NCBI RefSeq assembly: GCF_017696175.1
Contig: NZ_JAAORE010000003.1
Location: 124,001-188,000, forward strand
DNA from: Prochlorococcus marinus XMU1404
Lineage (GTDB): Bacteria > Cyanobacteriota > Cyanobacteriia > PCC-6307 > Cyanobiaceae
Reading direction: 5' to 3'
DNA: 64,000 nt
Of this stretch, positions 1-64,000 are shown in pieces (within the stretch, counting starts at the first letter, position 1; each line of letters begins with the position of its first letter). Both the position numbers and the translations under genes were made by a program. The notes under the pieces are model-generated. The model searched no databases and was not told the DNA's origin. It saw only the letters and a list, made by a program, of their open reading frames with translations.

Positions 1-14
1 ATTCGTTATTAGTT

Positions 15-782
15 TTACTGATCATTTACACAAGTTGCCCAAATCTCGCCCCATATTGTGAATATTTCTGTAATTTTTAATTTTGATAAAAGAATTTCAT
101 TTTTAAATTCTTCTAAAGTATGTTCTATTTTATGATCTTGATCTGAGAAGTAATAACTACCTATTTCTTTTCTAAAAGCAATCTGCCAATCTCTTTCAAA
201 TAATGGTACCCTGATTAAAAATTTTTTTGCTGAAGTTTTTAAAATTATATTTTCCAAAAACTCTTTCCTTTTATTGATGTGTTCTAAAATATTAGAAAGA
301 ATCACAACATCAGAATTAATATTTGTTTGAGAAGAAATATCTCCAAAAATAAAATTTATATTACTAACCGAATTTTTAATTTTTTGTTTATTTGCAGCTT
401 CTATATTTTTAACGTTTATATCTACACCAATAACGAAACTTTTAGGTCTTTGTGAAGCAATATCAATAGCAACGGTTCCATTGCCACATCCTACATCGAG
501 AACAATTTCTCCATCACAAACTCTATCAATAAAAAATTTATGATAAGTAGTAACTTTATGTTTTGGATGGATACCATTTCCATATATGATTGCTCGTTCA
601 TTAATAATCCAATCTAAATTATCTTTTATTTTAAAAATTCTCTTTAAACCCGCCTTTGTATTTTTACCTCTCGATTCGATAATAAACAAACTAGTAAATA
701 AAAACTTTCTTAATTTAAATGGTAATAAACACCAAAAAATTGAAATAAAGTTTGCGATAGATAATATTATTTTTTTTTTCAT
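15..782 (-). CDS. Class I SAM-dependent methyltransferase
   Basis: Probable S-adenosylmethionine methyltransferase of 255 residues. The SAM-binding motif I is seen as DVGCGNG at residues 96-102, followed by an acidic VIGVDIN strand, and motif IV-like DVVILSNILEHI lies near residue 160. The first 35 residues are hydrophobic and basic and may associate with the membrane. It lies 6 bp downstream of galE on the same strand at the left edge of a polysaccharide gene run, so it most likely methylates a sugar or lipid-linked glycan intermediate; the substrate cannot be read from sequence. The start codon is followed by an A10 tract (T10 on the plus strand at 770-779), which could be slippage-prone. 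Confidence 0.8.
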   Translation of the reverse strand: MKKKIILSIANFISIFWCLLPFKLRKFLFTSLFIIESRGKNTKAGLKRIFKIKDNLDWIINERAIIYGNGIHPKHKVTTYHKFFIDRVCDGEIVLDVGCGNGTVAIDIASQRPKSFVIGVDINVKNIEAANKQKIKNSVSNINFIFGDISSQTNINSDVVILSNILEHINKRKEFLENIILKTSAKKFLIRVPLFERDWQIAFRKEIGSYYFSDQDHKIEHTLEEFKNEILLSKLKITEIFTIWGEIWATCVNDQ

Positions 783-788
783 GTTTAA

Positions 789-1793
789 CTATTCATTCAT
801 TATTGAAAAATTATAAGCACTTAAGCACATTTCATTCAAATCCCTTTTAGTTTTCCATTTAAGAGTATTTTTAGCTTTAGAGGGGTCTGCATAACAATAA
901 GCTACATCTCCTGATCTTCTTTTTTTTATAATTATCGGAAGTTTAGAATTTGTTACTTTTTCAAAAGTATTTATTAACTCAAGAACAGTAATACCTTTAC
1001 CGGTTCCAATATTAAAAATATTAAGTCCATCGCAACCCATCAAATAATCTAATGACATAACATGAGCCTCAGCTAAATCCATTATATGAATATAGTCCCT
1101 AACTCCAGTACCATCTTTGGTATCATAATCATTTCCAAAAACTTCAAGATTGGGTTTAATCCCCTTATATACTTCTATAATTGAAGGCATTAAATTTTCT
1201 GTTTTCCCTCTAAGTGGATCATCGCCTATTAAACCTAAAGGATGTGCTCCTATTGGATTGAAATATCTTAAAGAAGTAATTGACCAATCTTTTTCTGCCA
1301 TTACAAGATCTCTAAGAATCCTCTCAACTATTAATTTCGTCTGTCCATATGGATTAATAGCCCTTAATGGGTGATTTTCATCGATAGGTAGGTATTCTGG
1401 GTCTCCATATATTGTAGCGCTGCTACTAAAAAGTAATTTTTTAATATTTGTTTTTTTCATCGCTCTTATTAGGCTTAAAGTACCTCCGACATTTATCTCG
1501 TAATACTTTATTGGATCTATTATTGACTCTCTTACAGATTTCAAAGCAGCAAAATGAATTACAGAATTAATATTATTTTTACTGAATACTTCGATTAACC
1601 TTTCAGTATCTTTAATATCCGCATCAACATAATTAATCTTTTTACCAATCGTTTTTTCTAATCTCTCTAAAACTGAATATTTAGAGGTTGAAAAATTATC
1701 GTATATCAAAAAATCTACATTTTTTTCAGAAAGTAATGAGGCAGTATGGGAACCTATGTAACCAAAACCACCTGTCAGTAAAATCTTGCTCAT
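789..1793 (-). CDS. galE: UDP-glucose 4-epimerase
   Basis: Extended short-chain dehydrogenase/reductase that interconverts UDP-glucose and UDP-galactose (or the GlcNAc forms) in the cytoplasm. It is 334 residues long, the usual GalE length. The NAD-binding glycine motif GGFGYIG is at residues 8-14, the catalytic SSSATIYG at 123-130 and the YxxxK pair at Y149/K153. The conserved GalE blocks NPYGQTK and RYFNPIGAHP are present. It sits in a minus-strand run with a CapD-type dehydratase upstream and a methyltransferase downstream and supplies a nucleotide-sugar precursor for the surface glycan. Specificity for Glc/Gal against GlcNAc/GalNAc is not resolved here. Confidence 0.93.
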   Translation of the reverse strand: MSKILLTGGFGYIGSHTASLLSEKNVDFLIYDNFSTSKYSVLERLEKTIGKKINYVDADIKDTERLIEVFSKNNINSVIHFAALKSVRESIIDPIKYYEINVGGTLSLIRAMKKTNIKKLLFSSSATIYGDPEYLPIDENHPLRAINPYGQTKLIVERILRDLVMAEKDWSITSLRYFNPIGAHPLGLIGDDPLRGKTENLMPSIIEVYKGIKPNLEVFGNDYDTKDGTGVRDYIHIMDLAEAHVMSLDYLMGCDGLNIFNIGTGKGITVLELINTFEKVTNSKLPIIIKKRRSGDVAYCYADPSKAKNTLKWKTKRDLNEMCLSAYNFSIMNE

Positions 1794-1828
1794 AAATAAA
1801 ATTTGTTAATAAAATTGCACATATCTTT

Positions 1829-3811
1829 TTAATTTGAAGAATCTCTTTTTAGTTTTTCACTAAATATATAATCTACTATTTCTCCTGAAGGCTTATATCC
1901 ATCAACTAAATTTTCTAAAATTAATACAATTTCCTCTAGATCATTAGAACTTAAGGCATTTTCAAGTCTGATTATTTCCTTTTCTAATTTAACCCAAGGT
2001 ATAAATTTATCTTGGGCCTTAAAAATTTTTGGATGTTTGGTTACTAATGAATTCTTTTCTAAAAGAAGTTCTTCATAAAGCTTTTCCCCAGGTCTTAAAC
2101 CTGTAATTAAAATTTCAATATCTCCATTTGGATTAGTTTGATCTTTTAGTTTTAACCCTGATAACTGTATCATTTTTTTTGCAAGATCATAAATTTTCAC
2201 TGGTTCACCCATATCTAATACAAAAACATCTCCACCTTTTGCCATCGCACCAGCTTGTATTACTAGTTCTGCAGCTTCTTCAATAGTCATAAAAAATCTC
2301 GTAATTTCAAGGTGAGTAACTGTCAAAGGTTTCCTTTCTTTAATTTGCTTCCTAAATTTAGGAATTACAGAACCTGATGAATCCAATACATTCCCAAATC
2401 TAACCATTGAAAATTTAGTTGATTGATCTTCTTTTCTTTCTGCAAAAAGAGCTTGAAGACAAATTTCACATAACCTTTTTGTAGCACCCATAACATTTGT
2501 TGGTCTAACTGCTTTATCTGTAGAAATAAAAACAAAGTTATCTACATCAGTTTCAAGAGATGCCTCTGCAACATTAAGTGTTCCAAAAACATTATTTTTG
2601 ACACCTTCTGAAAGATTATGTTCAACTATAGGCACATGCTTATAGGCTGCTGCATGATAAACAGTATCGGGATTCCAAGTTCTAAAAATTATATTAATAT
2701 TTTTCTTATCCTGAACAGATGATAACAAAGTAATTATTTCAACATTTTCTGAATTTTTTGAATGATTTAATTCATCCAAGATTGAATATAAAGAAAATTC
2801 GTTTGAATCTAATAGTAATAATTTATTAGGCTTCCTTTTTAATATTTCCCTACAGAGTTGTCCCCCAATAGAACCTCCGGCTCCTGTAACTAAAACAACT
2901 TTAGATTTTATATTTTTTCTCAATAAATCAATATTTGGTGAGACCTTATCTCTTCCCAACAAATCATCAATTTCTAATTCAATCAAATCTTTTACATCTA
3001 TCTTTCCTTTTGCCAAATCAACCATAGATGGCAAGGTTCGAACAACAAGATTATATTTTTCAACATTTTTGATAATCTCTTTTCTTTTTTTACTGGAAAT
3101 ATTTGGGAGGGCAAGCAAAAGATATGAAATATTTTTTTCAGTGGCTAAAAAATCTATATATTCAGGGGAGTAAATTCTTTTACCAACAAGTAATCTCCCC
3201 TTTTTTTTTTCATCATCATCGAGGAAACAACTGACTTGTAATTCATTATTATTCTCTAGAGAAATAAGCAATTTCCTTCCTGCATTTCCAGCGCCGTATA
3301 TTACGGCTTTAGGTAAGGAAGACTTCTCAAGCCTAATTTTATATAAATCACCTATCCAATAACGAACGGCAGATCTTGAAATACCAACTGCAAAAAATAA
3401 TAATAATGGTTGAATAATTCCAATGGTTCTTGGAACTGTATCAAACGAAATGATAGTGATCAAAAAAGAGAATAAAAAACCATATAAAAAAATAGATTTA
3501 GAAACTGTAAACATTGCAGGCCATCCTGAATATCTAAAAATAGTTCTATACAAACCACTTAAATAAAAAACTGGAATAGCGATTAAAATTGATATAAAGG
3601 AAGGAATTATCAAAGAATTATTAATAGGGAATAATTCACCTAATCGCAAATAAAAAGATATCCAAGTAGTTAATAAGCAAAGTAAAACGTCTACGGAAAT
3701 TGATATTATTAATTTCAGCGATTTTGGCAAATCTAATAAATAAGACCTAAGCTTTTGCACGCTTTGACTCATTTCCTTTTTTTTTATTTTTAAAGTTTTA
3801 ACTCTCATCAA
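1829..3811 (-). CDS. Membrane nucleotide-sugar 4,6-dehydratase (CapD/FlaA1/PglF/WbpM family)
   Basis: A 660-residue protein with about four membrane segments between residues 30 and 150. These are followed by a CoA-binding-like Rossmann domain (YGAGNAGRK, 172-180) and a second SDR domain with VTGAGGSIGG near 308-317. The active-site block TDKAVRPTNVMGATK at 431-445 has the Met-for-Tyr substitution typical of the PglF/WbpM group. Members dehydrate UDP-GlcNAc to the 4-keto-6-deoxy sugar used for bacillosamine, legionaminic acid or QuiNAc/FucNAc. The downstream Met14 (MSQSVQKL) is an equally good start. A 10-nt homopolymer in the coding sequence (plus-strand T10 at 3201-3210, residues near 202-204) is a potential frameshift site. 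Confidence 0.88.
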   Translation of the reverse strand: MMRVKTLKIKKKEMSQSVQKLRSYLLDLPKSLKLIISISVDVLLCLLTTWISFYLRLGELFPINNSLIIPSFISILIAIPVFYLSGLYRTIFRYSGWPAMFTVSKSIFLYGFLFSFLITIISFDTVPRTIGIIQPLLLFFAVGISRSAVRYWIGDLYKIRLEKSSLPKAVIYGAGNAGRKLLISLENNNELQVSCFLDDDEKKKGRLLVGKRIYSPEYIDFLATEKNISYLLLALPNISSKKRKEIIKNVEKYNLVVRTLPSMVDLAKGKIDVKDLIELEIDDLLGRDKVSPNIDLLRKNIKSKVVLVTGAGGSIGGQLCREILKRKPNKLLLLDSNEFSLYSILDELNHSKNSENVEIITLLSSVQDKKNINIIFRTWNPDTVYHAAAYKHVPIVEHNLSEGVKNNVFGTLNVAEASLETDVDNFVFISTDKAVRPTNVMGATKRLCEICLQALFAERKEDQSTKFSMVRFGNVLDSSGSVIPKFRKQIKERKPLTVTHLEITRFFMTIEEAAELVIQAGAMAKGGDVFVLDMGEPVKIYDLAKKMIQLSGLKLKDQTNPNGDIEILITGLRPGEKLYEELLLEKNSLVTKHPKIFKAQDKFIPWVKLEKEIIRLENALSSNDLEEIVLILENLVDGYKPSGEIVDYIFSEKLKRDSSN

Positions 3812-3819
3812 GTATTAAA

Positions 3820-4425
3820 TTATTCCTTAATTTTCAAATCCCTTTTACGGATCTGTTTTGCTGGTACACCTACAACAATTGAATATGATTCAACATTTTT
3901 TGTTACTACAGCACCTGCTCCTATAATAGAGCCTTTACCTATCTTACAATTTGGTAAGATTACACTATTTGAACTTATCCATACATCATCTTCTATAAAA
4001 ATATCTCCGTATTCCATACCCTGTTCTTTAATAGGAATCTTTATATCCTCAAAACAGTGATTATTTGATCTCAAAACAACATTTGGGCCAATGAGGACAT
4101 TATTTCCTATAAAAATTTTCCCTTCTCCTCTCGCATTAATCATGACATTTGAATTAAAGGTAACATTAGAGCCTATTTTAATTTGGCTAAATTCAGAAGC
4201 ATAGATTTTACAATTCAATCCAAAATAGGAATATGAGCCTATTAAAATATTTTGTGGAAATTCTATCCTTAGGCCTGATTCAAATCGATTTTCTTTAAAA
4301 GATTTTTTTAACCTGATTTTGTAATACAAACTTCTAATTAAAAAACCTGTTCTTCCAGGAATATTTCTAACAAGAAATTCAAGCCAATCCTTTAATTCTC
4401 CAATAATTAGTGAAATTAGTCTCAT
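3820..4425 (-). CDS. Hexapeptide-repeat acyltransferase (left-handed beta-helix)
   Basis: A 201-residue O- or N-acetyltransferase of the CatB/WbbJ/NodL type. Imperfect [LIV]-G-x4 hexapeptide repeats run from about residue 65 to 185 (IGNNVLIGPNVVL, IGKGSIIGAGAVV). The C-terminal GVPAKQIRKRD ends the fold as in sugar acetyltransferases, and a His in the loop (NNHCFED) is the likely catalytic base. It lies 8 bp downstream of the GT gene and 8 bp upstream of the CapD-type gene, so it is probably co-transcribed and acetylates a sugar of the same glycan. The acceptor is unknown. Confidence 0.85.
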   Translation of the reverse strand: MRLISLIIGELKDWLEFLVRNIPGRTGFLIRSLYYKIRLKKSFKENRFESGLRIEFPQNILIGSYSYFGLNCKIYASEFSQIKIGSNVTFNSNVMINARGEGKIFIGNNVLIGPNVVLRSNNHCFEDIKIPIKEQGMEYGDIFIEDDVWISSNSVILPNCKIGKGSIIGAGAVVTKNVESYSIVVGVPAKQIRKRDLKIKE

Positions 4426-4435
4426 TATAAATTTT

Positions 4436-5503
4436 TCAAAAATTTCTTTTGTAGAAAAATCTTACTATATTTCTAACTCTTAGTATCAAAAAGATTAAAT
4501 TTGCTATTAAAAGAAAAGGGTTTTTAAATAAGAACCTTTTTTTAATAATTTGTTGACGATTATTTAATAATTCTGAAAATAAACTCAAATATTCTTTTGA
4601 CATCTTTTCTGAATTATGAGGATATTTGATTATATTTTTTTTATATTTTGTGTAATTTTTAAGCATTTTCTTTAAAGCTGGTAAGAAATCTTGATTTTCA
4701 AATGAAATCCCATAATTTTCACAATATTCAGGAAGAGCTCCACTAACTCTATAAATTATTGGTAATCCACATAATATCCCCTCAATGTGGTGCATTCCAG
4801 CAGGTTCATTTATAGAAGCGGATATGTATATATGGTTATTAGAGAGTTCTTTCCCAAGTTGTTCTCCATTAATGGGATTTATATGTTTAGCATTCTTAAA
4901 CCTAAATCCTTTTGGCAAATTACCAATATAAGAAAACTCAATTAGTTTTCTCCATTTTGGAGAAGAAAGCAATCTATCAAGTTTTTTGTAAACATCAAAT
5001 CCTTTCATTTTATTAGGGCTCCAATGATGAGTAACAATTTTTAAAGGAGTTGAACCATCCCAAAAATTATTAGTGTAGTTTTTAAAAACTTTTTTATCTG
5101 CACCATTTAATATGACTTTTGAAGGTTTATCTTTTTGACATAAATCTAAATTCTTTAACCATGAAGAAATATATATAGTAAAGTCTGCGCAATAATTTGA
5201 CAATTTTAAAAATTTATTCATATGTAAAGTATTTTTCCTTTCATCGCACTCATTGATTCTGTGAATTACGATTGCATTTTTATTTCTAAAAAATAAATAT
5301 CTTAAAATATCTAGAGAGCCAAAAGTAATATCACTATTATAAGATCTCGGATCTGTTAAAAGAATAATATCAATGTCTTCATCTTTTAGATCATGGGTTA
5401 CTTGATGACCAAGATAGCTAGATGCTTGAACTAAAGATTTAGCGAATTGATTACCTCCGCCCCAGGATTTTTCTTTTATGTCAAATCCGATAGCTATTTT
5501 CAA
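4436..5503 (-). CDS. Glycosyltransferase family 4/1-like (GT-B)
   Basis: A 355-residue putative glycosyltransferase. The N-terminal donor-site glycine cluster KSWGGGNQFAKSL begins near residue 12. The C-terminal nucleotide-sugar domain contains ISASINEPAGMHHIEGILCG near 232-251, a variant of the E-x7-E motif of GT-B enzymes, and a mid-protein NGAD block resembles the typical linker. It opens the minus-strand run 5503 to 15 and is divergent from gmd, with 149 bp between them. It probably adds a sugar to a lipid-linked glycan at the inner face of the cytoplasmic membrane; donor and acceptor are unknown. Confidence 0.8.
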   Translation of the reverse strand: MKIAIGFDIKEKSWGGGNQFAKSLVQASSYLGHQVTHDLKDEDIDIILLTDPRSYNSDITFGSLDILRYLFFRNKNAIVIHRINECDERKNTLHMNKFLKLSNYCADFTIYISSWLKNLDLCQKDKPSKVILNGADKKVFKNYTNNFWDGSTPLKIVTHHWSPNKMKGFDVYKKLDRLLSSPKWRKLIEFSYIGNLPKGFRFKNAKHINPINGEQLGKELSNNHIYISASINEPAGMHHIEGILCGLPIIYRVSGALPEYCENYGISFENQDFLPALKKMLKNYTKYKKNIIKYPHNSEKMSKEYLSLFSELLNNRQQIIKKRFLFKNPFLLIANLIFLILRVRNIVRFFYKRNF

Positions 5504-5652
5504 ATTTCTAAGTTAATTCACTTTTTATAAAAGACATTTTACCAAAATAAATAATTTGTTTTCAATTAATCATGCATATTATTTTATACATATTTCTGAA
5601 TATCAAACAATTTCTATATGTTATGTTTATAGATAAATGTAAATTTGTTTAA
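5504..5652. promoter_or_regulatory. Divergent intergenic region between glycosyltransferase and gmd
   Basis: This 149-bp, very AT-rich gap separates a minus-strand and a plus-strand gene, so it must hold the start signals for both the 5503-to-15 run and gmd. No clear -35/-10 pair, operator or ribosome-binding site could be singled out, and the gmd TTG start at 5653 has no obvious Shine-Dalgarno sequence. Confidence 0.4.
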
Positions 5653-6744
5653 TTGAAAAAGAAAGCACTGATTACTGGTATAACTGGACAAGATGGGAGT
5701 TATCTAGCGGAATTCCTACTAAATAAAGGTTATCAAGTTCATGGCATTAAAAGACGTTCAAGTAGCTTTAATACTTACAGAATAAATCATATATATCAAG
5801 ATCCACATGATAAAGATTGCTCATTTAAGTTGCACTATGGAGATTTAACAGACAGTACAAATATAATAAAAATAGTACAAGAAACTCAACCTGATGAAAT
5901 TTATAATTTAGGAGCACAAAGTCATGTCTCAGTAAGTTTCCAACAGCCTGAATACACTGCTAATTGTGATGGACTGGGTGTTTTAAGAATTCTTGAAGCA
6001 GTAAGAGTATTAAAGTTAGAAAAAAAAACTAAAATCTATCAAGCTAGTACTAGTGAATTATTTGGTCTAGTTCAAGAAGTCCCTCAAACAGAAAAGACAC
6101 CTTTCTATCCTAGAAGTCCATATGCTGTTGCAAAACTTTATGCTTATTGGATATCAGTCAACTACAGAGAATCTTATGGAATTTACGCATGTAACGGCAT
6201 TTTATTTAATCATGAAAGTCCAAGAAGAGGAGAAACATTTGTAACCAGGAAAATCACCAGAGGTTTGTCAAGAATCAACGAAGGTTTAGAAGATATTTTA
6301 TATCTCGGTAATTTAGATGCAAAGAGGGACTGGGGGCATGCGAAAGAATATTGTGAATTAATGTGGTTGATGCTTCAACAAGAAAAACCAGAAGACTATG
6401 TTGTAGCCACAGGAAGACAAATATCAGTAAGGTCATTTGTCGAAATGACTGCTAAAGAATTAAGATGGAATAAAAATAAATCTTCTGAATCAATCATTTG
6501 GGAAGGTAAAGGGATAAATGAAGTAGGGCGTAGGGCAGATAATGGTCAAATAGTAATAAGAATAGACAAGAGATATTTCAGGCCTTCTGAGGTAGATAAT
6601 CTTCTTGGAAGTCCTGAAAAAATTAAAAGAAATTTAGGCTGGGAGCCTATTATAAGCATTGAAGAACTTGTAAATGAAATGGTTACGAATGATTTAAAAG
6701 ATATTAGGAGAGAGAAAATTATAAGAAATAATCCAATTGATTAA
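5653..6744 (+). CDS. gmd: GDP-mannose 4,6-dehydratase
   Basis: Converts GDP-D-mannose to GDP-4-keto-6-deoxy-D-mannose, the precursor of GDP-fucose, rhamnose and perosamine. It has 363 residues, as expected for GMD. The NADP-binding motif [13 protein letters not shown] starts at residue 8, catalytic T133 and E135 lie in STSELFG, and the YxxxK pair is Y157/K161. The GMD block [16 protein letters not shown] and the late block [13 protein letters not shown] are present. The start is TTG; an ATG is not available nearby without losing the Rossmann strand. It is followed after 47 bp by fcl, giving a standard GDP-L-fucose pathway pair. A second GMD-like gene lies at 39015. Confidence 0.95.
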
Positions 6745-6791
6745 AAACCAATTACCATTTATAGAAAAAAATTGAACCGTAAAGAATTCAA

Positions 6792-7787
6792 ATGAGCTTA
6801 ATTAACAAAAAAGATAAAATATATGTTGCAGGATCTGAAGGGATGGTTGGAAGTGCAATAGTAAGATATTTAAAAAATAATGGATACAAGAATATAGTTG
6901 TAAATAATAGATCTAAACTAAATTTATTAAATTACAGTGCTGTTGAGAGTTGGTTTAAGAAAGAAAAACCAGACATTGTAATTATTGCAGCAGCAAAAGT
7001 TGGAGGTATATATGCTAATAATAATTATCCTGCTGAATTCTTATTAGAAAATATTAAAATACAAACTAATTTAATAGAACTTTCGCAAAAAAATGATGTA
7101 AAAAGATTGTTGTTTCTTGGAAGTAGCTGTATTTACCCAAAGTTTGCGAATCAGCCTATATCTGAGGAGGAATTAATGAATGCTGCATTAGAAAAAACGA
7201 ACGAATCTTATGCAATTGCAAAAATAACTGGTATTAAATTAGTTGATGCATTTAGAAAGCAATATGGTTTTGATGGTATATCATTAATGCCAACAAACCT
7301 ATATGGATATGGTGATAATTATAATCTTATGAACAGTCATGTTGTCCCTGCCATGATTAGAAGATTTATTGAGGCAAAGAATACATTAGCTGAATCAGTT
7401 GTATGCTGGGGGACTGGATCCCCTTTAAGGGAGTTACTTAATGTTGACGATCTAGCCATAGCCTGTATTTTTGCTTTAGAAAATTGGGATCCAAGCAATA
7501 AAGGGGCCCCAAGGATAAATCAAAATGAGGAATTAACATACTTAAATGTTGGAAGTGAAGACGAAATAAGTATTAGAGATTTAGCATCATTAATTTCTGA
7601 TCTTGTTGGATACAAAGGTTCAATAATTTGGGATGAAAATCAACCTGATGGGACTCCAAGAAAAAAGCTTAATTATGAAAAATTTAAAAGTATGGGTTGG
7701 AATACTTCAATAGAATTAAGTTTAGGATTAAAACAAACAATACAAGATTTTAAAATTAAATTAAATAAGGGTCTTTTAAGAATCTAA
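6792..7787 (+). CDS. fcl: GDP-L-fucose synthase (epimerase/reductase)
   Basis: Second enzyme of GDP-L-fucose synthesis: 3,5-epimerisation and NADPH reduction of GDP-4-keto-6-deoxymannose. The 331-residue SDR protein has VAGSEGMVGSAIVR at residues 12-25, the catalytic Ser/Cys region LGSSCIYPKFA, and YAIAK as the YxxxK pair. The blocks PTNLYGYGDNY and WGTGSPLRELLNVDDLA are characteristic of Fcl/WcaG. It is 47 bp downstream of gmd and probably co-transcribed. Its 3' end faces the glycosyltransferase gene at 7821-8945 with a 33-bp convergent gap that shows no recognisable hairpin terminator. Confidence 0.94.
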   Translation: MSLINKKDKIYVAGSEGMVGSAIVRYLKNNGYKNIVVNNRSKLNLLNYSAVESWFKKEKPDIVIIAAAKVGGIYANNNYPAEFLLENIKIQTNLIELSQKNDVKRLLFLGSSCIYPKFANQPISEEELMNAALEKTNESYAIAKITGIKLVDAFRKQYGFDGISLMPTNLYGYGDNYNLMNSHVVPAMIRRFIEAKNTLAESVVCWGTGSPLRELLNVDDLAIACIFALENWDPSNKGAPRINQNEELTYLNVGSEDEISIRDLASLISDLVGYKGSIIWDENQPDGTPRKKLNYEKFKSMGWNTSIELSLGLKQTIQDFKIKLNKGLLRI

Positions 7788-7820
7788 AAATTTTTGGTAA
7801 TAAAAATAAAAAAATGGAAC

Positions 7821-8945
7821 TTAACTCTTAACGATTGTTTCAAATATTTCTAGAGTTGATAAATTAGAATTTTCAAGTGAAAAGTGTTTTTCAACGGTTT
7901 TTCTTGCTTCATTACAAATATACTCATAAGTCTTTTTATCATTTTCTAATGTTTGAATGGCATATTCAATTTCTTTTTCACTACCAGGATTAACTAAAAT
8001 ACAATTTTTACGATTTTTAAATAGTTTTGGAGCCCATAACCCCTTTGTATTAGACAAAATAACTGGCTTTCCGCAAGCCATTGCCTGAAGAGTAACGCTA
8101 TAGCCACTTGGTTGATAGACATTTTTTAGTGGTACTATGACTGCAAAAGACTCTTGATAAAGTTGCCTTACCTCAAGATCAGTTAAGGAATTTTTATTTT
8201 TATGATATGTACCATTGGTTATCACATATTTATTATCGTTTCTAATTTTTAATAAGCTTGTATGGATGTGTATTTTCCTATTTGTTTTAACTTTCAGGAG
8301 AGTATCAAAGTCTCTCGCTGGATCTTGGCCAATTGAAAACAAATAATCAGAAGAAAAATTATTTTTATTATTTGGTTTCCAAAATATTGTATCTACTCCA
8401 AATTTTATAAGAAAAGTTTCTTCCTTCCTAAGATTGAATTTTTTAATTGAATTATCTCTATCAGCATCACCATAAAAAATTATAAAATTTAATCTTTTTA
8501 AAATTTTTAAAATTAATTTGTGGTAAAACTTTTTAAGTAATTTTGGTACTTTTGTATTGTAATCTGACAACTTATGAAAAGCTCCAACTAACTTAATTTT
8601 ATTTTTTGCATCTAAGAAAGTGTAAAAAAAACCGAGACTCATACTAAAACCATCAGTTAAACTAATAACTATATCGGAATTATTTATAGTTTTTTTATGT
8701 TGGTTTACTGAGAAAGGTCTGATACCAAAATTTGATATTCTACAAAAGATTTTTTCTAAGAATCCTCCAAAAAAGTAAATTATATTTTTCTTGTATTTTA
8801 TAGAAGAAGATAAATGTTTTATATCAAAACCCTTTGAGCGAAGAAAATCAATCCCTTGAAAAAAATCTTTAGGTGCCTTATTTTTTTTTATTAATCTTTC
8901 TCTTTCTTTACGGCCACCTTTATCAAATATCAAAATCTTAGTCAT
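7821..8945 (-). CDS. Glycosyltransferase family 1/4-like (GT-B)
   Basis: A 374-residue putative glycosyltransferase. The C-terminal half carries a clear GT-B donor domain: LYQESFAVIVPLKN, then QPSGYSVTLQAMACGKPVI with the E-x7-E motif degenerated to S/Q-containing residues. The N-terminal half is basic and rich in Lys/Phe and resembles WaaG-like transferases only weakly. It starts 6 bp downstream of the epimerase gene (8952-9926), which is on the same strand, so the two are likely co-expressed. Donor and acceptor are unknown. The altered acidic motif leaves room for a different mechanism or substrate. Confidence 0.75.
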   Translation of the reverse strand: MTKILIFDKGGRKERERLIKKNKAPKDFFQGIDFLRSKGFDIKHLSSSIKYKKNIIYFFGGFLEKIFCRISNFGIRPFSVNQHKKTINNSDIVISLTDGFSMSLGFFYTFLDAKNKIKLVGAFHKLSDYNTKVPKLLKKFYHKLILKILKRLNFIIFYGDADRDNSIKKFNLRKEETFLIKFGVDTIFWKPNNKNNFSSDYLFSIGQDPARDFDTLLKVKTNRKIHIHTSLLKIRNDNKYVITNGTYHKNKNSLTDLEVRQLYQESFAVIVPLKNVYQPSGYSVTLQAMACGKPVILSNTKGLWAPKLFKNRKNCILVNPGSEKEIEYAIQTLENDKKTYEYICNEARKTVEKHFSLENSNLSTLEIFETIVKS

Positions 8946-8951
8946 AGAATT

Positions 8952-9926
8952 TTAAAAATTATTCTTATACCAACCTATCATTCTCCTTATTCCATCCTCT
9001 ATGCTTATTGTTGTTATATCTTTTTTAATAATTTTATTTAACAGTGTTGTATCGGAACTTTTAATAAAACGTCCTTCAGGCTTACTTTTATCAAAAATAA
9101 CAGAAGGATTCTTGCCGGACATATGACAAATCAAACTCACTAATTCAGCTATTGATATAGTTTCTCTTGTACCAATATTTACAGTTATGTTGTTTTCAAC
9201 ATTCTCCATTATTTGCAACATTATCCTTGCACAATCATATGCATGCAAATAACTCCTTCTTTGGTTTCCAGAACCCCAGGCATAGATAGGATTTTCATCA
9301 TCTAGTATTTTTTTAACTAACATTGGGATTGCACTTGAATATTCTCCTACCCATCTATATCTCTCTCCATAGATATTAAAAGGCCTCACTATTTTTAATT
9401 TAATATGATTTATTTCTGATAATAATAAAAATTTCTGTTCTAGAAATCTTTTAGCCCAACCGTATCCTTTATTTACTTTTTCTGGATCATCCTCAAATAA
9501 ATTTCTCTCTCCAATTGTTTCAGGTCCTTCATCCATATAAATACAAGAGGAACTGGTTATAAGGAGATTATCAGGTTTTGTTTTTTCAAAAACTTCTAAA
9601 ATATTATTTGTAATTTTTTCATTATGAATTAAAGTCTCAATATGATTTTTGGATGAATAACCAACTCCGTATGCTCTACTTGCTAAATGAAAAATATTTT
9701 TAGCATTTTTAAGAGCTTTCTTTACTGATGAAAGATCTTGCAGATCTGCTTCAATTATCTCAATATCCCCTTCAATATCTTTTAAGTTTTTTAACTGCCC
9801 CTTAGAAAAATCGTCTACTATAAATACTTTATATCCATTTTTCACAAGTCTTTCGCATAAAAATGAACCTATTAAACCCGCACCTCCGGTAACAAATATC
9901 TCTTTATTATTTAAACTATTAAACAT
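8952..9926 (-). CDS. NAD-dependent nucleotide-sugar epimerase/dehydratase
   Basis: A 324-residue extended SDR enzyme. The NAD motif VTGGAGLIGSFLCERL starts at about residue 12, a catalytic Ser/Thr lies in LITSSSCIYMDEG and the Tyr/Lys pair in YGWAKRF. The block VRPFNIYGERY and the later WGSGNQRRSYLHAYD are typical of UDP-glucose/GDP-mannose-type epimerases. It precedes a glycosyltransferase with a 6-bp gap. It could make a heptose, 6-deoxyhexose or pentose intermediate; sequence alone does not decide. Upstream is a 126-bp AT-rich gap to the ABC transporter on the same strand. Confidence 0.85.
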   Translation of the reverse strand: MFNSLNNKEIFVTGGAGLIGSFLCERLVKNGYKVFIVDDFSKGQLKNLKDIEGDIEIIEADLQDLSSVKKALKNAKNIFHLASRAYGVGYSSKNHIETLIHNEKITNNILEVFEKTKPDNLLITSSSCIYMDEGPETIGERNLFEDDPEKVNKGYGWAKRFLEQKFLLLSEINHIKLKIVRPFNIYGERYRWVGEYSSAIPMLVKKILDDENPIYAWGSGNQRRSYLHAYDCARIMLQIMENVENNITVNIGTRETISIAELVSLICHMSGKNPSVIFDKSKPEGRFIKSSDTTLLNKIIKKDITTISIEDGIRRMIGWYKNNF

Positions 9927-10052
9927 TAAAGTAAATTTAATAGATTGAAAGAAATAAAAATAATTTTTTATTCATAAAAAATTTCTAAATTAAAATACAA
10001 TTATATATCAAATCTTTTCTATATAAGATTGGTTTTTATAAATTTAAAAATA

Positions 10053-11876
10053 TCAATTATCTTTCTGAGAATCCACAAATCTTTTAAATAGAACAGAGTT
10101 TGAATAAAGATCTTTAAAATTTCCTTGATCGATTAATTCCCCACTTTCAAATAAGAAAACATGGTCTACAAATTTTAAATTTGAAAATTGATGGGAAATT
10201 GATAATAAAGTTACTTTTCCATGCAATTTTTTAAAAACAGCTCTTACTAATTCCTGAGTTATTGAGTCTAGAGAATTAGTTGCTTCATCAAGGATAAGAA
10301 TATTTGGTTCTTCATACAAAGCTCTTGCTATTGCTACCAACTGTAACTGACCACCTGACAATATTTTTCCTCTTTCTCTTAATTGGGTTGAAAGTTTCAA
10401 AGGTAATTTCTGAACAAAACTACCTAAACCAACAATCTCTAGACAGGACATAACCTTTTCTTCATCAATTTCATAAGGATCAAGTCCAAATGCGACATTT
10501 TCCTTTATTGATAAATCGTTTATCTTAGGATTTTGAGGTACGTAACCAATTTTAGATTGCCATTTTTCAATACCAAATTCTTCTAAATCAATTCCATCGA
10601 TTAATACTCTTCCTTTAGATGGGGAAAGCAATCCATTACATAAATCTATCGTTGTAGATTTACCAGCTCCTGAAAATCCTACGAAACCATAATGAAGACC
10701 CTTATTTATTTGTAAATTAATTCTTTTTAAACAAATTTTATTCGATTTAGGATATGAATAACTTACATCTACTAGGGATAATTGCTTCCAATAAAATTCA
10801 CAAGAATTAGTAAATAATTGATCTCTTTTATTCACTTTTAATACAACTTCGCTGTAAATAATTTTTAGAGTTTTTGAATAAATATGAGCATTGGAAATAT
10901 TATTCAATGAATTTCCTAATTTATTTAAAAGGGGTACGATCTTAAAAGCTAATAAAGTAATAATAGCCATTATCCCAACAAGGATATTTTGGTTTATATT
11001 GCTTATAAATAATATAGTTCCTAGAAATACCACACATAATTGGCTAAACATTAAAATTGAATTTACTGGGAGCAGATTTAAATTTTCAATGCTTGCTTGT
11101 CCAAATGCAAATTTTCCCCAAATATTATTGAATTTATTTAAAAAATTAAAAGTATTATTAGAAAGTTTTACATCCTTTATGCCAGCCAACATTTCAGTGA
11201 GGAATACATTAATTTCATCAATTTTTATTCTTTGCCCATTAGTTAAAAGATTAGTTTTCTTTCTTATATATTTTAAAAATTTAAATATGATTATCGAAAT
11301 AAAAGAAATTATCAAGATTCCATATTTAGGAGATAAAATTAAAATAGTCAACAAAGGTATCATTAGTGAAGACAAATATCCTGCTAATAAGGGGATCTGC
11401 TTTATTACTCCTCTGCTCCAATAAGCAAGATGATAGGAAAAAAGATTCATTAACTTAATTGAATTTTGCTGAATGTGCCATTCATAATTCATAAAAGTAA
11501 AATTCCTTATAAGATCATTTCCCAGCCTGGTTTGACATTTAGCTACAAATAGATTTAAACGATATTGAGTATATAAACTAAATAAAGATGAGGATAAAAT
11601 TACTAATATTATTGCAACAGATAAATATACTATGAAAAGATTTATATTTGGTGAACCTAAATATGTCCATAAGTAATTGTATTTATTAGTTTCATAAATT
11701 AAATTTGGATCTAATATTATGTTTATAAAGGGGAAGATAGAAAATACTGTGAGAATATCTAGGGCAAAACTAATAAAACATATAATGCAATATATAAATA
11801 ATTTTAATTTTTCTTTTTTATTTAATAAAGATAAAGAAGTTTTAAATACATCTAACCTTATCATTTTTAATTTCAT
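10053..11876 (-). CDS. ABC transporter, fused membrane and ATPase domains (PglK/MsbA-like flippase)
   Basis: A 607-residue half-transporter. Residues 1 to about 335 contain some six membrane helices. The ATPase domain begins near residue 365 with Walker A GFSGAGKST, then the signature LSGGQLQLVAIARAL and Walker B LILDEATNSLD, and an H-loop in LSISHQ. The length and layout match lipid-linked oligosaccharide flippases such as PglK and lipid exporters such as MsbA. Its place between sugar-nucleotide modules suggests that it exports or flips the lipid-linked glycan made by the neighbouring enzymes. It is divergent from pseB. No Wzx-type flippase is present in the window, which supports this role but does not prove it. 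Confidence 0.88.
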   Translation of the reverse strand: MKLKMIRLDVFKTSLSLLNKKEKLKLFIYCIICFISFALDILTVFSIFPFINIILDPNLIYETNKYNYLWTYLGSPNINLFIVYLSVAIILVILSSSLFSLYTQYRLNLFVAKCQTRLGNDLIRNFTFMNYEWHIQQNSIKLMNLFSYHLAYWSRGVIKQIPLLAGYLSSLMIPLLTILILSPKYGILIISFISIIIFKFLKYIRKKTNLLTNGQRIKIDEINVFLTEMLAGIKDVKLSNNTFNFLNKFNNIWGKFAFGQASIENLNLLPVNSILMFSQLCVVFLGTILFISNINQNILVGIMAIITLLAFKIVPLLNKLGNSLNNISNAHIYSKTLKIIYSEVVLKVNKRDQLFTNSCEFYWKQLSLVDVSYSYPKSNKICLKRINLQINKGLHYGFVGFSGAGKSTTIDLCNGLLSPSKGRVLIDGIDLEEFGIEKWQSKIGYVPQNPKINDLSIKENVAFGLDPYEIDEEKVMSCLEIVGLGSFVQKLPLKLSTQLRERGKILSGGQLQLVAIARALYEEPNILILDEATNSLDSITQELVRAVFKKLHGKVTLLSISHQFSNLKFVDHVFLFESGELIDQGNFKDLYSNSVLFKRFVDSQKDN

Positions 11877-12188
11877 TCTTAATATGATTTAAAATTATCA
11901 TTTTTAATAATCTTATTAAATTTTATCATCATCTACATTGATATCAAAAAGCAAAATACTTTCATCAAATTTAAATAAAAAAATTATTACAAGTAGCGAT
12001 TTATATTATTCTCAATCGCAAGGCAATAAAATCCTAGTTATCCATAAGTAATTAAATTAGCCTATTAAATTATTTCATTAAAGTATTTAATTTAAGTTTT
12101 TTATTTATTTCTTGAGTCGCAATCGACTAAGATCCTTTAATAAGGGCTTAATTATGCCATTATTTAAATTTTTTTGATGTAGTTCAAA
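11877..12188. promoter_or_regulatory. Divergent intergenic region upstream of the pse operon
   Basis: This 312-bp gap carries no convincing reading frame. It separates the minus-strand ABC transporter from plus-strand pseB and so must carry both promoters. It is AT-rich with many stop codons. A small perfect inverted repeat, AGTCG-CAAT-CGACT, lies at 12115-12128, about 60 bp before the pseB start, and could be a weak operator or RNA hairpin. No recognised operator consensus, riboswitch or RNA gene was seen. Confidence 0.4.
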
Positions 12189-13208
12189 ATGAATATCTGC
12201 AAAAATTCAAAAATTTTAATTACTGGAGGCACAGGTAGCTTTGGCAAAGCATTTCTTTCCTCAATTCTTAAAAAATTTCCAGATATATCTAGAGTTGTAA
12301 TTTTTAGTCGTGACGAATTAAAGCAATGGGAATTACAACAAAAATATCCATTTAAGAAATATCCCCAGCTTAGATTTTTTTTGGGCGACATTAGAGATAA
12401 AGAACGTTTAAAAAGCGCCCTTGAAAGAATTGATATAGTTATTCATGCGGCAGCATTAAAACAAGTTCATACTGCAGAATATAATCCTATAGAATTTATA
12501 AAAACTAATATACTTGGTTCTGAAAATCTTGTTCAAGCGTGTATTGAAAGTAATGTTAAAAAAATTATTGCTTTAAGCACTGATAAGGCAGCCGCGCCTA
12601 TAAATTTATATGGAGCAACTAAATTATGTGCAGATAAACTATTTGTTGCGGCAAATAACATAAAGGGTCATAGAGACATGGCATTCTCATGCGTTAGATA
12701 TGGGAATGTTATGGGGTCTAGGGGTTCAGTAATCCCTCTTTTCATAAAAGAAGCAAAAAATGGAATCATACAAATCACAGATGATCGTATGACTAGGTTT
12801 AACATTACCTTAGATCAATCTATTCAGATGGTTTTATGGGCAATTGAAAATGCTGTAGGTGGTGAAATATTGGTACCAAAAATTGCCAGCTACAGAATAA
12901 CTGATCTTGCTGAGGCAATAGGACCAAGCTGTAAAAAAGTTATTTTAGGAATAAGAGAAGGAGAAAAGCTTCATGAAGAAATGATTACATCCTCTGACAG
13001 TTTTAATACATACGATCTTGGCGACTACTATACTATTTTACCTGCGAATTATGATCCGGAAAAACACTTTAATAAAATGGGTAAACAATATAAATCTGTA
13101 AAGGAAGGCTTCTCATATATATCAAATGAAAATATAAAATTTTTATCAAAAGAAAATCTAAGAGAATTAATTAAGGCTAATGTTGATCCAAAATTTGATC
13201 CAATTTAA
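12189..13208 (+). CDS. pseB: UDP-N-acetylglucosamine 4,6-dehydratase (inverting)
   Basis: First enzyme of CMP-pseudaminic acid synthesis: UDP-GlcNAc to UDP-2-acetamido-2,6-dideoxy-beta-L-arabino-hexos-4-ulose. The 339-residue soluble SDR protein has ILITGGTGSFGKAF at residues 9-22. The PseB hallmark block HAAALKQVHTAEYNP sits near 95 and the active-site block STDKAAAPINLYGATK near 130-145. The GSRGSVIPLF and MTRFNITLDQ blocks are also those of PseB/FlaA1. It lacks the N-terminal membrane domain of the CapD-type gene at 1829. It is followed by pseC, pseF and pseG, which settles the pathway. Confidence 0.95.
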   Translation: MNICKNSKILITGGTGSFGKAFLSSILKKFPDISRVVIFSRDELKQWELQQKYPFKKYPQLRFFLGDIRDKERLKSALERIDIVIHAAALKQVHTAEYNPIEFIKTNILGSENLVQACIESNVKKIIALSTDKAAAPINLYGATKLCADKLFVAANNIKGHRDMAFSCVRYGNVMGSRGSVIPLFIKEAKNGIIQITDDRMTRFNITLDQSIQMVLWAIENAVGGEILVPKIASYRITDLAEAIGPSCKKVILGIREGEKLHEEMITSSDSFNTYDLGDYYTILPANYDPEKHFNKMGKQYKSVKEGFSYISNENIKFLSKENLRELIKANVDPKFDPI

Positions 13209-13317
13209 TTAGTTCCAATGCATTTTATATTTATTTTTGCTAAAGTTTTTATAAAATTTATATAAGTTTTAACTTTATCTAAGGTTTATTAAATTCAAAT
13301 AAATAAGAAAGGAATAT

Positions 13318-14478
13318 ATGATAATTCCGTATGGGAGACATGAAATAGACAACGATGATGTAAATAGCGTTGTAGAAGTCTTAGAAAATAAGTTTTTGAC
13401 ACAAGGTGATGTAGTTCCAGAGTTTGAAAGAGAAGTTTCTTCTTTTTGTGGCGCTCATCATGCGATAGCTCTTAATAGTGCCACCTCAGCTTTACATTTA
13501 GCTTGCAGAGCTTTGGAAGTTAAAAGAGGTGATATAGTTTGGACCTCTCCTATATCTTTTGTTGCATCAGCTAATTGTGCAATATACTGCGGTGCGAAAA
13601 TCGACTTTGTAGATATTAATCCAAATACCAACAATATAGATCCAACATTACTAAAACTTAAATTAATTAAAGCAAAAAAAAATAACCAATTACCCAAGGT
13701 AGTCATTCCAGTTCATCTATGTGGACTTCCATGTGAGATGAGTACTATATGGGAGTTATCAAAAGAATTTAATTTTCAAATTATTGAAGATGCATCTCAT
13801 GCTTTAGGAGCAGAGTACAATTCAACTAGAATTGGTAATTGCAAATACTCGTCAATAACTGTCTTTAGTTTTCATCCAGTAAAAATGATTACTACTGGTG
13901 AAGGAGGAATGGCATTAACTAATAGTAGGGAAATTTATGAAAGGATAAAGCTGCTTAGAAGTCATGGCATAACTAAAGAATCAAAATTAATGGATAAGGA
14001 AAAAGAAGGACCATGGTACTATCAGCAAATAGAATTAGGTTATAATTACAGAATGACTGATATTCAAGCTGCTTTAGGCATTAGTCAGTTAAAAAAATTA
14101 GAAAAATTTATATTAAATAGATCAACATTAGCTGAAAGGTATATTAAGAATCTTAAGTCAAGTAAATTTAAAACCCCATTGATACCAAATAATGCAAAAT
14201 CCTCATGGCATCTTTTTGTTGTAAAAATAAGCTTAAATTCTTTTGATGAAAAAAGAATTCTTTTTGAATATTTAATTAAGAATAAAATTCAAGTTAATCT
14301 CCACTATATACCTATATACTCTCATCCTTTTTACAAAAATTTTGGGTTTAAAAAAGAGGATTTCCCTAATTCAGAAAAATACTATAAAGAGGCTTTAACT
14401 TTACCCCTATTTTCTAATTTATCCTTCCTAGAACAGGATAAGATAATAACTAAATTAGAAAAATTTAGTAATAAATGA
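13318..14478 (+). CDS. pseC: UDP-4-amino-4,6-dideoxy-N-acetyl-beta-L-altrosamine transaminase
   Basis: PLP aminotransferase of the DegT/DnrJ/EryC1/StrS family, second step of pseudaminic acid synthesis. The 386-residue protein starts with the PseC-like IPYGRHEIDNDDV. It has the substrate-pocket block LNSATSALHLACRAL near 59, the PLP Asp in IEDASHALGAEY, and the internal-aldimine Lys in FHPVKMITTGEGGMA near residue 188. It lies 109 bp after pseB. Its stop codon overlaps the pseF start by 4 nt (ATGA), indicating translational coupling. Confidence 0.93.
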   Translation: MIIPYGRHEIDNDDVNSVVEVLENKFLTQGDVVPEFEREVSSFCGAHHAIALNSATSALHLACRALEVKRGDIVWTSPISFVASANCAIYCGAKIDFVDINPNTNNIDPTLLKLKLIKAKKNNQLPKVVIPVHLCGLPCEMSTIWELSKEFNFQIIEDASHALGAEYNSTRIGNCKYSSITVFSFHPVKMITTGEGGMALTNSREIYERIKLLRSHGITKESKLMDKEKEGPWYYQQIELGYNYRMTDIQAALGISQLKKLEKFILNRSTLAERYIKNLKSSKFKTPLIPNNAKSSWHLFVVKISLNSFDEKRILFEYLIKNKIQVNLHYIPIYSHPFYKNFGFKKEDFPNSEKYYKEALTLPLFSNLSFLEQDKIITKLEKFSNK

Positions 14479-15161
14479 ATATCGCAATAATTCCTGCAAG
14501 AGGAGGCAGTAAGAGAATTCCCAAAAAGAATATTAGAAACTTTTGTGGAAAGCCAATGTTATCTTGGCCATTAGAGGTTGCTTTAAAATCTAAGATATTT
14601 GATCAGGTAATAATTTCATCTGATGATGATGAAATAATAGATATCTCAAAAAGATATGGAGGTGTAATTCCTTTTATTAGACCTAAGGAACTATCAGATG
14701 ATTTTTCAACTTCAGATGATGTAATGAAACATGCTGCTGAATGGGTAAAAATTAATATTCCCAAAATTTCTAACTTATGTTGTATTTATGCCACTGCAGC
14801 TTTTATTAAAACTGAAGATTTAACTGAAAGTTTTAAGCTATTTAATGAAAACTCGTTCAATTATGTTTTTTCTGCAACTGATTTTGCAGCTCCTATTTTT
14901 AGATCATTTTCGTTCTCGAAAGAAGATGGACTAAAAATGTTTTATCCGGGAAAATATAATACAAGATCTCAAGACTTACCAGTTGCCTATCATGATGCGG
15001 GTATGTTCTATTGGGCATCTCTTGAAACTTGGATAAAACAAAAAGTAGTTTTTGACCAAAATTCCTTTCCATACCTATTACCAAGATGGAGAGTGCAAGA
15101 TATTGATAACAAAGATGACTGGTATAGAGCTGAGTTAATTATGAAAGTCCTAAATAGTTAA
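14475..15161 (+). CDS. pseF: Pseudaminic acid cytidylyltransferase
   Basis: Activates pseudaminic acid with CTP to CMP-Pse. It is a 228-residue CMP-NulO synthetase-family protein with the N-terminal nucleotide-binding block IIPARGGSKRIPKKNI (residues 4-19), followed by FCGKPML and the metal/substrate region SSDDDEI. The mid-block VAYHDAGMFYWA near 176 resembles PseF rather than NeuA (the NeuA-type gene at 32914 has NYFHRNGICYA there). It overlaps pseC by 4 nt and is followed by pseG after 29 bp. Confidence 0.93.
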   Translation: MNIAIIPARGGSKRIPKKNIRNFCGKPMLSWPLEVALKSKIFDQVIISSDDDEIIDISKRYGGVIPFIRPKELSDDFSTSDDVMKHAAEWVKINIPKISNLCCIYATAAFIKTEDLTESFKLFNENSFNYVFSATDFAAPIFRSFSFSKEDGLKMFYPGKYNTRSQDLPVAYHDAGMFYWASLETWIKQKVVFDQNSFPYLLPRWRVQDIDNKDDWYRAELIMKVLNS

Positions 15162-15190
15162 ACTTTCCGAAGATCAATGTTTATCTAAAA

Positions 15191-16234
15191 ATGAATTTTG
15201 TAATTAGGCTAGATATTTCAAAAGAAATTGGCTATGGACATTTTTATCGATCAATAACTCTTGCTAGAAGTCTAAGATCAAGTAATGATTCCATATATCT
15301 TATTGCAAAATCAATACCCGAACATTTGAAAATTTGGTTATCAAAATTTGGCATTAAATTTTTTTTATTAGGAAGCAATATAACGTCAGGTTCAATAGAA
15401 GATTTGAATCATACAAAAAGTTTTTGTGAACTTATTGGTAATCCAGATCTACTAATAATTGATCACTATAATATAGACATTAAATTTGAAAAAAATATTA
15501 GAAATTTTGTAAATAAGATTTTAGTAATCGATGACTTGGCGAATAGAAATCATGATTGCGATATTCTTTTGGACCAAAACTTAAGGCATCTTGAAAATAG
15601 ATATGAAAAACTCTTACCAAAGAAATCTAAAGTATTTTTAGGACCAAAGTATTTTTTCTTTAGAGAGGAATTTTACGATGCAAACCTTTCAAAAAGTGTT
15701 AGGAATAAATTAAAAAACATCTTAATTTTTATGGGTGGAGGTGACAATAGTTATGAAATAATAAAAGTAATTAAATCAATTAAATATATAAATTCCAAAG
15801 AAATATATTGGACTTTAATAACAGGAAAAGATATTCAAGATATAAATAAAATAATTTTGCTTACAAAAAAAATCAAAAACTTTAAGCTAATTACCCATAC
15901 TGATGAAATTAGTAAAATTATTTCATCTTCAGATTTAGCTATAGGTACTTGCGGCATCTCAGCTTGGGAAAGATGTATTTTAGGCTTGCCCAGTTTAGTA
16001 ATGATTACTGCAGAGAATCAAAAGGAAGATGCAGAAATTTTAGAAGAAATGAATGCAGTTATAAATTTGGGTAGATCAGACAAAGTATTGGGGAAAGACA
16101 TCGCCAAAAACATAACAAAATTAATCAATAATGATAATTTATTGAAGAGTATGTCAATTGCATCTTTTAAGGTCCTTGAAGGGCATACAAAGGCAATTAA
16201 TTTTCTAAAAAAAGAGATAATTTTAACTCTTTAG
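15191..16234 (+). CDS. pseG: UDP-2,4-diacetamido-2,4,6-trideoxy-beta-L-altropyranose hydrolase
   Basis: Removes UDP from the diacetamido sugar to release the hexose used by PseI. The 347-residue protein has the PseG N-terminal block RLDISKEIGYGHFYRS, in which the His of GxGHxxR is catalytic (near residue 19), the LIIDHYNIDIKFE block, and a GT-B-like C-terminal half with FMGGGDNSYE and GTCGISAWERCILGLPSL. The product is free sugar in the cytoplasm. It follows pseF directly. A 115-bp AT-rich gap separates it from the WbqC-family gene. Confidence 0.92.
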   Translation: MNFVIRLDISKEIGYGHFYRSITLARSLRSSNDSIYLIAKSIPEHLKIWLSKFGIKFFLLGSNITSGSIEDLNHTKSFCELIGNPDLLIIDHYNIDIKFEKNIRNFVNKILVIDDLANRNHDCDILLDQNLRHLENRYEKLLPKKSKVFLGPKYFFFREEFYDANLSKSVRNKLKNILIFMGGGDNSYEIIKVIKSIKYINSKEIYWTLITGKDIQDINKIILLTKKIKNFKLITHTDEISKIISSSDLAIGTCGISAWERCILGLPSLVMITAENQKEDAEILEEMNAVINLGRSDKVLGKDIAKNITKLINNDNLLKSMSIASFKVLEGHTKAINFLKKEIILTL

Positions 16235-16349
16235 TTTTTACGAATTTACTATTTAAAATTAATAAAATTATAGATTTATTTTTATAATTTTTAACAACAT
16301 AAAGTATATGTATGTTTTAATAAAATTAATATAAGGATAAATTTTTAAA

Positions 16350-17120
16350 TTGAATAAATTAAAGGATAATATTCATTATAGAAAAAAAGATATGTGTGTA
16401 ATTTCTCAACCAACTTTTCTTCCATGGTTAGGCTGGTTTGATCTTGTTGACCAAGCAAAAAAAATGGTTTTATTAGACGATGTTATATTTACTAAACGAT
16501 CATGGCAACAGCGAAATAGAATAAGAACATTAGTAGGCCTTGAATATCTCACAATTCCAGTAAAAAAAAGCGGAAGATATCATCAAAAGATCAATGAATG
16601 TGAGATTGTAGATAAAGAATTTGCAAAAAAAATTTTTAGAAAAATTAGAATTAATTATCAGAAAGCTAAGTATTATGATTTGGTCGATCCGATTGAAAAA
16701 GTATTTTTTGAAAATTTAGATACCAACAAATTGCTATCCATTAATTTTGGATTAATCAAATGGATTTGCAAATTCCTTAAAATAAAAACCGAATTTATAC
16801 TTTCAAGTAATATTCCAGTTAGTGGAGATAGAGGAGAATATTTAGCTTTAATATGTAATGAATTAGGTTTTAGAAATTATTTATCCACTCCTGGATCTGA
16901 GCTGTATTTAAAAGAAGATTTATCTCAATTCAAAGAAAAAAAAATTAATGTTTATTTGCATGAATATGAGCATCCTTTATACAACCAAGGATTTAGCCCT
17001 TTCATTCCTTTTGCTTCTACTCTTGATTTAATATTGAATGAAGGAACTAATTCTTTAGAAATTATTAGATCTGGAAGAAGGTCTTCAAGATTAATTAATC
17101 AAAATCACCTTAACAAATAA
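16350..17120 (+). CDS. WbqC-family protein
   Basis: A 256-residue protein matching the WbqC-like family: ISQPTFLPWLGWFDLVDQA near residue 19, then VFTKRSWQQRNRI and a late block with STPGSELYLKEDL. WbqC proteins occur in O-antigen and nonulosonate clusters and have no firmly established activity. The TTG at 16350 gives a short N-terminal extension; the ATG at 16392 (MCVISQPTF) starts closer to other family members and may be the true start. It sits between pseG and pseI, 4 bp before pseI, so it very likely acts on pseudaminic acid or its precursors, perhaps in an acylation step; that role is inference. Confidence 0.85.
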   Translation: MNKLKDNIHYRKKDMCVISQPTFLPWLGWFDLVDQAKKMVLLDDVIFTKRSWQQRNRIRTLVGLEYLTIPVKKSGRYHQKINECEIVDKEFAKKIFRKIRINYQKAKYYDLVDPIEKVFFENLDTNKLLSINFGLIKWICKFLKIKTEFILSSNIPVSGDRGEYLALICNELGFRNYLSTPGSELYLKEDLSQFKEKKINVYLHEYEHPLYNQGFSPFIPFASTLDLILNEGTNSLEIIRSGRRSSRLINQNHLNK

Positions 17121-17124
17121 AAAT

Positions 17125-18165
17125 ATGAAAATAGGAAATTTTGAAATTGGTCTCAATAATCAGCCATTTGTAGTTGCAGAAATGTCTGGAAATCACAATC
17201 AATCTCTTGAAAGGGCTATTGAAATTGTTGAGTTTGCTGCAAAAACAGGTGTTCATGGACTTAAACTTCAAACATACACTGCTGATACAATTACGATTGA
17301 CAGTCAATCTGAAGAATTTTATATACGAGATAAAGACAATTTATGGAAAGGTAGGTCCCTCTATGATTTGTATAGAGAAGCTCATACTCCCTGGGAATGG
17401 CATAAACCAATTTTTAAAAAAGCAAGAGAGCTAGGGTTAATTCCCTTTAGTACGCCATTTGATTTTTCATCTGTAGATTTCCTTGAAACACTTGATGTAC
17501 CTTGTTATAAGATAGCTTCTTTTGAAAATACAGACTTATCACTTATTAAAAAAGTTGCCTCCACAGGTAAGCCCCTAATTATTTCTACTGGTATGGCTAA
17601 TATATCAGAACTACAAGAATCAATTTCAGCAGCAAGAGAGTCCGGTTGTAAAGATTTAATCTTATTAAAATGCACTAGTACTTATCCTTCTCTCCCTACA
17701 AACAGCAACATTTCTACAATCCCGCACATGCGAGATTTATTTAAATGTGAAGTAGGCATTTCTGATCATACTCTAGGGGTTGGAGTATCAATAGCTGCAG
17801 TTGCGATGGGTGCCACATTTATAGAAAAACACTTTACAATTTCTAGAAAAGATGGGGGTGTTGATAGTGATTTTTCGATGGAACCTAATGAAATGAGACG
17901 ACTAGTTGAAGACTCTAAAAGAGCTTGGCAAGCGAAAGGAGAAATTATGTATGGTCCAACTAATTCTGAAAAAAAATCATTAAAATTCAGAAGATCTATT
18001 TATGTTGTCGAAGATATTAAAAGAGGGGAATTATTCACTTCACAAAATATAAGATCTATAAGACCTGGTTTAGGTTTGCCAATAAAATACTTAGAAAAGA
18101 TTAAAGGTAGGCAAGCAAAGTTAGATATTAAAAAAGGGACCCCACTTTCTTGGGAACATTTTTAA
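17125..18165 (+). CDS. pseI: Pseudaminic acid synthase
   Basis: Condenses the PseG product with phosphoenolpyruvate to give pseudaminic acid. The 346-residue NeuB-family enzyme starts VAEMSGNHNQSLERAIEIV, where PseI proteins have the AEMSGNH motif. The TIM barrel contains LKLQTYTADTIT and KCTSTYPSLPTNSN. A C-terminal antifreeze-like (SAF) domain starts near residue 285 (RSIYVVEDIKRGE). It differs from the NeuB-like gene at 29818, which has AEIAQAHDGS. It is four bases after the WbqC gene and 14 bp before the oxidoreductase. Confidence 0.94.
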   Translation: MKIGNFEIGLNNQPFVVAEMSGNHNQSLERAIEIVEFAAKTGVHGLKLQTYTADTITIDSQSEEFYIRDKDNLWKGRSLYDLYREAHTPWEWHKPIFKKARELGLIPFSTPFDFSSVDFLETLDVPCYKIASFENTDLSLIKKVASTGKPLIISTGMANISELQESISAARESGCKDLILLKCTSTYPSLPTNSNISTIPHMRDLFKCEVGISDHTLGVGVSIAAVAMGATFIEKHFTISRKDGGVDSDFSMEPNEMRRLVEDSKRAWQAKGEIMYGPTNSEKKSLKFRRSIYVVEDIKRGELFTSQNIRSIRPGLGLPIKYLEKIKGRQAKLDIKKGTPLSWEHF

Positions 18166-18179
18166 CTTTAGACTTAATT

Positions 18180-19160
18180 ATGAGAAAGTTTTCAGTATTA
18201 ATTTTAGGGTGTGGAAATATTGCTAGTAGATTCGATAAAGAGATCAAAAAAGGTTTTAAACCTAAAACTCATGGTGGTGCTTTTTTTGAACACCCTGGTT
18301 TTTCTATTAAGGCCTGCATGGATATAGATAAAGAGAAGAAGTTGGATTTCATGAAAAAATTTAATGTTAAAAAGGGTTTCTGCAACCTTAAAGAATTATC
18401 AACTTATCAAGAAGAATTTGATGTAATAAGCATATGTTCTCCAACTAGCGAACACTTTGACTGCATTAATACTGCATTAAAACTGAAGCCAAAAATTATT
18501 TTCTGTGAAAAACCAATTTCAGAGAATGTTGCCAAATCAAAAATAATTGTTGAATTATGTAAAAACGCAAAGATAAATTTAGTAATTAATCTAAGTCGGC
18601 GGTTTGATAAAAAAATATCCCTCTTAAAAAAACAAATAAATCAAAAAACAAGAGGAGATTTATTGTCAATAGTAGGATTTTATAATAAGGGAATCTTAAA
18701 TAATGGGATACACATAATAGATCTTTTTCGATATTTACTTGGAGAAATAAAAATCAAGTCAGTAGGGAATTTTTTTATAGACTTTAAAAAGGATGATCCG
18801 ACTATCCCTCTATGGATGACTAATAGAAATAATATTCCCATCTTTATAGGTTGTAATAAAGCTGAAGATTATTCTTTTTTTGAAATGCAATTTATATTTT
18901 CAAGAGGAGTTTTAAATATTGAGAATGGTGGCCAAGTATGGAGAGAGAGGAAGGTTATCAATAGCACTGAATATGAAGGTTATAAAGAATTAGATAATGG
19001 TAATTTTTTTGCAGGAGGAGATTCTGAATGCATGATTAATGCTGTAGACAACATTTATAAAAATTTACTTTTCAATGAACCTTTGATTTGTACAGGAATG
19101 GATGCCCTAAATGCACAAATTCTTTGTGAAGAGGCTAAGATGAAGTCAACAAAAAATTGA
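18180..19160 (+). CDS. Gfo/Idh/MocA-family oxidoreductase
   Basis: A 326-residue NAD(P)-dependent sugar oxidoreductase. The Rossmann motif VLILGCGNIASRFD is near the start and the family EKP motif appears as CEKPISENV near residue 120. The GIHIIDLFRYLLGE block carries the catalytic-region His. The ATG at 18180 is preferred: the longest frame begins 30 bp earlier inside the pseI 3' end with residues that do not fit the family. Together with the adjacent DegT aminotransferase it may form an oxidise-and-aminate module, as in WbpB/WbpE-type pathways, but no substrate is shown by the sequence. Confidence 0.82.
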   Translation: MRKFSVLILGCGNIASRFDKEIKKGFKPKTHGGAFFEHPGFSIKACMDIDKEKKLDFMKKFNVKKGFCNLKELSTYQEEFDVISICSPTSEHFDCINTALKLKPKIIFCEKPISENVAKSKIIVELCKNAKINLVINLSRRFDKKISLLKKQINQKTRGDLLSIVGFYNKGILNNGIHIIDLFRYLLGEIKIKSVGNFFIDFKKDDPTIPLWMTNRNNIPIFIGCNKAEDYSFFEMQFIFSRGVLNIENGGQVWRERKVINSTEYEGYKELDNGNFFAGGDSECMINAVDNIYKNLLFNEPLICTGMDALNAQILCEEAKMKSTKN

Positions 19161-19176
19161 ATTTACCTTCAATTCT

Positions 19177-20469
19177 ATGAACTACGAGAAGCCCAACCTT
19201 GCTCTTTTTGGAGGTAACCCAGTTGTCAAAAATTGCTTTAAACCTTTTAACCATATTGGAATTGAAGAAAAGAATGCGGTTCTGGAAGTCATGGAAAGCG
19301 GCGTTTTATCCAAATTTTTAGGCGTGTGGCATGATGATTTCTTTGGTGGTCCAAAATTAAGGCAATTTGAAAAACTATTTGCAGAAAAATTTAAAGTTAA
19401 GCATGCTATTGCAGTAAATTCAAGTACATCGGCATTAATTTCAGCAATAGGTGCTATAGACATACAACCTGGAGACGAAGTTATAGTCAGCCCATGGACT
19501 ATGTGTGCCAGTGCTACAGCTATTCTTCACTGGAATGCCATTCCAGTTTTTGCGGATATAGAACCACATACTTTCAATATTGACCCTGAATCCATCAGAA
19601 AAAACATAACAAAAAAAACGAAAGCTATTATGGCTGTAGATATATTTGGCCATTCTGCCAACATTAATAGCTTAAAGGAAATTGCTATAGAGCATGATTT
19701 AAAAATTATATCTGACACTTCGCAATCTCCTGGAGCATTATATGAGGGTAATTTTGCTGGGACCATTACAGAAATAGGTTGTTTCAGCCTTAATTACCAT
19801 AAACATATACACACTGGCGAAGGAGGAGTTTTAGTAACAAATGATGATGAGTTATGTGAAAGATTACAATTGATAAGAAATCATGCTGAAGCAGTTGTTG
19901 AAGCAAAAGGTTATAAAAATTTATCTAATATGATTGGTTATAACTTTAGATTGGGAGAAATTGAGTCTGCCATAGGTTTAGAGCAATTAAAAAAATTATC
20001 AAGAATTGTGAAAAGGCGCCAAGAAATTGCGAACATTCTTTCCAGAGGTTTAAAAGATCTTGAAGGTCTTAATGTCCCTTTAGTTAGAGAGAATTGCACT
20101 CATGCCTATTATGTTTATCCTTTAACCATCGATTCAGATAAGTTAGAGATTAAGAGTAAATTAATATCTAAAGCCCTTGCTGCGGAGGGAATTGAAGGCT
20201 TCTCATCCAAGTATGTAAATTTACACCTACTTCCCATCTTTCAGGAAAAAATCGCATATGGCAAAGGTGGATTTCCATGGAATTCTGAGCTCTGTGATAG
20301 AAATATAAATTATGATTACGGTATATGTCCTGTGGCTGAAGGTATGCAAGATAATAAATACTTAGGTTTTTCTATGTGCCTAAATGATTTATCTAATCAA
20401 GATGCAGAGAATATTGTTAATGCATTCCATAAGATCTGGTCAAATTTAGATTTACTGAGAAACATATAA
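19177..20469 (+). CDS. DegT/DnrJ/EryC1/StrS-family aminotransferase
   Basis: A 430-residue PLP-dependent sugar aminotransferase, longer than PseC. It has an N-terminal substrate segment with FLGVWHDDFFGGPKLRQFE, the SSTSALISAIGAIDIQPGDEV block near 87, ISDTSQSPGALYEG for the PLP Asp, and the Schiff-base Lys in NYHKHIHTGEGG near 211. It follows the Gfo/Idh gene after 16 bp and is in the same operon as pseI. It probably aminates a keto-sugar made by its neighbour. It is not needed for the standard pseudaminic pathway, which already has PseC, so a second amino sugar or a modified nonulosonate is likely. Confidence 0.87.
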   Translation: MNYEKPNLALFGGNPVVKNCFKPFNHIGIEEKNAVLEVMESGVLSKFLGVWHDDFFGGPKLRQFEKLFAEKFKVKHAIAVNSSTSALISAIGAIDIQPGDEVIVSPWTMCASATAILHWNAIPVFADIEPHTFNIDPESIRKNITKKTKAIMAVDIFGHSANINSLKEIAIEHDLKIISDTSQSPGALYEGNFAGTITEIGCFSLNYHKHIHTGEGGVLVTNDDELCERLQLIRNHAEAVVEAKGYKNLSNMIGYNFRLGEIESAIGLEQLKKLSRIVKRRQEIANILSRGLKDLEGLNVPLVRENCTHAYYVYPLTIDSDKLEIKSKLISKALAAEGIEGFSSKYVNLHLLPIFQEKIAYGKGGFPWNSELCDRNINYDYGICPVAEGMQDNKYLGFSMCLNDLSNQDAENIVNAFHKIWSNLDLLRNI

Positions 20470-20503
20470 AAATATAATTTTTTTCTTCCCCCCAATATAA
20501 ATA

Positions 20504-21436
20504 ATGAAAAAAAATACTAAAGACAAAAAAACTTTAGATATTTTTTTTAAAAATTTAACTCTACCTATTGGTTTAGTATGCAATGATGCAGGATCAGCAA
20601 ATTTAATAGTAAATTGGTTTAAAGAATACCAACAAAATAAAAAAATATTATGTCACGTTAATGGACCAGCCAAGGAAATATTTCAAAGTGAATGTCCTGA
20701 GATAAAGAATTTACCTTTGGATACTCTAATTAAATCTGTAAGAACACTCATAACAGGAACAGGATGGTCTAGTAATATCGAATACAATGCAAGATTAAAA
20801 GCAAGCAAAAAAAATGTCTTGAATATAGCTGTACTGGATCACTGGACAGACTATAAAAAAAGATTTACTAGAAACTCTATAGAACACTTACCAGAAATTA
20901 TTTTGGTGAGTGATGAAATAGCTTTAGAAAAAGCAAAAAAGATATTCCCAAATATAGAAATTTTATTTTTAGAAAATCTTTATCTTGAAAATCTTGTTCT
21001 TTCAATTAAAAAAGGTAAATTACATAATCAAAATAAATCACATAAGATTTTATATGTCTTAGAGCCTATAAGGGGAGATTGGGGAGATTTAAAAACTCTA
21101 GGAGAATTTCAAGCTTTAGATTATTTTATTGAAAATTTAAATTTATTCGGTTCAATTAATGAAATTGAAATCAGGCTAAGGAAACATCCATCTGAATCAA
21201 ATAATAAATATTTATCATGGCTTAAAAAAAATAAAGAAATAAATGTTTCAATGGATATTAGTAGTTCATTAATTGATTCAATAAGTTGGAGTGATACAGT
21301 AGTTGGTTGTCAGACTTTTGCAATGGTAATTGGACTAAAAAGTGGCCGAAGAGTTGTGACTTCTATTCCGCCAAATATGCCAAAATGTGTTCTTCCACAA
21401 AAAGAAATAAAAACTATAGAGCAACTAAAAATTTAA
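20504..21436 (+). CDS. Uncharacterised protein, possible GT-B transferase of the nonulosonate cluster
   Basis: A 310-residue protein that I cannot assign to a named family. Visible features are an N-terminal nucleotide-fold-like block LVCNDAGSANLIVNWF near residue 23, a LITGTGWSSNIE strand-loop near 86, LDHWTDYKKRF near 115, and a late IRLRKHPSESNNKY plus WSDTVVGCQTFAMVIGLKSG. An HP-S/E motif followed by a conserved aliphatic loop is seen in capsule-type GT-B enzymes. It lies 34 bp after the DegT gene, in the pse operon, and could be a transferase or a modifier acting on pseudaminic acid. That function is inferred from context and two weak motifs only. Confidence 0.55.
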   Translation: MKKNTKDKKTLDIFFKNLTLPIGLVCNDAGSANLIVNWFKEYQQNKKILCHVNGPAKEIFQSECPEIKNLPLDTLIKSVRTLITGTGWSSNIEYNARLKASKKNVLNIAVLDHWTDYKKRFTRNSIEHLPEIILVSDEIALEKAKKIFPNIEILFLENLYLENLVLSIKKGKLHNQNKSHKILYVLEPIRGDWGDLKTLGEFQALDYFIENLNLFGSINEIEIRLRKHPSESNNKYLSWLKKNKEINVSMDISSSLIDSISWSDTVVGCQTFAMVIGLKSGRRVVTSIPPNMPKCVLPQKEIKTIEQLKI

Positions 21437-21555
21437 AAAATTATTGTTAACTTAAATCTCAATTTTTAAAATTTAAATAAAAAAAGTACAAATTTTCATA
21501 AATATTACCTATTCGAACTTTGTGTTAATATTAATTCGAAGTTGCATGCCCATAA

Positions 21556-22176
21556 GTGAAAAAATTTGAAACTGAACAAGAAAATTTTTGGGCAGGTGAA
21601 TTTGGCAATGACTATATAGAAAGAAATAAAAATAGTGAACTAGTTGAATATAATTTAAATCTTTTTTCAAAAGCTTTAGGTAAAAAAAATAATTTTGCAA
21701 ATTGTATAGAGTTTGGATCAAATATTGGCAATAATATTAAAGCCTTAAAGAAATTGTATCCAGACCTTGAATTTCATGCCGTAGAAATAAATGAAGAAGC
21801 CATCGAAATATTAAAGGAAGAAATACCAAATGAAAATATTATTAAAAATTCAATTTTAAATTTTGAATCTGATCAAAAATGGGACCTTGTCCTAATTAAA
21901 GGTGTTCTTATTCATATTAATCCTTCAATGCTGGAAAAAGTTTACAAAATACTAGTAAAAGCTACCAACAAATATTTGCTTCTAGCAGAGTATTATAGTA
22001 GAAATCCAGAAACTTTAGATTATAGAGGATTCGAGGAAAAATTATATAAAAGGGATTTCGCTGGAGAGATTTTAGATTTATATCCCGAGATGATTTTAAT
22101 AGATTATGGATTTGCCTATCATAGAGATACTAGATTTCCACTTGATATCAATTGGTTTTTACTAGAAAAATCATAA
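21556..22176 (+). CDS. Pseudaminic acid biosynthesis-associated methylase
   Basis: A 206-residue SAM-dependent methyltransferase that fits the family found in pseudaminic clusters (TIGR03587 type). The N-terminal TEQENFWAGEFGNDYIERN is characteristic. SAM motif I is CIEFGSNIGNNIKAL near residue 52, and FHAVEINEEAI follows. The second half has LVLIKGVLIHINP and LAEYYSRNPETLDYRG. The start is GTG. It is separated from the previous gene by 119 bp of AT-rich sequence. It probably methylates pseudaminic acid or a glycan containing it, but the target atom is not known from sequence. Confidence 0.88.
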   Translation: MKKFETEQENFWAGEFGNDYIERNKNSELVEYNLNLFSKALGKKNNFANCIEFGSNIGNNIKALKKLYPDLEFHAVEINEEAIEILKEEIPNENIIKNSILNFESDQKWDLVLIKGVLIHINPSMLEKVYKILVKATNKYLLLAEYYSRNPETLDYRGFEEKLYKRDFAGEILDLYPEMILIDYGFAYHRDTRFPLDINWFLLEKS

Positions 22177-22357
22177 GAAATTTATTTTCATAAAATTAAT
22201 ATGTACTATCATAAATGTTTAAAAAATAGTTATTTGTATAAATTAGTAATGGAAACTTATACATTCAAATTAATTAGAAAAAATGGAAGCTTTATTCTTA
22301 ATTCTCAACTATAAAGAGTATGAAAAAAATTTATTAGTATAAATTATCCAATGATAT

Positions 22358-23968
22358 ATGTACAAAAATTTTATTTTTAAAAAAAAATCAATAAGTATTC
22401 TACATGAATATATTGCCAACAATATATCTTTCTACTTCGACTTTTTTAAGCATAGAAAATTATATAAAAAAATAAGTTCATTAATAAAAGATTCACCGAA
22501 ATTCAAATCAAATGAAAGTTATTTAATAGATGGTCATTTTTATAATTTTGGATATTTTTTTAGGTTGCAATTAATGAGGATGGCAACTGAATCTTATAAA
22601 GGGAGGGAAATAGGTTATATATGGAATTATAATCAAAAAGAATGTACAGCTTTTCTTAAATATTCTGGTATTAAAAATATAAAAAAAATTCCAAATAAAA
22701 TTAATAATTTAATTATTGAAAAAGCAAAATTATTATTTGAAGATTTAAATTGTGCTGAAGACATTTTAAAAATAAAATTGCCTAATAAAGTTCCTTCTAA
22801 ACATCTATATGATTACATTTTAAAAAAGCAAATGGCAGGTAAAGTAAATATCAAGGATAAAAATCTTATTTTTTATATTGCTCAATATATACAATCTATA
22901 GAATTTGCTGTTGAACTTATAAAGGAAATCAAACCCAAAATGATATTTATGAGTCATCCAATTTCTGTACAATGCTCCCCTCTTTGTTGGATTGGTTCAC
23001 AAAATGGGATAAAAGTATTTACATTATTTGGTCAATATGGTGTGCCAAGATACTTTAAATTTGAAAAACCTGAAGATATATTTATTGGGATAGATAGACC
23101 AATGAAAAAGGATTTAAATAAATTAAATAATTCTCAAAAAAATCTTCTACATGATATTGGCAACAAATATATTGAAAACAGATTATCCGGCACCCCATTG
23201 GATGATTTGTCTGGAAAATTAGCCTATAACTGCAAAATAAAAAATATTTCCGAAATCATAAAAAACAAAAAAAACAAACCAATTGTAGCTGTTTATGCAA
23301 GTTGTTGGTTTGACTGTCCACACATATATGGCATGGATAGATTTAGAGATTTTCAGGATTGGATTTTAACAACTTTCAATGAAGCTGTAAAAAACAAAAA
23401 TTATATTTGGCTGTTCAGATCTCATCCTGCAGATGAATGGTATGGAGGGACAAAACTCACGGATATATTACCTAAAAAGCTTCCCAATCATATTTTTATC
23501 TTACCAACTGAAATTTCTGGCAAATCAGTATTTGATATATCAGACGGATTAATAACATATCATGGTACTGCAGGAATAGAGTTTGCGGCAAAAGGTAAAC
23601 CAGTTCTAATAGCTGATAAAGGTTGGTATCATCACGCTAATTTTACTATTTTCCCAATTTCGCGAGAGGAATATATTTATTTCCTTTCTGAAAATTGGTT
23701 ATCTAAAATTAATTTAAAAGAAAGTTCTTTTAATGCAAAAATATTTGCAGGATTTTATTTTTGTAAACCATCTTGGCAAAAGAATTTTTTTATTCCTGAT
23801 GACTTTAATAAAGAAAAAAATAAAAAAATGATTTCTTTTAATATCGATAATAAACAAAATTTAATTAATAAAGAGGTTTCATATATGAAAAAATGGATAG
23901 AGTCTGACATCTCTGGATACCATACTTACAAGATGTTAAATACTGATTCATATACTTTTACAAATTAA
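22358..23968 (+). CDS. Putative capsule-type GT-B glycosyltransferase
   Basis: A 536-residue protein with features of the capsule polysaccharide (KpsC/KpsS-like or CDP-glycerol-transferase-like) group. It has IFMSHPISVQCSPLCWIGSQ near residue 195, LFRSHPADEWYGG near 350, and GLITYHGTAGIEFAAKGKPV near 403, which resembles a CMP-sugar or nucleotide-binding P/G/A-rich loop. No membrane segment is evident. It ends the plus-strand part of the pse region and is a good candidate for the enzyme that transfers CMP-pseudaminic acid to the glycan. This is inference; no family was recognised with certainty. The sequence is very rich in Lys, Ile and Asn. Confidence 0.62.
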   Translation: MYKNFIFKKKSISILHEYIANNISFYFDFFKHRKLYKKISSLIKDSPKFKSNESYLIDGHFYNFGYFFRLQLMRMATESYKGREIGYIWNYNQKECTAFLKYSGIKNIKKIPNKINNLIIEKAKLLFEDLNCAEDILKIKLPNKVPSKHLYDYILKKQMAGKVNIKDKNLIFYIAQYIQSIEFAVELIKEIKPKMIFMSHPISVQCSPLCWIGSQNGIKVFTLFGQYGVPRYFKFEKPEDIFIGIDRPMKKDLNKLNNSQKNLLHDIGNKYIENRLSGTPLDDLSGKLAYNCKIKNISEIIKNKKNKPIVAVYASCWFDCPHIYGMDRFRDFQDWILTTFNEAVKNKNYIWLFRSHPADEWYGGTKLTDILPKKLPNHIFILPTEISGKSVFDISDGLITYHGTAGIEFAAKGKPVLIADKGWYHHANFTIFPISREEYIYFLSENWLSKINLKESSFNAKIFAGFYFCKPSWQKNFFIPDDFNKEKNKKMISFNIDNKQNLINKEVSYMKKWIESDISGYHTYKMLNTDSYTFTN

Positions 23969-24057
23969 GTTTTAAAATATTTTTAAGATCAAAATTTAAA
24001 ATAAATTCAAGAAAAATTATCTGTTTTTATTATTTAAAAATAGATTTAAAGAATTTA

Positions 24058-24564
24058 TTACAGAATTAATCCAAAATCTAATTGATTATGAAACTCGCCG
24101 TTATAAAATAAATGGTCAAATTTTTTACCCTCTAAAGAAAATCCGTTTTTTTCTAAAACTTTCATGCTAGCAATATTATTTTCGGCTATACCAGCAAAGA
24201 GCTTATTTAAGCCATAAAAATTCTTAGATATTTTTATAATTTCTGATACAGCAAAAAATCCAACACCTTTTCCCCAATAATTTTTATTACCAACAAGATA
24301 TGTAATTTCGGCTCGTTTATGAATAGAATTTATTCCTTCAATGACTATATTACCGATATGATGATTTTGGCAGAAAATTCCATACAAATCAATATCTTTA
24401 TTAGATATACATTTTCTGACATATTTTTTCTGTCCTTCAAGTGAAAATGAGCGATATTGATTATCAGAATACTTTATTACTTCAGGATCCTTAAACCAAT
24501 CAACATAGTTTTGATTAACATCATTCTCTTCCAAGATTTTTAATTTAAGATCTAAATCGAGCAT
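24058..24564 (-). CDS. GNAT N-acetyltransferase (RimJ/RimL type; PseH candidate)
   Basis: A 168-residue GCN5-related acetyltransferase. The acetyl-CoA site is recognisable as NKNYWGKGVGFFAV near residue 92, followed by GIAENNIASMKVLEKNGF near 126 and a late EGKKFDHLFYNGEF. It is convergent with the 536-residue transferase gene. The pse operon has B, C, F, G and I but no PseH in line, so this acetyltransferase is the best candidate for acetylating the UDP-4-amino-L-altrosamine. It is on the opposite strand and its assignment as PseH is inference; protein acetylation of the RimL type is the alternative. Confidence 0.8.
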   Translation of the reverse strand: MLDLDLKLKILEENDVNQNYVDWFKDPEVIKYSDNQYRSFSLEGQKKYVRKCISNKDIDLYGIFCQNHHIGNIVIEGINSIHKRAEITYLVGNKNYWGKGVGFFAVSEIIKISKNFYGLNKLFAGIAENNIASMKVLEKNGFSLEGKKFDHLFYNGEFHNQLDFGLIL

Positions 24565-24614
24565 AATTTAAATATTCAAAGGAAAGAATTTAATCTAGTT
24601 TCTTAAATCTAGAT

Positions 24615-25439
24615 TTAAGAAACTTTTTTGCATAAATAATCTAATCTTCTTAATTCTATGTTTTCTTTATCTTTATTTCTAATCACTTTATTTGTATTAC
24701 TATCATAAATCTTAATTACTTTATATCCATATTTATTTAATAGATTTTCGAAATCATTAATTGACATATAAAACATATCCTCAGTAGGTGTATAAAATAT
24801 TCTTTTTGAGAAAATCCTTATAAAAAGATGATAAAAATATAAAATCGTAGCTTTTAAAAAATTTTTACCTTTATAAAAATATTGAATTTTTCGGATTATT
24901 GATTTTTCTCTCTTATAAAAATTTTCTTCTATTTCTGGTAATTCACCAATATATAATGTTCCACTATTTTTCTGTAGTTTTGAAAAATTTCTAAGACTTT
25001 TTTCTACAATTTCTAATGTAAAGCCATTTAAATGTAATACTGAATTACAAATTATAAAATCAATATTATTTGATTTTAGATTGGATGAAGTCGTAAGACC
25101 TTTTACAATTTCAATTTTCTTATTTAAATCTTTTGTTTTTAAATTTTTCCTCGTAAGATTTACCTCAGAGTTTGAAGGTAATAAACCAGTAAGATTATCA
25201 CTAAATTCTACTAATTCTGACAAAAATGAACCATCGCCACAACCAAAATCAACAATAGATTTATAATGGTTTTTATAATTTTTTATATTCTTTATTACAA
25301 ATTTAATTCTTTTTTGGGTAAGTCCAGTTGACTTACCTCTGCCATTTAGAATATCAGTATTTTTAAATTGACCTTTATTAATTCTACTTGCAAGATCTTC
25401 ATAAAATTCTGAAGCTTTTTTTACTCTTCGAATCGACAT
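24615..25439 (-). CDS. Class I SAM-dependent methyltransferase, paralogue A
   Basis: A 274-residue methyltransferase with SAM motif I DFGCGDGSFLSEL near residue 63 and motif IV-like IDFIICNSVLHLNGFTLEI near 128. A basic, aromatic hydrophobic stretch near 185-215 may touch the membrane. It is closely similar along its whole length to the gene at 26551-27369 (shared NGRG-S-GLT-KRI, DFGCGDGSF/DVGCGDGSF, FTLEIVE-SL, FSKRIFY and RR-DYLC blocks). The two copies flank the 2OG-Fe(II) oxygenase, which runs the opposite way. The substrate is unknown; a lipid-linked or membrane glycan is plausible. Confidence 0.82.
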   Translation of the reverse strand: MSIRRVKKASEFYEDLASRINKGQFKNTDILNGRGKSTGLTQKRIKFVIKNIKNYKNHYKSIVDFGCGDGSFLSELVEFSDNLTGLLPSNSEVNLTRKNLKTKDLNKKIEIVKGLTTSSNLKSNNIDFIICNSVLHLNGFTLEIVEKSLRNFSKLQKNSGTLYIGELPEIEENFYKREKSIIRKIQYFYKGKNFLKATILYFYHLFIRIFSKRIFYTPTEDMFYMSINDFENLLNKYGYKVIKIYDSNTNKVIRNKDKENIELRRLDYLCKKVS

Positions 25440-25574
25440 ATTAATATTTTAATATATAAAAAATTAAACAAATTAATACTAACAGAAGTTTAATTTTTAT
25501 CAAAATTTGAGAGATATTTTTAATTCTTAAGATATGATTTTTATAAATTTAATTATTCCAAAAACTTTTAAGTT

Positions 25575-26516
25575 TTGAAAAATAAAATTATAAATGGTTT
25601 TAATGATAAGTTAAGCACTCTAAGACACTATATAAAATTATTTTTTTTTAAAAGTCCAATGAGCGAAAATTTATCATTACTATATTTATTTTATGATTTA
25701 AAAGCAAAAATTATATTTAAATTTAAAAAATTTGAATTATTTAAAACTAAGACAAAAGAAACAAAAGAATTTAAGAAATATGGCTTTACAGTTTTTACAA
25801 ATAGGATTATTAGAAAAGAATGTAATTCAATTTTAAAAAAAATCAAATCCTTGGATGACCCATGGGATTCAACAAATAAATTTAAAGATTCTGCAAGTGA
25901 AATATTTAAAACACAACTTATTTCAATATTTAAAAATGGAATAGATGAATTTATAAAGTCTGTTTTTGATTCTGATTACTATATTTTTTATCATAGTCTC
26001 TACAAATCAGAAAGACTTACAAAAGAAAAATCTCCTCAAGGATCTCAATTATGGCATGCTGATGGCGGTCCAGGTAATTGCATAAATTTAATGATTTGTC
26101 ATAGCCATATTGATGAATCAAATGGTTCTATGAAAATTATTGAATGGGAAGAATCAAAAAATCTGCTTGTCAAATTACATTATGATTATAAAAATTTAGT
26201 TAGGAATACTTTAAGTATTAATGATTTTAAGAATAATAGAATTTTTTCAAGAGAAATAAAATGTTCCTTATTAAAAAAATATATAGAAGAAAAATCAATA
26301 AAATATTTTCAACCTGAATCAAAAAATTCTGGTGCGATTTTCGCTTTTAGAAATAATTGCGTTCATGCTGGTGGTTTCACAGAATTTGGAAGTGAAAGAA
26401 TTGTAAGCATAATGCATATTTATCCCTCAATTAATAGATCATCATTGGATGAAAAATTCAACAAATTACATTTAAAAACAAAGCCTTACCCATTATTTCA
26501 AGATCTTCCCAAATAA
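25575..26516 (+). CDS. 2-oxoglutarate/Fe(II)-dependent oxygenase (phytanoyl-CoA dioxygenase-like)
   Basis: A 313-residue protein with the facial-triad arrangement of phytanoyl-CoA-type dioxygenases. The HxD pair lies in SQLWHADGGPGN near residue 156, the distal His in NCVHAGGFTEFG near 265, and an Arg for 2-oxoglutarate shortly after (SERIVSIMH). The start is TTG, with no obvious ribosome-binding site. It is flanked on both sides by minus-strand paralogous methyltransferases, and the three may form one modification cassette (hydroxylation plus methylation of a sugar or lipid). The composition is extremely AT-rich even for this region, which may mean recent acquisition. Confidence 0.78.
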   Translation: MKNKIINGFNDKLSTLRHYIKLFFFKSPMSENLSLLYLFYDLKAKIIFKFKKFELFKTKTKETKEFKKYGFTVFTNRIIRKECNSILKKIKSLDDPWDSTNKFKDSASEIFKTQLISIFKNGIDEFIKSVFDSDYYIFYHSLYKSERLTKEKSPQGSQLWHADGGPGNCINLMICHSHIDESNGSMKIIEWEESKNLLVKLHYDYKNLVRNTLSINDFKNNRIFSREIKCSLLKKYIEEKSIKYFQPESKNSGAIFAFRNNCVHAGGFTEFGSERIVSIMHIYPSINRSSLDEKFNKLHLKTKPYPLFQDLPK

Positions 26517-26550
26517 TATTTAAATAAAATTAGAGAAAAAAATTTATTTC

Positions 26551-27369
26551 TTACTTTTTCCTACAAAGATAATCAACCCTTCTAAGCATTTTTTTATTTT
26601 TTTCATTATCTGAAATTATTTTATTAGTACTACTTTCAAAAACTTTAACAATAACATAATCGTATTTATTTAAAATCTTTTCAAATTCGTTTATTGGTAT
26701 TGAGAACATATTTTCGGAAAGTCTATAGAAGATTCTTTTTGAAAAAAGTCTTAAAAAATAATGATAAACAATTAAAATTAAGCTCTTAATATTCTTTCCT
26801 TTTATGAAGTAAATAATTTTTTTTAAAATTGATTTTTCACGCCTATAATAATCCTCCTCTATTTCAGGTTGTTCACCTATATAAAGTAATCCATTTTTAC
26901 TTTGTAGTTTAGAAAAAATCTCTAAACTTTCTTCAACTATTTCTAATGTAAATCCATGAATTAAAAAAACTCCATTACAAATAATACAATCATATTTCTT
27001 TTTTTTAAAATTTATTTCTGTTGTTGAACCTTTAATTACTTTAATACTTTTATCTAATTTCTTATTTTTTAAAATTGATCGAGTAAGATTAACCTCACTT
27101 TCTGAAGGTAAAACACCATATAAATCATTACAAAATTCCACAAACTCAACTAAAAAAGAACCATCACCACAACCAACATCGAGAATAGATTTAAATGATT
27201 TTCTATATGAGATTAAATTCCTTTTAACATACTGAATTCGCTTTCGCGTCAGACCTTTGGATGAACCTCTACCATTAATAAAATCAGAATTTTTTAATTC
27301 TCCATTATTTACTCTAATAGCTAGATCTTTATAGATTTCAGAGGCTTTATTTACTTTCCTAATTGCCAT
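26551..27369 (-). CDS. Class I SAM-dependent methyltransferase, paralogue B
   Basis: A 272-residue methyltransferase with SAM motif I DVGCGDGSFLVEF near residue 63, and YDCIICNGVFLIHGFTLEI in the motif IV region. Paralogue of the gene at 24615: by eye well over half of the aligned residues are identical, with no long gap, so the pair came from one duplication or from two related imports. It is convergent with the oxygenase gene, 34 bp apart. Its basic central segment (near 180-215) and C-terminal RRVDYLCRKK match the partner. The target is unknown. Confidence 0.82.
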   Translation of the reverse strand: MAIRKVNKASEIYKDLAIRVNNGELKNSDFINGRGSSKGLTRKRIQYVKRNLISYRKSFKSILDVGCGDGSFLVEFVEFCNDLYGVLPSESEVNLTRSILKNKKLDKSIKVIKGSTTEINFKKKKYDCIICNGVFLIHGFTLEIVEESLEIFSKLQSKNGLLYIGEQPEIEEDYYRREKSILKKIIYFIKGKNIKSLILIVYHYFLRLFSKRIFYRLSENMFSIPINEFEKILNKYDYVIVKVFESSTNKIISDNEKNKKMLRRVDYLCRKK

Positions 27370-27494
27370 AAAAAAGAAATTCTAAACTTATCAATTGTAT
27401 ATTAACTTGTAAGTATCTACTTAAATTAATTTTAATTTACTAAATAACTAGTTATTTAATAAAATACGTTTAATCTAAATGAAATTATCTAATA

Positions 27495-28277
27495 ATGATT
27501 AAATCATTAATAACTAAACTAATCTTATCATTTCTTAAACCAGAGAATAAAAGAGCAGGTAATAGACCTATAAAAGAGATCTTAAAGCTGCCAATAATAT
27601 TTGATGTCACTTCTTATCTAATTCAACTTAGATATGTAAAGAGAATATTAGATCTTAGTTATTTTCACAATTCATCTAAATATATTAAAGAGGTTAAGGA
27701 TTATAATTTTTCAGTGACTAATAATAAGTTAATTACTAGAAGTAGAAGAGCAGAATTATACTATCAAATAAGCTCCATAATAATAAACAATTTATCAAGA
27801 AAAAAAATCTTAATTATAGGTCCAAGGAATGTTCAGGAATTATATATGGCATGGCTATATGGTTTCGAGTGGAAGGAGATAACTGCTATAGATTTATATA
27901 GTACGCATCCAAAAATCAAAGTAATGGATATGCATAATATGACATTTAAAGATGAATCATTTGACTGTGTAGTCATGGCTAATACTCTTGCATATGCTGA
28001 TAATACTGAGAAAGTGATTCATGAGGTTTCTAGAGTATTAAAGCCAAAAGGAATCTTCTCATTTGGCGCTACTTTTAATCCTGCCCCTGGAGTTTGGAAA
28101 GGTTCAAAAATAGATGGCAAAAATATATATGACTTTTTGAAGTCTGCAGGAATGCAAATATGCCTGCATTTACCAGAGGAAAAGATAACTTCAAGAGGAC
28201 TAAATCAAACAACTAATAATTTCAGTGCTCAAAAAATTGATTTAAATGAAAAATTGACTGATAACTTTAATCTTTGA
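27495..28277 (+). CDS. Class I methyltransferase-like protein
   Basis: A 260-residue protein with a methyltransferase type 11-like core: ILIIGPRNVQELYMAWLYGF (a divergent motif I near residue 97), AIDLYSTHPKIKVMDMHNM, and FDCVVMANTLAYADNTEKV followed by EVSRVLKPKGIFSFG. The Pro-Arg-Asn replacement of the glycine-rich loop is odd and may alter SAM binding. It is the last complete gene before the tRNA-Ala region and is transcribed toward it. Function in glycan or lipid modification is inferred from context only. Confidence 0.72.
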   Translation: MIKSLITKLILSFLKPENKRAGNRPIKEILKLPIIFDVTSYLIQLRYVKRILDLSYFHNSSKYIKEVKDYNFSVTNNKLITRSRRAELYYQISSIIINNLSRKKILIIGPRNVQELYMAWLYGFEWKEITAIDLYSTHPKIKVMDMHNMTFKDESFDCVVMANTLAYADNTEKVIHEVSRVLKPKGIFSFGATFNPAPGVWKGSKIDGKNIYDFLKSAGMQICLHLPEEKITSRGLNQTTNNFSAQKIDLNEKLTDNFNL

Positions 28278-28379
28278 TTTAAAATCAAGAAATAATTTCA
28301 AAAATTTCTAAACTCTTTTTTTCAGTATATTTTTCTAAAAATTAACATTTAGTTTTTATCTTACTTATTAAATTTATAA
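28278..28379. other. AT-rich spacer before the fkbM-like remnant
   Basis: This 102-bp stretch of AT-rich sequence follows the methyltransferase stop codon. It contains multiple stops in all frames. An AAGGAG-like purine run at 28378-28383 sits at the edge of the open remnant and looks like the ribosome-binding site of the former gene. Nothing else is recognisable. Confidence 0.4.
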
Positions 28380-28595
28380 GGAGTTTATATTCCCCGAAAA
28401 AAAAATTTAAGAATACCTAGGATTATAACTATTTTTTATCTTCGATATTTTAAATTAGAGTTGATTAATTTAAAAAGTATCAAAAAAATAAATTTTTATA
28501 TTGGGGCCCATAAAGGTAAAGACTCCCAATATTATCTAGGTAGAGGCTTCAAAGTTTTTCTTTTTTTAACTTTTTTTAACTGCCAATTGGTTTGA
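28380..28595 (+). pseudogene. FkbM-family methyltransferase N-terminal remnant
   Basis: An open stretch (28380-28595) without a good ATG encodes a segment that matches the start of FkbM-type methyltransferases. The frame reads INFYIGAHKGKDSQYYLGRG from 28488, then FKVFLF; intact family members have an IDVGAHKG-D-x-x-YL-x-x-GF-x-V block followed by VEAN/P. Here the reading degenerates after FKV into T-rich sequence and ends at a TGA at 28593, so roughly three quarters of the expected gene is missing. A TTG at 28461 could serve as start. It lies about 100 bp from the 3' end of tRNA-Ala on the opposite strand. I call it a truncated gene relic; that no other copy is in the window is what I see. 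Confidence 0.55.
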
Positions 28596-28610
28596 TACGC
28601 ACGGAAAGAA

Positions 28611-28635
28611 GGATTAAATTATTAAAAATTAATCC
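28611..28635. terminator. Weak hairpin downstream of tRNA-Ala
   Basis: A 7-bp perfect inverted repeat, GGATTAA and TTAATCC, is separated by an 11-nt AT loop. It lies about 60 nt beyond the tRNA 3' end in the direction of tRNA transcription and is followed on that strand by a short T-rich stretch. It may end the tRNA transcript. The loop and tail are poor, so the call is tentative. Confidence 0.25.
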
Positions 28636-28693
28636 AAGTTTTGTTGTGAAGAATCCATCTCGGCGAAACAATAAAGTAAAAAGAAAAATTAAG

Positions 28694-28766
28694 TGGAGCC
28701 AAGCGGATTTGAACCGCTGACCCCCTGCATGCCATGCAGGTGCTCTACCAACTGAGCTATGGCCCC
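28694..28766 (-). tRNA. tRNA-Ala (anticodon GGC)
   Basis: On the minus strand the 73-nt sequence folds into a full cloverleaf. The acceptor stem GGGGCCA pairs with TGGCTCC and includes the G3:U70 pair that identifies alanine tRNAs. The D-arm is GCTC-AGTTGGTA-GAGC, the anticodon stem CCTGC/GCAGG encloses loop ATGGCAT with anticodon GGC at positions 34-36, and the T-arm is AGCGG-TTCAAAT-CCGCT. The discriminator is A at 28694; CCA is not encoded. It is the only tRNA in the window and sits inside the polysaccharide island between the two nonulosonate modules, a typical position for an island junction. Confidence 0.96.
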
Positions 28767-28889
28767 AATTGATAAAAATATAAGAACAAAATGCCAATAT
28801 TTATTAATATTTAAACAATGTGAAAGAATTAATCTTAATTGAGTAAGAAAAAAGATTTTTTGCTACCTTTATCAAAGATTGATTATTAA

Positions 28890-29732
28890 ATGATTGAAAC
28901 TGATCTAGTACCGAAAGATTTTAATTATTCTCAATATATTTTTGCAAATAATATAAATAAAATTCTTGATCTCGATTCTATTCCAAAAGATCCAAGTATA
29001 AAATTTACCAAAGCAAATAACGCTTCAGTAAATCCCAATAACATAGTACCTTTTGCTGCTGAATTAGATGACTTATCTAGATTACACTTTATTGCAAGAG
29101 ATAGGAAGGTTAATACAATTCTTGAATTTGGTGTAGGCAAAAGCACAATAGTCTTGTCTCATGCACTTTCAATTAATAAAAAAGAGTATAAAGATATTGT
29201 TATTAATAATTTCAGGAAGAATAATACTTTTCAAATTTATTCAGTCGACAACTATAAAAAATGGATAAAATTATGCAAAGCAAAGATAAAGGATTTAAAT
29301 TTTGACCCGGAAATTACTAATTTCCACTTTTCTAAATTAATAATGTCAGATTTTTGCGGAAGAATTTGTACTTTTTATGAAAATTTGCCAAATATAAGTC
29401 CGGATTTAATTTATCTAGATGGCCCTGATCAATATTCTTCTTTAGGTGATATCAGAGGAATTTCAACAAGAAATTCAGATAGATTTCCTATGGCAGCAGA
29501 TATTATTTCAATCGAACATTTCCTACATCCTGGAACATTAATAATTGTAGATGGTAGAACTGCAAATGCAAGATTTTTAAAAAGCAACTTCCAGAGAAAA
29601 TGGTCTTATTTTTATTCTGAAAAATGGGATCAACATTATTTTGAATTAACTGAAGAACCATTAGGTAAATACAATAAAGCTCTAATTGACTTTTGCTTAG
29701 GGAATAATTTTTTCAAAAGGTTAAAAAATTAA
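28890..29732 (+). CDS. Methyltransferase-fold protein of unknown function
   Basis: A 280-residue protein that I do not recognise. A Rossmann-like motif TILEFGVGKSTIVLSHAL near residue 75 and an acidic LIYLDGPDQYSSLGD near 173 suggest a class I SAM methyltransferase fold, similar to the cephalosporin hydroxylase/SAM-dependent sugar methyltransferase group. A later GTLIIVDGRTANARFLKSNF strengthens this. It opens the plus-strand operon that continues with NeuB-, NeuC- and NeuA-like genes, 85 bp before the NeuB-like gene, and starts 123 bp after the tRNA. It could modify the second nonulosonic acid; this is inference. Confidence 0.6.
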   Translation: MIETDLVPKDFNYSQYIFANNINKILDLDSIPKDPSIKFTKANNASVNPNNIVPFAAELDDLSRLHFIARDRKVNTILEFGVGKSTIVLSHALSINKKEYKDIVINNFRKNNTFQIYSVDNYKKWIKLCKAKIKDLNFDPEITNFHFSKLIMSDFCGRICTFYENLPNISPDLIYLDGPDQYSSLGDIRGISTRNSDRFPMAADIISIEHFLHPGTLIIVDGRTANARFLKSNFQRKWSYFYSEKWDQHYFELTEEPLGKYNKALIDFCLGNNFFKRLKN

Positions 29733-29817
29733 CTTCCATAATTTTCTTGAAGACTTAATAATTCTCTTTATTAAGACCATTTTCAGAGATAATAAAGATT
29801 AAGTCGCTAAATTTATA

Positions 29818-30852
29818 GTGAAAATAGGAGATTTTGTAATAGACGGCAGGAAAAAAGCTTTTATTGTTGCTGAAATTGCTCAGGCTCATGATGGATCCTT
29901 AGGTCAAGCTCATTCATATATAGACGCAGTTTCGAAGGCAGGGGCAGATGCAATAAAATTTCAAACACATATTGCAGAGGCTGAATCTACCATTGATGAA
30001 GGATTTAGAACTGCAATGAGTAGCCAAGATCAGAACAGATTTGAATACTGGAAACGAGTCTCATTTACTACCGAACAGTGGCTTGAGCTCTCGGAACACT
30101 CTAAAGAAAAGGGTCTTATTTTCTTGAGCAGTGCTTTTTCTGAAGAGGCAGTAAATTTACTTGCAGAGATAGGTATGCCTGCATGGAAATTAGGTTCGGG
30201 AGAAGTTTTTAATTATTCAATTATTGATTTAATGATTATGAAAGGCGGACCGATTTTGTTAAGCACGGGTATGAGTTCATGGAACGAAATTATAAAAAGT
30301 ATTAATTACATACTCAATAAGGGAGGTGATCCTGCCGTTTTGCAATGCACCACAAAATATCCTACACCGTTAAAAGAAGTCGGTTTAAATGTTCTCAAAG
30401 AGTTTAAAGAAAAATTCAATATTCCTTATGGTATTTCTGATCATTCAGGAACACCTTGGCCATCTTTAGCTGCACTAGCTTTAGAAATAGACTTATTAGA
30501 AGTTCATGTTACTTTTGATAGATCAATTTACGGCCCTGATTCTTCTTCTTCTCTAAACTTTTCAGAACTTTCTATGATTTGCCAAGCAAATAATGCATTT
30601 TCAATTATGAGAGAAAATCCAGTAGATAAAGATAAGACAGCAAAAATGCTTGAAAGTACAAAATCTTTATTTACTAAAAGCTTAAGTCCTAAATATAATT
30701 TAGCTGCTGGGACAAAACTAACAAAAGATATGCTGACACTGAAAAAACCAAGTGGAGGATTTAATATCAATCAAATTGATAAAGTAATTGGGAAGAAACT
30801 AAAAGAAGCTCTTCCTTCAAATAAAATTCTTATGCCTCATCATTTAGAATAA
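29818..30852 (+). CDS. neuB: N-acetylneuraminate/legionaminate-type synthase (NeuB family)
   Basis: Condenses a 2-acetamido hexose (ManNAc or the 6-deoxy-diacetamido analogue) with phosphoenolpyruvate. The 344-residue enzyme has FIVAEIAQAHDGSLGQAHSY near residue 15, IKFQTHIAEAEST, PAWKLGSGEVFNY, and QCTTKYPTPLKE with the substrate-contact Thr/Lys. A C-terminal SAF domain begins near residue 280. The start is GTG. The sequence differs from PseI at 17125. Because a CapD-type dehydratase and extra aminotransferases are present, the product could be Neu5Ac or legionaminic acid; the neuB symbol is used in the broad sense. Confidence 0.88.
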   Translation: MKIGDFVIDGRKKAFIVAEIAQAHDGSLGQAHSYIDAVSKAGADAIKFQTHIAEAESTIDEGFRTAMSSQDQNRFEYWKRVSFTTEQWLELSEHSKEKGLIFLSSAFSEEAVNLLAEIGMPAWKLGSGEVFNYSIIDLMIMKGGPILLSTGMSSWNEIIKSINYILNKGGDPAVLQCTTKYPTPLKEVGLNVLKEFKEKFNIPYGISDHSGTPWPSLAALALEIDLLEVHVTFDRSIYGPDSSSSLNFSELSMICQANNAFSIMRENPVDKDKTAKMLESTKSLFTKSLSPKYNLAAGTKLTKDMLTLKKPSGGFNINQIDKVIGKKLKEALPSNKILMPHHLE

Positions 30853-30881
30853 AATCAAAGAAGTACAAAGAAATTAAAAAT

Positions 30882-32033
30882 ATGCGTAAAATCTGCATAA
30901 TTGTAAATAGTAGAGCGAATTACGGAAGGATTAAAACTGTTCTACAAGCATTAAAGAATGATTCAAATGTACAATTGCAAATTATTGTTGGTGCTTCTGC
31001 AGTATTAGAACGATTTGGAAATGTTAGTAAAATAATTTCTAATGATGGATTTAAAATTGACAGCATGCTTTATTCGGTTGTTGAGGGTGAAAATCCAACT
31101 ACAATGGCAAAATCAACTGGATTAGCAATTATAGAATTATCAACAATTTTTGAAAATTTAAAACCAGATGTAGTTTTGACAGTCGCAGATAGATATGAAA
31201 CTTTAGCTACTGCTATAGCCTCAAGTTATATGAATATTCCTTTAGCTCACACTCAAGGTGGTGAAGTAACTGGTTCGATTGATGAAAGCGTTAGACATGC
31301 TATTACGAAATTGGCCCATTTACATTTTCCAGCGACAAAATTATCAGAACAAAATTTATTAAAACTTGGAGAAGATCCCTCTACAATTTACATGACAGGT
31401 TGTCCAGCTATGGATATCGTTGCTAGTCAAGACCTCACATTAGAAGATGATTTCTTTGTGAAATACAAAGGGGTTGGTCCAAACCTAGATCCGCATAAAC
31501 CTTATCTTGTTGTATTACAACATCCCGTAACCACTGAATACGGTCAGGGTTTTAATCAAATAAAAGAGACTATAAAGGCTGTTCAAGAAATTAATATTCA
31601 AACAGTTTGGCTTTGGCCAAATATAGATGCCGGTTCTGATGAAGTTTCTAAAGGAATAAGAATTTTTCGAGAACGAGAAAACCCATCCAATATTCATTTT
31701 TATAAAAATTTCTCTCCTGAAGACTATATAAAATTAATTGGAAATTGTATTTGCCAAGTTGGAAACTCAAGTTCTGCATTAAGAGAAGGTAGCTTTCTTG
31801 GAGTTCCAGTTGTAAATATTGGTACTCGTCAAAATAATAGAGAATGCGCTGAAAATGTTATTCACGTCGACCATAATTTTCAGAATATAAAAAACGCAAT
31901 AAATTACCAAATAAAGCATTCAAAATATGAGAGTTCAAAAATATTCGGAGATGGTGATTCAGGTAAAAAAATCGCAAAAATATTGGCTAAAGCAGAATTT
32001 AAGATTCAAAAAAAATTGCATTTTCTAAACTAG
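30882..32033 (+). CDS. neuC: UDP-N-acetylglucosamine 2-epimerase, hydrolysing (NeuC/LegG family)
   Basis: Hydrolyses and epimerises UDP-GlcNAc (NeuC) or UDP-2,4-diacetamido-trideoxyglucose (LegG) to release the sugar used by the NeuB-like enzyme. The 383-residue protein has the N-terminal CIIVNSRANYGRIKTVL, the family block HTQGGEVTGSIDESVRHAIT near 125-144, and VGNSSSALREGSFLGVPVVN near 293. The hydrolysing family is typically 370-390 residues, as here. It sits 29 bp after the NeuB-like gene. NeuC and LegG cannot be separated by eye. Confidence 0.9.
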   Translation: MRKICIIVNSRANYGRIKTVLQALKNDSNVQLQIIVGASAVLERFGNVSKIISNDGFKIDSMLYSVVEGENPTTMAKSTGLAIIELSTIFENLKPDVVLTVADRYETLATAIASSYMNIPLAHTQGGEVTGSIDESVRHAITKLAHLHFPATKLSEQNLLKLGEDPSTIYMTGCPAMDIVASQDLTLEDDFFVKYKGVGPNLDPHKPYLVVLQHPVTTEYGQGFNQIKETIKAVQEINIQTVWLWPNIDAGSDEVSKGIRIFRERENPSNIHFYKNFSPEDYIKLIGNCICQVGNSSSALREGSFLGVPVVNIGTRQNNRECAENVIHVDHNFQNIKNAINYQIKHSKYESSKIFGDGDSGKKIAKILAKAEFKIQKKLHFLN

Positions 32034-32068
32034 ATAGGTATTATTCGATAAGCTTTAATTTTCTAATA

Positions 32069-32875
32069 TTGGTAGAAAATAACAGAAAAAAAATAATTCA
32101 AGAGTTAACAAAAAATCTTTTTGATATAAAACGATGGCCACATTACCAATTAATGTTTGACCATCTAGATTCAATTATTGAAAAAATTCAAGATGATGGT
32201 AAATTTGCAATCCTAGAAAGATGCTATATATATGGAGGCTTATCTATTTTCTCAAGTCTCTTTGACACTAAGAATTTAGATATTTTTGATTTTGTTCCAC
32301 CTAAATCTTTAGAAGAAAATAGAAAAAATTATCAAAAAAATAAACTAGATTTACTCCCTTTATCAAAAGCAAAAATGAGGGAGGCAGAAAAAGTTGTAAC
32401 TACAAACAATTTAATGGATTCTTTAAAACAAAAAGAACTTTATGACTACATATTTGTACCTAATGTTTTACACCATTATCCCAATCCTTATGATTTATTT
32501 AAGATATGCAACAGAGCCTTGAAAGAAAAAGGTTGCTTATATATTTTTGATGCAACACTAAGAGAAAATCATCAAAAACCTGATGATTTCCTTCGTTTTA
32601 CACCTGATGGAATAACTTATGGTTTAGAAAGTAATAGATTTAAAATAAAAGAAATCTTTACTTCAAATTCTCCTTTAGAAGCTCTATTGTATACTACAGA
32701 TCAAGTTATACAGTACGATTTGCCAAGTGAACTTCTTACTGAGATAAAAAAAATGAATAATCTGATAAAAGAAAAATACTCATCAGAGTTAAAAATAAAT
32801 TTTAAAAATAAAGTAAGAAATAATACATCATTTCCAATAGCTTATTCAGTATTAGCTGAGAAAATAAGGATATAA
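32069..32875 (+). CDS. Putative SAM-dependent methyltransferase in the neu operon
   Basis: A 268-residue protein lying between the NeuC-like and NeuA-like genes, 35 and 38 bp from each. It has a degenerate motif I region (RCYIYGGLSIFSSLFDTKNL near 52), a DIFDFVPP strand, and a methyltransferase-11-like motif LYDYIFVPNVLHHYPNPYDL near 125 followed by ALKEKGCLYIFDATLRE. The TTG start at 32069 has no in-frame ATG nearby. The position inside a nonulosonate operon suggests that it methylates the sugar acid or a precursor; no specific family could be named. Confidence 0.65.
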   Translation: MVENNRKKIIQELTKNLFDIKRWPHYQLMFDHLDSIIEKIQDDGKFAILERCYIYGGLSIFSSLFDTKNLDIFDFVPPKSLEENRKNYQKNKLDLLPLSKAKMREAEKVVTTNNLMDSLKQKELYDYIFVPNVLHHYPNPYDLFKICNRALKEKGCLYIFDATLRENHQKPDDFLRFTPDGITYGLESNRFKIKEIFTSNSPLEALLYTTDQVIQYDLPSELLTEIKKMNNLIKEKYSSELKINFKNKVRNNTSFPIAYSVLAEKIRI

Positions 32876-32913
32876 ATTATTAAATAATTTTATAATTAAA
32901 ATAATATTTCAAA

Positions 32914-33621
32914 ATGACTTTTTTAGAAAAAAAAATTTTAGCCGTCGTACCAGCCAGAGGGGGAAGTAAGGGGATTCCGAAAAAAAACTTAAAAAAAATT
33001 TGTGGCAAATCTTTAATTAATCACGCTGCAGAAATCTGCAATGCACTTAAATGGATTGACTATTCTTTGTTATCTACTGATGATAATGAAATTGCAGAAG
33101 AGGGAATTAAATGTGGACTAAATGTTCCATTTATGAGGCCCAAAGATCTAGCCCTTGACAATTCTAATTCAATCGAAATGTGGAGGCATGCTTGGTTAGA
33201 AACTGAGAAAATATTGCAAGAAAGTTTTGATATTTCAATATTACTTGAACCAACAAGTCCTATGCGAAAAGAAAGGGATATTGAAAATTGCGTAAAAAAA
33301 CTTATAGAAAATAACTACTCTAGTGTAGCAACAGTAAGTTTAACTCCGGCTCATTTTAGACCCCATAAAACATTAGAAGTAACGAAGAGAGGTATGATTA
33401 ATTTTTATTTACCAAGAGATGACTCATACAGCCTAAGACAAAACATTCCAAATTATTTTCATAGGAATGGAATATGTTACGCATTAACAAGAGAGAAACT
33501 TATAGAAGAAAAAGTAATTCTAGACGAATCTACACATGCGATGATTATAAAAAGAGATGTTGTTAATATTGACGAGCCTTTTGATTTAGAACTTGCAGAA
33601 TTTTTACTAAAACGTTTATGA
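32914..33621 (+). CDS. neuA: CMP-N-acetylneuraminate cytidylyltransferase (NeuA family)
   Basis: Activates the second nonulosonic acid with CTP. The 235-residue protein has AVVPARGGSKGIPKKNLKK (residues 10-28), then GKSLINHAAEI, STDDNEIAEEG and PTSPMRKERDIENCV. The NYFHRNGICYALTRE block near 180 is that of NeuA/LegF enzymes. It shares only the general family motifs with PseF at 14475. Its TGA overlaps the ATG of the next gene (33618) by 4 nt, tying it to the putative transferase. Confidence 0.92.
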   Translation: MTFLEKKILAVVPARGGSKGIPKKNLKKICGKSLINHAAEICNALKWIDYSLLSTDDNEIAEEGIKCGLNVPFMRPKDLALDNSNSIEMWRHAWLETEKILQESFDISILLEPTSPMRKERDIENCVKKLIENNYSSVATVSLTPAHFRPHKTLEVTKRGMINFYLPRDDSYSLRQNIPNYFHRNGICYALTREKLIEEKVILDESTHAMIIKRDVVNIDEPFDLELAEFLLKRL

Positions 33622-35012
33622 AAATACTTATTTTTATTGAGCATTCGGCTATTATTAGACATTTTATTGATAGTAATGCATTTTCTCTAATAGCTAAAAA
33701 GCATGAAGTTGTTTACGCACTTCCATTTGGACATAAAAGATTAGGCAAATTGAAAAAAAAAGATGTAAAAATAAAATACGCAAAAATAGTTAATCTTCCA
33801 GTTGATGAAAAAAGGGTTTCACTTTGGAGCAGTAGATTTTCAGTTGAGCTATTAAAAGGTTTAAAAGGTTGGAATAGTTTTCAGATAAAAAATTCAAGAA
33901 GAATATTCAAAAACTTAAACCCTTTAAAAATATATTTTTTGTATAGATTTTTTGGAATGCCTTTAATTTTTGATATATTTACTTATCTAGTTAACAGAAA
34001 GTTAATTAAAAATCCTAATAAAAAATTAGAAGCTTTAGTAAAAAAAGAGAAACCTGATGTAATTATTCATCCAAGTGTTTTATCAGGTGTATACATAAAT
34101 GATTTGGTATATGTTGGTAATAATTTCAAAATCCCAATTATTGTCATAATGAATAGCTGGGATAATCCGAGTTCAAAAAGATCAGTAGTAAGTAATAATT
34201 ATTGGCTGCTTGTTTGGGGTCCTCAAACAAAAATGCACGCTAGAAAATTAATGAATATGCCAGATAATAAAGTTATAGAATTTGGGGCGGCACAATTTGA
34301 CATATACTCGAAAAATCCAAAAAGAAGTAGAGAAAATATACTTCTCTATCACAATATTAGAGATTTAAATTATCCAACTTTACTGTATGCTGGATCAAGC
34401 AAAAATACAGATGAATTTTCACATTTAAAAAAAATTGATAATGCAATTATTTTAAAAAAAATACCCAAAGTAAACATTATTTATAGACCACATCCATGGG
34501 GGGAAGGTGGGAAAAACAGTTCGAGATTTAGAAACTATCAATTTAAAAATATAGTGATTGATAGAAACATGAAAACCTATTTATTAAATAATAAAAAATT
34601 TGAATCAAACTTTTCAGCTAAATATTCTGATACAAGAGATCTTTTATATTCAGTAGATGCAGTGATTTCGCCATTATCGACAATTTTAATCGAAGCAATG
34701 ATAATGGGTAAGTCTCCTTTATGTTTTATGCCAATAGATGAAAAAGATACTTTCCATTTTCAGCTTGCGAAATACAATACTCATTTTAAAGAACTTTTAT
34801 CAAAGAAAGAAATAATAGTAGTTTGGGGGGGAAATAATTTATTAACTGGAATAAAAGATTTAATTAACAAAATAAAAAATAAAGAAAATCATACAAATCT
34901 AAAGAAAGAATCAGAATTTTTTGTAAAAAGTTTTAATGTCACTTTTAAAAAAAGAATATTAGATTTTGTTGAGGAAATTGATAAAAGTTCCAAGAATAAA
35001 ATTATAAATTGA
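33618..35012 (+). CDS. Putative GT-B transferase (CDP-glycerol/capsule-type), unassigned
   Basis: A 464-residue protein translationally coupled to the NeuA-like gene by a 4-nt overlap. Visible blocks are KILIFIEHSAIIRHFIDS at the N-terminus, PDVIIHPSVLSG near 152, IIYRPHPWGEGG near 288 and VDAVISPLSTILIEAMIMGK near 350, the last typical of the donor half of CDP-glycerol and capsule-type transferases. It is the natural candidate for the enzyme that transfers the CMP-activated sugar made by NeuA. A run of seven Gs at 34826-34832 near the C-terminal end is unusual in such AT-rich DNA and could be slippage-prone. The function is inferred. Confidence 0.6.
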   Translation: MKILIFIEHSAIIRHFIDSNAFSLIAKKHEVVYALPFGHKRLGKLKKKDVKIKYAKIVNLPVDEKRVSLWSSRFSVELLKGLKGWNSFQIKNSRRIFKNLNPLKIYFLYRFFGMPLIFDIFTYLVNRKLIKNPNKKLEALVKKEKPDVIIHPSVLSGVYINDLVYVGNNFKIPIIVIMNSWDNPSSKRSVVSNNYWLLVWGPQTKMHARKLMNMPDNKVIEFGAAQFDIYSKNPKRSRENILLYHNIRDLNYPTLLYAGSSKNTDEFSHLKKIDNAIILKKIPKVNIIYRPHPWGEGGKNSSRFRNYQFKNIVIDRNMKTYLLNNKKFESNFSAKYSDTRDLLYSVDAVISPLSTILIEAMIMGKSPLCFMPIDEKDTFHFQLAKYNTHFKELLSKKEIIVVWGGNNLLTGIKDLINKIKNKENHTNLKKESEFFVKSFNVTFKKRILDFVEEIDKSSKNKIIN

Positions 35013-35055
35013 ATATTATGAAACAAAAAAATACTGCTTTAATAAATATCTCATA

Positions 35056-36492
35056 ATGGAAAGTCGTCCTATCATTCCAGTTATATTATGTGGAGGATCT
35101 GGCACAAGATTATGGCCACTATCAAGAAAAAGTTTTCCTAAACAATTTTTATCATTAAGTTCTAATTCCAATAAATCATTACTGCAACTTACTCAAGAAA
35201 GAATAAAAAACATAAAAGGTATACAACAACCAATATTAATTTGTAATGAGGAGCATAGATTTTTAGTTGCAGAACAAATGAGAGAAATAGATATTAATCC
35301 AATGTCAATACTTTTAGAACCATTTGGAAGGAATACATGCCCTGCTATAACTTTGGCAGCACTAAAGGCTATTGAAGTTACTGAAAATCCAATCTTATTA
35401 ATCTTATCTTCTGATCATATTATAGAAGATGATGAAAAATTCAAACAGGTGATTGAGGCTGGTTTAAATTATGTAGAAAAAGATAAATTAGTTACCTTTG
35501 GTATTGTTCCAACTTCTCCCGAAACAGGATATGGTTACATTAAATCCACAGAATCAAAAACAGATTTAATTGCAATTGGATCAAAAATTGAGAGTTTTGT
35601 TGAAAAACCAAATTTAGAAAAGGCTAAAGAATTTATAAAAGATAAAAGATATACCTGGAATAGTGGAATGTTTTTATTTAAAGCAGAAACAATAATTAAA
35701 GAAATAAAACATTATTCACCAGAAATATTTAATCATTGTAGTAATGCATTAAAGGATGAACTTTTTGATCTGGATTTTCAAAGGTTAAATAAAGAAGATT
35801 TTTCTAAATGTCCAAATATTTCTATTGATTTTGCTGTTATGGAAAAAACAAATTTAGGAGTTGTCTTACCTCTTAATGCTGGTTGGAATGATATTGGAAG
35901 TTGGGATTCGGTCTGGGAAATTTCTAAAAAAGATAAGTATGAAAATGTGATTGAAGGAAATGTACTTGCAAAGGATACTAGGAATAGTTATTTAAGATCT
36001 GACAAAAGATTATTAGCTGCAATTGGTATTGAAGATATCATTGTAGTTGAAACAAGTGATGCAATACTGGTGGCATCAAAATCTAAGTCGCAAGAAGTAA
36101 AAGAAATTGTTGCCAAGTTAAAAGATCAAAAAATTCCTGAAGGGCAAGAGCATAAAAAAATTTATCGCCCTTGGGGATTTTATGAATCGATTGTTGAGGA
36201 TTCACGTTGGAAAGTTAAATTGATAAATGTTATACCTGGAGAAAAATTATCTCTACAATTACATCACCACAGATCAGAACATTGGATTGTCGTTAAAGGC
36301 ACTGCAAAAGTAGAAGTAGATAAATCAGAAATGATTCTTAATGAAAATCAAAGTACCTACATTCCTCTTGGTTCAAAACATAGATTATCCAATCCAGGGG
36401 AAGTACCTCTTTTATTAATTGAAGTCCAAAGTGGTTCCTATCTTGGTGAAGATGATATTGAAAGATTTGAAGATAGTTATGGTCGGATTTAG
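35056..36492 (+). CDS. manC: Mannose-1-phosphate guanylyltransferase / mannose-6-phosphate isomerase
   Basis: Bifunctional type II enzyme that makes GDP-mannose, feeding the GMD enzymes. It has 478 residues, as usual. The N-terminal nucleotidyltransferase has LCGGSGTRLWPLSRKSFPKQ (residues 11-30), and FVEKPNLEKAKEF and WNSGMFLFKA blocks. The C-terminal cupin isomerase domain from about residue 370 has RPWGFYESI, SLQLHHHRSEHWIVVKGTA and the closing EVQSGSYLGEDDIERFEDSYGR. It lies 43 bp after the GT-B gene and 98 bp before the epimerase gene. Confidence 0.95.
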   Translation: MESRPIIPVILCGGSGTRLWPLSRKSFPKQFLSLSSNSNKSLLQLTQERIKNIKGIQQPILICNEEHRFLVAEQMREIDINPMSILLEPFGRNTCPAITLAALKAIEVTENPILLILSSDHIIEDDEKFKQVIEAGLNYVEKDKLVTFGIVPTSPETGYGYIKSTESKTDLIAIGSKIESFVEKPNLEKAKEFIKDKRYTWNSGMFLFKAETIIKEIKHYSPEIFNHCSNALKDELFDLDFQRLNKEDFSKCPNISIDFAVMEKTNLGVVLPLNAGWNDIGSWDSVWEISKKDKYENVIEGNVLAKDTRNSYLRSDKRLLAAIGIEDIIVVETSDAILVASKSKSQEVKEIVAKLKDQKIPEGQEHKKIYRPWGFYESIVEDSRWKVKLINVIPGEKLSLQLHHHRSEHWIVVKGTAKVEVDKSEMILNENQSTYIPLGSKHRLSNPGEVPLLLIEVQSGSYLGEDDIERFEDSYGRI

Positions 36493-36590
36493 TAAACTTA
36501 AGATTAAATTTTTGATGATTAAATATCATTACTTCATAGATAAGAAGAACAAGATACTAGTATCATAAATGAATAGATAGTTAAGAATAT

Positions 36591-37613
36591 ATGAAAATTT
36601 TGATTACTGGAGCTGCTGGTTTTATTGGTTATCACTTAACTAAGAAACTATTAGAAAAAAATAATTTTTGTATAGGTATTGATAATTTTAATTCCTATTA
36701 TGATCCAAATCTTAAGCATGCCCGTTTTGAGAACTTACAAAGAATTGCTGAAGAAAATAATAATAACTTTAAGATGATAAATGGAGACATCAAAGATCAG
36801 ATTACTTTAGATAAAGTTTTTCAAAAAAATCAACCTAATGTAGTTGTTAATCTTGCTGCGCAAGCTGGAGTAAGATATTCACTGGACAATCCTTCTGCTT
36901 ACATACAAAGTAATATAGTAGGCTTTGCAAATTTATTAGAAGCTTGCCGCAATTTTCAAGTCAAACATCTTGTTTATGCCAGTAGTAGTTCTGTTTATGG
37001 AGGTAATACTAATATGCCCTTTACTGAAAAGCACGGAGTTGATCATCCTATAAGTCTTTATGCTGCCACAAAAAAAGCGAACGAATTGATGGCTCATTCA
37101 TATAGTCATCTCTACTCTATTCCTGCGACAGGATTAAGATTTTTTACTGTATATGGACCATGGGGTAGGCCTGATATGGCTCTTTTTCTCTTCACAAAAT
37201 CAATCCTTAATAGAGAACCAATTAAAGTCTTTAATCATGGAAAGATGAAAAGAGCATTCACTTACATTGATGATATTGTAGAAAGCATACTAAAAATAAT
37301 TGATAAGCCTCCCAAATCAAATAAGAAATTCGACACCCTAAATCCAAATCCAGCAAATAGTTGGGCACCACATAAAGTATTTAATATTGGCAATGCTAAA
37401 CCAGTATCTTTAAATGATTATATAAGTGCAATAGAGGATTCTTTAGGAATCAAAGCAGAAAAATTATTGCTTCCTATTCAACCGGGAGATGTCGAGTGTA
37501 CCTCATCAGATTGTTCAGCCTTAGAATCATGGATAGATTTCAAACCTAATACTCCAATAAAAGTTGGTATTAAAAAATTCACAAAATGGTATAGAGAGTT
37601 TTATGGTGTCTAA
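36591..37613 (+). CDS. UDP-glucuronate 4-epimerase-like NAD-dependent epimerase
   Basis: Probable epimerase converting UDP-glucuronate to UDP-galacturonate. The 340-residue SDR protein begins [20 protein letters not shown], has the CapI-like [20 protein letters not shown], the catalytic [10 protein letters not shown] and [20 protein letters not shown], and [20 protein letters not shown]. These blocks are shared with CapI/LspL uronate epimerases. Its end overlaps the preferred start of the nucleotide-sugar dehydrogenase (37603) by 11 nt. The pairing with a UDP-sugar dehydrogenase supports a uronic acid branch. Confidence 0.9.
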
Positions 37614-39003
37614 TAAAGAACTTATCATAGATATTTACCCAGACCTTAATAAGTGCGTTGTGGCAATAATAGGACTTGGCTATGTAGGATTACCTCTTTT
37701 GGTGGCTTTAGCACAAAATAAAGATAATGAAATTGAATTTAGAAATATTCATAGAAAAATTATAGGTTTTGACATAAATGAAGAGAGACTAGAAGAATTA
37801 AAGAAAGGAATTGATAGAACAAATGAAATAACAAAAAATGAATTGAAGAATTCAAATATTTTTAAACTTACAAATAAAATAGAAGATATTACTCAAGCGG
37901 ATATCTTTATTATTACTGTACCTACCCCAATAGATGAAAATAAAAAGCCTGATTTAAAAGCTTTAAAAAGTGCTTCTATGACAGTGGCCAAGGCCCTTAA
38001 ATTAAGAGCTCAAAAACAAGATATTAAAACTACAAAGAAAATTCCAATAGTTATCTATGAAAGTACTGTTTATCCAGGAACAACTGAAGAGATTTGCATA
38101 CCTATAATTGAAAAACATTCTGGATTAATCTACGATGATTTACAAAATAAAGAGAAAACTTTTTCTTGTGGATACAGTCCCGAAAGAATAAATCCTGGAG
38201 ATAAGGAGCACAAACTAGAAGATATTATTAAAGTTACGAGTGGATCTAATAAGATAGTATCAATTTGGATTGATAAATTTTATGGCTCTGTTATAAAAGC
38301 TGGAACTTTTATGGCTGCAAATATTAAAACTGCAGAAGCGGCTAAAGTCATCGAAAATACTCAAAGAGACTTAAACATAGCATTAATAAATGAACTGGCT
38401 ATTATTTTTAAAATGATAGGAATTGATACCCTTGAAGTCCTTGAAGCAGCATCAACTAAATGGAATTTCCTGCCGTTTAAACCTGGATTGGTTGGTGGCC
38501 ATTGTATTGGTGTTGATCCATATTACTTAACTTATAAAGCTGAATCATTAGGTTATTTACCCGAGGTTGTCTTAGCAGGAAGAAAAATAAATGATGGTAT
38601 GAGTAAATGGATTGCAGAACAAATAATCTTGGAAATGTCCAAAAAAAATATTTCAATTTCATCATCAAAAGTTTTAATTCTTGGTTTTTCTTTTAAGGAA
38701 AATTGTCCTGATATTAGAAATACAAAAGTGTTTGATTTAATAAATTTTTTAAAAGTTTATAACTTAGATTTTGAAGTTGTAGATCCCTGGGTTAATAAAA
38801 AAGAAGCAGAAAAAGTTTGCGGCATTTCAATTCAAAACAAATTTCATAAAAACAAAAAATATGATGTAGTTATTTCTTGCGTGGCTCACCAACAATTTCT
38901 CGATATTTCGCTTAATGAATGGAGAAATCTTATTAAAGATAATGGTATATTATTTGACTTAAAAGGTTTTATTCCAAGAAAATTAAATCCAATTAGAATT
39001 TAA
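37603..39003 (+). CDS. UDP-sugar 6-dehydrogenase (TviB/WbpA/WbpO-like)
   Basis: Four-electron nucleotide-sugar dehydrogenase producing a UDP-uronic acid, probably from UDP-GlcNAc/GalNAc. The NAD motif [17 protein letters not shown] lies about 20 residues in, the proline-containing [18 protein letters not shown] and [12 protein letters not shown] follow, and the catalytic Cys is in [17 protein letters not shown]. These blocks match the TviB/WbpO branch rather than UDP-glucose dehydrogenase. The ATG at 37603 ([10 protein letters not shown]) is preferred to the upstream ATG at 37564, which lies inside the previous gene and adds residues unlike the family. Confidence 0.9.
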
Positions 39004-39014
39004 TTAAGTACCAA

Positions 39015-40001
39015 ATGAAGAAAGTTGCTTTAATATTTGGAATATCTGGGCAAGATGGTGCATTCTTAGCTGATTTACTTTTAAAAAAAGATTATGAAGT
39101 TCATGGAACTTCCAGAGATGCTGAAATCAACATTTTTTCATCTTTAACAGAAATTGGAATCAAAGCAAAAGTGAATTTGCATTCAGCTACTCTTACTGAT
39201 TTTCATAGTACATTACAAGTTATAGAGAAGGTGAATCCTTCCGAAATTTATAATTTAGCAGGACAATCTTCAGTGGGGCTTTCATTTGATCAGCCAGTTG
39301 AAACTTTGGAGAGTATTACTACAGCAACTATAAATATTTTAGAAGCTATAAGATTTCTTGGTAAAAGTATTCGTTTTTATAATGCAGGATCATCAGAATC
39401 ATATGGTAATACGGGAGAATTACCAGCTGATGAAAAAACTCCTTTTAGACCTAAGAGTCCCTATGGGGTGGCCAAAGCAGCGGCGTTCTGGCATGTTTCT
39501 AACTACAGAAATAGTTACGGCTTATTTGCTTGTTCAGGAATTATGTTTAATCATGAATCAATATTAAGACCTTCAAGGTTTGTCACAAAAAAGATTTGCC
39601 AATCAGCAGCAAGAATTGCTTTAGGAGAAATTTCTTCACTAAAGCTTGGAGATATACAAATAAAAAGAGATTGGGGATGGGCTCCTGAATACGTAGAGGC
39701 TATGTGGAAAATGCTTCAACAAGAAAACCCTGAAGACTTTGTTATAGCAACGGGTAAATTAAGCAGCTTGAATGAATTTATTAGTTGTGCATTTTCAGCA
39801 TTAAATTTAAATTGGGAAGATCATGTTATTAGAGATGATATTTTGTATAGGCCATCTGAAATCAAATCTGGTTTTGGATGCCCTATAAAAGCAAATAAAA
39901 AGCTATTTTGGGAAGCGAAAACACTAATGCCTGAAATCGCAAATATTATGACACTTAAAGAATTTCACAAAATTAAGAATTCTAATTTTAAAAAGCCGTG
40001 A
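39015..40001 (+). CDS. GDP-mannose 4,6-dehydratase-like protein (second copy)
   Basis: A 328-residue SDR protein of the GMD family: LIFGISGQDGAFLADLLL at the start, NAGSSESYGNTGELP with the catalytic Ser/Glu, KSPYGVAKAAAFWHV with the YxxxK pair, and FNHESILRPSRFVTKKI. GMD proper has SPRRGETF in that loop, as in the gene at 5653; here it is SILRPSRF, and the C-terminal region is shorter. It may therefore make a different GDP-deoxysugar, for example for perosamine, rhamnose or colitose, or have another substrate. It follows the UDP-sugar dehydrogenase by 11 bp and overlaps the next gene by 4 nt. Confidence 0.88.
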   Translation: MKKVALIFGISGQDGAFLADLLLKKDYEVHGTSRDAEINIFSSLTEIGIKAKVNLHSATLTDFHSTLQVIEKVNPSEIYNLAGQSSVGLSFDQPVETLESITTATINILEAIRFLGKSIRFYNAGSSESYGNTGELPADEKTPFRPKSPYGVAKAAAFWHVSNYRNSYGLFACSGIMFNHESILRPSRFVTKKICQSAARIALGEISSLKLGDIQIKRDWGWAPEYVEAMWKMLQQENPEDFVIATGKLSSLNEFISCAFSALNLNWEDHVIRDDILYRPSEIKSGFGCPIKANKKLFWEAKTLMPEIANIMTLKEFHKIKNSNFKKP

Positions 40002-41107
40002 AAGATAATTTTCGATATCTAAAGAACAGTTTAACTTGTTTCCCTTGGAAAATACTTAGCAAGATAAATATTTATAAAGACATATCTCCACCAATTAAAT
40101 ATGTTGCAGAGGAAGCAAATTGGGCGATTAAAAATGTTGGAGAGAATATGAAAAGAGAATTGGATATTATAAATCCTCAAAAATTTGAGATAACAACAAA
40201 CCCTTCAAAAATTACAAAAAAAATTGTTCATTTTGGCTCTCAATATATGTGGTTAAATTGGGGTTCACACATGTCAAAAGATAACTATTTTATTTCTACA
40301 TTCTTTCATGGAAAACCTTCGGACGGTGATGAGGTTAAATATCATATTGAACGATTTTTGAAAAGTGTTCCCAGACTTCAAAAAGTAATAACTGCCTCAA
40401 CAATTGTGGAGAAAAGATTATTAAATTGGGGAGTCCCATCAGAAAAAATAATAAAAATTCCTCTAGGTGTAAATACAAAAAAATTCATACTTCCCAGTAA
40501 GGAAAGACAATCCAAGATCAGAGATTTATTAAATATTCCACGTGAATCTATATTGATTGGATCCTTTCAAAAAGATGGTATAGGCTGGGGAGAAGGTTTA
40601 AAACCAAAGTTAATAAAAGGTCCTGACATTTTTGTGCAAACCTTAAAAAGGTTATCAAAAAAAGGCTTGCCTGTTTACGCTCTGCTTACTGGACCATCAA
40701 GAGGTTATGTAAAAGAAAAGCTTAAACAAGCTAATATTCCTTTCTTTCATTCTTACGTAACTAATTCAGATGAACTTATTCCTTTATATCAAGCATTAGA
40801 CCTATATCTAATCACCTCAAGGGAAGAGGGTGGACCTTTGGGGTTAATCGAAAGTATGGCATGTGGAGTTCCTGTAGTTTCAACGCGAGTTGGCATGGCC
40901 GAAGATGTTATTCAAGATGATATTCCAGGAGAGATATCGCGAACCATTGATTCAAAAAATTTAGCTAATAAAGTAGAACTAATCCTAAATAGTTTTTATA
41001 AAAATAAAAAAGAATCTCAAAAATTAATAAGAAAACATATCATAAGATTTGATTGGGAAGAGATAGCTAAACAACATTGGGAAAAAGTTTATAAAGAATT
41101 AATTTGA
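39998..41107 (+). CDS. Glycosyltransferase family 4 (GT-B)
   Basis: A 369-residue glycosyltransferase with GTG start overlapping the previous stop (GTGA). The N-terminal half has HFGSQYMWLNWGSHM and FFHGKPSDGDEVKYHIERF. The donor domain has IGSFQKDGIGWGEGLKPKLI near 185, then YLITSREEGGPLGLIESMACG near 267, which contains the E-x7-E motif, and VPVVSTRVGMAEDV. It is in the long plus-strand operon after the second GMD-like gene, so the sugar it transfers may derive from that enzyme. The acceptor is unknown. Confidence 0.85.
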   Translation: MKDNFRYLKNSLTCFPWKILSKINIYKDISPPIKYVAEEANWAIKNVGENMKRELDIINPQKFEITTNPSKITKKIVHFGSQYMWLNWGSHMSKDNYFISTFFHGKPSDGDEVKYHIERFLKSVPRLQKVITASTIVEKRLLNWGVPSEKIIKIPLGVNTKKFILPSKERQSKIRDLLNIPRESILIGSFQKDGIGWGEGLKPKLIKGPDIFVQTLKRLSKKGLPVYALLTGPSRGYVKEKLKQANIPFFHSYVTNSDELIPLYQALDLYLITSREEGGPLGLIESMACGVPVVSTRVGMAEDVIQDDIPGEISRTIDSKNLANKVELILNSFYKNKKESQKLIRKHIIRFDWEEIAKQHWEKVYKELI

Positions 41108-42213
41108 TGACAAAACTTTTGAGATTCTTTTCAATAATTAAAAAGCCAATTAAAAAAATATGGACTATTAGAGAGTCTATAAAATTAATTTATAATTATT
41201 TATTTATTGCATCAAACTATAATTCAAAAAATCCTAAATTATATTACGGAGGATCACTAATAGGTAATATTGGAGGCCCATTAGTAAAAGTTAAAAAGTT
41301 AAATCAGTTCTTCCCAGAACATAATTGGAACTTTAATATAATTTATCTACTGTCAAATTCAATATACTTATCATCTGCTTCAATTAATCTTATAAGAAAA
41401 AAAAAGGTCCCAGTTATTCTTAATCAAAATGGAGTTTTTTATCCAGAATGGTTTAAAGGAAATTGGAAGGAAGAAAACCATAAAATGTCAAAAATTTATC
41501 ACTCTGCTGATTATGTTCTTTGGCAATCAAATTTCTGTAAAAAAGCCTCTGAGAAATTTCTTGGCAACAGGATAGGTAATGGTGAAATACTCTATAATGC
41601 GGTTGATACATCAATCTTTACCCCAAAAAATAGATCGAAAAATAAATTCTTTACATTTTTAATCACAGGGAATATTAGAAAAATTAGCAACTATCGTATA
41701 ATATCTGTTCTTTATGCATTAAAAAATTTTATTTCCGAAAATTATAATATCCAACTAATAATTGCAGGTTTTATTGAGGATAGAAAATACATTAATTTAA
41801 AAATTAAGCAGCTAAATTTAGAAAATCATATTAAATTTTATGAGGAATATTCTCAAAGAGATGCTCCAAAAATATATCAAGAAGCAGATGCATATATAAC
41901 AATGACTTTTCAAGATAATTGCCCTACAGCAGTACTTGAAGCTATGGCTAGTGGTCTTCCGATTTTATACTCTTCTAGTGGAGGGATACCAGAATTAGTA
42001 GGGGAAGAATCAGGTATAGGAATTAATGTTGAAGAAAATTGGGATCAAACCATGGTTCCTAATGATTCTACTATTGCAAATGGGATGAAGGAAATAATTG
42101 ATAAAAAAAATATTATGTCACAAGCCTCAAGAATTAGAGCAGTTGAGTTTTTTGATATAAAAAAATGGATTGTTAGGCATATAAATATTTTCGAAAAACT
42201 TCTCGATCAATAA
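41107..42213 (+). CDS. Glycosyltransferase family 4 (GT-B)
   Basis: A 368-residue glycosyltransferase, last gene of the island. Its ATG at 41107 shares a base with the preceding TGA (TGATG); the TTG one codon earlier is a less likely start. It has YYGGSLIGNIGGPLVKVKKL in the acceptor half, LYNAVDTSIFTPKN as the linker, FLITGNIRKISNYR, and AYITMTFQDNCPTAVLEAMA near 265 with the E-x7-E-like acidic motif, followed by SGLPILYSSSGGIPELVG. It ends the run begun at 28890. The gap to lexA beyond it marks the change to housekeeping genes. Confidence 0.86.
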   Translation: MTKLLRFFSIIKKPIKKIWTIRESIKLIYNYLFIASNYNSKNPKLYYGGSLIGNIGGPLVKVKKLNQFFPEHNWNFNIIYLLSNSIYLSSASINLIRKKKVPVILNQNGVFYPEWFKGNWKEENHKMSKIYHSADYVLWQSNFCKKASEKFLGNRIGNGEILYNAVDTSIFTPKNRSKNKFFTFLITGNIRKISNYRIISVLYALKNFISENYNIQLIIAGFIEDRKYINLKIKQLNLENHIKFYEEYSQRDAPKIYQEADAYITMTFQDNCPTAVLEAMASGLPILYSSSGGIPELVGEESGIGINVEENWDQTMVPNDSTIANGMKEIIDKKNIMSQASRIRAVEFFDIKKWIVRHINIFEKLLDQ

Positions 42214-42352
42214 TTTTAGTTACTAGAAATTATTATTTTTTATATAAAAGATACTACTAAGAGAGCAAGGAAGGGGGAGGTTAAAAGTTTTTTTCAAAAA
42301 ATTTATTTAAAAAAATATACTAAAGTTGAAATAAATGATTAGTAATTTTTAG
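42214..42352. other. Island/core junction, convergent intergenic region
   Basis: This 139-bp gap lies between the last island glycosyltransferase and the lexA stop, with the two genes converging. It is AT-rich with one purine-rich patch (AAGGAAGGGGGAGG near 42270) and T/A runs. No strong hairpin terminator, tRNA or repeat is visible. It marks the change from variable surface genes to core genes. Confidence 0.45.
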
Positions 42353-42970
42353 CTAAATTTTGCGCCAAACTGCTAAAAGCTTACCTTGAAATATAACTTC
42401 ATCCAAATTTAATTCAATAGGTTCATAATTTGGATTGGCTGCCTCTAAAAATATTTTTGCTCCTCTTTTGAAAAAGTACTTCAATGTTGTACCGGAGCCT
42501 GGAACCATTGCGCTCACAATTGTTCCATTTATTAGAGAATTAGAATCTCTTATAGGTTCCATCAAAACCATATCTCCATCAGCTATACATGCATCAATCA
42601 TTGAATCACCATTAACTGTGAGTGCAAAAACATCCTTTTTCTTAAATACATCTGTAATGTCAAGATTTTCATAGACATCTGAAAAAGTTTCAATTAATCC
42701 GCCTGCGGCTACCGATCCTTTAATAGGAATTCCATCAATAATTTCATCAACCAATTTAAGAGTTCTCGCTTTACCTTCCTGCCAAGAAATAAAGCCCTTA
42801 TCTTGAAGATGTTTAAGCCTACTTTGAATAGGCGCTGGTGACTTTAAACCCATTGCGTTCATCATTTGCCTTATTGAAGGGCTATGTTGAAAATCTCTCA
42901 CATAATCTCTTATCCACTGATAAAGCTCGTTTTGGGCTTCAGTGAGATTATCGCCTGAATAGTTAACCAA
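42353..42970 (-). CDS. lexA: LexA repressor (SOS regulator)
   Basis: SOS repressor and self-cleaving serine protease. The TTG at 42968-42970 gives 205 residues, close to the family's ~200; the in-frame ATG at 43019-43021 would add 17 residues absent from other LexA proteins and contains two LexA-box-like sites. The winged-helix domain has HSPSIRQMMNAMGLKSPAP. The cleavage site is seen as VAAGG (Ala-Gly), the catalytic Ser in NGDSMIDACIADGD, and the Lys in TTLKYFF. All residues for RecA-stimulated self-cleavage are therefore present, unlike some cyanobacterial LexA proteins. It lies just downstream of argF on the same strand. Confidence 0.92.
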   Translation of the reverse strand: MVNYSGDNLTEAQNELYQWIRDYVRDFQHSPSIRQMMNAMGLKSPAPIQSRLKHLQDKGFISWQEGKARTLKLVDEIIDGIPIKGSVAAGGLIETFSDVYENLDITDVFKKKDVFALTVNGDSMIDACIADGDMVLMEPIRDSNSLINGTIVSAMVPGSGTTLKYFFKRGAKIFLEAANPNYEPIELNLDEVIFQGKLLAVWRKI

Positions 42971-42984
42971 GGAACATATGTACT
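42971..42984 (-). promoter_or_regulatory. LexA-box-like site (proximal)
   Basis: On the minus strand the sequence is AGTACA-TA-TGTTCC, against the cyanobacterial consensus AGTACA-N2-TGTACT (two mismatches, both in the right half-site). It ends directly before the TTG start of lexA. Binding here would block transcription through or from this point and give autoregulation. It is only meaningful if the TTG start is used. Confidence 0.5.
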
Positions 42985-42986
42985 CT

Positions 42987-43000
42987 AATACATTTGTACC
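42987..43000 (-). promoter_or_regulatory. LexA-box-like site (distal)
   Basis: On the minus strand the sequence is GGTACA-AA-TGTATT, two mismatches from AGTACA-N2-TGTACT, with a perfect TACA/TGTA core. It lies 16 bp (centre to centre) from the proximal site. The two sites together make a tandem operator between argF and lexA. They lie within the coding part of the longest lexA frame. Confidence 0.5.
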
Positions 43001-43024
43001 TTTTAAATCGCCTTTTTGCAAGTT

Positions 43025-43954
43025 CTAGGAAAGAAGTGATGCTAAAAGGGCTTGTTGAACATGAAGTCTATTTTCTGCTTGTTCGAAAATTCGACTATTT
43101 TTACTTTCGAACACTTCATTAGTTATTTCTTTGTCTCGATATGCTGGAAGACAATGTAAAACAATTGCATCTTTTTTTGCTTTCTTCAATAAATCATTAT
43201 TAATATTAAATCCATCAAAATCTATATCTTTTTTTTCTTTTTTATTTTCTTCACCCATTGAGGACCAAACGTCTGTGTACAAAACATTTGACCCAACTAC
43301 AGCCACGTGAGGATCATTTATGATTTTCAAAAAATCTTTTTTATTACTTATCTCTAACGCTTTTTTTATAATTGCACTATTTGGTTCATATCCCTTTGGA
43401 CAAGAAATTCTCACTTCCACATCAAGTAATGCTCCACATAAAATAAGTGAATTTGCAACATTATTGCCATCGCCTATAAATGTTAAAACAACTTTACTAA
43501 AATCATTAAATTCCTCTTTAATTGTCATAAAATCAGCCAAAGCTTGGCATGGATGCTCTAAATCAGTGAGTGCATTTATAACAGGCTTGGAAGACCACCG
43601 CGCATATTCTTCCAAATCTGATTGTTTAAAAGTTCTTATTGCAAGTGCATCACAATATCTGCTTAGAACTCGAGCTGTATCTCTTATAGGCTCGCCCCTG
43701 CCTATCTGTGAAGTAGTTGGATTTAAATCAATAGTGGTCCCGCCAAGTCGTGACATTGCCACTTGAAAGCTAACTCTCGTACGGGTAGAAGATTTATCAA
43801 AAATGAGTCCCAAAACTTTGTTTTTAAGTTGAATATTTATATCTTTATTTTTAAAATTTTGAGCAAGATTTAGTAAATTTATAACTTCTTCATTTGAAAT
43901 ATCCAAGGATGATAAAAAATTTGAACTTACAATCTTATTTGGTTTTAGCATCAT
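43025..43954 (-). CDS. argF: Ornithine carbamoyltransferase
   Basis: Makes citrulline from ornithine and carbamoyl phosphate in arginine synthesis. The 309-residue protein is of normal length. The carbamoyl-phosphate loop is STRTRVSFQVAMSRLGG near residue 56, then HPCQALADFMTI near 137 and the ornithine loop/catalytic Cys in LHCLPAYRDKEI near 268. The carbamoyltransferase signature is intact. It starts 25 bp after the ftsH stop and ends 3-54 bp before lexA depending on the lexA start, so some read-through from argF into lexA is likely. Confidence 0.96.
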   Translation of the reverse strand: MMLKPNKIVSSNFLSSLDISNEEVINLLNLAQNFKNKDINIQLKNKVLGLIFDKSSTRTRVSFQVAMSRLGGTTIDLNPTTSQIGRGEPIRDTARVLSRYCDALAIRTFKQSDLEEYARWSSKPVINALTDLEHPCQALADFMTIKEEFNDFSKVVLTFIGDGNNVANSLILCGALLDVEVRISCPKGYEPNSAIIKKALEISNKKDFLKIINDPHVAVVGSNVLYTDVWSSMGEENKKEKKDIDFDGFNINNDLLKKAKKDAIVLHCLPAYRDKEITNEVFESKNSRIFEQAENRLHVQQALLASLLS

Positions 43955-43979
43955 TTTTATAAAGATGACCTAAATTCTA

Positions 43980-45854
43980 CTATGCAGGCATTTTACTTTC
44001 AGCAAGTAGCGTTTTGAGATCCTCTCCTTCTATAACCTCTTCTTTAAGTATCTTTTGTGAAATAGATTCTAATAAAGGTAAATTATTCCTCAAAATATTC
44101 AATGCTGTCTCATGAGCATCATCAACTAATTCTCTTACTTCTTTATCTATAGCTTGTGCTGTAGCATCACTGACTGATCTTCTTGGATTATTGCCGTTAC
44201 CCAAGAATTGACCACCACCTTGTTTGTCATAAGCTAGGGGTCCAAGTATATCACTCATTCCAAAAGTACCAACCATTTGCTCAGCAATATCAGTAGCTCT
44301 TTGGAGATCATTTGAAGCTCCAGTTGTGACTTTCCCAAAAACCACTTCTTCAGCTGATCTTCCACCAAGCAGTGTGGCTATTTGTCCTTTCAACTCATCC
44401 TTGGAGTTGAGAAATCTTTCTTCTGTAGGAAGTTGAAGTGTATAACCTAGAGCACTCATGCCTCTAGGTACAATTGAAATTTTTGCAACTTTTGATCCTC
44501 CTGGCATGAGGTGGCCCACAATGGCATGGCCGACTTCATGGTATGCCACAACTTTCTTCTCGTCATCTTGGAGAACTCTACTTTTTTTCTCTAGACCTGC
44601 TACCACTCTCTCAATAGCTTCACTCAAATCTCTTTGCTCTACACTTTTTCTTTTAGCTCTTGCTGCAAGTAAAGCTGCTTCATTAACCATATTAGCCAAA
44701 TCTGCCCCTGCGAATCCACTTGTAGCTTGTGCAATTGAGTCTAAATCTATAGAGTCTGCTAATTTAACCTTTTTTGTATAAATTTCAAGGATTGTTTTCC
44801 TACCGGATAAATCAGGCCTATCTACTAAAACTTGCCTATCAAATCTACCAGGTCTCAAAAGTGCTGCATCAAGTACTTCTGGCTGGTTAGTAGCAGCAAG
44901 TACAATAACTGGCTTATCTGTAGATGCAAATCCATCCATTTCAGTAAGTAGTTGATTTAATGTTTGTTCCCTCTCATCATTACCCCCAACAACTCCCATT
45001 GATCCCGAACGGCTTTTGCCAATAGCATCTAACTCATCAATAAAAATTATGCAAGGAGCTTTTTTCTTAGCTTGTTCAAATAAGTCCCTAACTCTTGCCG
45101 CGCCAGCACCCACAAAAAGTTCAACAAATTCAGAACCTGAAATAATGAAAAAAGGAACTTCTGCTTCACCAGCAACAGCTTTTGAAAGAAGTGTTTTACC
45201 TGTTCCTGGAGGTCCGACCAAGAGAACACCTTTAGGTATTCTTGCTCCAATATCGGTATATCTTTCTGGTTTTTTTAGAAAATCAACTATTTCTGTTAAT
45301 TCGTCCTTAGCTTCATCAACTCCTGCAACATCAGCAAATGTTACTTTTGATTCATCATCAGGTACATAAACCTTAGCTTTACTTTTAGTAAAACTTAGAG
45401 CTCCTTGAGCACCTCCACCACCCATACTTCTTCTAGCAAAGAATTGTAAAACTAGTATAAAAATTAATGGAGGAACAACCCAGCTCAAAATTGTTGAGAA
45501 GAAATTAGGTTTTTTAGGAGGAGCAGCAGCAAATTCCACCCCTTTACTTTCTAACCTTTGTGGAAGGTCCATATCAAAAATTGGGGTTGTCGCCAATACA
45601 GAGGGTGAACCTTCCTCAGCTCCATTCAATTCATATCTAATTTGTTCTTGAGTTATATATGCTCTCTTAACTTCCCCATCATTAACTTGATCTATAAACA
45701 AAGAGTAAGGAACCCTAGGGATTTGCATATTTTGATTAGGGAAAAGACTGCTAAATAAAAGTAATGCTCCAACTCCTATCAAAATTATATTTACAATTCC
45801 AAATCTTCTATTAGGTTGATTATCGTCTTGTCTTATTGGCATGATGGTGGTCAA
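43980..45854 (-). CDS. ftsH: ATP-dependent zinc metalloprotease FtsH
   Basis: Membrane-anchored AAA+ protease that degrades damaged membrane proteins, in cyanobacteria notably photosystem II D1. The 624-residue protein has two N-terminal membrane segments (near 22-40 and 125-143), Walker A GPPGTGKT near 215, Walker [12 protein letters not shown], the second-region-of-homology arginines in LRPGRFDRQ, and the zinc site HEVGH near 441. A start at Met5 (45842, MPIRQDDNQ) is an alternative and looks more like other family starts. A near-perfect 18-bp palindrome lies 59 bp upstream. Which of the cyanobacterial FtsH paralogues it is cannot be settled here. Confidence 0.96.
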
Positions 45855-45912
45855 ATTTGAACTTATTATAAACTAAACGAAGAGTTTCCGTATCCGTATT
45901 TTTTTTTGGGGT

Positions 45913-45930
45913 AAGAACCGTACGGTACTT
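45913..45930. promoter_or_regulatory. Near-perfect palindrome upstream of ftsH
   Basis: AAGAACCGTACGGTACTT is an 18-bp palindrome with a single mismatched pair and a perfect ACCGTACGGT core. It has no loop and is not followed by a T-run on either strand, which argues against a terminator and for a protein-binding site. It lies in the 102-bp gap between ribD and ftsH, 59 bp before the ftsH start. Nearby is a short direct repeat CCGTATCCGTA. The binding protein is unknown. Confidence 0.4.
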
Positions 45931-45956
45931 TGACCTAAATAAATTGGTAATAAAGA

Positions 45957-47051
45957 TTAATTCTCAAATGAACTTTTAATGCAAATATCATTGCCAATCA
46001 AACTAACCCTAAGATCACTTAATTTGATAATTTCATTCATTTCTGCAAATTCAAAATCACCAAAAGGATTCATACTAGTTTCTCCACCTAAAATTTTTGG
46101 AGCGATAAAAGTAATAATTTCCTGAACACAATTAGATTGCATAGCAGCAGTCGCTAATCTAGGGCCACATTCCCATAGAACTTTATTACATCCTCTTTTA
46201 GCAAGTATTTTTGAAATCAACTCTGGATTGTCTGATGATACCTTTTCGACCTCTACACATTTGGGAATCCTTGTGAGGTAACTTTCATTTGCTGTAGAAG
46301 AATCATAAATAACTATAGTTTTTGCCTTACTACAATCCCAAAGATTAGATTTTAAAGGAAGATCTAAACTTTTTGTGAAAACAACTCTCAAAGGCTCAGG
46401 ATACTTTAAACCTCTTGTAGTCAAAAGTGGATTATCTTTCCTTAATGTGTTTCCACCAATGATAATTGCATCAAATTCTGCTCTAAAAGAGTGAACTAAT
46501 GACCTTGATTCTTCATTAGTAATCCATTTACTCTTACCATTTTTTAAACCTATTCTGCCATCAATACTCATAGCCCATTTAAGAACACCAAATGACTTTT
46601 GAGTAATATTTCTATGAATAAAAGCTTTGTTTAATTCTAAGGATTCTTTCTCACATAATCCTAAGTGAACTTGAATTCCTGCTTCTTTTAAAAGTTTAAT
46701 ACTTTTCCCAGAGACTCTTTTATCAGGATCTTGAATCGATATATAGACCTTCCTTATCCCTGAAGATATTACCTTATCTACACATGGAGGTGTTTTACCT
46801 TGATGACAGCAAGGTTCGAGATTCACATACATTGATCCCCCTTTTGCATCCTTTTTTAAATTACTAAAAGCCATTGCCTCAGCATGAGGCATCCCTGCCT
46901 TGTAATGAAATCCTTCTGAAATAAGGTTTCCATTTTTATCAAGAATCACTGATCCTACCCTAGGGTTAGGACTAGTTGTATTATTGCCTAACGAAGCCAA
47001 AAAGAGTGCTCTTTTCATCCATTTTGTATGGCTTAAATTTATTTCAGACAT
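45957..47051 (-). CDS. ribD: Bifunctional riboflavin deaminase-reductase
   Basis: Two steps of riboflavin synthesis: deamination of the pyrimidine intermediate, then NADPH reduction of its ribose. The 364-residue protein has the cytidine-deaminase-like zinc domain with HAEAMAF and PCCHQGKTPPC (residues about 56-92), followed by the RibD C-terminal reductase with SIDGRIGLKNGKSKWITN and IIIGGNTLRKDNPLL. Both catalytic domains look intact. It is 16 bp after the DUF3122 gene on the same strand and 102 bp before ftsH. Confidence 0.95.
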   Translation of the reverse strand: MSEINLSHTKWMKRALFLASLGNNTTSPNPRVGSVILDKNGNLISEGFHYKAGMPHAEAMAFSNLKKDAKGGSMYVNLEPCCHQGKTPPCVDKVISSGIRKVYISIQDPDKRVSGKSIKLLKEAGIQVHLGLCEKESLELNKAFIHRNITQKSFGVLKWAMSIDGRIGLKNGKSKWITNEESRSLVHSFRAEFDAIIIGGNTLRKDNPLLTTRGLKYPEPLRVVFTKSLDLPLKSNLWDCSKAKTIVIYDSSTANESYLTRIPKCVEVEKVSSDNPELISKILAKRGCNKVLWECGPRLATAAMQSNCVQEIITFIAPKILGGETSMNPFGDFEFAEMNEIIKLSDLRVSLIGNDICIKSSFEN

Positions 47052-47067
47052 CTTTTATATAAAATAT

Positions 47068-47568
47068 TCAACTTAGTGATCTCCATTCTTTAACCACGAA
47101 GGGGGGGACAGGTAACTCTGAAAAGACTCCTGACAAAGATAATCTTAATGGTCTATTTTTATCTAAATTTTTAATCAATTTATCTAGATCGAATTCTGCC
47201 GCAGCTTGTCTTCCATCATTTGCTAATTCTACATTGAGTAATGTTTTATCACCTAAAAGCCACTGTTTTCTCCCTGATTCAACCCTCAAGTCAGTGGGAT
47301 GATCAATCCTGAGATTTCCAGGATATCCTATTACTCTCAAGATCAATTTATCTTCAAAAAGAGGGGATTTATAAGCTACTAATTGCCAAGTTTCAAAGTC
47401 TAAATCCCTTAAAAACTCACTACTAGCATTCATTAATTCCCCATTCATTTCTGTTTCTGCAACTTCTGCAGATACTTTTAATGGGTTAAAAATAAAGGAT
47501 AATAGTAAAAGTAAAGGTAATATACCTTTCAAAAAAATATTTTTATTTGATTTTGTAATTTTCTTCAT
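47068..47568 (-). CDS. DUF3122-family secreted protein
   Basis: A 166-residue protein with a classic signal peptide: a basic N-terminus, hydrophobic core GILPLLLLLSFIFNP and a likely cleavage after VSA near residue 34. The rest matches the cyanobacterial DUF3122 family, with FLRDLDFETWQLVAYKS and LRVIGYPGNLRIDHPTDL. It is probably periplasmic or thylakoid-lumenal. The function is not known. Its start overlaps the upstream 83-residue gene by 26 nt and ribD follows after 16 bp, so the three may be one transcript. Confidence 0.8.
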   Translation of the reverse strand: MKKITKSNKNIFLKGILPLLLLLSFIFNPLKVSAEVAETEMNGELMNASSEFLRDLDFETWQLVAYKSPLFEDKLILRVIGYPGNLRIDHPTDLRVESGRKQWLLGDKTLLNVELANDGRQAAAEFDLDKLIKNLDKNRPLRLSLSGVFSELPVPPFVVKEWRSLS

Positions 47569-47794
47569 TTTCAGAATCCATCAGAGCATCTAGAGTTACA
47601 GCTGTTCTTACAATAGCTTGATATCTTTTGATTATTTTACGATTTTTTTCTATAACTCGAGATAAGTTTAAAGTGTCTTTTTCAGAATAGCTAGATGTTA
47701 AATCGCTAGAATCTTCTTCAATAAACTCAAATTCACTATCTTTATTAATTAGAGTTAATAATAAATCATGTAATCTCTTTCTCCTTTCAGACAA
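47543..47794 (-). CDS. Small conserved hypothetical protein
   Basis: An 83-residue acidic-then-basic protein without a membrane segment. The N-terminal part SERRKRLHDLLLTLINKDSE is amphipathic, the middle is Glu/Asp/Ser-rich, and the C-terminal half (LSRVIEKNRKIIKRYQAIV) could form a helix or coiled coil. No domain was recognised. The overlap with the DUF3122 start (26 nt) implies translational coupling. It starts 82 bp from the divergent CbiET start. Confidence 0.6.
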   Translation of the reverse strand: MSERRKRLHDLLLTLINKDSEFEFIEEDSSDLTSSYSEKDTLNLSRVIEKNRKIIKRYQAIVRTAVTLDALMDSENEENYKIK

Positions 47795-47876
47795 TTAATT
47801 AACTATGATAACTCGAATAATAATAAGATAATTTAATAAAACATTCAAACAATTAAGTTCCATTTCATAAATATTG

Positions 47877-49154
47877 ATGACTGAAGTTAATAGAAAAATT
47901 CATGTAATTGGGATTAATTCTTATAAATTTGAGGATCTATCTTTAAAATTACAAAATTTATTCTTAGAAACAGAAAATATTGCAGTTCCAAATTCATATT
48001 TTGAAGAAATCAAATCATGGAGCGAAAATGGTCTATTAAAAAATAAATCATTTTTTTCGAGCAAAAGTAATAACGAACTTCTTAACTGGCTTAGATCTCA
48101 AAAAACTGATGTTATTTTAATTTCGAGAGGAGATCCACTTTGGTTTGGAATTGGGAGAATATTACTAGAAAACTTTTCAAAAGATGAATTAAGTTTCTAC
48201 CCTTCAAATACTTGCATTCAATTAGCATTTAGTAAGATGAAAATCCCATGGCAAGATACTGTTAATGTAAGTATTCACGGCAGAGACACGAAAAAGTTTA
48301 TTGAGGCTCTTAAAGCAAGGCCTTCAAATTTGGCTATCATTACAGATTCAAATAACAAAAGTTTAGAAATAATCAAAAAAAACTTATCAGAATTGAATCT
48401 GATTGACTTATATGATTTTTGGCTCTGTGAAGAAATAGGCTTTGATAATGAAAAAATAAAAAAATTAAATCTTAACGAGTCATTGCCTACTGATATATCA
48501 AGTTTGAATATTGTTGTTCTTACAAAAACAAAGAAGAATTATTCTAATAATCTCCCTCTTTTTGGAATTAGTGACTTTATTTTTGAAACTTTTGATGATA
48601 GACCTAATTTATTAACTAAAAGGGAGGTTCGGGTCCAAATCTTGGCTGATCTAGAGCTTCCTAACAATGGCGTCATCTGGGATATAGGAGCAGGTTGTGG
48701 GTCAATTGGTTTAGAAGCATTAAAATTAAGGCCTAATTTAGATTTGTTTTGTATCGACAAAAGGATTGGCTCAAAAGCATTAATACTAGAAAACTCAAAA
48801 AGGCTAGGCGTTAAACCAAAATTGATTTTAGAGGAAGATATAAACAATACTCTAGAAAAGAGAATTTTAAGTTCTATTGAAAAACCTAATAGATTAGTAA
48901 TTGGAGGTTGCAATAAACAAACCAAACTTTTAGTTATTAAAAACCTATCTCAATATATGAATATTGGAGATATTATAGTCATCCCAATAATAGACATTGA
49001 AGCAATAAAAGAATTGAAAGAGCAATTAGAAGTTAAAAATTTCAAGACAAATTTAAATTTAATTCAAACTTACAAAAGCTTAAGTATCGCAGAGGGAATG
49101 AGAATAGAACCAAATAATCCTGTTTTTTTATTAAAAGGTAAAAAATCAATTTAA
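47877..49154 (+). CDS. cobL: Precorrin-6Y methyltransferase/decarboxylase (CbiE-CbiT fusion)
   Basis: Bifunctional enzyme of (pseudo)cobalamin ring synthesis: C5 methylation (CbiE half) and C15 methylation with C12 decarboxylation (CbiT half). Residues 1 to about 215 carry the tetrapyrrole methylase domain (SRGDPLWFGIGRILLE). From about 240 the CbiT domain has LTKREVRVQILADLELP and a SAM motif WDIGAGCGSIGLEAL. The ATG at 47877 is chosen; the TTG directly before it is also in frame. It is divergent from the 83-residue gene and ends 7 bp from the nadK stop. Confidence 0.92.
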   Translation: MTEVNRKIHVIGINSYKFEDLSLKLQNLFLETENIAVPNSYFEEIKSWSENGLLKNKSFFSSKSNNELLNWLRSQKTDVILISRGDPLWFGIGRILLENFSKDELSFYPSNTCIQLAFSKMKIPWQDTVNVSIHGRDTKKFIEALKARPSNLAIITDSNNKSLEIIKKNLSELNLIDLYDFWLCEEIGFDNEKIKKLNLNESLPTDISSLNIVVLTKTKKNYSNNLPLFGISDFIFETFDDRPNLLTKREVRVQILADLELPNNGVIWDIGAGCGSIGLEALKLRPNLDLFCIDKRIGSKALILENSKRLGVKPKLILEEDINNTLEKRILSSIEKPNRLVIGGCNKQTKLLVIKNLSQYMNIGDIIVIPIIDIEAIKELKEQLEVKNFKTNLNLIQTYKSLSIAEGMRIEPNNPVFLLKGKKSI

Positions 49155-49161
49155 ATGATTG

Positions 49162-50070
49162 TTATTTATTAGGCTTAGCCACATGAGGTAATCCCCAACC
49201 TAATTTATTTCTTAAAACCTGGAAAAATTCATGATCTTCGAGTCTTATAAACTTTACTGAATGCTTACTTTTTCTTATTAAAACCCTATCTTCAGGCCAA
49301 ACATAACAACCAGCATTTCCATCAACAACCATTACCAACCTTTCAGGAGTCGCGGGGAAAACAGTTACTGGCTCTGAATCATTAAAAACTAATGCTCTTG
49401 ATGCTAATGAATGTGGAGCAATTGGAGTTAATTGCACAACTGGGCAATCTGGTGTAATAACTGGTCCTCCAGCACTCAGAGAATATGCTGTGGATCCAGT
49501 TGGAGTAGATAAAATAACTCCATCAGCTGAAATATCCACAGGAGCATGTCGCCCAATAGAAATCTCAAAATGACACATGCTTGTAAGAGGTTCTCTATGA
49601 AGAGCCATCTCATTAAGGCAGAGAGACTCCCATCTCCTCTGATCATTCCTCATCACACTTATGATAAAGCAAGTTCTTTCTTCAATATCCCAATTACCAG
49701 TAATGATTTTATCAATAGCTTCATCTAAATTAGATAAATAAGCTTCAGCAAGAAAACCTAGATGTCCCGTATTAATGGTAAGAATGGGAATCTTTGCAGG
49801 AGCTGTTTGTCTCGCAGCAGATAAAACAGTTCCATCTCCACCAAGGACAATAGCAAACTCTATTGAAGAATCAAAACCTTCTGGAACACAATTTGTATAT
49901 CCCAGCGGTCGAACGTGTTGATCAGGATTGGCAAAACCAACCATACCACCAGAACTACTTACTCTTACAACTTCATAATTGGATTCTTCCAATTTTCTTT
50001 GCACAGAATTTGCAGTTTGAACAGCTAGTTCTTTACCGTCATTAACGATTAGTCCTGCTTTACGTACCAA
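49162..50070 (-). CDS. nadK: NAD kinase
   Basis: Phosphorylates NAD to NADP. The 302-residue protein carries the catalytic [12 protein letters not shown] near residue 77, then [26 protein letters not shown] and [15 protein letters not shown], the four standard NadK blocks. The C-terminal tail VAKPNK is short. It is followed in the convergent direction by CbiET with 7 bp between stops. The gap of 70 bp to pheS upstream is AT-rich and probably carries its promoter. Confidence 0.95.
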
Positions 50071-50140
50071 TAAAAAAATTAAAACTATAAACTATTTTAA
50101 ACTATTTGTTGGCCAATCCTAATTTAAAATTTCTATTTTA

Positions 50141-51148
50141 TTAGAACTGCTCCAAAAACCTAAAATCATTTGTGTAGAACTTCCGTATATCATCGATCTG
50201 ATGCCTTACCATACAAAATCTCTCGACTCCTAATCCAGCTGCAAATCCAGTCCACTTCTCAGAATCTAATCCTAATTTTTCTAGAACCTTCGGATCTACC
50301 ATACCGCAGCCCATTACCTCTAACCATTTACCTTTCCATTGTACGTCTACTTCTGCTGAAGGCTCAGTAAATGGGAAATAACTAGCTCTAAATCTTACAG
50401 GAATATCTCCAAAAAAGGTCTTTAAGAAAGTAAGAACTGTACCTCTTAAATGACTAAAATTAATACCTTGATCAATACATAAAACCTCAACCTGATTAAA
50501 TATAGGAGAGTGAGTAGCATCTACAGCATCTCTCCTATACACTCTTCCAGGGGCGATAATTCGTACTGGAGGTGGATTATTTTCTAAGTATCTTATCTGA
50601 ACTGGAGAAGTATGTGTCCTTAAGAGTCTATTTTCATCTAAGTAAAAAGTATCCTGCATATCTCGCGCCGGATGATTTTTGGGTATATTTAAAGACTCAA
50701 AATTATAAAAATCAGTTTCTATTTCAGGCCCACTTTCAACTGAATAACCTAAACCACAAAAAATATCTATGATTTCATCTTGTGTTGAAATTAAGGGATG
50801 TTTACTTCCAGGGGGGGTTCCAGTTGCTGGAATTGTTACATCAATTTTTTCGCCTTTAATCTGCTGATCCAAAGCTTCAATATTTAATTTATTTTTTCTT
50901 TTACTTATTAAATCTTGAAGATTTATCTTTATTAAGTTTGCCTTCTGGCCAACAATGGGTCTGTCAGTGGCAGACAATTGACCCATTTTTTTAAGAATAA
51001 TTGATAATTCCCCTTTTTTTCCTAAAAGAGAAACTCTCAATTGATCCAGTTCTTCATGAGTATTAGCATTATCTACATTATTTATTGCTGCAAGAGAAAG
51101 ATTATTTAGTTTTTCCTCAATTTGACTTAATGATTCAATTTGACTCAC
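50141..51148 (-). CDS. pheS: Phenylalanine-tRNA ligase alpha subunit
   Basis: Catalytic subunit of the heterotetrameric PheRS; it charges tRNA-Phe together with PheT, which is not in the window. The 335-residue protein has an N-terminal coiled-coil arm (residues 1-90) and the class II core with [11 protein letters not shown], motif 2 in [19 protein letters not shown] near 206-224, and motif 3 in [20 protein letters not shown] near 308. The length and blocks are normal. It is divergent from surE with a 68-bp gap. Confidence 0.96.
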
Positions 51149-51216
51149 TGATATAGTAAAAATAAGTATTGCCTTATTTTACTTAAATATCGTCCATAAA
51201 TAAAATGTATTTATAA

Positions 51217-52026
51217 ATGAAGCCGTTAAATATATTAATAAGCAATGATGATGGTGTTTTTGCAGAAGGAATAAGAGCCTTAGCAAAATCAGCACATAAG
51301 AGAGGACATAAGGTTACAGTAGTATGCCCAGACCAAGAAAGATCAGCTACTGGTCATGGTCTTACTCTGCAATCTCCGCTAAGAGTGGAAAGAGCAGACG
51401 CATTATTTGGGAAAGGGATAAAAGCTTGGGGATGCTCAGGCACTCCTGCTGATTGTGTCAAATTAGCACTTTCTGAACTATTGGATAATAAACCCGATCT
51501 TATTTTATCTGGAATAAATCACGGGCCAAATTTAGGGACAGATATTTTTTGTTCAGGGACTGTTGCAGCAGCAATGGAAGGCACTTTAGAGAATGTTCCC
51601 TCTATGGCAATAAGTGTTGCAAGTTTTAAATGGAAGAATTTTGAATTTGCTGGAGAAATTGCAATGAATATTGCCGAACAAGCAATTAAGGATAGTTGGC
51701 CAGCTTCACTTTTATTAAACCTGAATATACCTCCTTGCGAAAAAAAGAAAATAAAAGAATTATCTTGGACAAGATTATCAATCAGAAAATATAAAAATCA
51801 ATTTTCTAAAAGGGAGGACCCAAGGGGCGATGATTATTATTGGTTGGCAGGCGAAGTAGTTTTAGACCTTAAATCAAAGGGTTATGGTCCAAAGAACTGG
51901 CCTAGTGACGTATCTCAAATACAAGAGAATAAAATATCACTTACACCGGTTGAACCTGATTTGTTTTGGAGAGGAGGTTTAGACTTATTACCTAAAATCA
52001 AAAATTCATTTGTAGATCCTTCTTAA
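51217..52026 (+). CDS. surE: 5'-nucleotidase SurE
   Basis: Metal-dependent phosphatase acting on nucleoside 5'-monophosphates, linked to stationary-phase survival. The 269-residue protein has [15 protein letters not shown] at residues 8-22 with the metal-binding Asp pair, [13 protein letters not shown], and [19 protein letters not shown] near 97-115 with the metal-binding Asn. Its 3' end overlaps the convergent DUF3611 gene by 21 nt. Confidence 0.94.
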
Positions 52027-52539
52027 AAGCCATAAAGAAAAGCAAAGTCCAAAGAAATGAGCAGCAATAATTTGAGTATTACTGAGCACTGATAAAATCT
52101 CAAGTCCAGTAATTGGTATATCAGAAGTCGCTGTTATCAATTGTCCAGTTGTTTGAGAGGATGCCTGAATAAATAGGGCACCCATAAGTGCTTGATATCC
52201 AATTAATCCAAACAAAATCCCTAACAAATCAACAATTAGACCTCTTTTTATTAATTTACTTGTTTGTCCTCTTGAGGGTCTTGCGTTGCTCGCGATTGCT
52301 CTACCAGCTCTAACAATTAACCAACCTTGCCAAAGACTAAAAAGTAGTAATATTAAAGATATTGTTGTAAGAGATAGTCCAGGTGCCAAACCAAGCTGTC
52401 CTTCGCTATTGTTTACAACATTTGAAAAAAGCAAAACAGCTGTAACAACAACACCTAAAATGGATTGAATCCAAAAGCGTATCCATCCAATGCGCCGCAT
52501 TCCAAATGAAAGCGACTGAAAATCAATTTTGTCAGACAT
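52006..52539 (-). CDS. DUF3611 membrane protein (Tic21/PIC1-like)
   Basis: A 177-residue protein with about four membrane helices (near 24-42, 58-76, 102-122 and 148-172). The N-terminal [20 protein letters not shown] is characteristic of the DUF3611 family, whose plant chloroplast member Tic21/PIC1 has been linked to protein import or iron transport. The cyanobacterial role is not settled. It likely sits in the plasma or thylakoid membrane. Its 3' end overlaps surE by 21 nt on the opposite strand. The start at 52539 is 68 bp from the divergent ribF start. Confidence 0.82.
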
Positions 52540-52607
52540 TCATTTGATTGAATAAACTATAATCTATTCAAATTTGCCATCAAAATCATAAAATTGCACG
52601 TAATCTT

Positions 52608-53531
52608 TTGATCTCTTTAATATCGCCATCTGAAGTAAAGAATCCTACTTCAATAGCTATTGGAAGTTTTGATGGCTTACACGCTGGACATAGGAAATTA
52701 ATAGAAAGCGTAGTTGAAGAAAATCAATACACCCCAACAATTGCAAGCTTTTGGCCTCATCCTAGAGAAGTTCTGTACAATGAGACGCGCCTTAGACTTG
52801 ATCTGCCTTACGAAAAACTACCAATTCTTGAAGAACTCGGGATTGAACAATTAGTTATGATTCCTTTTGATAAGGAACTATCTAAATTAAGTGCAGAAAG
52901 ATTTATAGGAGATATTTTGATAAATCAATTACAAGCAAAAAATATTTCTGTAGGTGCTAATTTTAAATTTGGGTTTAAAAGAAGTGGGGACATAAATACT
53001 ATAAAAAATGCAATTAAAGATACGGATATAAAACTAAAAATTATTCCAATTTTAGAAGACAAAGAAGGTAGAATCAGCAGCAGCAGAATAAGAGATTTGT
53101 TAGAGAGAAGTGATCTGAAAAATGCTTTCAAGATTCTTAATAGGTCTTATAGCTTTAAGGGGAAGGTTGTCAAAGGTAAAGGGATTGGGAAAAATATAGG
53201 ATGGCCAACCGCAAATCTTGAAATAGATGGCAGAAAGTTTTTACCTGGAGAAGGGGTCTATGCAGCTTGGACAACTATAGAAAATACCAACCAAAAAATT
53301 GCATCTGTTATGAATCTTGGCTCTCAACCAACAATAGATCCATTATTGCCATCTGCAGTTGAAGTTCATTTAATAAATAAAGATGTTAATCTATATGGTT
53401 TAAATCTATCTGTAGAACCAGTTGAAAAGCTTAGATCTCAAATCCAATTCAAAAATATAGATCAACTTTCTAATCAAATTAAAAAAGATAGAGAGAATGC
53501 TCTAAGAATTTTTAAAACCAATAAAAAATAA
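52608..53531 (+). CDS. ribF: Bifunctional riboflavin kinase/FAD synthetase
   Basis: Makes FMN from riboflavin and FAD from FMN. The 307-residue protein has an N-terminal nucleotidyltransferase with SFDGLHAGHRKLIESV (residues 18-33), the ISSSRIRDLL block near 157-166, and a C-terminal riboflavin kinase domain with GKGIGKNIGWPTANLEI near 195. The start is TTG, since the next in-frame ATG would cut the Rossmann fold. thiE follows after 7 bp, so the flavin and thiamine genes form a unit. No FMN riboswitch is visible upstream; only a 68-bp gap is available. Confidence 0.93.
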   Translation: MISLISPSEVKNPTSIAIGSFDGLHAGHRKLIESVVEENQYTPTIASFWPHPREVLYNETRLRLDLPYEKLPILEELGIEQLVMIPFDKELSKLSAERFIGDILINQLQAKNISVGANFKFGFKRSGDINTIKNAIKDTDIKLKIIPILEDKEGRISSSRIRDLLERSDLKNAFKILNRSYSFKGKVVKGKGIGKNIGWPTANLEIDGRKFLPGEGVYAAWTTIENTNQKIASVMNLGSQPTIDPLLPSAVEVHLINKDVNLYGLNLSVEPVEKLRSQIQFKNIDQLSNQIKKDRENALRIFKTNKK

Positions 53532-53538
53532 GTTACAA

Positions 53539-54594
53539 ATGTTGAATTCTAATACTCCAAACGCTGAAGATTTAAGAATTTATCAAATTATTGATGCAAA
53601 TCTAGATAGAGCTAGAGAAGGATTAAGAGTACTAGAGGATTGGGCTAGATTTGGACTAGGCAAAGAAAAATTTGTTGAAAGGATTAAAAATTTTAGACAA
53701 ATATTAGGTAAAAACCATTTAGAAGTTTATAAACAATCTAGGAATCATATTGAGGACAAATGCAAAGGCTTGACTCATCAAGAGCAAATCAACAGAAAAA
53801 GCTCTGAGCAAATTATAAGTTCTAATTCAGCTAGAGTTCAAGAGGCATTAAGAGTCATAGAAGAATTCTCAAGACTACATAATCATGAACTTTCAAAAAT
53901 CGCTTCGGAAATTAGATATGAAATTTATACCATAGAAATCGACTTATTAAGCTTAAGCAAGTCTAAGAATTCAGAGGAAATATTAAAAGAAAATGACTTA
54001 TATGTAATCACTGATCAAAAGGACAATTTATTAGAAATAACAGAAGAGATTTTAATTGCGGGAGCAAGAATCATTCAACATAGATTTAAAAAAGGAACTG
54101 ATAAAGATCATCTTCAAGAAGCAATTCAGGTTAAAAATTTATGTAAAAAATATAATTCTTTGTTCATCGTTAATGACAGAATTGATATAGCTCTAGCATC
54201 TAATGCGGATGGAATTCATCTTGGACAAAATGATTTAGACCTAAAAACCGCAAGAAAATTACTAGGATATTCAAAAATTATTGGTATAAGTGCAAATAAT
54301 AAAATTGATATTTCTAATGCTCTTAAGGAAGGTTGCGATTACATAGGAATAGGACCAGTATTTGAAACTGCAACAAAAAAGAACAAAAAACCTATAGGTA
54401 TTGAAAAAATCAAAACATTAACAAAAGATTTAAATATTCCATGGTTTGCCATCGGAGGAATTAAGTCAGATAATATTTCATATTTAAAAAGCAATGGGTT
54501 TAAAAAAGTTGCCTTAGTTTCGCAATTAATGAATTCTGAAGATCCTAGGGAAGACGCTATTATGATTCTAAAAGAATTGTCTCATGAAAATTAA
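53539..54594 (+). CDS. thiE: Thiamine-phosphate synthase with cyanobacterial N-terminal domain
   Basis: Joins the pyrimidine and thiazole phosphates to thiamine phosphate. At 351 residues it is longer than the ~210-residue bacterial ThiE. Residues 1 to about 140 form an extension (IDANLDRAREGLRVLEDWAR) found in cyanobacterial ThiE proteins; I recall it as the ThiD2 type. The synthase domain starts near 152 with LYVITDQKDNLLEI and has IIQHRFKKGTDKDH, NDRIDIALASNADGIHLGQ and IGIGPVFETATKK. It overlaps thiS by 11 nt. Confidence 0.94.
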   Translation: MLNSNTPNAEDLRIYQIIDANLDRAREGLRVLEDWARFGLGKEKFVERIKNFRQILGKNHLEVYKQSRNHIEDKCKGLTHQEQINRKSSEQIISSNSARVQEALRVIEEFSRLHNHELSKIASEIRYEIYTIEIDLLSLSKSKNSEEILKENDLYVITDQKDNLLEITEEILIAGARIIQHRFKKGTDKDHLQEAIQVKNLCKKYNSLFIVNDRIDIALASNADGIHLGQNDLDLKTARKLLGYSKIIGISANNKIDISNALKEGCDYIGIGPVFETATKKNKKPIGIEKIKTLTKDLNIPWFAIGGIKSDNISYLKSNGFKKVALVSQLMNSEDPREDAIMILKELSHEN

Positions 54595-54793
54595 AGTAAA
54601 TGGAGAAGAAAAAAAAATAGAACTTGATCAAGAAAATGCTCTACTATCCAAAGCTTTAAATTTAATGGGATATAAACCCAACACAATTGTTGTAGAGCTA
54701 AATAATTTAATTATTAATTCAATAAAATGGGAAAAAGTGAAACTTAAAGATGGGGATAATTTAGAAATCGTTTCAATAGTTGGCGGTGGTTAA
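54584..54793 (+). CDS. thiS: Sulfur-carrier protein ThiS
   Basis: Ubiquitin-like sulfur carrier for the thiazole moiety of thiamine. The 69-residue protein ends in the required Gly-Gly (SIVGGG) that is activated and thiocarboxylated. The body has MKIKVNGEEKKIEL and VVELNNLIINSIKWEKVKLKDGD, as in the family. Its start lies within the 3' end of thiE. It closes the ribF-thiE-thiS run; no TPP riboswitch is seen in the window. Confidence 0.92.
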   Translation: MKIKVNGEEKKIELDQENALLSKALNLMGYKPNTIVVELNNLIINSIKWEKVKLKDGDNLEIVSIVGGG

Positions 54794-54905
54794 AAGATAA
54801 AATTTTCGTATATTAAAAATCTTCATAATTTTTTAAGTTTAGCCTTGAAACAATAACCAAATTTTTCTTGTTTTCGTTTTATATTCTTATTACTTCAATG
54901 AAAAA

Positions 54906-55073
54906 ATGAAAGGAAAAATTGATAGTAACTCAAGATCCCTGAAATGGGAGCAAAATGGGGAGTTAGCACACAAAGATCTCTCTGAGTTAATTGAAAGATT
55001 AAAAAATGTAGAAAGTGAACATACATCTTCTGAGCTTTCTAGATTAGGTACAAAATCAAACATAAAAGATTAA
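54906..55073 (+). CDS. Small hypothetical protein (55 aa)
   Basis: An open reading frame of 55 codons plus stop, with ATG at 54906 and an AGGA-like purine run nearby. The predicted protein is hydrophilic: MKGKIDSNSRSLKWEQ, then a Leu-heptad-like helix HKDLSELIERLKNVE and a Ser-rich tail. No membrane segment or known domain is seen. It lies between thiS and another small open frame, with the AT-rich pattern and codon use of a real gene. It is too short for a function call. Confidence 0.5.
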   Translation: MKGKIDSNSRSLKWEQNGELAHKDLSELIERLKNVESEHTSSELSRLGTKSNIKD

Positions 55074-55140
55074 ATTTGTTACTTAGATCTTGTCTTTATA
55101 AAAATTTGTACCAAATTAAAGGTACTGAATATATAAATAA

Positions 55141-55272
55141 ATGCCGAAAAGATTTCCAGAATGGGTAAATACAGAAGTCGTGATAAAAGCGATCAGAATG
55201 AGAGAAGAAGGAATGCTTTCAAAACAACTTAATTTATGGATAGAAAACCTATTAGAAATAGAAAAAAAGTAA
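55141..55272 (+). CDS. Small hypothetical protein (43 aa)
   Basis: An ATG-started frame of 43 residues, MPKRFPEWVNTEVVIKAIR followed by REEGMLSKQLNLWIENLLE. It is amphipathic, with one or two short helices and a basic C-terminus. It lies 67 bp after the 55-residue frame and ends 5 bp before the convergent larB-like stop. The codon use suits a real gene; similar short basic proteins are known as conserved hypotheticals in picocyanobacteria, but I cannot name one. Confidence 0.5.
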   Translation: MPKRFPEWVNTEVVIKAIRMREEGMLSKQLNLWIENLLEIEKK

Positions 55273-55277
55273 ATCAA

Positions 55278-55934
55278 CTAGGAAATACTTTTAATAATTC
55301 TCAGAGCAGCCATTGCCGCTCCGTAACCATTATCTATATTCATAACTGCAATACCTGGAGAACAACTTGACAACATACTATTTAATGCAGTACCCCCGTC
55401 CTTACTAACTCCGTAGCCAACTGAGACAGGCACTGCAATAATGGGTTGTGGCAATAATCCACCCACAACTGTTGCCAAGGCTCCTTCCATCCCAGCACAA
55501 ACTATTAATACATTATATTTATTAATTTCTTCTAACTGACCCATTAATCGATGAAGTCCAGCTACTCCAACATCTATAAAAGATTGACACTTCACTCCAT
55601 AAATTTCAAGCGCTAATTGTGCTTCAAGTGTTACTGCCAAATCACTTGAGCCTCCTGAAATTATAGCAACTTTTTTATTTGTATTGATTTTATTCAAATT
55701 TTTCCCAATTATTAGGCAATTTGCTTCTTCATAGAAACGTGCATCATCATGCAAATCCAAAAGATAATTAGCCTTCTCACTATTAATCCTGGTAATGAAG
55801 ACAACCTCATTTTTACTTAATACACTTTCAGATAATCTCTTTAATTGGTCGATACTCTTGTCTTGCCCCCAAATAGCCTCAATAAGTCCAAGCCTCTCTC
55901 TTCTTTGAAAATCAAACATGATATCAAAATTCAT
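55278..55934 (-). CDS. larB: LarB-like AIR carboxylase-fold protein
   Basis: A 218-residue protein of the LarB family, related to PurE. LarB proteins carboxylate and adenylylate nicotinate adenine dinucleotide on the way to the nickel-pincer cofactor of lactate racemase. Blocks seen are VAIISGGSSDLAVTLEAQLA near 89-108, SFIDVGVAGLHRL and CAGMEGALATVVGGL, with a cluster of conserved glycines. Its start overlaps the upstream gene by 4 nt (ATGA). larA, larC and larE are not in the window, so the role here is open. Confidence 0.8.
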   Translation of the reverse strand: MNFDIMFDFQRRERLGLIEAIWGQDKSIDQLKRLSESVLSKNEVVFITRINSEKANYLLDLHDDARFYEEANCLIIGKNLNKINTNKKVAIISGGSSDLAVTLEAQLALEIYGVKCQSFIDVGVAGLHRLMGQLEEINKYNVLIVCAGMEGALATVVGGLLPQPIIAVPVSVGYGVSKDGGTALNSMLSSCSPGIAVMNIDNGYGAAMAALRIIKSIS

Positions 55935-56377
55935 CTTTGCTTATCTAACTCTCCCTCATAAATTAATTTAAAAGGATTTTCTCCTACATTTAGAGCAGCT
56001 TTAACATTATCTTCAAATTTTTGTTGGACTACATTTACTTCTGACATTGGTATGGTTTTCCATAATTTTTTACTTTTCCAATTTACCAATATTAAAGCTT
56101 CTTCTTTTTCTTTATCCCAAAATAATTGTCTACCCAAAAAACCATCCTGAGAAGATAACCATGGCTCCCATATTTCTTTTTCAGCATTCAACCATGCTGC
56201 TTTTACATCAGCAGGTACTTTAAGTCTTAATTCCTCTATGACCATTTCACTTTGAAAATTATCCATTGTAAGAGCTTTTAAATTGGGAATATCAGATTGA
56301 AAAATTAAAACTACTAAGCAAATTAATAATAAACAAAATCTTTGAATTTTTTTTTTCAAATTTAAATTTAATCTCAT
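55931..56377 (-). CDS. Cyanobacterial TIGR03792-type protein with signal peptide
   Basis: A 148-residue protein. Residues 9-30 are a hydrophobic signal or anchor ([14 protein letters not shown]). The rest has [22 protein letters not shown], then [20 protein letters not shown], an ABM-like ferredoxin fold of the uncharacterised cyanobacterial family (TIGR03792 type). It is coupled at both ends by 4-nt ATGA overlaps: upstream with trmD-ispF and downstream with larB. The function is not known; the protein is likely extracytoplasmic. Confidence 0.75.
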
Positions 56378-57594
56378 TTTTTCTCAAGAAGAACTACTGA
56401 ATGGCAACTTATACCTTCTTCTCTCCCTTCTGGACCCAATTTTTCATTCGTAGTTGCTTTAATCCCAATTAAATTTTCATCAATATTTAAAATTTCAGAA
56501 ATATTTTTTTTCATTAGTTTTATATGTGGCATGATTTTTGGCCTTTCAGCAACAAGAACACTATCAATATTATTTATTTCCCAACCATCTTGTCTTACCA
56601 AGTCAATTACTTTTGATAACAAAAACAAGCTATCAGCATTTTTCCATTTTTCATCAGATGGGGGGAAATACTTTCCTATGTCGCCCAACGAAAGAGCTCC
56701 CAATAATGCGTCCATTATTGAGTGACTTAAAACATCAGCATCACTATGCCCATCCAATCCTAAACTTTCAGGGTGATGCAATTTTACACCTCCAATAATT
56801 AAATCTCTATCCTTTACTAATCTGTGAATATCGTATCCATTACCTATTCTAAATTTCATGAATTGATTATTTTCTTTTATTATTCTCTTACTTTGTGGGG
56901 ATTTTTTGTAGTTTTCATTTGAAATTAAGTCACTTCTTCTCTCCAATGTTCTTTCAAAACTTTTTTTTCTTCTCCACGATTTAATCTCTTCATGATTACC
57001 GCTCACTAAAATATCTGGCACTTTCATATCTTTAAAAGTTAAAGGCCTTGTGTATTGAGGATATTCTAATAAAGAGGAATTATGACTCTCATCGACTAAG
57101 GAGTCTGGATCACCAAGAGTTCCTGGTAATAACCTAGTCAAACCATTAATTATTGATATAGCAGGAATTTCACCTCCAGAAAGGACATAATCGCCTATCG
57201 ATATCTCTTCATCAGCTAAACATCTAATCCTTTCATCAAAACCTTCATATTGACCACAAATAATTATTATTTGATCCAAAGTGGTCCATCTCGCAAGATC
57301 CTTTTGCTTTAAAACTTTACCCTGAGGGGTCATCAGCAAAGTTTTACTTTTAGGTGATTTTCTAATTGATTCATAAGCCTTATAAATAGGTTCAGGTTTT
57401 AATACCATTCCTGCTCCTCCTCCATAAGGCTTATCGTCTACTTGTCTGTAAGAACCTTCTCCATATTCTCTTAAATCATGTAAATTTACATCGATCAAAT
57501 TCTTATCTAGAGCTCTTGTTATGACCCCTAAATTATTTATTAATTCAAAAGCTTTAGGGAACAATGTAATTACATCAAAATTAAAACCACTCAT
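56374..57594 (-). CDS. trmD: TrmD-IspF in-frame fusion: tRNA m1G37 methyltransferase / MECDP synthase
   Basis: One 406-residue frame encodes two enzymes. Residues 1 to about 235 are TrmD, with [13 protein letters not shown] at the start, the trefoil-knot blocks [24 protein letters not shown] and [14 protein letters not shown], and it makes m1G37 in tRNA. From residue 246 ([14 protein letters not shown]) the frame is IspF, the 2-C-methyl-D-erythritol 2,4-cyclodiphosphate synthase of isoprenoid synthesis, with the metal ligands in DIHRL and [13 protein letters not shown]. The linker of about 15 residues is Lys/Ser/Asn-rich. No stop lies between the halves. IspF could also be translated separately from the ATG at 56859. 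Confidence 0.9.
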
Positions 57595-58506
57595 CTAGAA
57601 TTCTTCCTCGAAACCAAACTCAATTAACCTTGATTCTTTTTTTCTCCAATTTGGAACAACTTTCACAAACAACTCTAGGTGAACTGGACCATCAATTAAT
57701 TTTGACATATTTGATCTTGCTGACTGACCAATCATTTTTAACATTGAACCTTTCTTTCCAATAAGAATGCCTTTTTGAGTGGACCTTTCAACAATAATAG
57801 TAGCCAAAATAGCTGTAAAAACTTTTCCATTTTTCCTTTTAATTTCCTCTCTCTTTTCTATCTTTACTGCGACACTATGAGGTACTTCTTCTCTTGTATT
57901 TTTTAATACCTGTTCTCTTACTAAATCAGATAATAAGTTATCTAATGGTTGGTCGCAAATCGTCTCTTCGCCATAAAGTTTTGGTCCCTCAGGAAGAAAA
58001 TTTAGAGCCATATCGACTAGTTCAGAACATCCTTCACCTTGAGAAGCACTTACAACTTGAAAGTTTCTATTAATTCCAAAAAATCTTCTATATTGATCTA
58101 ATCGTAAATTCCTAAATTCTTTATTTACCAAATCCCACTTATTTAATGCAACAATAAACTCAGTTTTATTTGCGAGCAGAAAGTTCAAAATATATTCATC
58201 ACCTCTTCCAGGTTCTTCACTTGAATCAATTACAAAAATGACCATATCAACTCCATTAATTGCAGATTTTGCGTTTTTTACTAATATCTCACCAAGTCGA
58301 TGATGAGGTTTATGCACGCCAGGCGTATCGACAAAAATTATTTGCCCATCGTTTGTAGTAAGTATTCCCTTTAATTTATTTCTTGTAGTTTGCGCTATTG
58401 GAGAAGTAATTGTTATTTTTTCTCCAATCAATTTATTTATTAAAGTAGATTTACCCACATTTGGCCTTCCTAGTAAAGTTACAAACCCAGATCTATAATT
58501 GGTCAA
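57595..58506 (-). CDS. era: GTPase Era
   Basis: GTPase for 16S rRNA maturation and 30S assembly. The 303-residue protein has G1 GRPNVGKST near residue 13, G2 in TSPIAQTTRNKL, G3 DTPGVHK near 60, G4 NKWD near 123, and a C-terminal KH domain with GKKGSMLKMIGQSARSNM. The length is normal. The next gene on the strand, trmD-ispF, starts directly after the stop codon. Upstream, 38 bp separate it from a divergent hypothetical gene. Confidence 0.95.
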   Translation of the reverse strand: MTNYRSGFVTLLGRPNVGKSTLINKLIGEKITITSPIAQTTRNKLKGILTTNDGQIIFVDTPGVHKPHHRLGEILVKNAKSAINGVDMVIFVIDSSEEPGRGDEYILNFLLANKTEFIVALNKWDLVNKEFRNLRLDQYRRFFGINRNFQVVSASQGEGCSELVDMALNFLPEGPKLYGEETICDQPLDNLLSDLVREQVLKNTREEVPHSVAVKIEKREEIKRKNGKVFTAILATIIVERSTQKGILIGKKGSMLKMIGQSARSNMSKLIDGPVHLELFVKVVPNWRKKESRLIEFGFEEEF

Positions 58507-58544
58507 AGACTTTTAATGCATCAATAATAAAATTCTGATCAAAA

Positions 58545-59072
58545 ATGGAAAAAAAAACCATAGATTTAAAAGAAGCTTCGTTCACGCAAGCGATAAACAT
58601 ATCCGCACAATGGTGCAAAGAGTGGAGTGAAGATCTACTCAGCGAAGAGGTTTTAGCAGATAGAATCGCAGAGCTAACTAAAACAAGAAATGGACTAAGA
58701 GGATTTTTTGCATATGCTTTATCAGATAAAGATTGTTTTTTATTAGATAAACTTCCTTTTTCACTAATTTACAAACTGAACGAAGGTGGTGATGCTGTAA
58801 CAGACATAGTAGTGAAAAATTTAATAATGAGTTCCGCTCAAATTATTATTCATCGAAGAGAAAATAATAATGAATATGAGATGAATTCAGAGAATATTTC
58901 AGATAGATGTAAAAATATTTTGAGACTCTTAGAAACAAAGTCAGTTACAAAGAATATTAATCATGTCCTTAAAGAGCTAGATAATATGGGAAATAGTTTT
59001 GATAATTCAAAAAAGTATGACTACGAGCAAAAAGAATTTATAAAAAAACAAATTCTTGATATTGCCCAATAA
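58545..59072 (+). CDS. Conserved hypothetical protein (175 aa)
   Basis: A 175-residue protein without signal or membrane segment. The N-terminal part has FTQAINISAQWCKEWSEDL, the middle LVLAD-type acidic helices with GLRGFFAYALSDKDCFLLDK near 56, and the C-terminal part a Lys/Asn-rich helix. The family was not recognised; the sequence resembles conserved cyanobacterial proteins of unknown role. It is divergent from era and ends in a strong terminator shared with the BI-1-type gene. Confidence 0.6.
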   Translation: MEKKTIDLKEASFTQAINISAQWCKEWSEDLLSEEVLADRIAELTKTRNGLRGFFAYALSDKDCFLLDKLPFSLIYKLNEGGDAVTDIVVKNLIMSSAQIIIHRRENNNEYEMNSENISDRCKNILRLLETKSVTKNINHVLKELDNMGNSFDNSKKYDYEQKEFIKKQILDIAQ

Positions 59073-59103
59073 AAAAGCGTAGATTGGTGTCTACGCCTTT
59101 TTT
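59071..59103. terminator. Bidirectional rho-independent terminator
   Basis: A 7-bp perfect stem GCGTAGA/TCTACGC at 59077-59083 and 59090-59096 encloses a TTGGTG loop. It is flanked by A6 on one side and T6 on the other, so it can end transcripts in both directions. It lies between the convergent genes ending at 59072 and 59125, where such a structure is expected. Confidence 0.88.
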
Positions 59104-59124
59104 AAAGAATTTAAATCAGGGAAT

Positions 59125-59853
59125 CTAATCTCTTCTTCCGCCGCCATTTAGTGCAATCATCAACCTAAGAATAAATACAAATAGATTTATATAAGTTAAG
59201 TACATCCCAAGAGCTCCTGCTAGGTATTGATCATCGCTATATCTTCTTGGCATAGTATAAAAATCAACAAAAGACATCGCAACAAATAAAACTGTTCCAA
59301 ATCCCGCTATTAGTAATTCGAAACCACCTGTTCCAAATGCTGGAGAAAAGATACTCCCAACTAACTGAATTACCATTGCGATAACAAGTCCAATCAACCC
59401 GAGGCCAACAACTCCGCTTAGTGCCTGGCCAACATTATCGCTCATCCTTTGACCAGTATAAGAAGCGATAATAAATGTAATTCCTGTAGCTAATGCTGCG
59501 GTGGCAATGGATCCCACACCGATAGTTAGTGCTGCATAAGCAATAATTCCACTTAAAGTAAATCCAGTAAGCAAACTATATGTAGCCAAGAGAGGTAAGG
59601 CCTTGGTGTTATTTGCATTATTAGCTGCGCTAGAAGCTACAAAAAACAAAACTAATTGTGCAATAATTGCTACTAAAAATAAAGGTCCGTATATTGGGCT
59701 TTGAGAAAGAGCCAACCCTCCAAGCGCACCGAAGGCTGTTAAACCCATTCCACCGCCTACGTAAGGTAAAGCTTTTTGAACAACATTAGGCCCAACAATT
59801 GCACTAGTTTGTGCTTCACGAATAGCTTGATTGAAATTACTACTTGCTGGCAT
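59125..59853 (-). CDS. Bax inhibitor-1 family membrane protein
   Basis: A 242-residue protein with about seven membrane helices spread from residue 30 to the end. The family pattern includes AALATGITFIIASYTGQRMSD and the late FVDFYTMPRRYSDDQYLAGA plus YLTYINLFVFILRLM, as in the BI-1/YccA/YbhL group. Family members are membrane channels or stress-related proteins. It is on the cytoplasmic or thylakoid membrane; the physiological role is unknown. It is transcribed toward the terminator at 59071-59103. Confidence 0.88.
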   Translation of the reverse strand: MPASSNFNQAIREAQTSAIVGPNVVQKALPYVGGGMGLTAFGALGGLALSQSPIYGPLFLVAIIAQLVLFFVASSAANNANNTKALPLLATYSLLTGFTLSGIIAYAALTIGVGSIATAALATGITFIIASYTGQRMSDNVGQALSGVVGLGLIGLVIAMVIQLVGSIFSPAFGTGGFELLIAGFGTVLFVAMSFVDFYTMPRRYSDDQYLAGALGMYLTYINLFVFILRLMIALNGGGRRD

Positions 59854-59927
59854 TTTTTTTTATTAAATATGAATCCATTCTACTTGATTTTTAAAATTTC
59901 AGGGTACGGATCTCCAGAGTTATAAAG

Positions 59928-60884
59928 TTATTTATAAGCCTCAATAATTTTCTGAACCAAAGGATGACGAACTACATCATCAACAGTTAGAAAACAAAAT
60001 TTTATACCTTCAGTTTCAGAGAAAATTCTCGATGCTTCAATGAGGCCGCTTTCCTGATCTTTTTTTAAATCAATTTGTGTGATATCTCCGTTTACAACCA
60101 TTTTTGATCTCTCTCCTAATCTGGTCAAAAACATTCTCATTTGAGAGCAAGTAGTATTTTGTGCTTCATCCAAGATAATTAAAGAATTATCTAAGGTTCT
60201 TCCTCTCATAAATGCCAAAGGAGCAACTTCAATAATTCCCTTGTCAATTAATGAATTTGTTCTATCAAACCCGAAAATACTATGTAAAGAATCAAATAGG
60301 GGTCTTAAATATGGATCTACTTTTTGTTGCAAATCACCAGGTAGAAATCCCAAACTTTCACCAGCTTCTACAGCTGGTCTGGTTAAAACAATTTTTTCAA
60401 TTTTTTTCTCGTTCAATAGCCTTGCCGCGCAAACAGTGGCTAAAAATGTCTTACCAGTTCCAGCTGGGCCAATTGCGAACGTAAGATCAAAGTTTTCAAT
60501 TGATTCAACATATTCTTTTTGCCTTATGGTTCTTGGTCTCAAAAATTTTCCTTCTTTGGAACGTGCGAGAATTTTTTTTCCAAGTTCAGCATGTGAAGAC
60601 GATTCACCCATATTTAAAGAACTTAAAGCCGCTTTAAGATCTACCTCTGGGACTTCTAACCCTTGTTCCCAAATTGGTCTTGTTAGTTCTACTAATGCTG
60701 AGGCTCTCTCAATTTTAGATATAACGCCGTTCATCTCAAGTTGTAAGCCTCTTATTGTTAAAGAAACTCCTGTAAGAGACTCAAATTTTTTTAAGAACGA
60801 ATTACCAGGTCCAGATAATGCTGTAGCGGCATCAGAGCTTGGCAAATCAATTTTGAAGTGACCAGTTTTGGAAACTTCCTTCAT
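59928..60884 (-). CDS. phoH: PhoH-family ATPase
   Basis: A 318-residue PhoH-like protein, probably an RNA-associated ATPase. An N-terminal KH-like region (residues 30-110) is followed by the Walker A FAIGPAGTGKTFLATV near 137, LTRPAVEAGESLGFLPGD near 168, and Walker B IILDEAQNTTCSQMRMFLTR near 236. It begins 36 bp after rpsP on the same strand, and ffh precedes rpsP, so the three genes may be co-transcribed. No Pho box was seen in the short upstream gap. Confidence 0.93.
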   Translation of the reverse strand: MKEVSKTGHFKIDLPSSDAATALSGPGNSFLKKFESLTGVSLTIRGLQLEMNGVISKIERASALVELTRPIWEQGLEVPEVDLKAALSSLNMGESSSHAELGKKILARSKEGKFLRPRTIRQKEYVESIENFDLTFAIGPAGTGKTFLATVCAARLLNEKKIEKIVLTRPAVEAGESLGFLPGDLQQKVDPYLRPLFDSLHSIFGFDRTNSLIDKGIIEVAPLAFMRGRTLDNSLIILDEAQNTTCSQMRMFLTRLGERSKMVVNGDITQIDLKKDQESGLIEASRIFSETEGIKFCFLTVDDVVRHPLVQKIIEAYK

Positions 60885-60920
60885 CTAGTTATTGAATAAG
60901 AATAAAAATTTATCAAATCA

Positions 60921-61307
60921 CTAGCTTTCAGCTTCATTACTCTCGCTTACAGCTTCATTACTCTCGCTTTCAGCTTTACTACTATCATTTTCTTCGTCTT
61001 TAGTTTTAGCCTTAGCTAATTTTTCCTTCTCTAACTTTGCTTTACCAATTGCGATAGAGGGTCTTTCTATTTTTTCTAATAACCCTCCCTTTTCTAATAA
61101 AGTTCTCACAACATCAGTTGGCTGAGCACCTTGAGTAAGTCTTTTTCTTAAAGCTTCTGTGTCAAGCCTGGTTTCCTTAGTTCTTGGATTATAAAAACCT
61201 AGTTCTTGTAGAGGTCTACCATCTCTTCTGGAAGTACTATTGCATGCAACAATTCTGAAACTTGCCTCTTTTTTCTTTCCAAAGCGCTTAAGGCGCAATT
61301 TAATCAT
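60921..61307 (-). CDS. rpsP: 30S ribosomal protein S16 with long acidic tail
   Basis: Ribosomal protein of the 30S subunit. The first 80 residues are the S16 core: [20 protein letters not shown] and [13 protein letters not shown]. At 128 residues it is longer than the ~82 of E. coli S16. The extra tail from about residue 85 is Lys/Glu-rich and ends in a repeated SESNEA motif encoded by a 20-bp direct repeat (60929-60948 and 60950-60969, 21-nt period). The tail is likely disordered; its role is unknown. Confidence 0.94.
60929..60969. repeat. 21-nt direct repeat in rpsP tail
   Basis: Two copies of a 20-bp identical sequence with a 21-nt period lie at 60929-60948 and 60950-60969. They encode SESNEA twice at the C-terminus of S16. 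The period of seven codons keeps the frame, so copy-number change would only lengthen or shorten the tail. Confidence 0.8.
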
Positions 61308-61361
61308 CTTTAATTAATACATTTTTAATAATAATATCATTTAAAGGTAAAAAAAAAGAAA

Positions 61362-62840
61362 CTATAAATCAGCAAAACCTTTTTTCTTTTTATTATTTTT
61401 GGTTTTTTTCATTGATTTATTACTACTCATTCCTCCCATACCCGGCATTCCTCCCATACCTGGCATTCCTCCCATACCTGGCATTCCTCCCATACCTGGC
61501 ATTCCTCCCATGCCTGGCATTCCACCCATGCCTGGCATTCCACCATTAGACATTTGTTTCATAAAACCTCTCATTCTTTGAAAATCAGCTAATACTTTAT
61601 CTACATCTTTTGCTGCATAGCCACTACCCTGAGCGATTCTTTGTCTTCTAGATGGCTGCGCAGCTAAAACTTCAGGTTTTTGTTTCTCCTCCAGAGTCAT
61701 TGAAGAAATCATTGATTCTATTTTCTTTAGTTGATCTTCTCCATCTTTTATCATTCCTTCATCGATTTTATTCATTCCAGGTATTAATTTGATCAAACCA
61801 CCAAGTGATCCCATCCTTTTAATTAATCTCATTTGCTTAACAAAATCATTAAAGTCAAAAGTTGCTTCTTGAAGTTTCTTCTGCATCGCTTCTGCATCAG
61901 CAAGCTCTACCTCTTTTTGGGCTTTTTCAACAAGTGTCAATACATCACCCATACCTAAAATTCTGCTAGCCATTCTTTCTGGATGGAATGGTTGTAGAGC
62001 CTCAATTTTTTCGCCTACACCAATAAATTTAATGGGTTTACCACTTATTTTTCTTATTGATAATGCGGCTCCTCCTCTTGAGTCGCCATCCAACTTAGTT
62101 AGTATCGCCCCTGAGATTCCAACTTTTTCATGAAATGACTTTGTTAGGTCAGCAGCTTCTTGCCCAATCATTGAATCAACAACAAGTAAAACTTCATCAG
62201 GATTAGAAACTTCTTTAATCCGAACCATTTCACTCATCATTGAATCATCAATTTGCAATCTTCCTGCAGTGTCAATAATGATTGAGTTAAAGCTATTTTC
62301 ACTCGCATAATTCAATGCATCCTTAGTTATCTCTTCTGGCTTGCTATTTTTTTCTTTCGCTGAAAAAACTTCTAAGTCATATTGACTTCCTAATGTTTTA
62401 AGTTGCTCCACAGCTGCTGGTCGATAAATATCAGCAGCCACCAAAAGAACTTTTTTTTCTTTTTCCTTCAAATAAAGACCTAATTTTCCTGTCGCAGTTG
62501 TTTTACCAGCTCCTTGGAGTCCAGCCATTAAAATCACTGTTGGACTATTTTGATTTTCTTTTAGTGGAGCATTTTCATTCCCCATAATATTAATCAATTC
62601 TTTATTTACAACTTCTATAAATTTTTGACCAGGGTTTACACCCCTTACAACTTCTTCTCCGATAGCTTTATCTTTAACATCTGCTATAAACTCTTTTACC
62701 ACAGACAAACTAACATCTGCATCGAGTAGAGCTCTTTTCACCTCATTTAAGGCATTATTGATATTATTTTCACTAATTTTTGCATCACCTCTTAAACCTT
62801 TTACTGCGTCTTCAAAGCGTGATGAGAGTTCATCAAACAT
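61362..62840 (-). CDS. ffh: Signal recognition particle protein Ffh
   Basis: SRP54 GTPase that targets ribosomes making membrane proteins. The 492-residue protein has the N domain, the G domain with GLQGAGKTTATGKLGLYL near 108, DTAGRLQID near 188 and TKLDGDSRGGAALSI near 246, and the Met-rich M domain from about 300 with RRQRIAQGSGYAAKDVDK. The C-terminal end has six GGMPGM units encoded by an 18-bp tandem repeat. SRP54 M domains are often Met/Gly-rich, but the regularity here is striking. Confidence 0.95.
   Translation of the reverse strand: MFDELSSRFEDAVKGLRGDAKISENNINNALNEVKRALLDADVSLSVVKEFIADVKDKAIGEEVVRGVNPGQKFIEVVNKELINIMGNENAPLKENQNSPTVILMAGLQGAGKTTATGKLGLYLKEKEKKVLLVAADIYRPAAVEQLKTLGSQYDLEVFSAKEKNSKPEEITKDALNYASENSFNSIIIDTAGRLQIDDSMMSEMVRIKEVSNPDEVLLVVDSMIGQEAADLTKSFHEKVGISGAILTKLDGDSRGGAALSIRKISGKPIKFIGVGEKIEALQPFHPERMASRILGMGDVLTLVEKAQKEVELADAEAMQKKLQEATFDFNDFVKQMRLIKRMGSLGGLIKLIPGMNKIDEGMIKDGEDQLKKIESMISSMTLEEKQKPEVLAAQPSRRQRIAQGSGYAAKDVDKVLADFQRMRGFMKQMSNGGMPGMGGMPGMGGMPGMGGMPGMGGMPGMGGMPGMGGMSSNKSMKKTKNNKKKKGFADL
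61437..61544 (-). repeat. Six-unit 18-bp tandem repeat in ffh
   Basis: Six consecutive 18-nt units encode (GGMPGM)6 on the minus strand from 61544 down to 61437. The units differ only by single synonymous changes (for example CCTGGC against CCCGGC and TCCTCCC against TCCACCC). The last copies are the most alike. In-frame length variation among strains is likely. Confidence 0.9.
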
Positions 62841-62887
62841 TATTAAATAGTAATTTCAGTCATTATAGATGATCTAGCAGTTTATAC

Positions 62888-64000
62888 TTACAAGCCACTT
62901 ACAAAATCAACCAATTTCCATGACTTATTTGAAAAACCCAAGATATATTTAACTTTGAGCGGAGTAAGTGATGTTTCATTAACAAACTCTCCAGAATTTT
63001 TTATTATTTTCTCTAGATAATCTAATTCAACTAAAACAACGATCCTAGAGGAAGTTTGTGATACAAAATCTATTTTTCGTATTTGGGAAATAATTTCTTT
63101 ATTTATTCCTTTCTTGATATCGTTATTTCTTTCTTCGATTGTTCTTTCAATCAAACCATTACTAACAATTTCGGAAAGATTAATTTCACTCTTACCTGAC
63201 AAGTAATTACTCTTATTAATAAGCCATAGATTAATTAAATTACTTAAATCTTTTAGAGTAGGTGAAACTTTTGTAAGTTCTTTAGCTCTAAAGGAATTAT
63301 TTTTAATAGGTTTTACATCTATAGACTTAGATTCACTTGAAGAATTTTTATTTACTTCTTTATTAGATTTTATCTCCCTTAAATTTTGATTTTTATCTAC
63401 AGATGTTAGAGGTTTATCCAGAACAGTTTCATCTTGAATTGAATTTTTAAAATTATTTCTTAAAAATCCAATACCAATACCAAATGAAAATAAAATCAAA
63501 AAAGCATATAGATATATTAAAATAGGTGATCTATCAATAATCTCTTGATCCTTTAAAAATTCGCCAAAACTAAACTTTAATTCGGCAATTTTTTCAATTA
63601 AATACTTATATAAGTTTATTGTTTTATTCTTAAAAATTTCTTCATTAAATTTATCTTCTTGACTATCAAGCTTTTCATCTATTTGTTTTATACCTCCAGG
63701 CCAAGGTAATCTCCTTTCATCAACATTACCTAATTTACCATCAACATCTTGAATAATCTTTGAAGAAGATTCACTATCTATTTTTGATTTCTGAAGATTT
63801 GATTTAATTGTAGTTTTATTTGATTTCTTTTCTAATTTTTCAATAAATTCTTGAATTCTTCCGTCTTCAAACCAAGAATCTAAATCCACCTCTTTTGAGT
63901 CAACATCCCTAAAACCAACTAAAACGTCTTTCTCAAGCCAATTTCTGCAATATATATACATAGCTTCTAGTTTATTTCCTTGATAGTTGTTAAACCAATT
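62888..64000 (-). CDS. Ftn2/ARC6-like cell-division protein, C-terminal part (cut by window edge)
   Basis: The frame is open to the right edge and continues upstream of the Met codon at 63961 without a stop (reading NWFNNYQGNKLEA before it), so the gene is partial. The stretch YCRNWLEKDVLVGFRDVD and SWFEDGRIQEFIEKLE resembles the ARC6/Ftn2/ZipN family. A membrane segment (SPILIYLYAFLILFSFGIGI) lies near residue 148 of the visible part, and a C-terminal domain from about 240 resembles the IMS domain. The family helps place the FtsZ ring in cyanobacteria and plastids. The N-terminal DnaJ-like part would lie outside the window. Confidence 0.72.
   Translation of the reverse strand, partial: NWFNNYQGNKLEAMYIYCRNWLEKDVLVGFRDVDSKEVDLDSWFEDGRIQEFIEKLEKKSNKTTIKSNLQKSKIDSESSSKIIQDVDGKLGNVDERRLPWPGGIKQIDEKLDSQEDKFNEEIFKNKTINLYKYLIEKIAELKFSFGEFLKDQEIIDRSPILIYLYAFLILFSFGIGIGFLRNNFKNSIQDETVLDKPLTSVDKNQNLREIKSNKEVNKNSSSESKSIDVKPIKNNSFRAKELTKVSPTLKDLSNLINLWLINKSNYLSGKSEINLSEIVSNGLIERTIEERNNDIKKGINKEIISQIRKIDFVSQTSSRIVVLVELDYLEKIIKNSGEFVNETSLTPLKVKYILGFSNKSWKLVDFVSGL

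Follow-up and report, generated by a model that had tools for sequence, protein, structure and literature searches.

In the window, by which we mean the whole stretch of 64,000 nucleotides that was analysed, lexA is preceded by two LexA-box-like sites, and their conservation among relatives makes it highly probable that they form a double LexA operator within the lexA promoter, with predicted binding of LexA and feedback on lexA itself. From the same comparison, the cell very probably regulates lexA by feedback. The sequence-only reading from which the analysis started had located the two sites 16 bp apart and directly upstream of a TTG codon at 42970, with coordinates that proved exact (Table 1). 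Its proposal that lexA is autoregulated by a double operator just after argF is strengthened by the finding that both boxes are conserved as DNA at a fixed spacing, and LexA is predicted to bind them. The result provides a concrete candidate feedback promoter for lexA of an abundant ocean phototroph, in a group whose published regulon table often omits lexA as its own target.

Organisation of the lexA locus

The neighbours of lexA are argF and ftsH. On the minus strand, the argF stop codon TAG (43027-43025) is followed after 3 bases by the hexamer TTGCAA and, another 17 bases downstream, by TACAAA, which is contained in box 1. Two bases separate box 1 from box 2, and box 2 is immediately followed by the TTG codon. 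The protein read from this codon scored 181 bits against TIGR00498, for which the cut-off is 110.95, with the match covering residues 8-205. In an alignment with the solved LexA 7b5g (202 aa), the self-cleavage motifs GSVAAGG, VNGDSMID and TTLKYF fall opposite VAAG, VSGMSMKD and TVKRL, while in a pairwise alignment with 3k2z the catalytic Lys is shifted by one residue. An Ala-Gly bond, a Ser and a Lys are described as the cleavage site and catalytic residues of LexA (PMC2921402).

Table 1. Features of the lexA upstream region and adjacent genes, in coordinates of the window
Feature	Position	Strand	Evidence
Probable -35 hexamer TTGCAA	43016..43021	-	TTG 21 bp before box 1; TTGC columns conserved
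Probable -10 hexamer TACAAA, inside box 1, 17-bp spacer	42993..42998	-	Spacing and conservation; weak match, final T missing
LexA box 1, GGTACAAATGTATT	42987..43000	-	Pattern in 169/171 aligned family upstream regions; published for MED4 lexA
Predicted transcription start, A or G, between the boxes	42985..42986	-	Deduced from the position of the -10 hexamer
LexA box 2, AGTACATATGTTCC, fills the predicted leader	42971..42984	-	Centre distance 16 in 86/106 genus-group and 25/50 other-genera rows
Most likely lexA start codon, TTG	42968..42970	-	Start codon at +30 to +34 in 102/106 rows
lexA coding sequence, 205 aa	42353..42970	-	TIGR00498 181 bits; LexA_DNA_bind and Peptidase_S24
argF, ornithine carbamoyltransferase	43025..43954	-	NF001986 406 bits; TIGR00658 378 bits

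Sample of relatives

A lexA match was obtained in 78 of 101 genomes of the window's genus, and the best 30 of the 78 were taken as loci. To these we added 80 named lexA loci (79 titled Prochlorococcus, one Synechococcaceae), which overlap with the genus-genome set, and from the family genomes, 193 of 200 of which gave a match, 30 loci (two already in the set) and 40 short stretches. The 40 short stretches were hand-picked to spread over genera and 12 further loci were the best-scoring ones, so that the 50 rows from other genera are not a random sample. The anchor motif was present in 171 of the 178 loci and box 1 in 169, which gave 156 distinct rows: 50 from other genera and 106 that we call the genus group, consisting of genomes coded as the window's genus together with the 80 named loci, the genus code of which was not checked. 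Among the seven loci dropped for want of the anchor motif, six have both box 1 and a TTGC at -21, and the remaining one is truncated at its 5' end; judged by eye, box 2 is present in two of these six and degraded in four.

Probable promoter elements upstream of and inside box 1

Of the 169 rows, 155 have a TTG at a distance of exactly 21 bp ahead of box 1; counted over distinct rows, this TTG is present in 105 of 106 from the genus group and 37 of 50 from other genera. Within the genus group, the columns of TTGC hold 1.85-2.0 bits, compared to 0.2-1.0 bits for columns -30 to -22 and -17 to -5. In the other genera, the hexamer at this position reads TTGCCA in 15 of 50 rows, TTGCAA in 8, TTGCGA in 5 and TGGACA in 5 (33/50 together). 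The -35 consensus of sigma-70 promoters is TTGACA, to which these hexamers are close. Because of the fixed spacing of the TTG, the conservation of TTGC and the sigma-70-like hexamers in other genera, TTG 43021 is best read, and most likely functions, as part of a -35 element TTGCAA and not as a start codon. The combination TTGCAA-N17-TACAAA agrees with TTGACA/TATAAT at four of six positions in each hexamer and has a spacer within the usual 16-18 bp; a scan with the sigma-70 consensus returned no promoter in the lexA upstream region, and TACAAA lacks the usual final T. An alternative -10 element at TATTAG was dropped, as its distance to the conserved TTGC would be 25 bp.

Start codon of lexA

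If translation began at TTG 43021, LexA would have 17 extra residues and both boxes would be coding sequence. We consider this very improbable. The long frame (42353-43021) is indeed uninterrupted here, and 10 of the 106 genus-group rows, this genome included, have it open, although one of the 10 (L098) does not have the TTG. In the other 96 rows, the TTG at -21 could not serve as a start for LexA: in 51 it is in frame but a stop intervenes, in 41 the frames differ and the lexA frame contains stops as well, and in 4 the frames differ without such stops. Moreover, the LexA family models begin only at residue 8 of the protein read from TTG 42970. An N-terminal extension as coding sequence was rejected on the 96 non-coding rows. 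The sequence-only reading had mistaken the upstream codon at 43021 for an ATG, and was right that the 17 codons from 43021 to 42971 have no counterpart in LexA.

Its placement of the true start at TTG 42970 is likewise supported. When the start codon was picked by the rule ATG before GTG before TTG, 102 of the 106 rows had it between +30 and +34, counted from the first base of box 1, which corresponds to TTG 42970 or up to 4 nt after it. By the same rule, the 106 genus-group rows start with ATG (79), GTG (19) or, most rarely, TTG (8). Exactly eight residues precede the LT motif in 89 of the 106 rows, as they do in the window, and the only other in-frame start candidate near TTG 42970 is TTG 43021. 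A Shine-Dalgarno-like sequence before the start was seen in 1 of 106 rows. In the other genera, 37 of the 50 rows have their start codon between +34 and +43. Reading TTG 42970 as the start would correct the LexA start in this genome, and the predicted leader would have a length of about 15 nt, nearly all of which is box 2.

Match of the boxes to the consensus and expectation by chance

As the sequence-only reading had stated for the cyanobacterial SOS box, each of the two boxes differs at two positions from AGTACWNWTGTACT (Li, Xu and Su, 2010). Compared with RGTACNNNDGTWCB, the cyanobacterial LexA box consensus of Mazon et al. as quoted in the same paper (PMC3091678), box 1 has one mismatch and box 2 none. 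As a single box, RGTACNNNDGTWYB matched 28 times in the 1.67-Mb genome versus 39 times for the backwards control and was thus not in excess, and GTACNNNTGTNC with one mismatch gave 17 matches in the window against 11.3 expected. A single box is not remarkable by consensus alone; the pair is. Box 1 and box 2 form the only pair in the window with at most one mismatch each and starts 12-30 bp apart, and 30 mononucleotide-shuffled windows yielded one pair by the same criterion. When up to two mismatches were allowed, the tandem pattern was found at one place in the whole genome, upstream of lexA, and the control gave 0.

Since the RNA can pair box with box, the palindromes might instead represent a hairpin, a terminator or another leader structure after argF. 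The predicted folding was no better than that of shuffled sequences (z -0.48, with 59 of 200 shuffles at least as good), and a scan for terminator-like sites after argF found none; we give this explanation hardly any credence compared to a double operator.

The four half-sites of the two boxes recur every 8 bp over positions 42971-43000 of the window, so that a LexA dimer might also occupy a weak middle register, in which at least 7 of 10 bases agree in 80 of 106 genus-group rows. This register, at centre distance 8 (80/106 in the genus group, 3/50 in other genera), was not counted as a third box because it arises where the facing half-sites of boxes 1 and 2 overlap.

Conservation and loss of the two boxes

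Conservation among relatives, on which the sequence-only reading had made its proposal depend, was found for both boxes. Box 1 is present in 169 of 171 aligned loci (the exceptions being L175 and L192), its columns being in part fixed by the search pattern that located them. Box 2 was scored against GTACANNTGTAC, which has 10 fixed bases, with a threshold of 7 and as a function of the centre distance from box 1. At a distance of 16, 86 of 106 genus-group rows reached the threshold (mean 0.47 and maximum 3 in 2000 mononucleotide shuffles), as did 25 of 50 rows from other genera (shuffle mean 0.16, maximum 2 in 2000). With distance 8 set apart for its half-site overlap, no other distance from 9 to 45 gave more than 2/106 and 1/50 scoring rows. 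The tandem pattern without mismatch occurred in 59 of 101 genus genomes (23 of the 30 near-complete ones), once per genome and with 0 in the backwards control, and all 59 places are just upstream of lexA when coordinates are compared by eye.

For box 2, 20 of the 106 genus-group rows and 25 of the 50 rows from other genera stayed below 7; in the latter it was degraded in 14 of 20 rows with an upstream piece of at least 55% G+C and in 11 of the remaining 30. Natural promoters with an intact and a degraded box 2 are exemplified by L011 (score 8) and L045 (score 3), respectively. On a tree of 118 rows with outgroups, the state of box 2 requires 21 changes, against 21.3 for shuffled labels; 18 changes fall within the genus group, and well-supported branches force only 7, the tree having been made by a quick method with long-branch warnings and being poorly resolved. 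Recurrent loss of box 2 is supported by this distribution, whereas the number of losses is unsure. Judged from the aligned upstream regions, box 1 is rarely lost and box 2 is repeatedly lost.

The scattered degradation of box 2 over the tree would also be expected if only box 1 were a LexA operator; box 2 would then look conserved because transcription or translation constrains the leader beside the start codon, and its likeness to a box would be incidental. In E. coli, too, a lexA promoter with one operator did not differ in behaviour from its matched double-operator counterpart (PMC7440846). The spacing in other genera argues against this explanation: although their start codon mostly lies further downstream, box 2 keeps its distance of 16 bp in half of the rows. 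We therefore regard a single operator as improbable, though less so than the other alternatives, and favor two operators.

LexA boxes at other genes of the same genome

Boxes are also present before recA (AGTACGGATGTACT) and before an S24 gene (AGTACATTTATACT) that we read as umuD because a UmuC-like frame follows. Perfect matches to GTACANNTGTAYT number six in the genome: one is at lexA, and the other five each have their first base 19-44 nt ahead of the start of a small open frame. Three of these five frames are DUF1651 genes, two by Pfam and the third only by a genome search with PF07864, which identified six DUF1651 genes in this genome. DUF1651 was matched in 33 genomes, 30 of which contributed a single locus each. 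A box scoring at least 9/10 is present within 200 bp upstream in 12 of these 30 loci, compared to one among 354 control windows taken at the same loci and to 0.7% of shuffles. Of 20 additional, hand-picked DUF1651 loci, which include the six of this genome, 10 also carry such a box. DUF1651 genes of MED4 and Synechococcus increase in expression during phage infection (PMC5490813); the main text of that report mentions neither LexA nor SOS. The upstream boxes suggest SOS control of this phage-response family, a link that is unreported in the main-text literature searched.

The DUF1651 loci lie outside the window, in the same genome (L274, L276 and L277) and in relatives (L242-L271). Upstream of the DUF1651 gene of L274, box-like sites at C2:58113 and C2:58130 are 17 bp apart and form a looser tandem than that of lexA, a pair that recurs in L279 and L281, and two strong boxes 14 bp apart precede the DUF1651 gene of L249. 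In the window's genome, strong LexA boxes are also found at L114 (C1:30233), where a small open frame of 76 aa begins 19 nt from the first base of the box, and at L121 (C1:325679), where one of 68 aa begins at 22 nt; no Pfam match was obtained for the leading 70 residues of the former or all 68 residues of the latter. The L114 box is also 27 nt before a divergent frame of 292 aa, and another box-like site is located 20 bp upstream of the L121 box.

Discussion

In the model that we propose, RNA polymerase would use TTGCAA and TACAAA, and transcription would begin near 42986-42985, so that the -10 element would fall under box 1 and the leader of about 15 nt up to TTG 42970 under box 2. A LexA dimer on box 1 would be expected to block polymerase binding, and another dimer bound at box 2, with its centre 16 bp further downstream, may reinforce the block. 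As 16 bp correspond to approximately one and a half helical turns, the two dimers would sit on different sides of the DNA. After DNA damage, self-cleavage of LexA would empty the operator and permit transcription of lexA, closing a feedback loop. Mitomycin C was reported to raise lexA, recA and umuC in Synechococcus WH8102 and CC9311 (PMC3744912), and for lexA this is what autoregulation predicts. In Prochlorococcus PCC9511, lexA expression tracks the light-dark cycle and is not raised further by UV (PMC2921402), a pattern that neither proves nor excludes autoregulation.

More tentatively, and with somewhat less than even confidence, we suggest that the double operator of the picocyanobacterial lexA promoter may be ancient and of separate origin from the one in E. 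coli. In this reading, four LexA half-sites follow one another at 8-bp intervals from the -10 element as far as the start codon and span the whole leader, with box 1 kept almost invariant and box 2 lost many times in natural populations. If this is true, wild relatives represent ready-made single- and double-operator versions of one circuit, in which the role of the second operator is directly testable.

Box 1 itself is already published. It is listed letter for letter for lexA of MED4 (PMM1262), CC9605 and CC9902 in Table 1 of Li, Xu and Su (2010; PMC3091678), and PMC2921402 mentions, with reference to Kielbasa et al., that lexA is preceded by a LexA motif in Prochlorococcus genomes. Table 1 of Li 2010 gives one box per lexA and contains neither box 2 nor the 16-bp spacing nor the promoter frame. 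Table 3 of the same paper does not list lexA as a LexA target in AS9601, MED4, MIT9215, MIT9301, MIT9312 or MIT9515, whereas box 1 is near-universal among our rows of the window's genus. The MED4 lexA box is placed at -57 in Li 2010 compared to -30 relative to TTG 42970 here. In the main-text literature searched, no second box at lexA was described for cyanobacteria. Box 2 and its spacing thus appear to be new, as we found no report of them.

The centres of the lexA operators in E. coli are about 21 bp apart, compared to 16 bp here, and the box sequence of the window is of the Gram-positive/cyanobacterial type, unlike that of E. coli. Two operators are established for E. coli lexA (PMC9210283), and operators I and II likewise lie near the transcription start and mediate negative feedback. 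Several LexA operators in one promoter are similarly described for colicin and recN promoters, although not in this case for lexA itself (PMC7440846). In the same study, the matched single-operator promoter was indistinguishable from the double one in E. coli, and the role of the double configuration was called unclear. In this lineage, unlike in E. coli, the downstream box is often lost, and strains with putative single and double operators occurring side by side would constitute a natural test of the second lexA operator.
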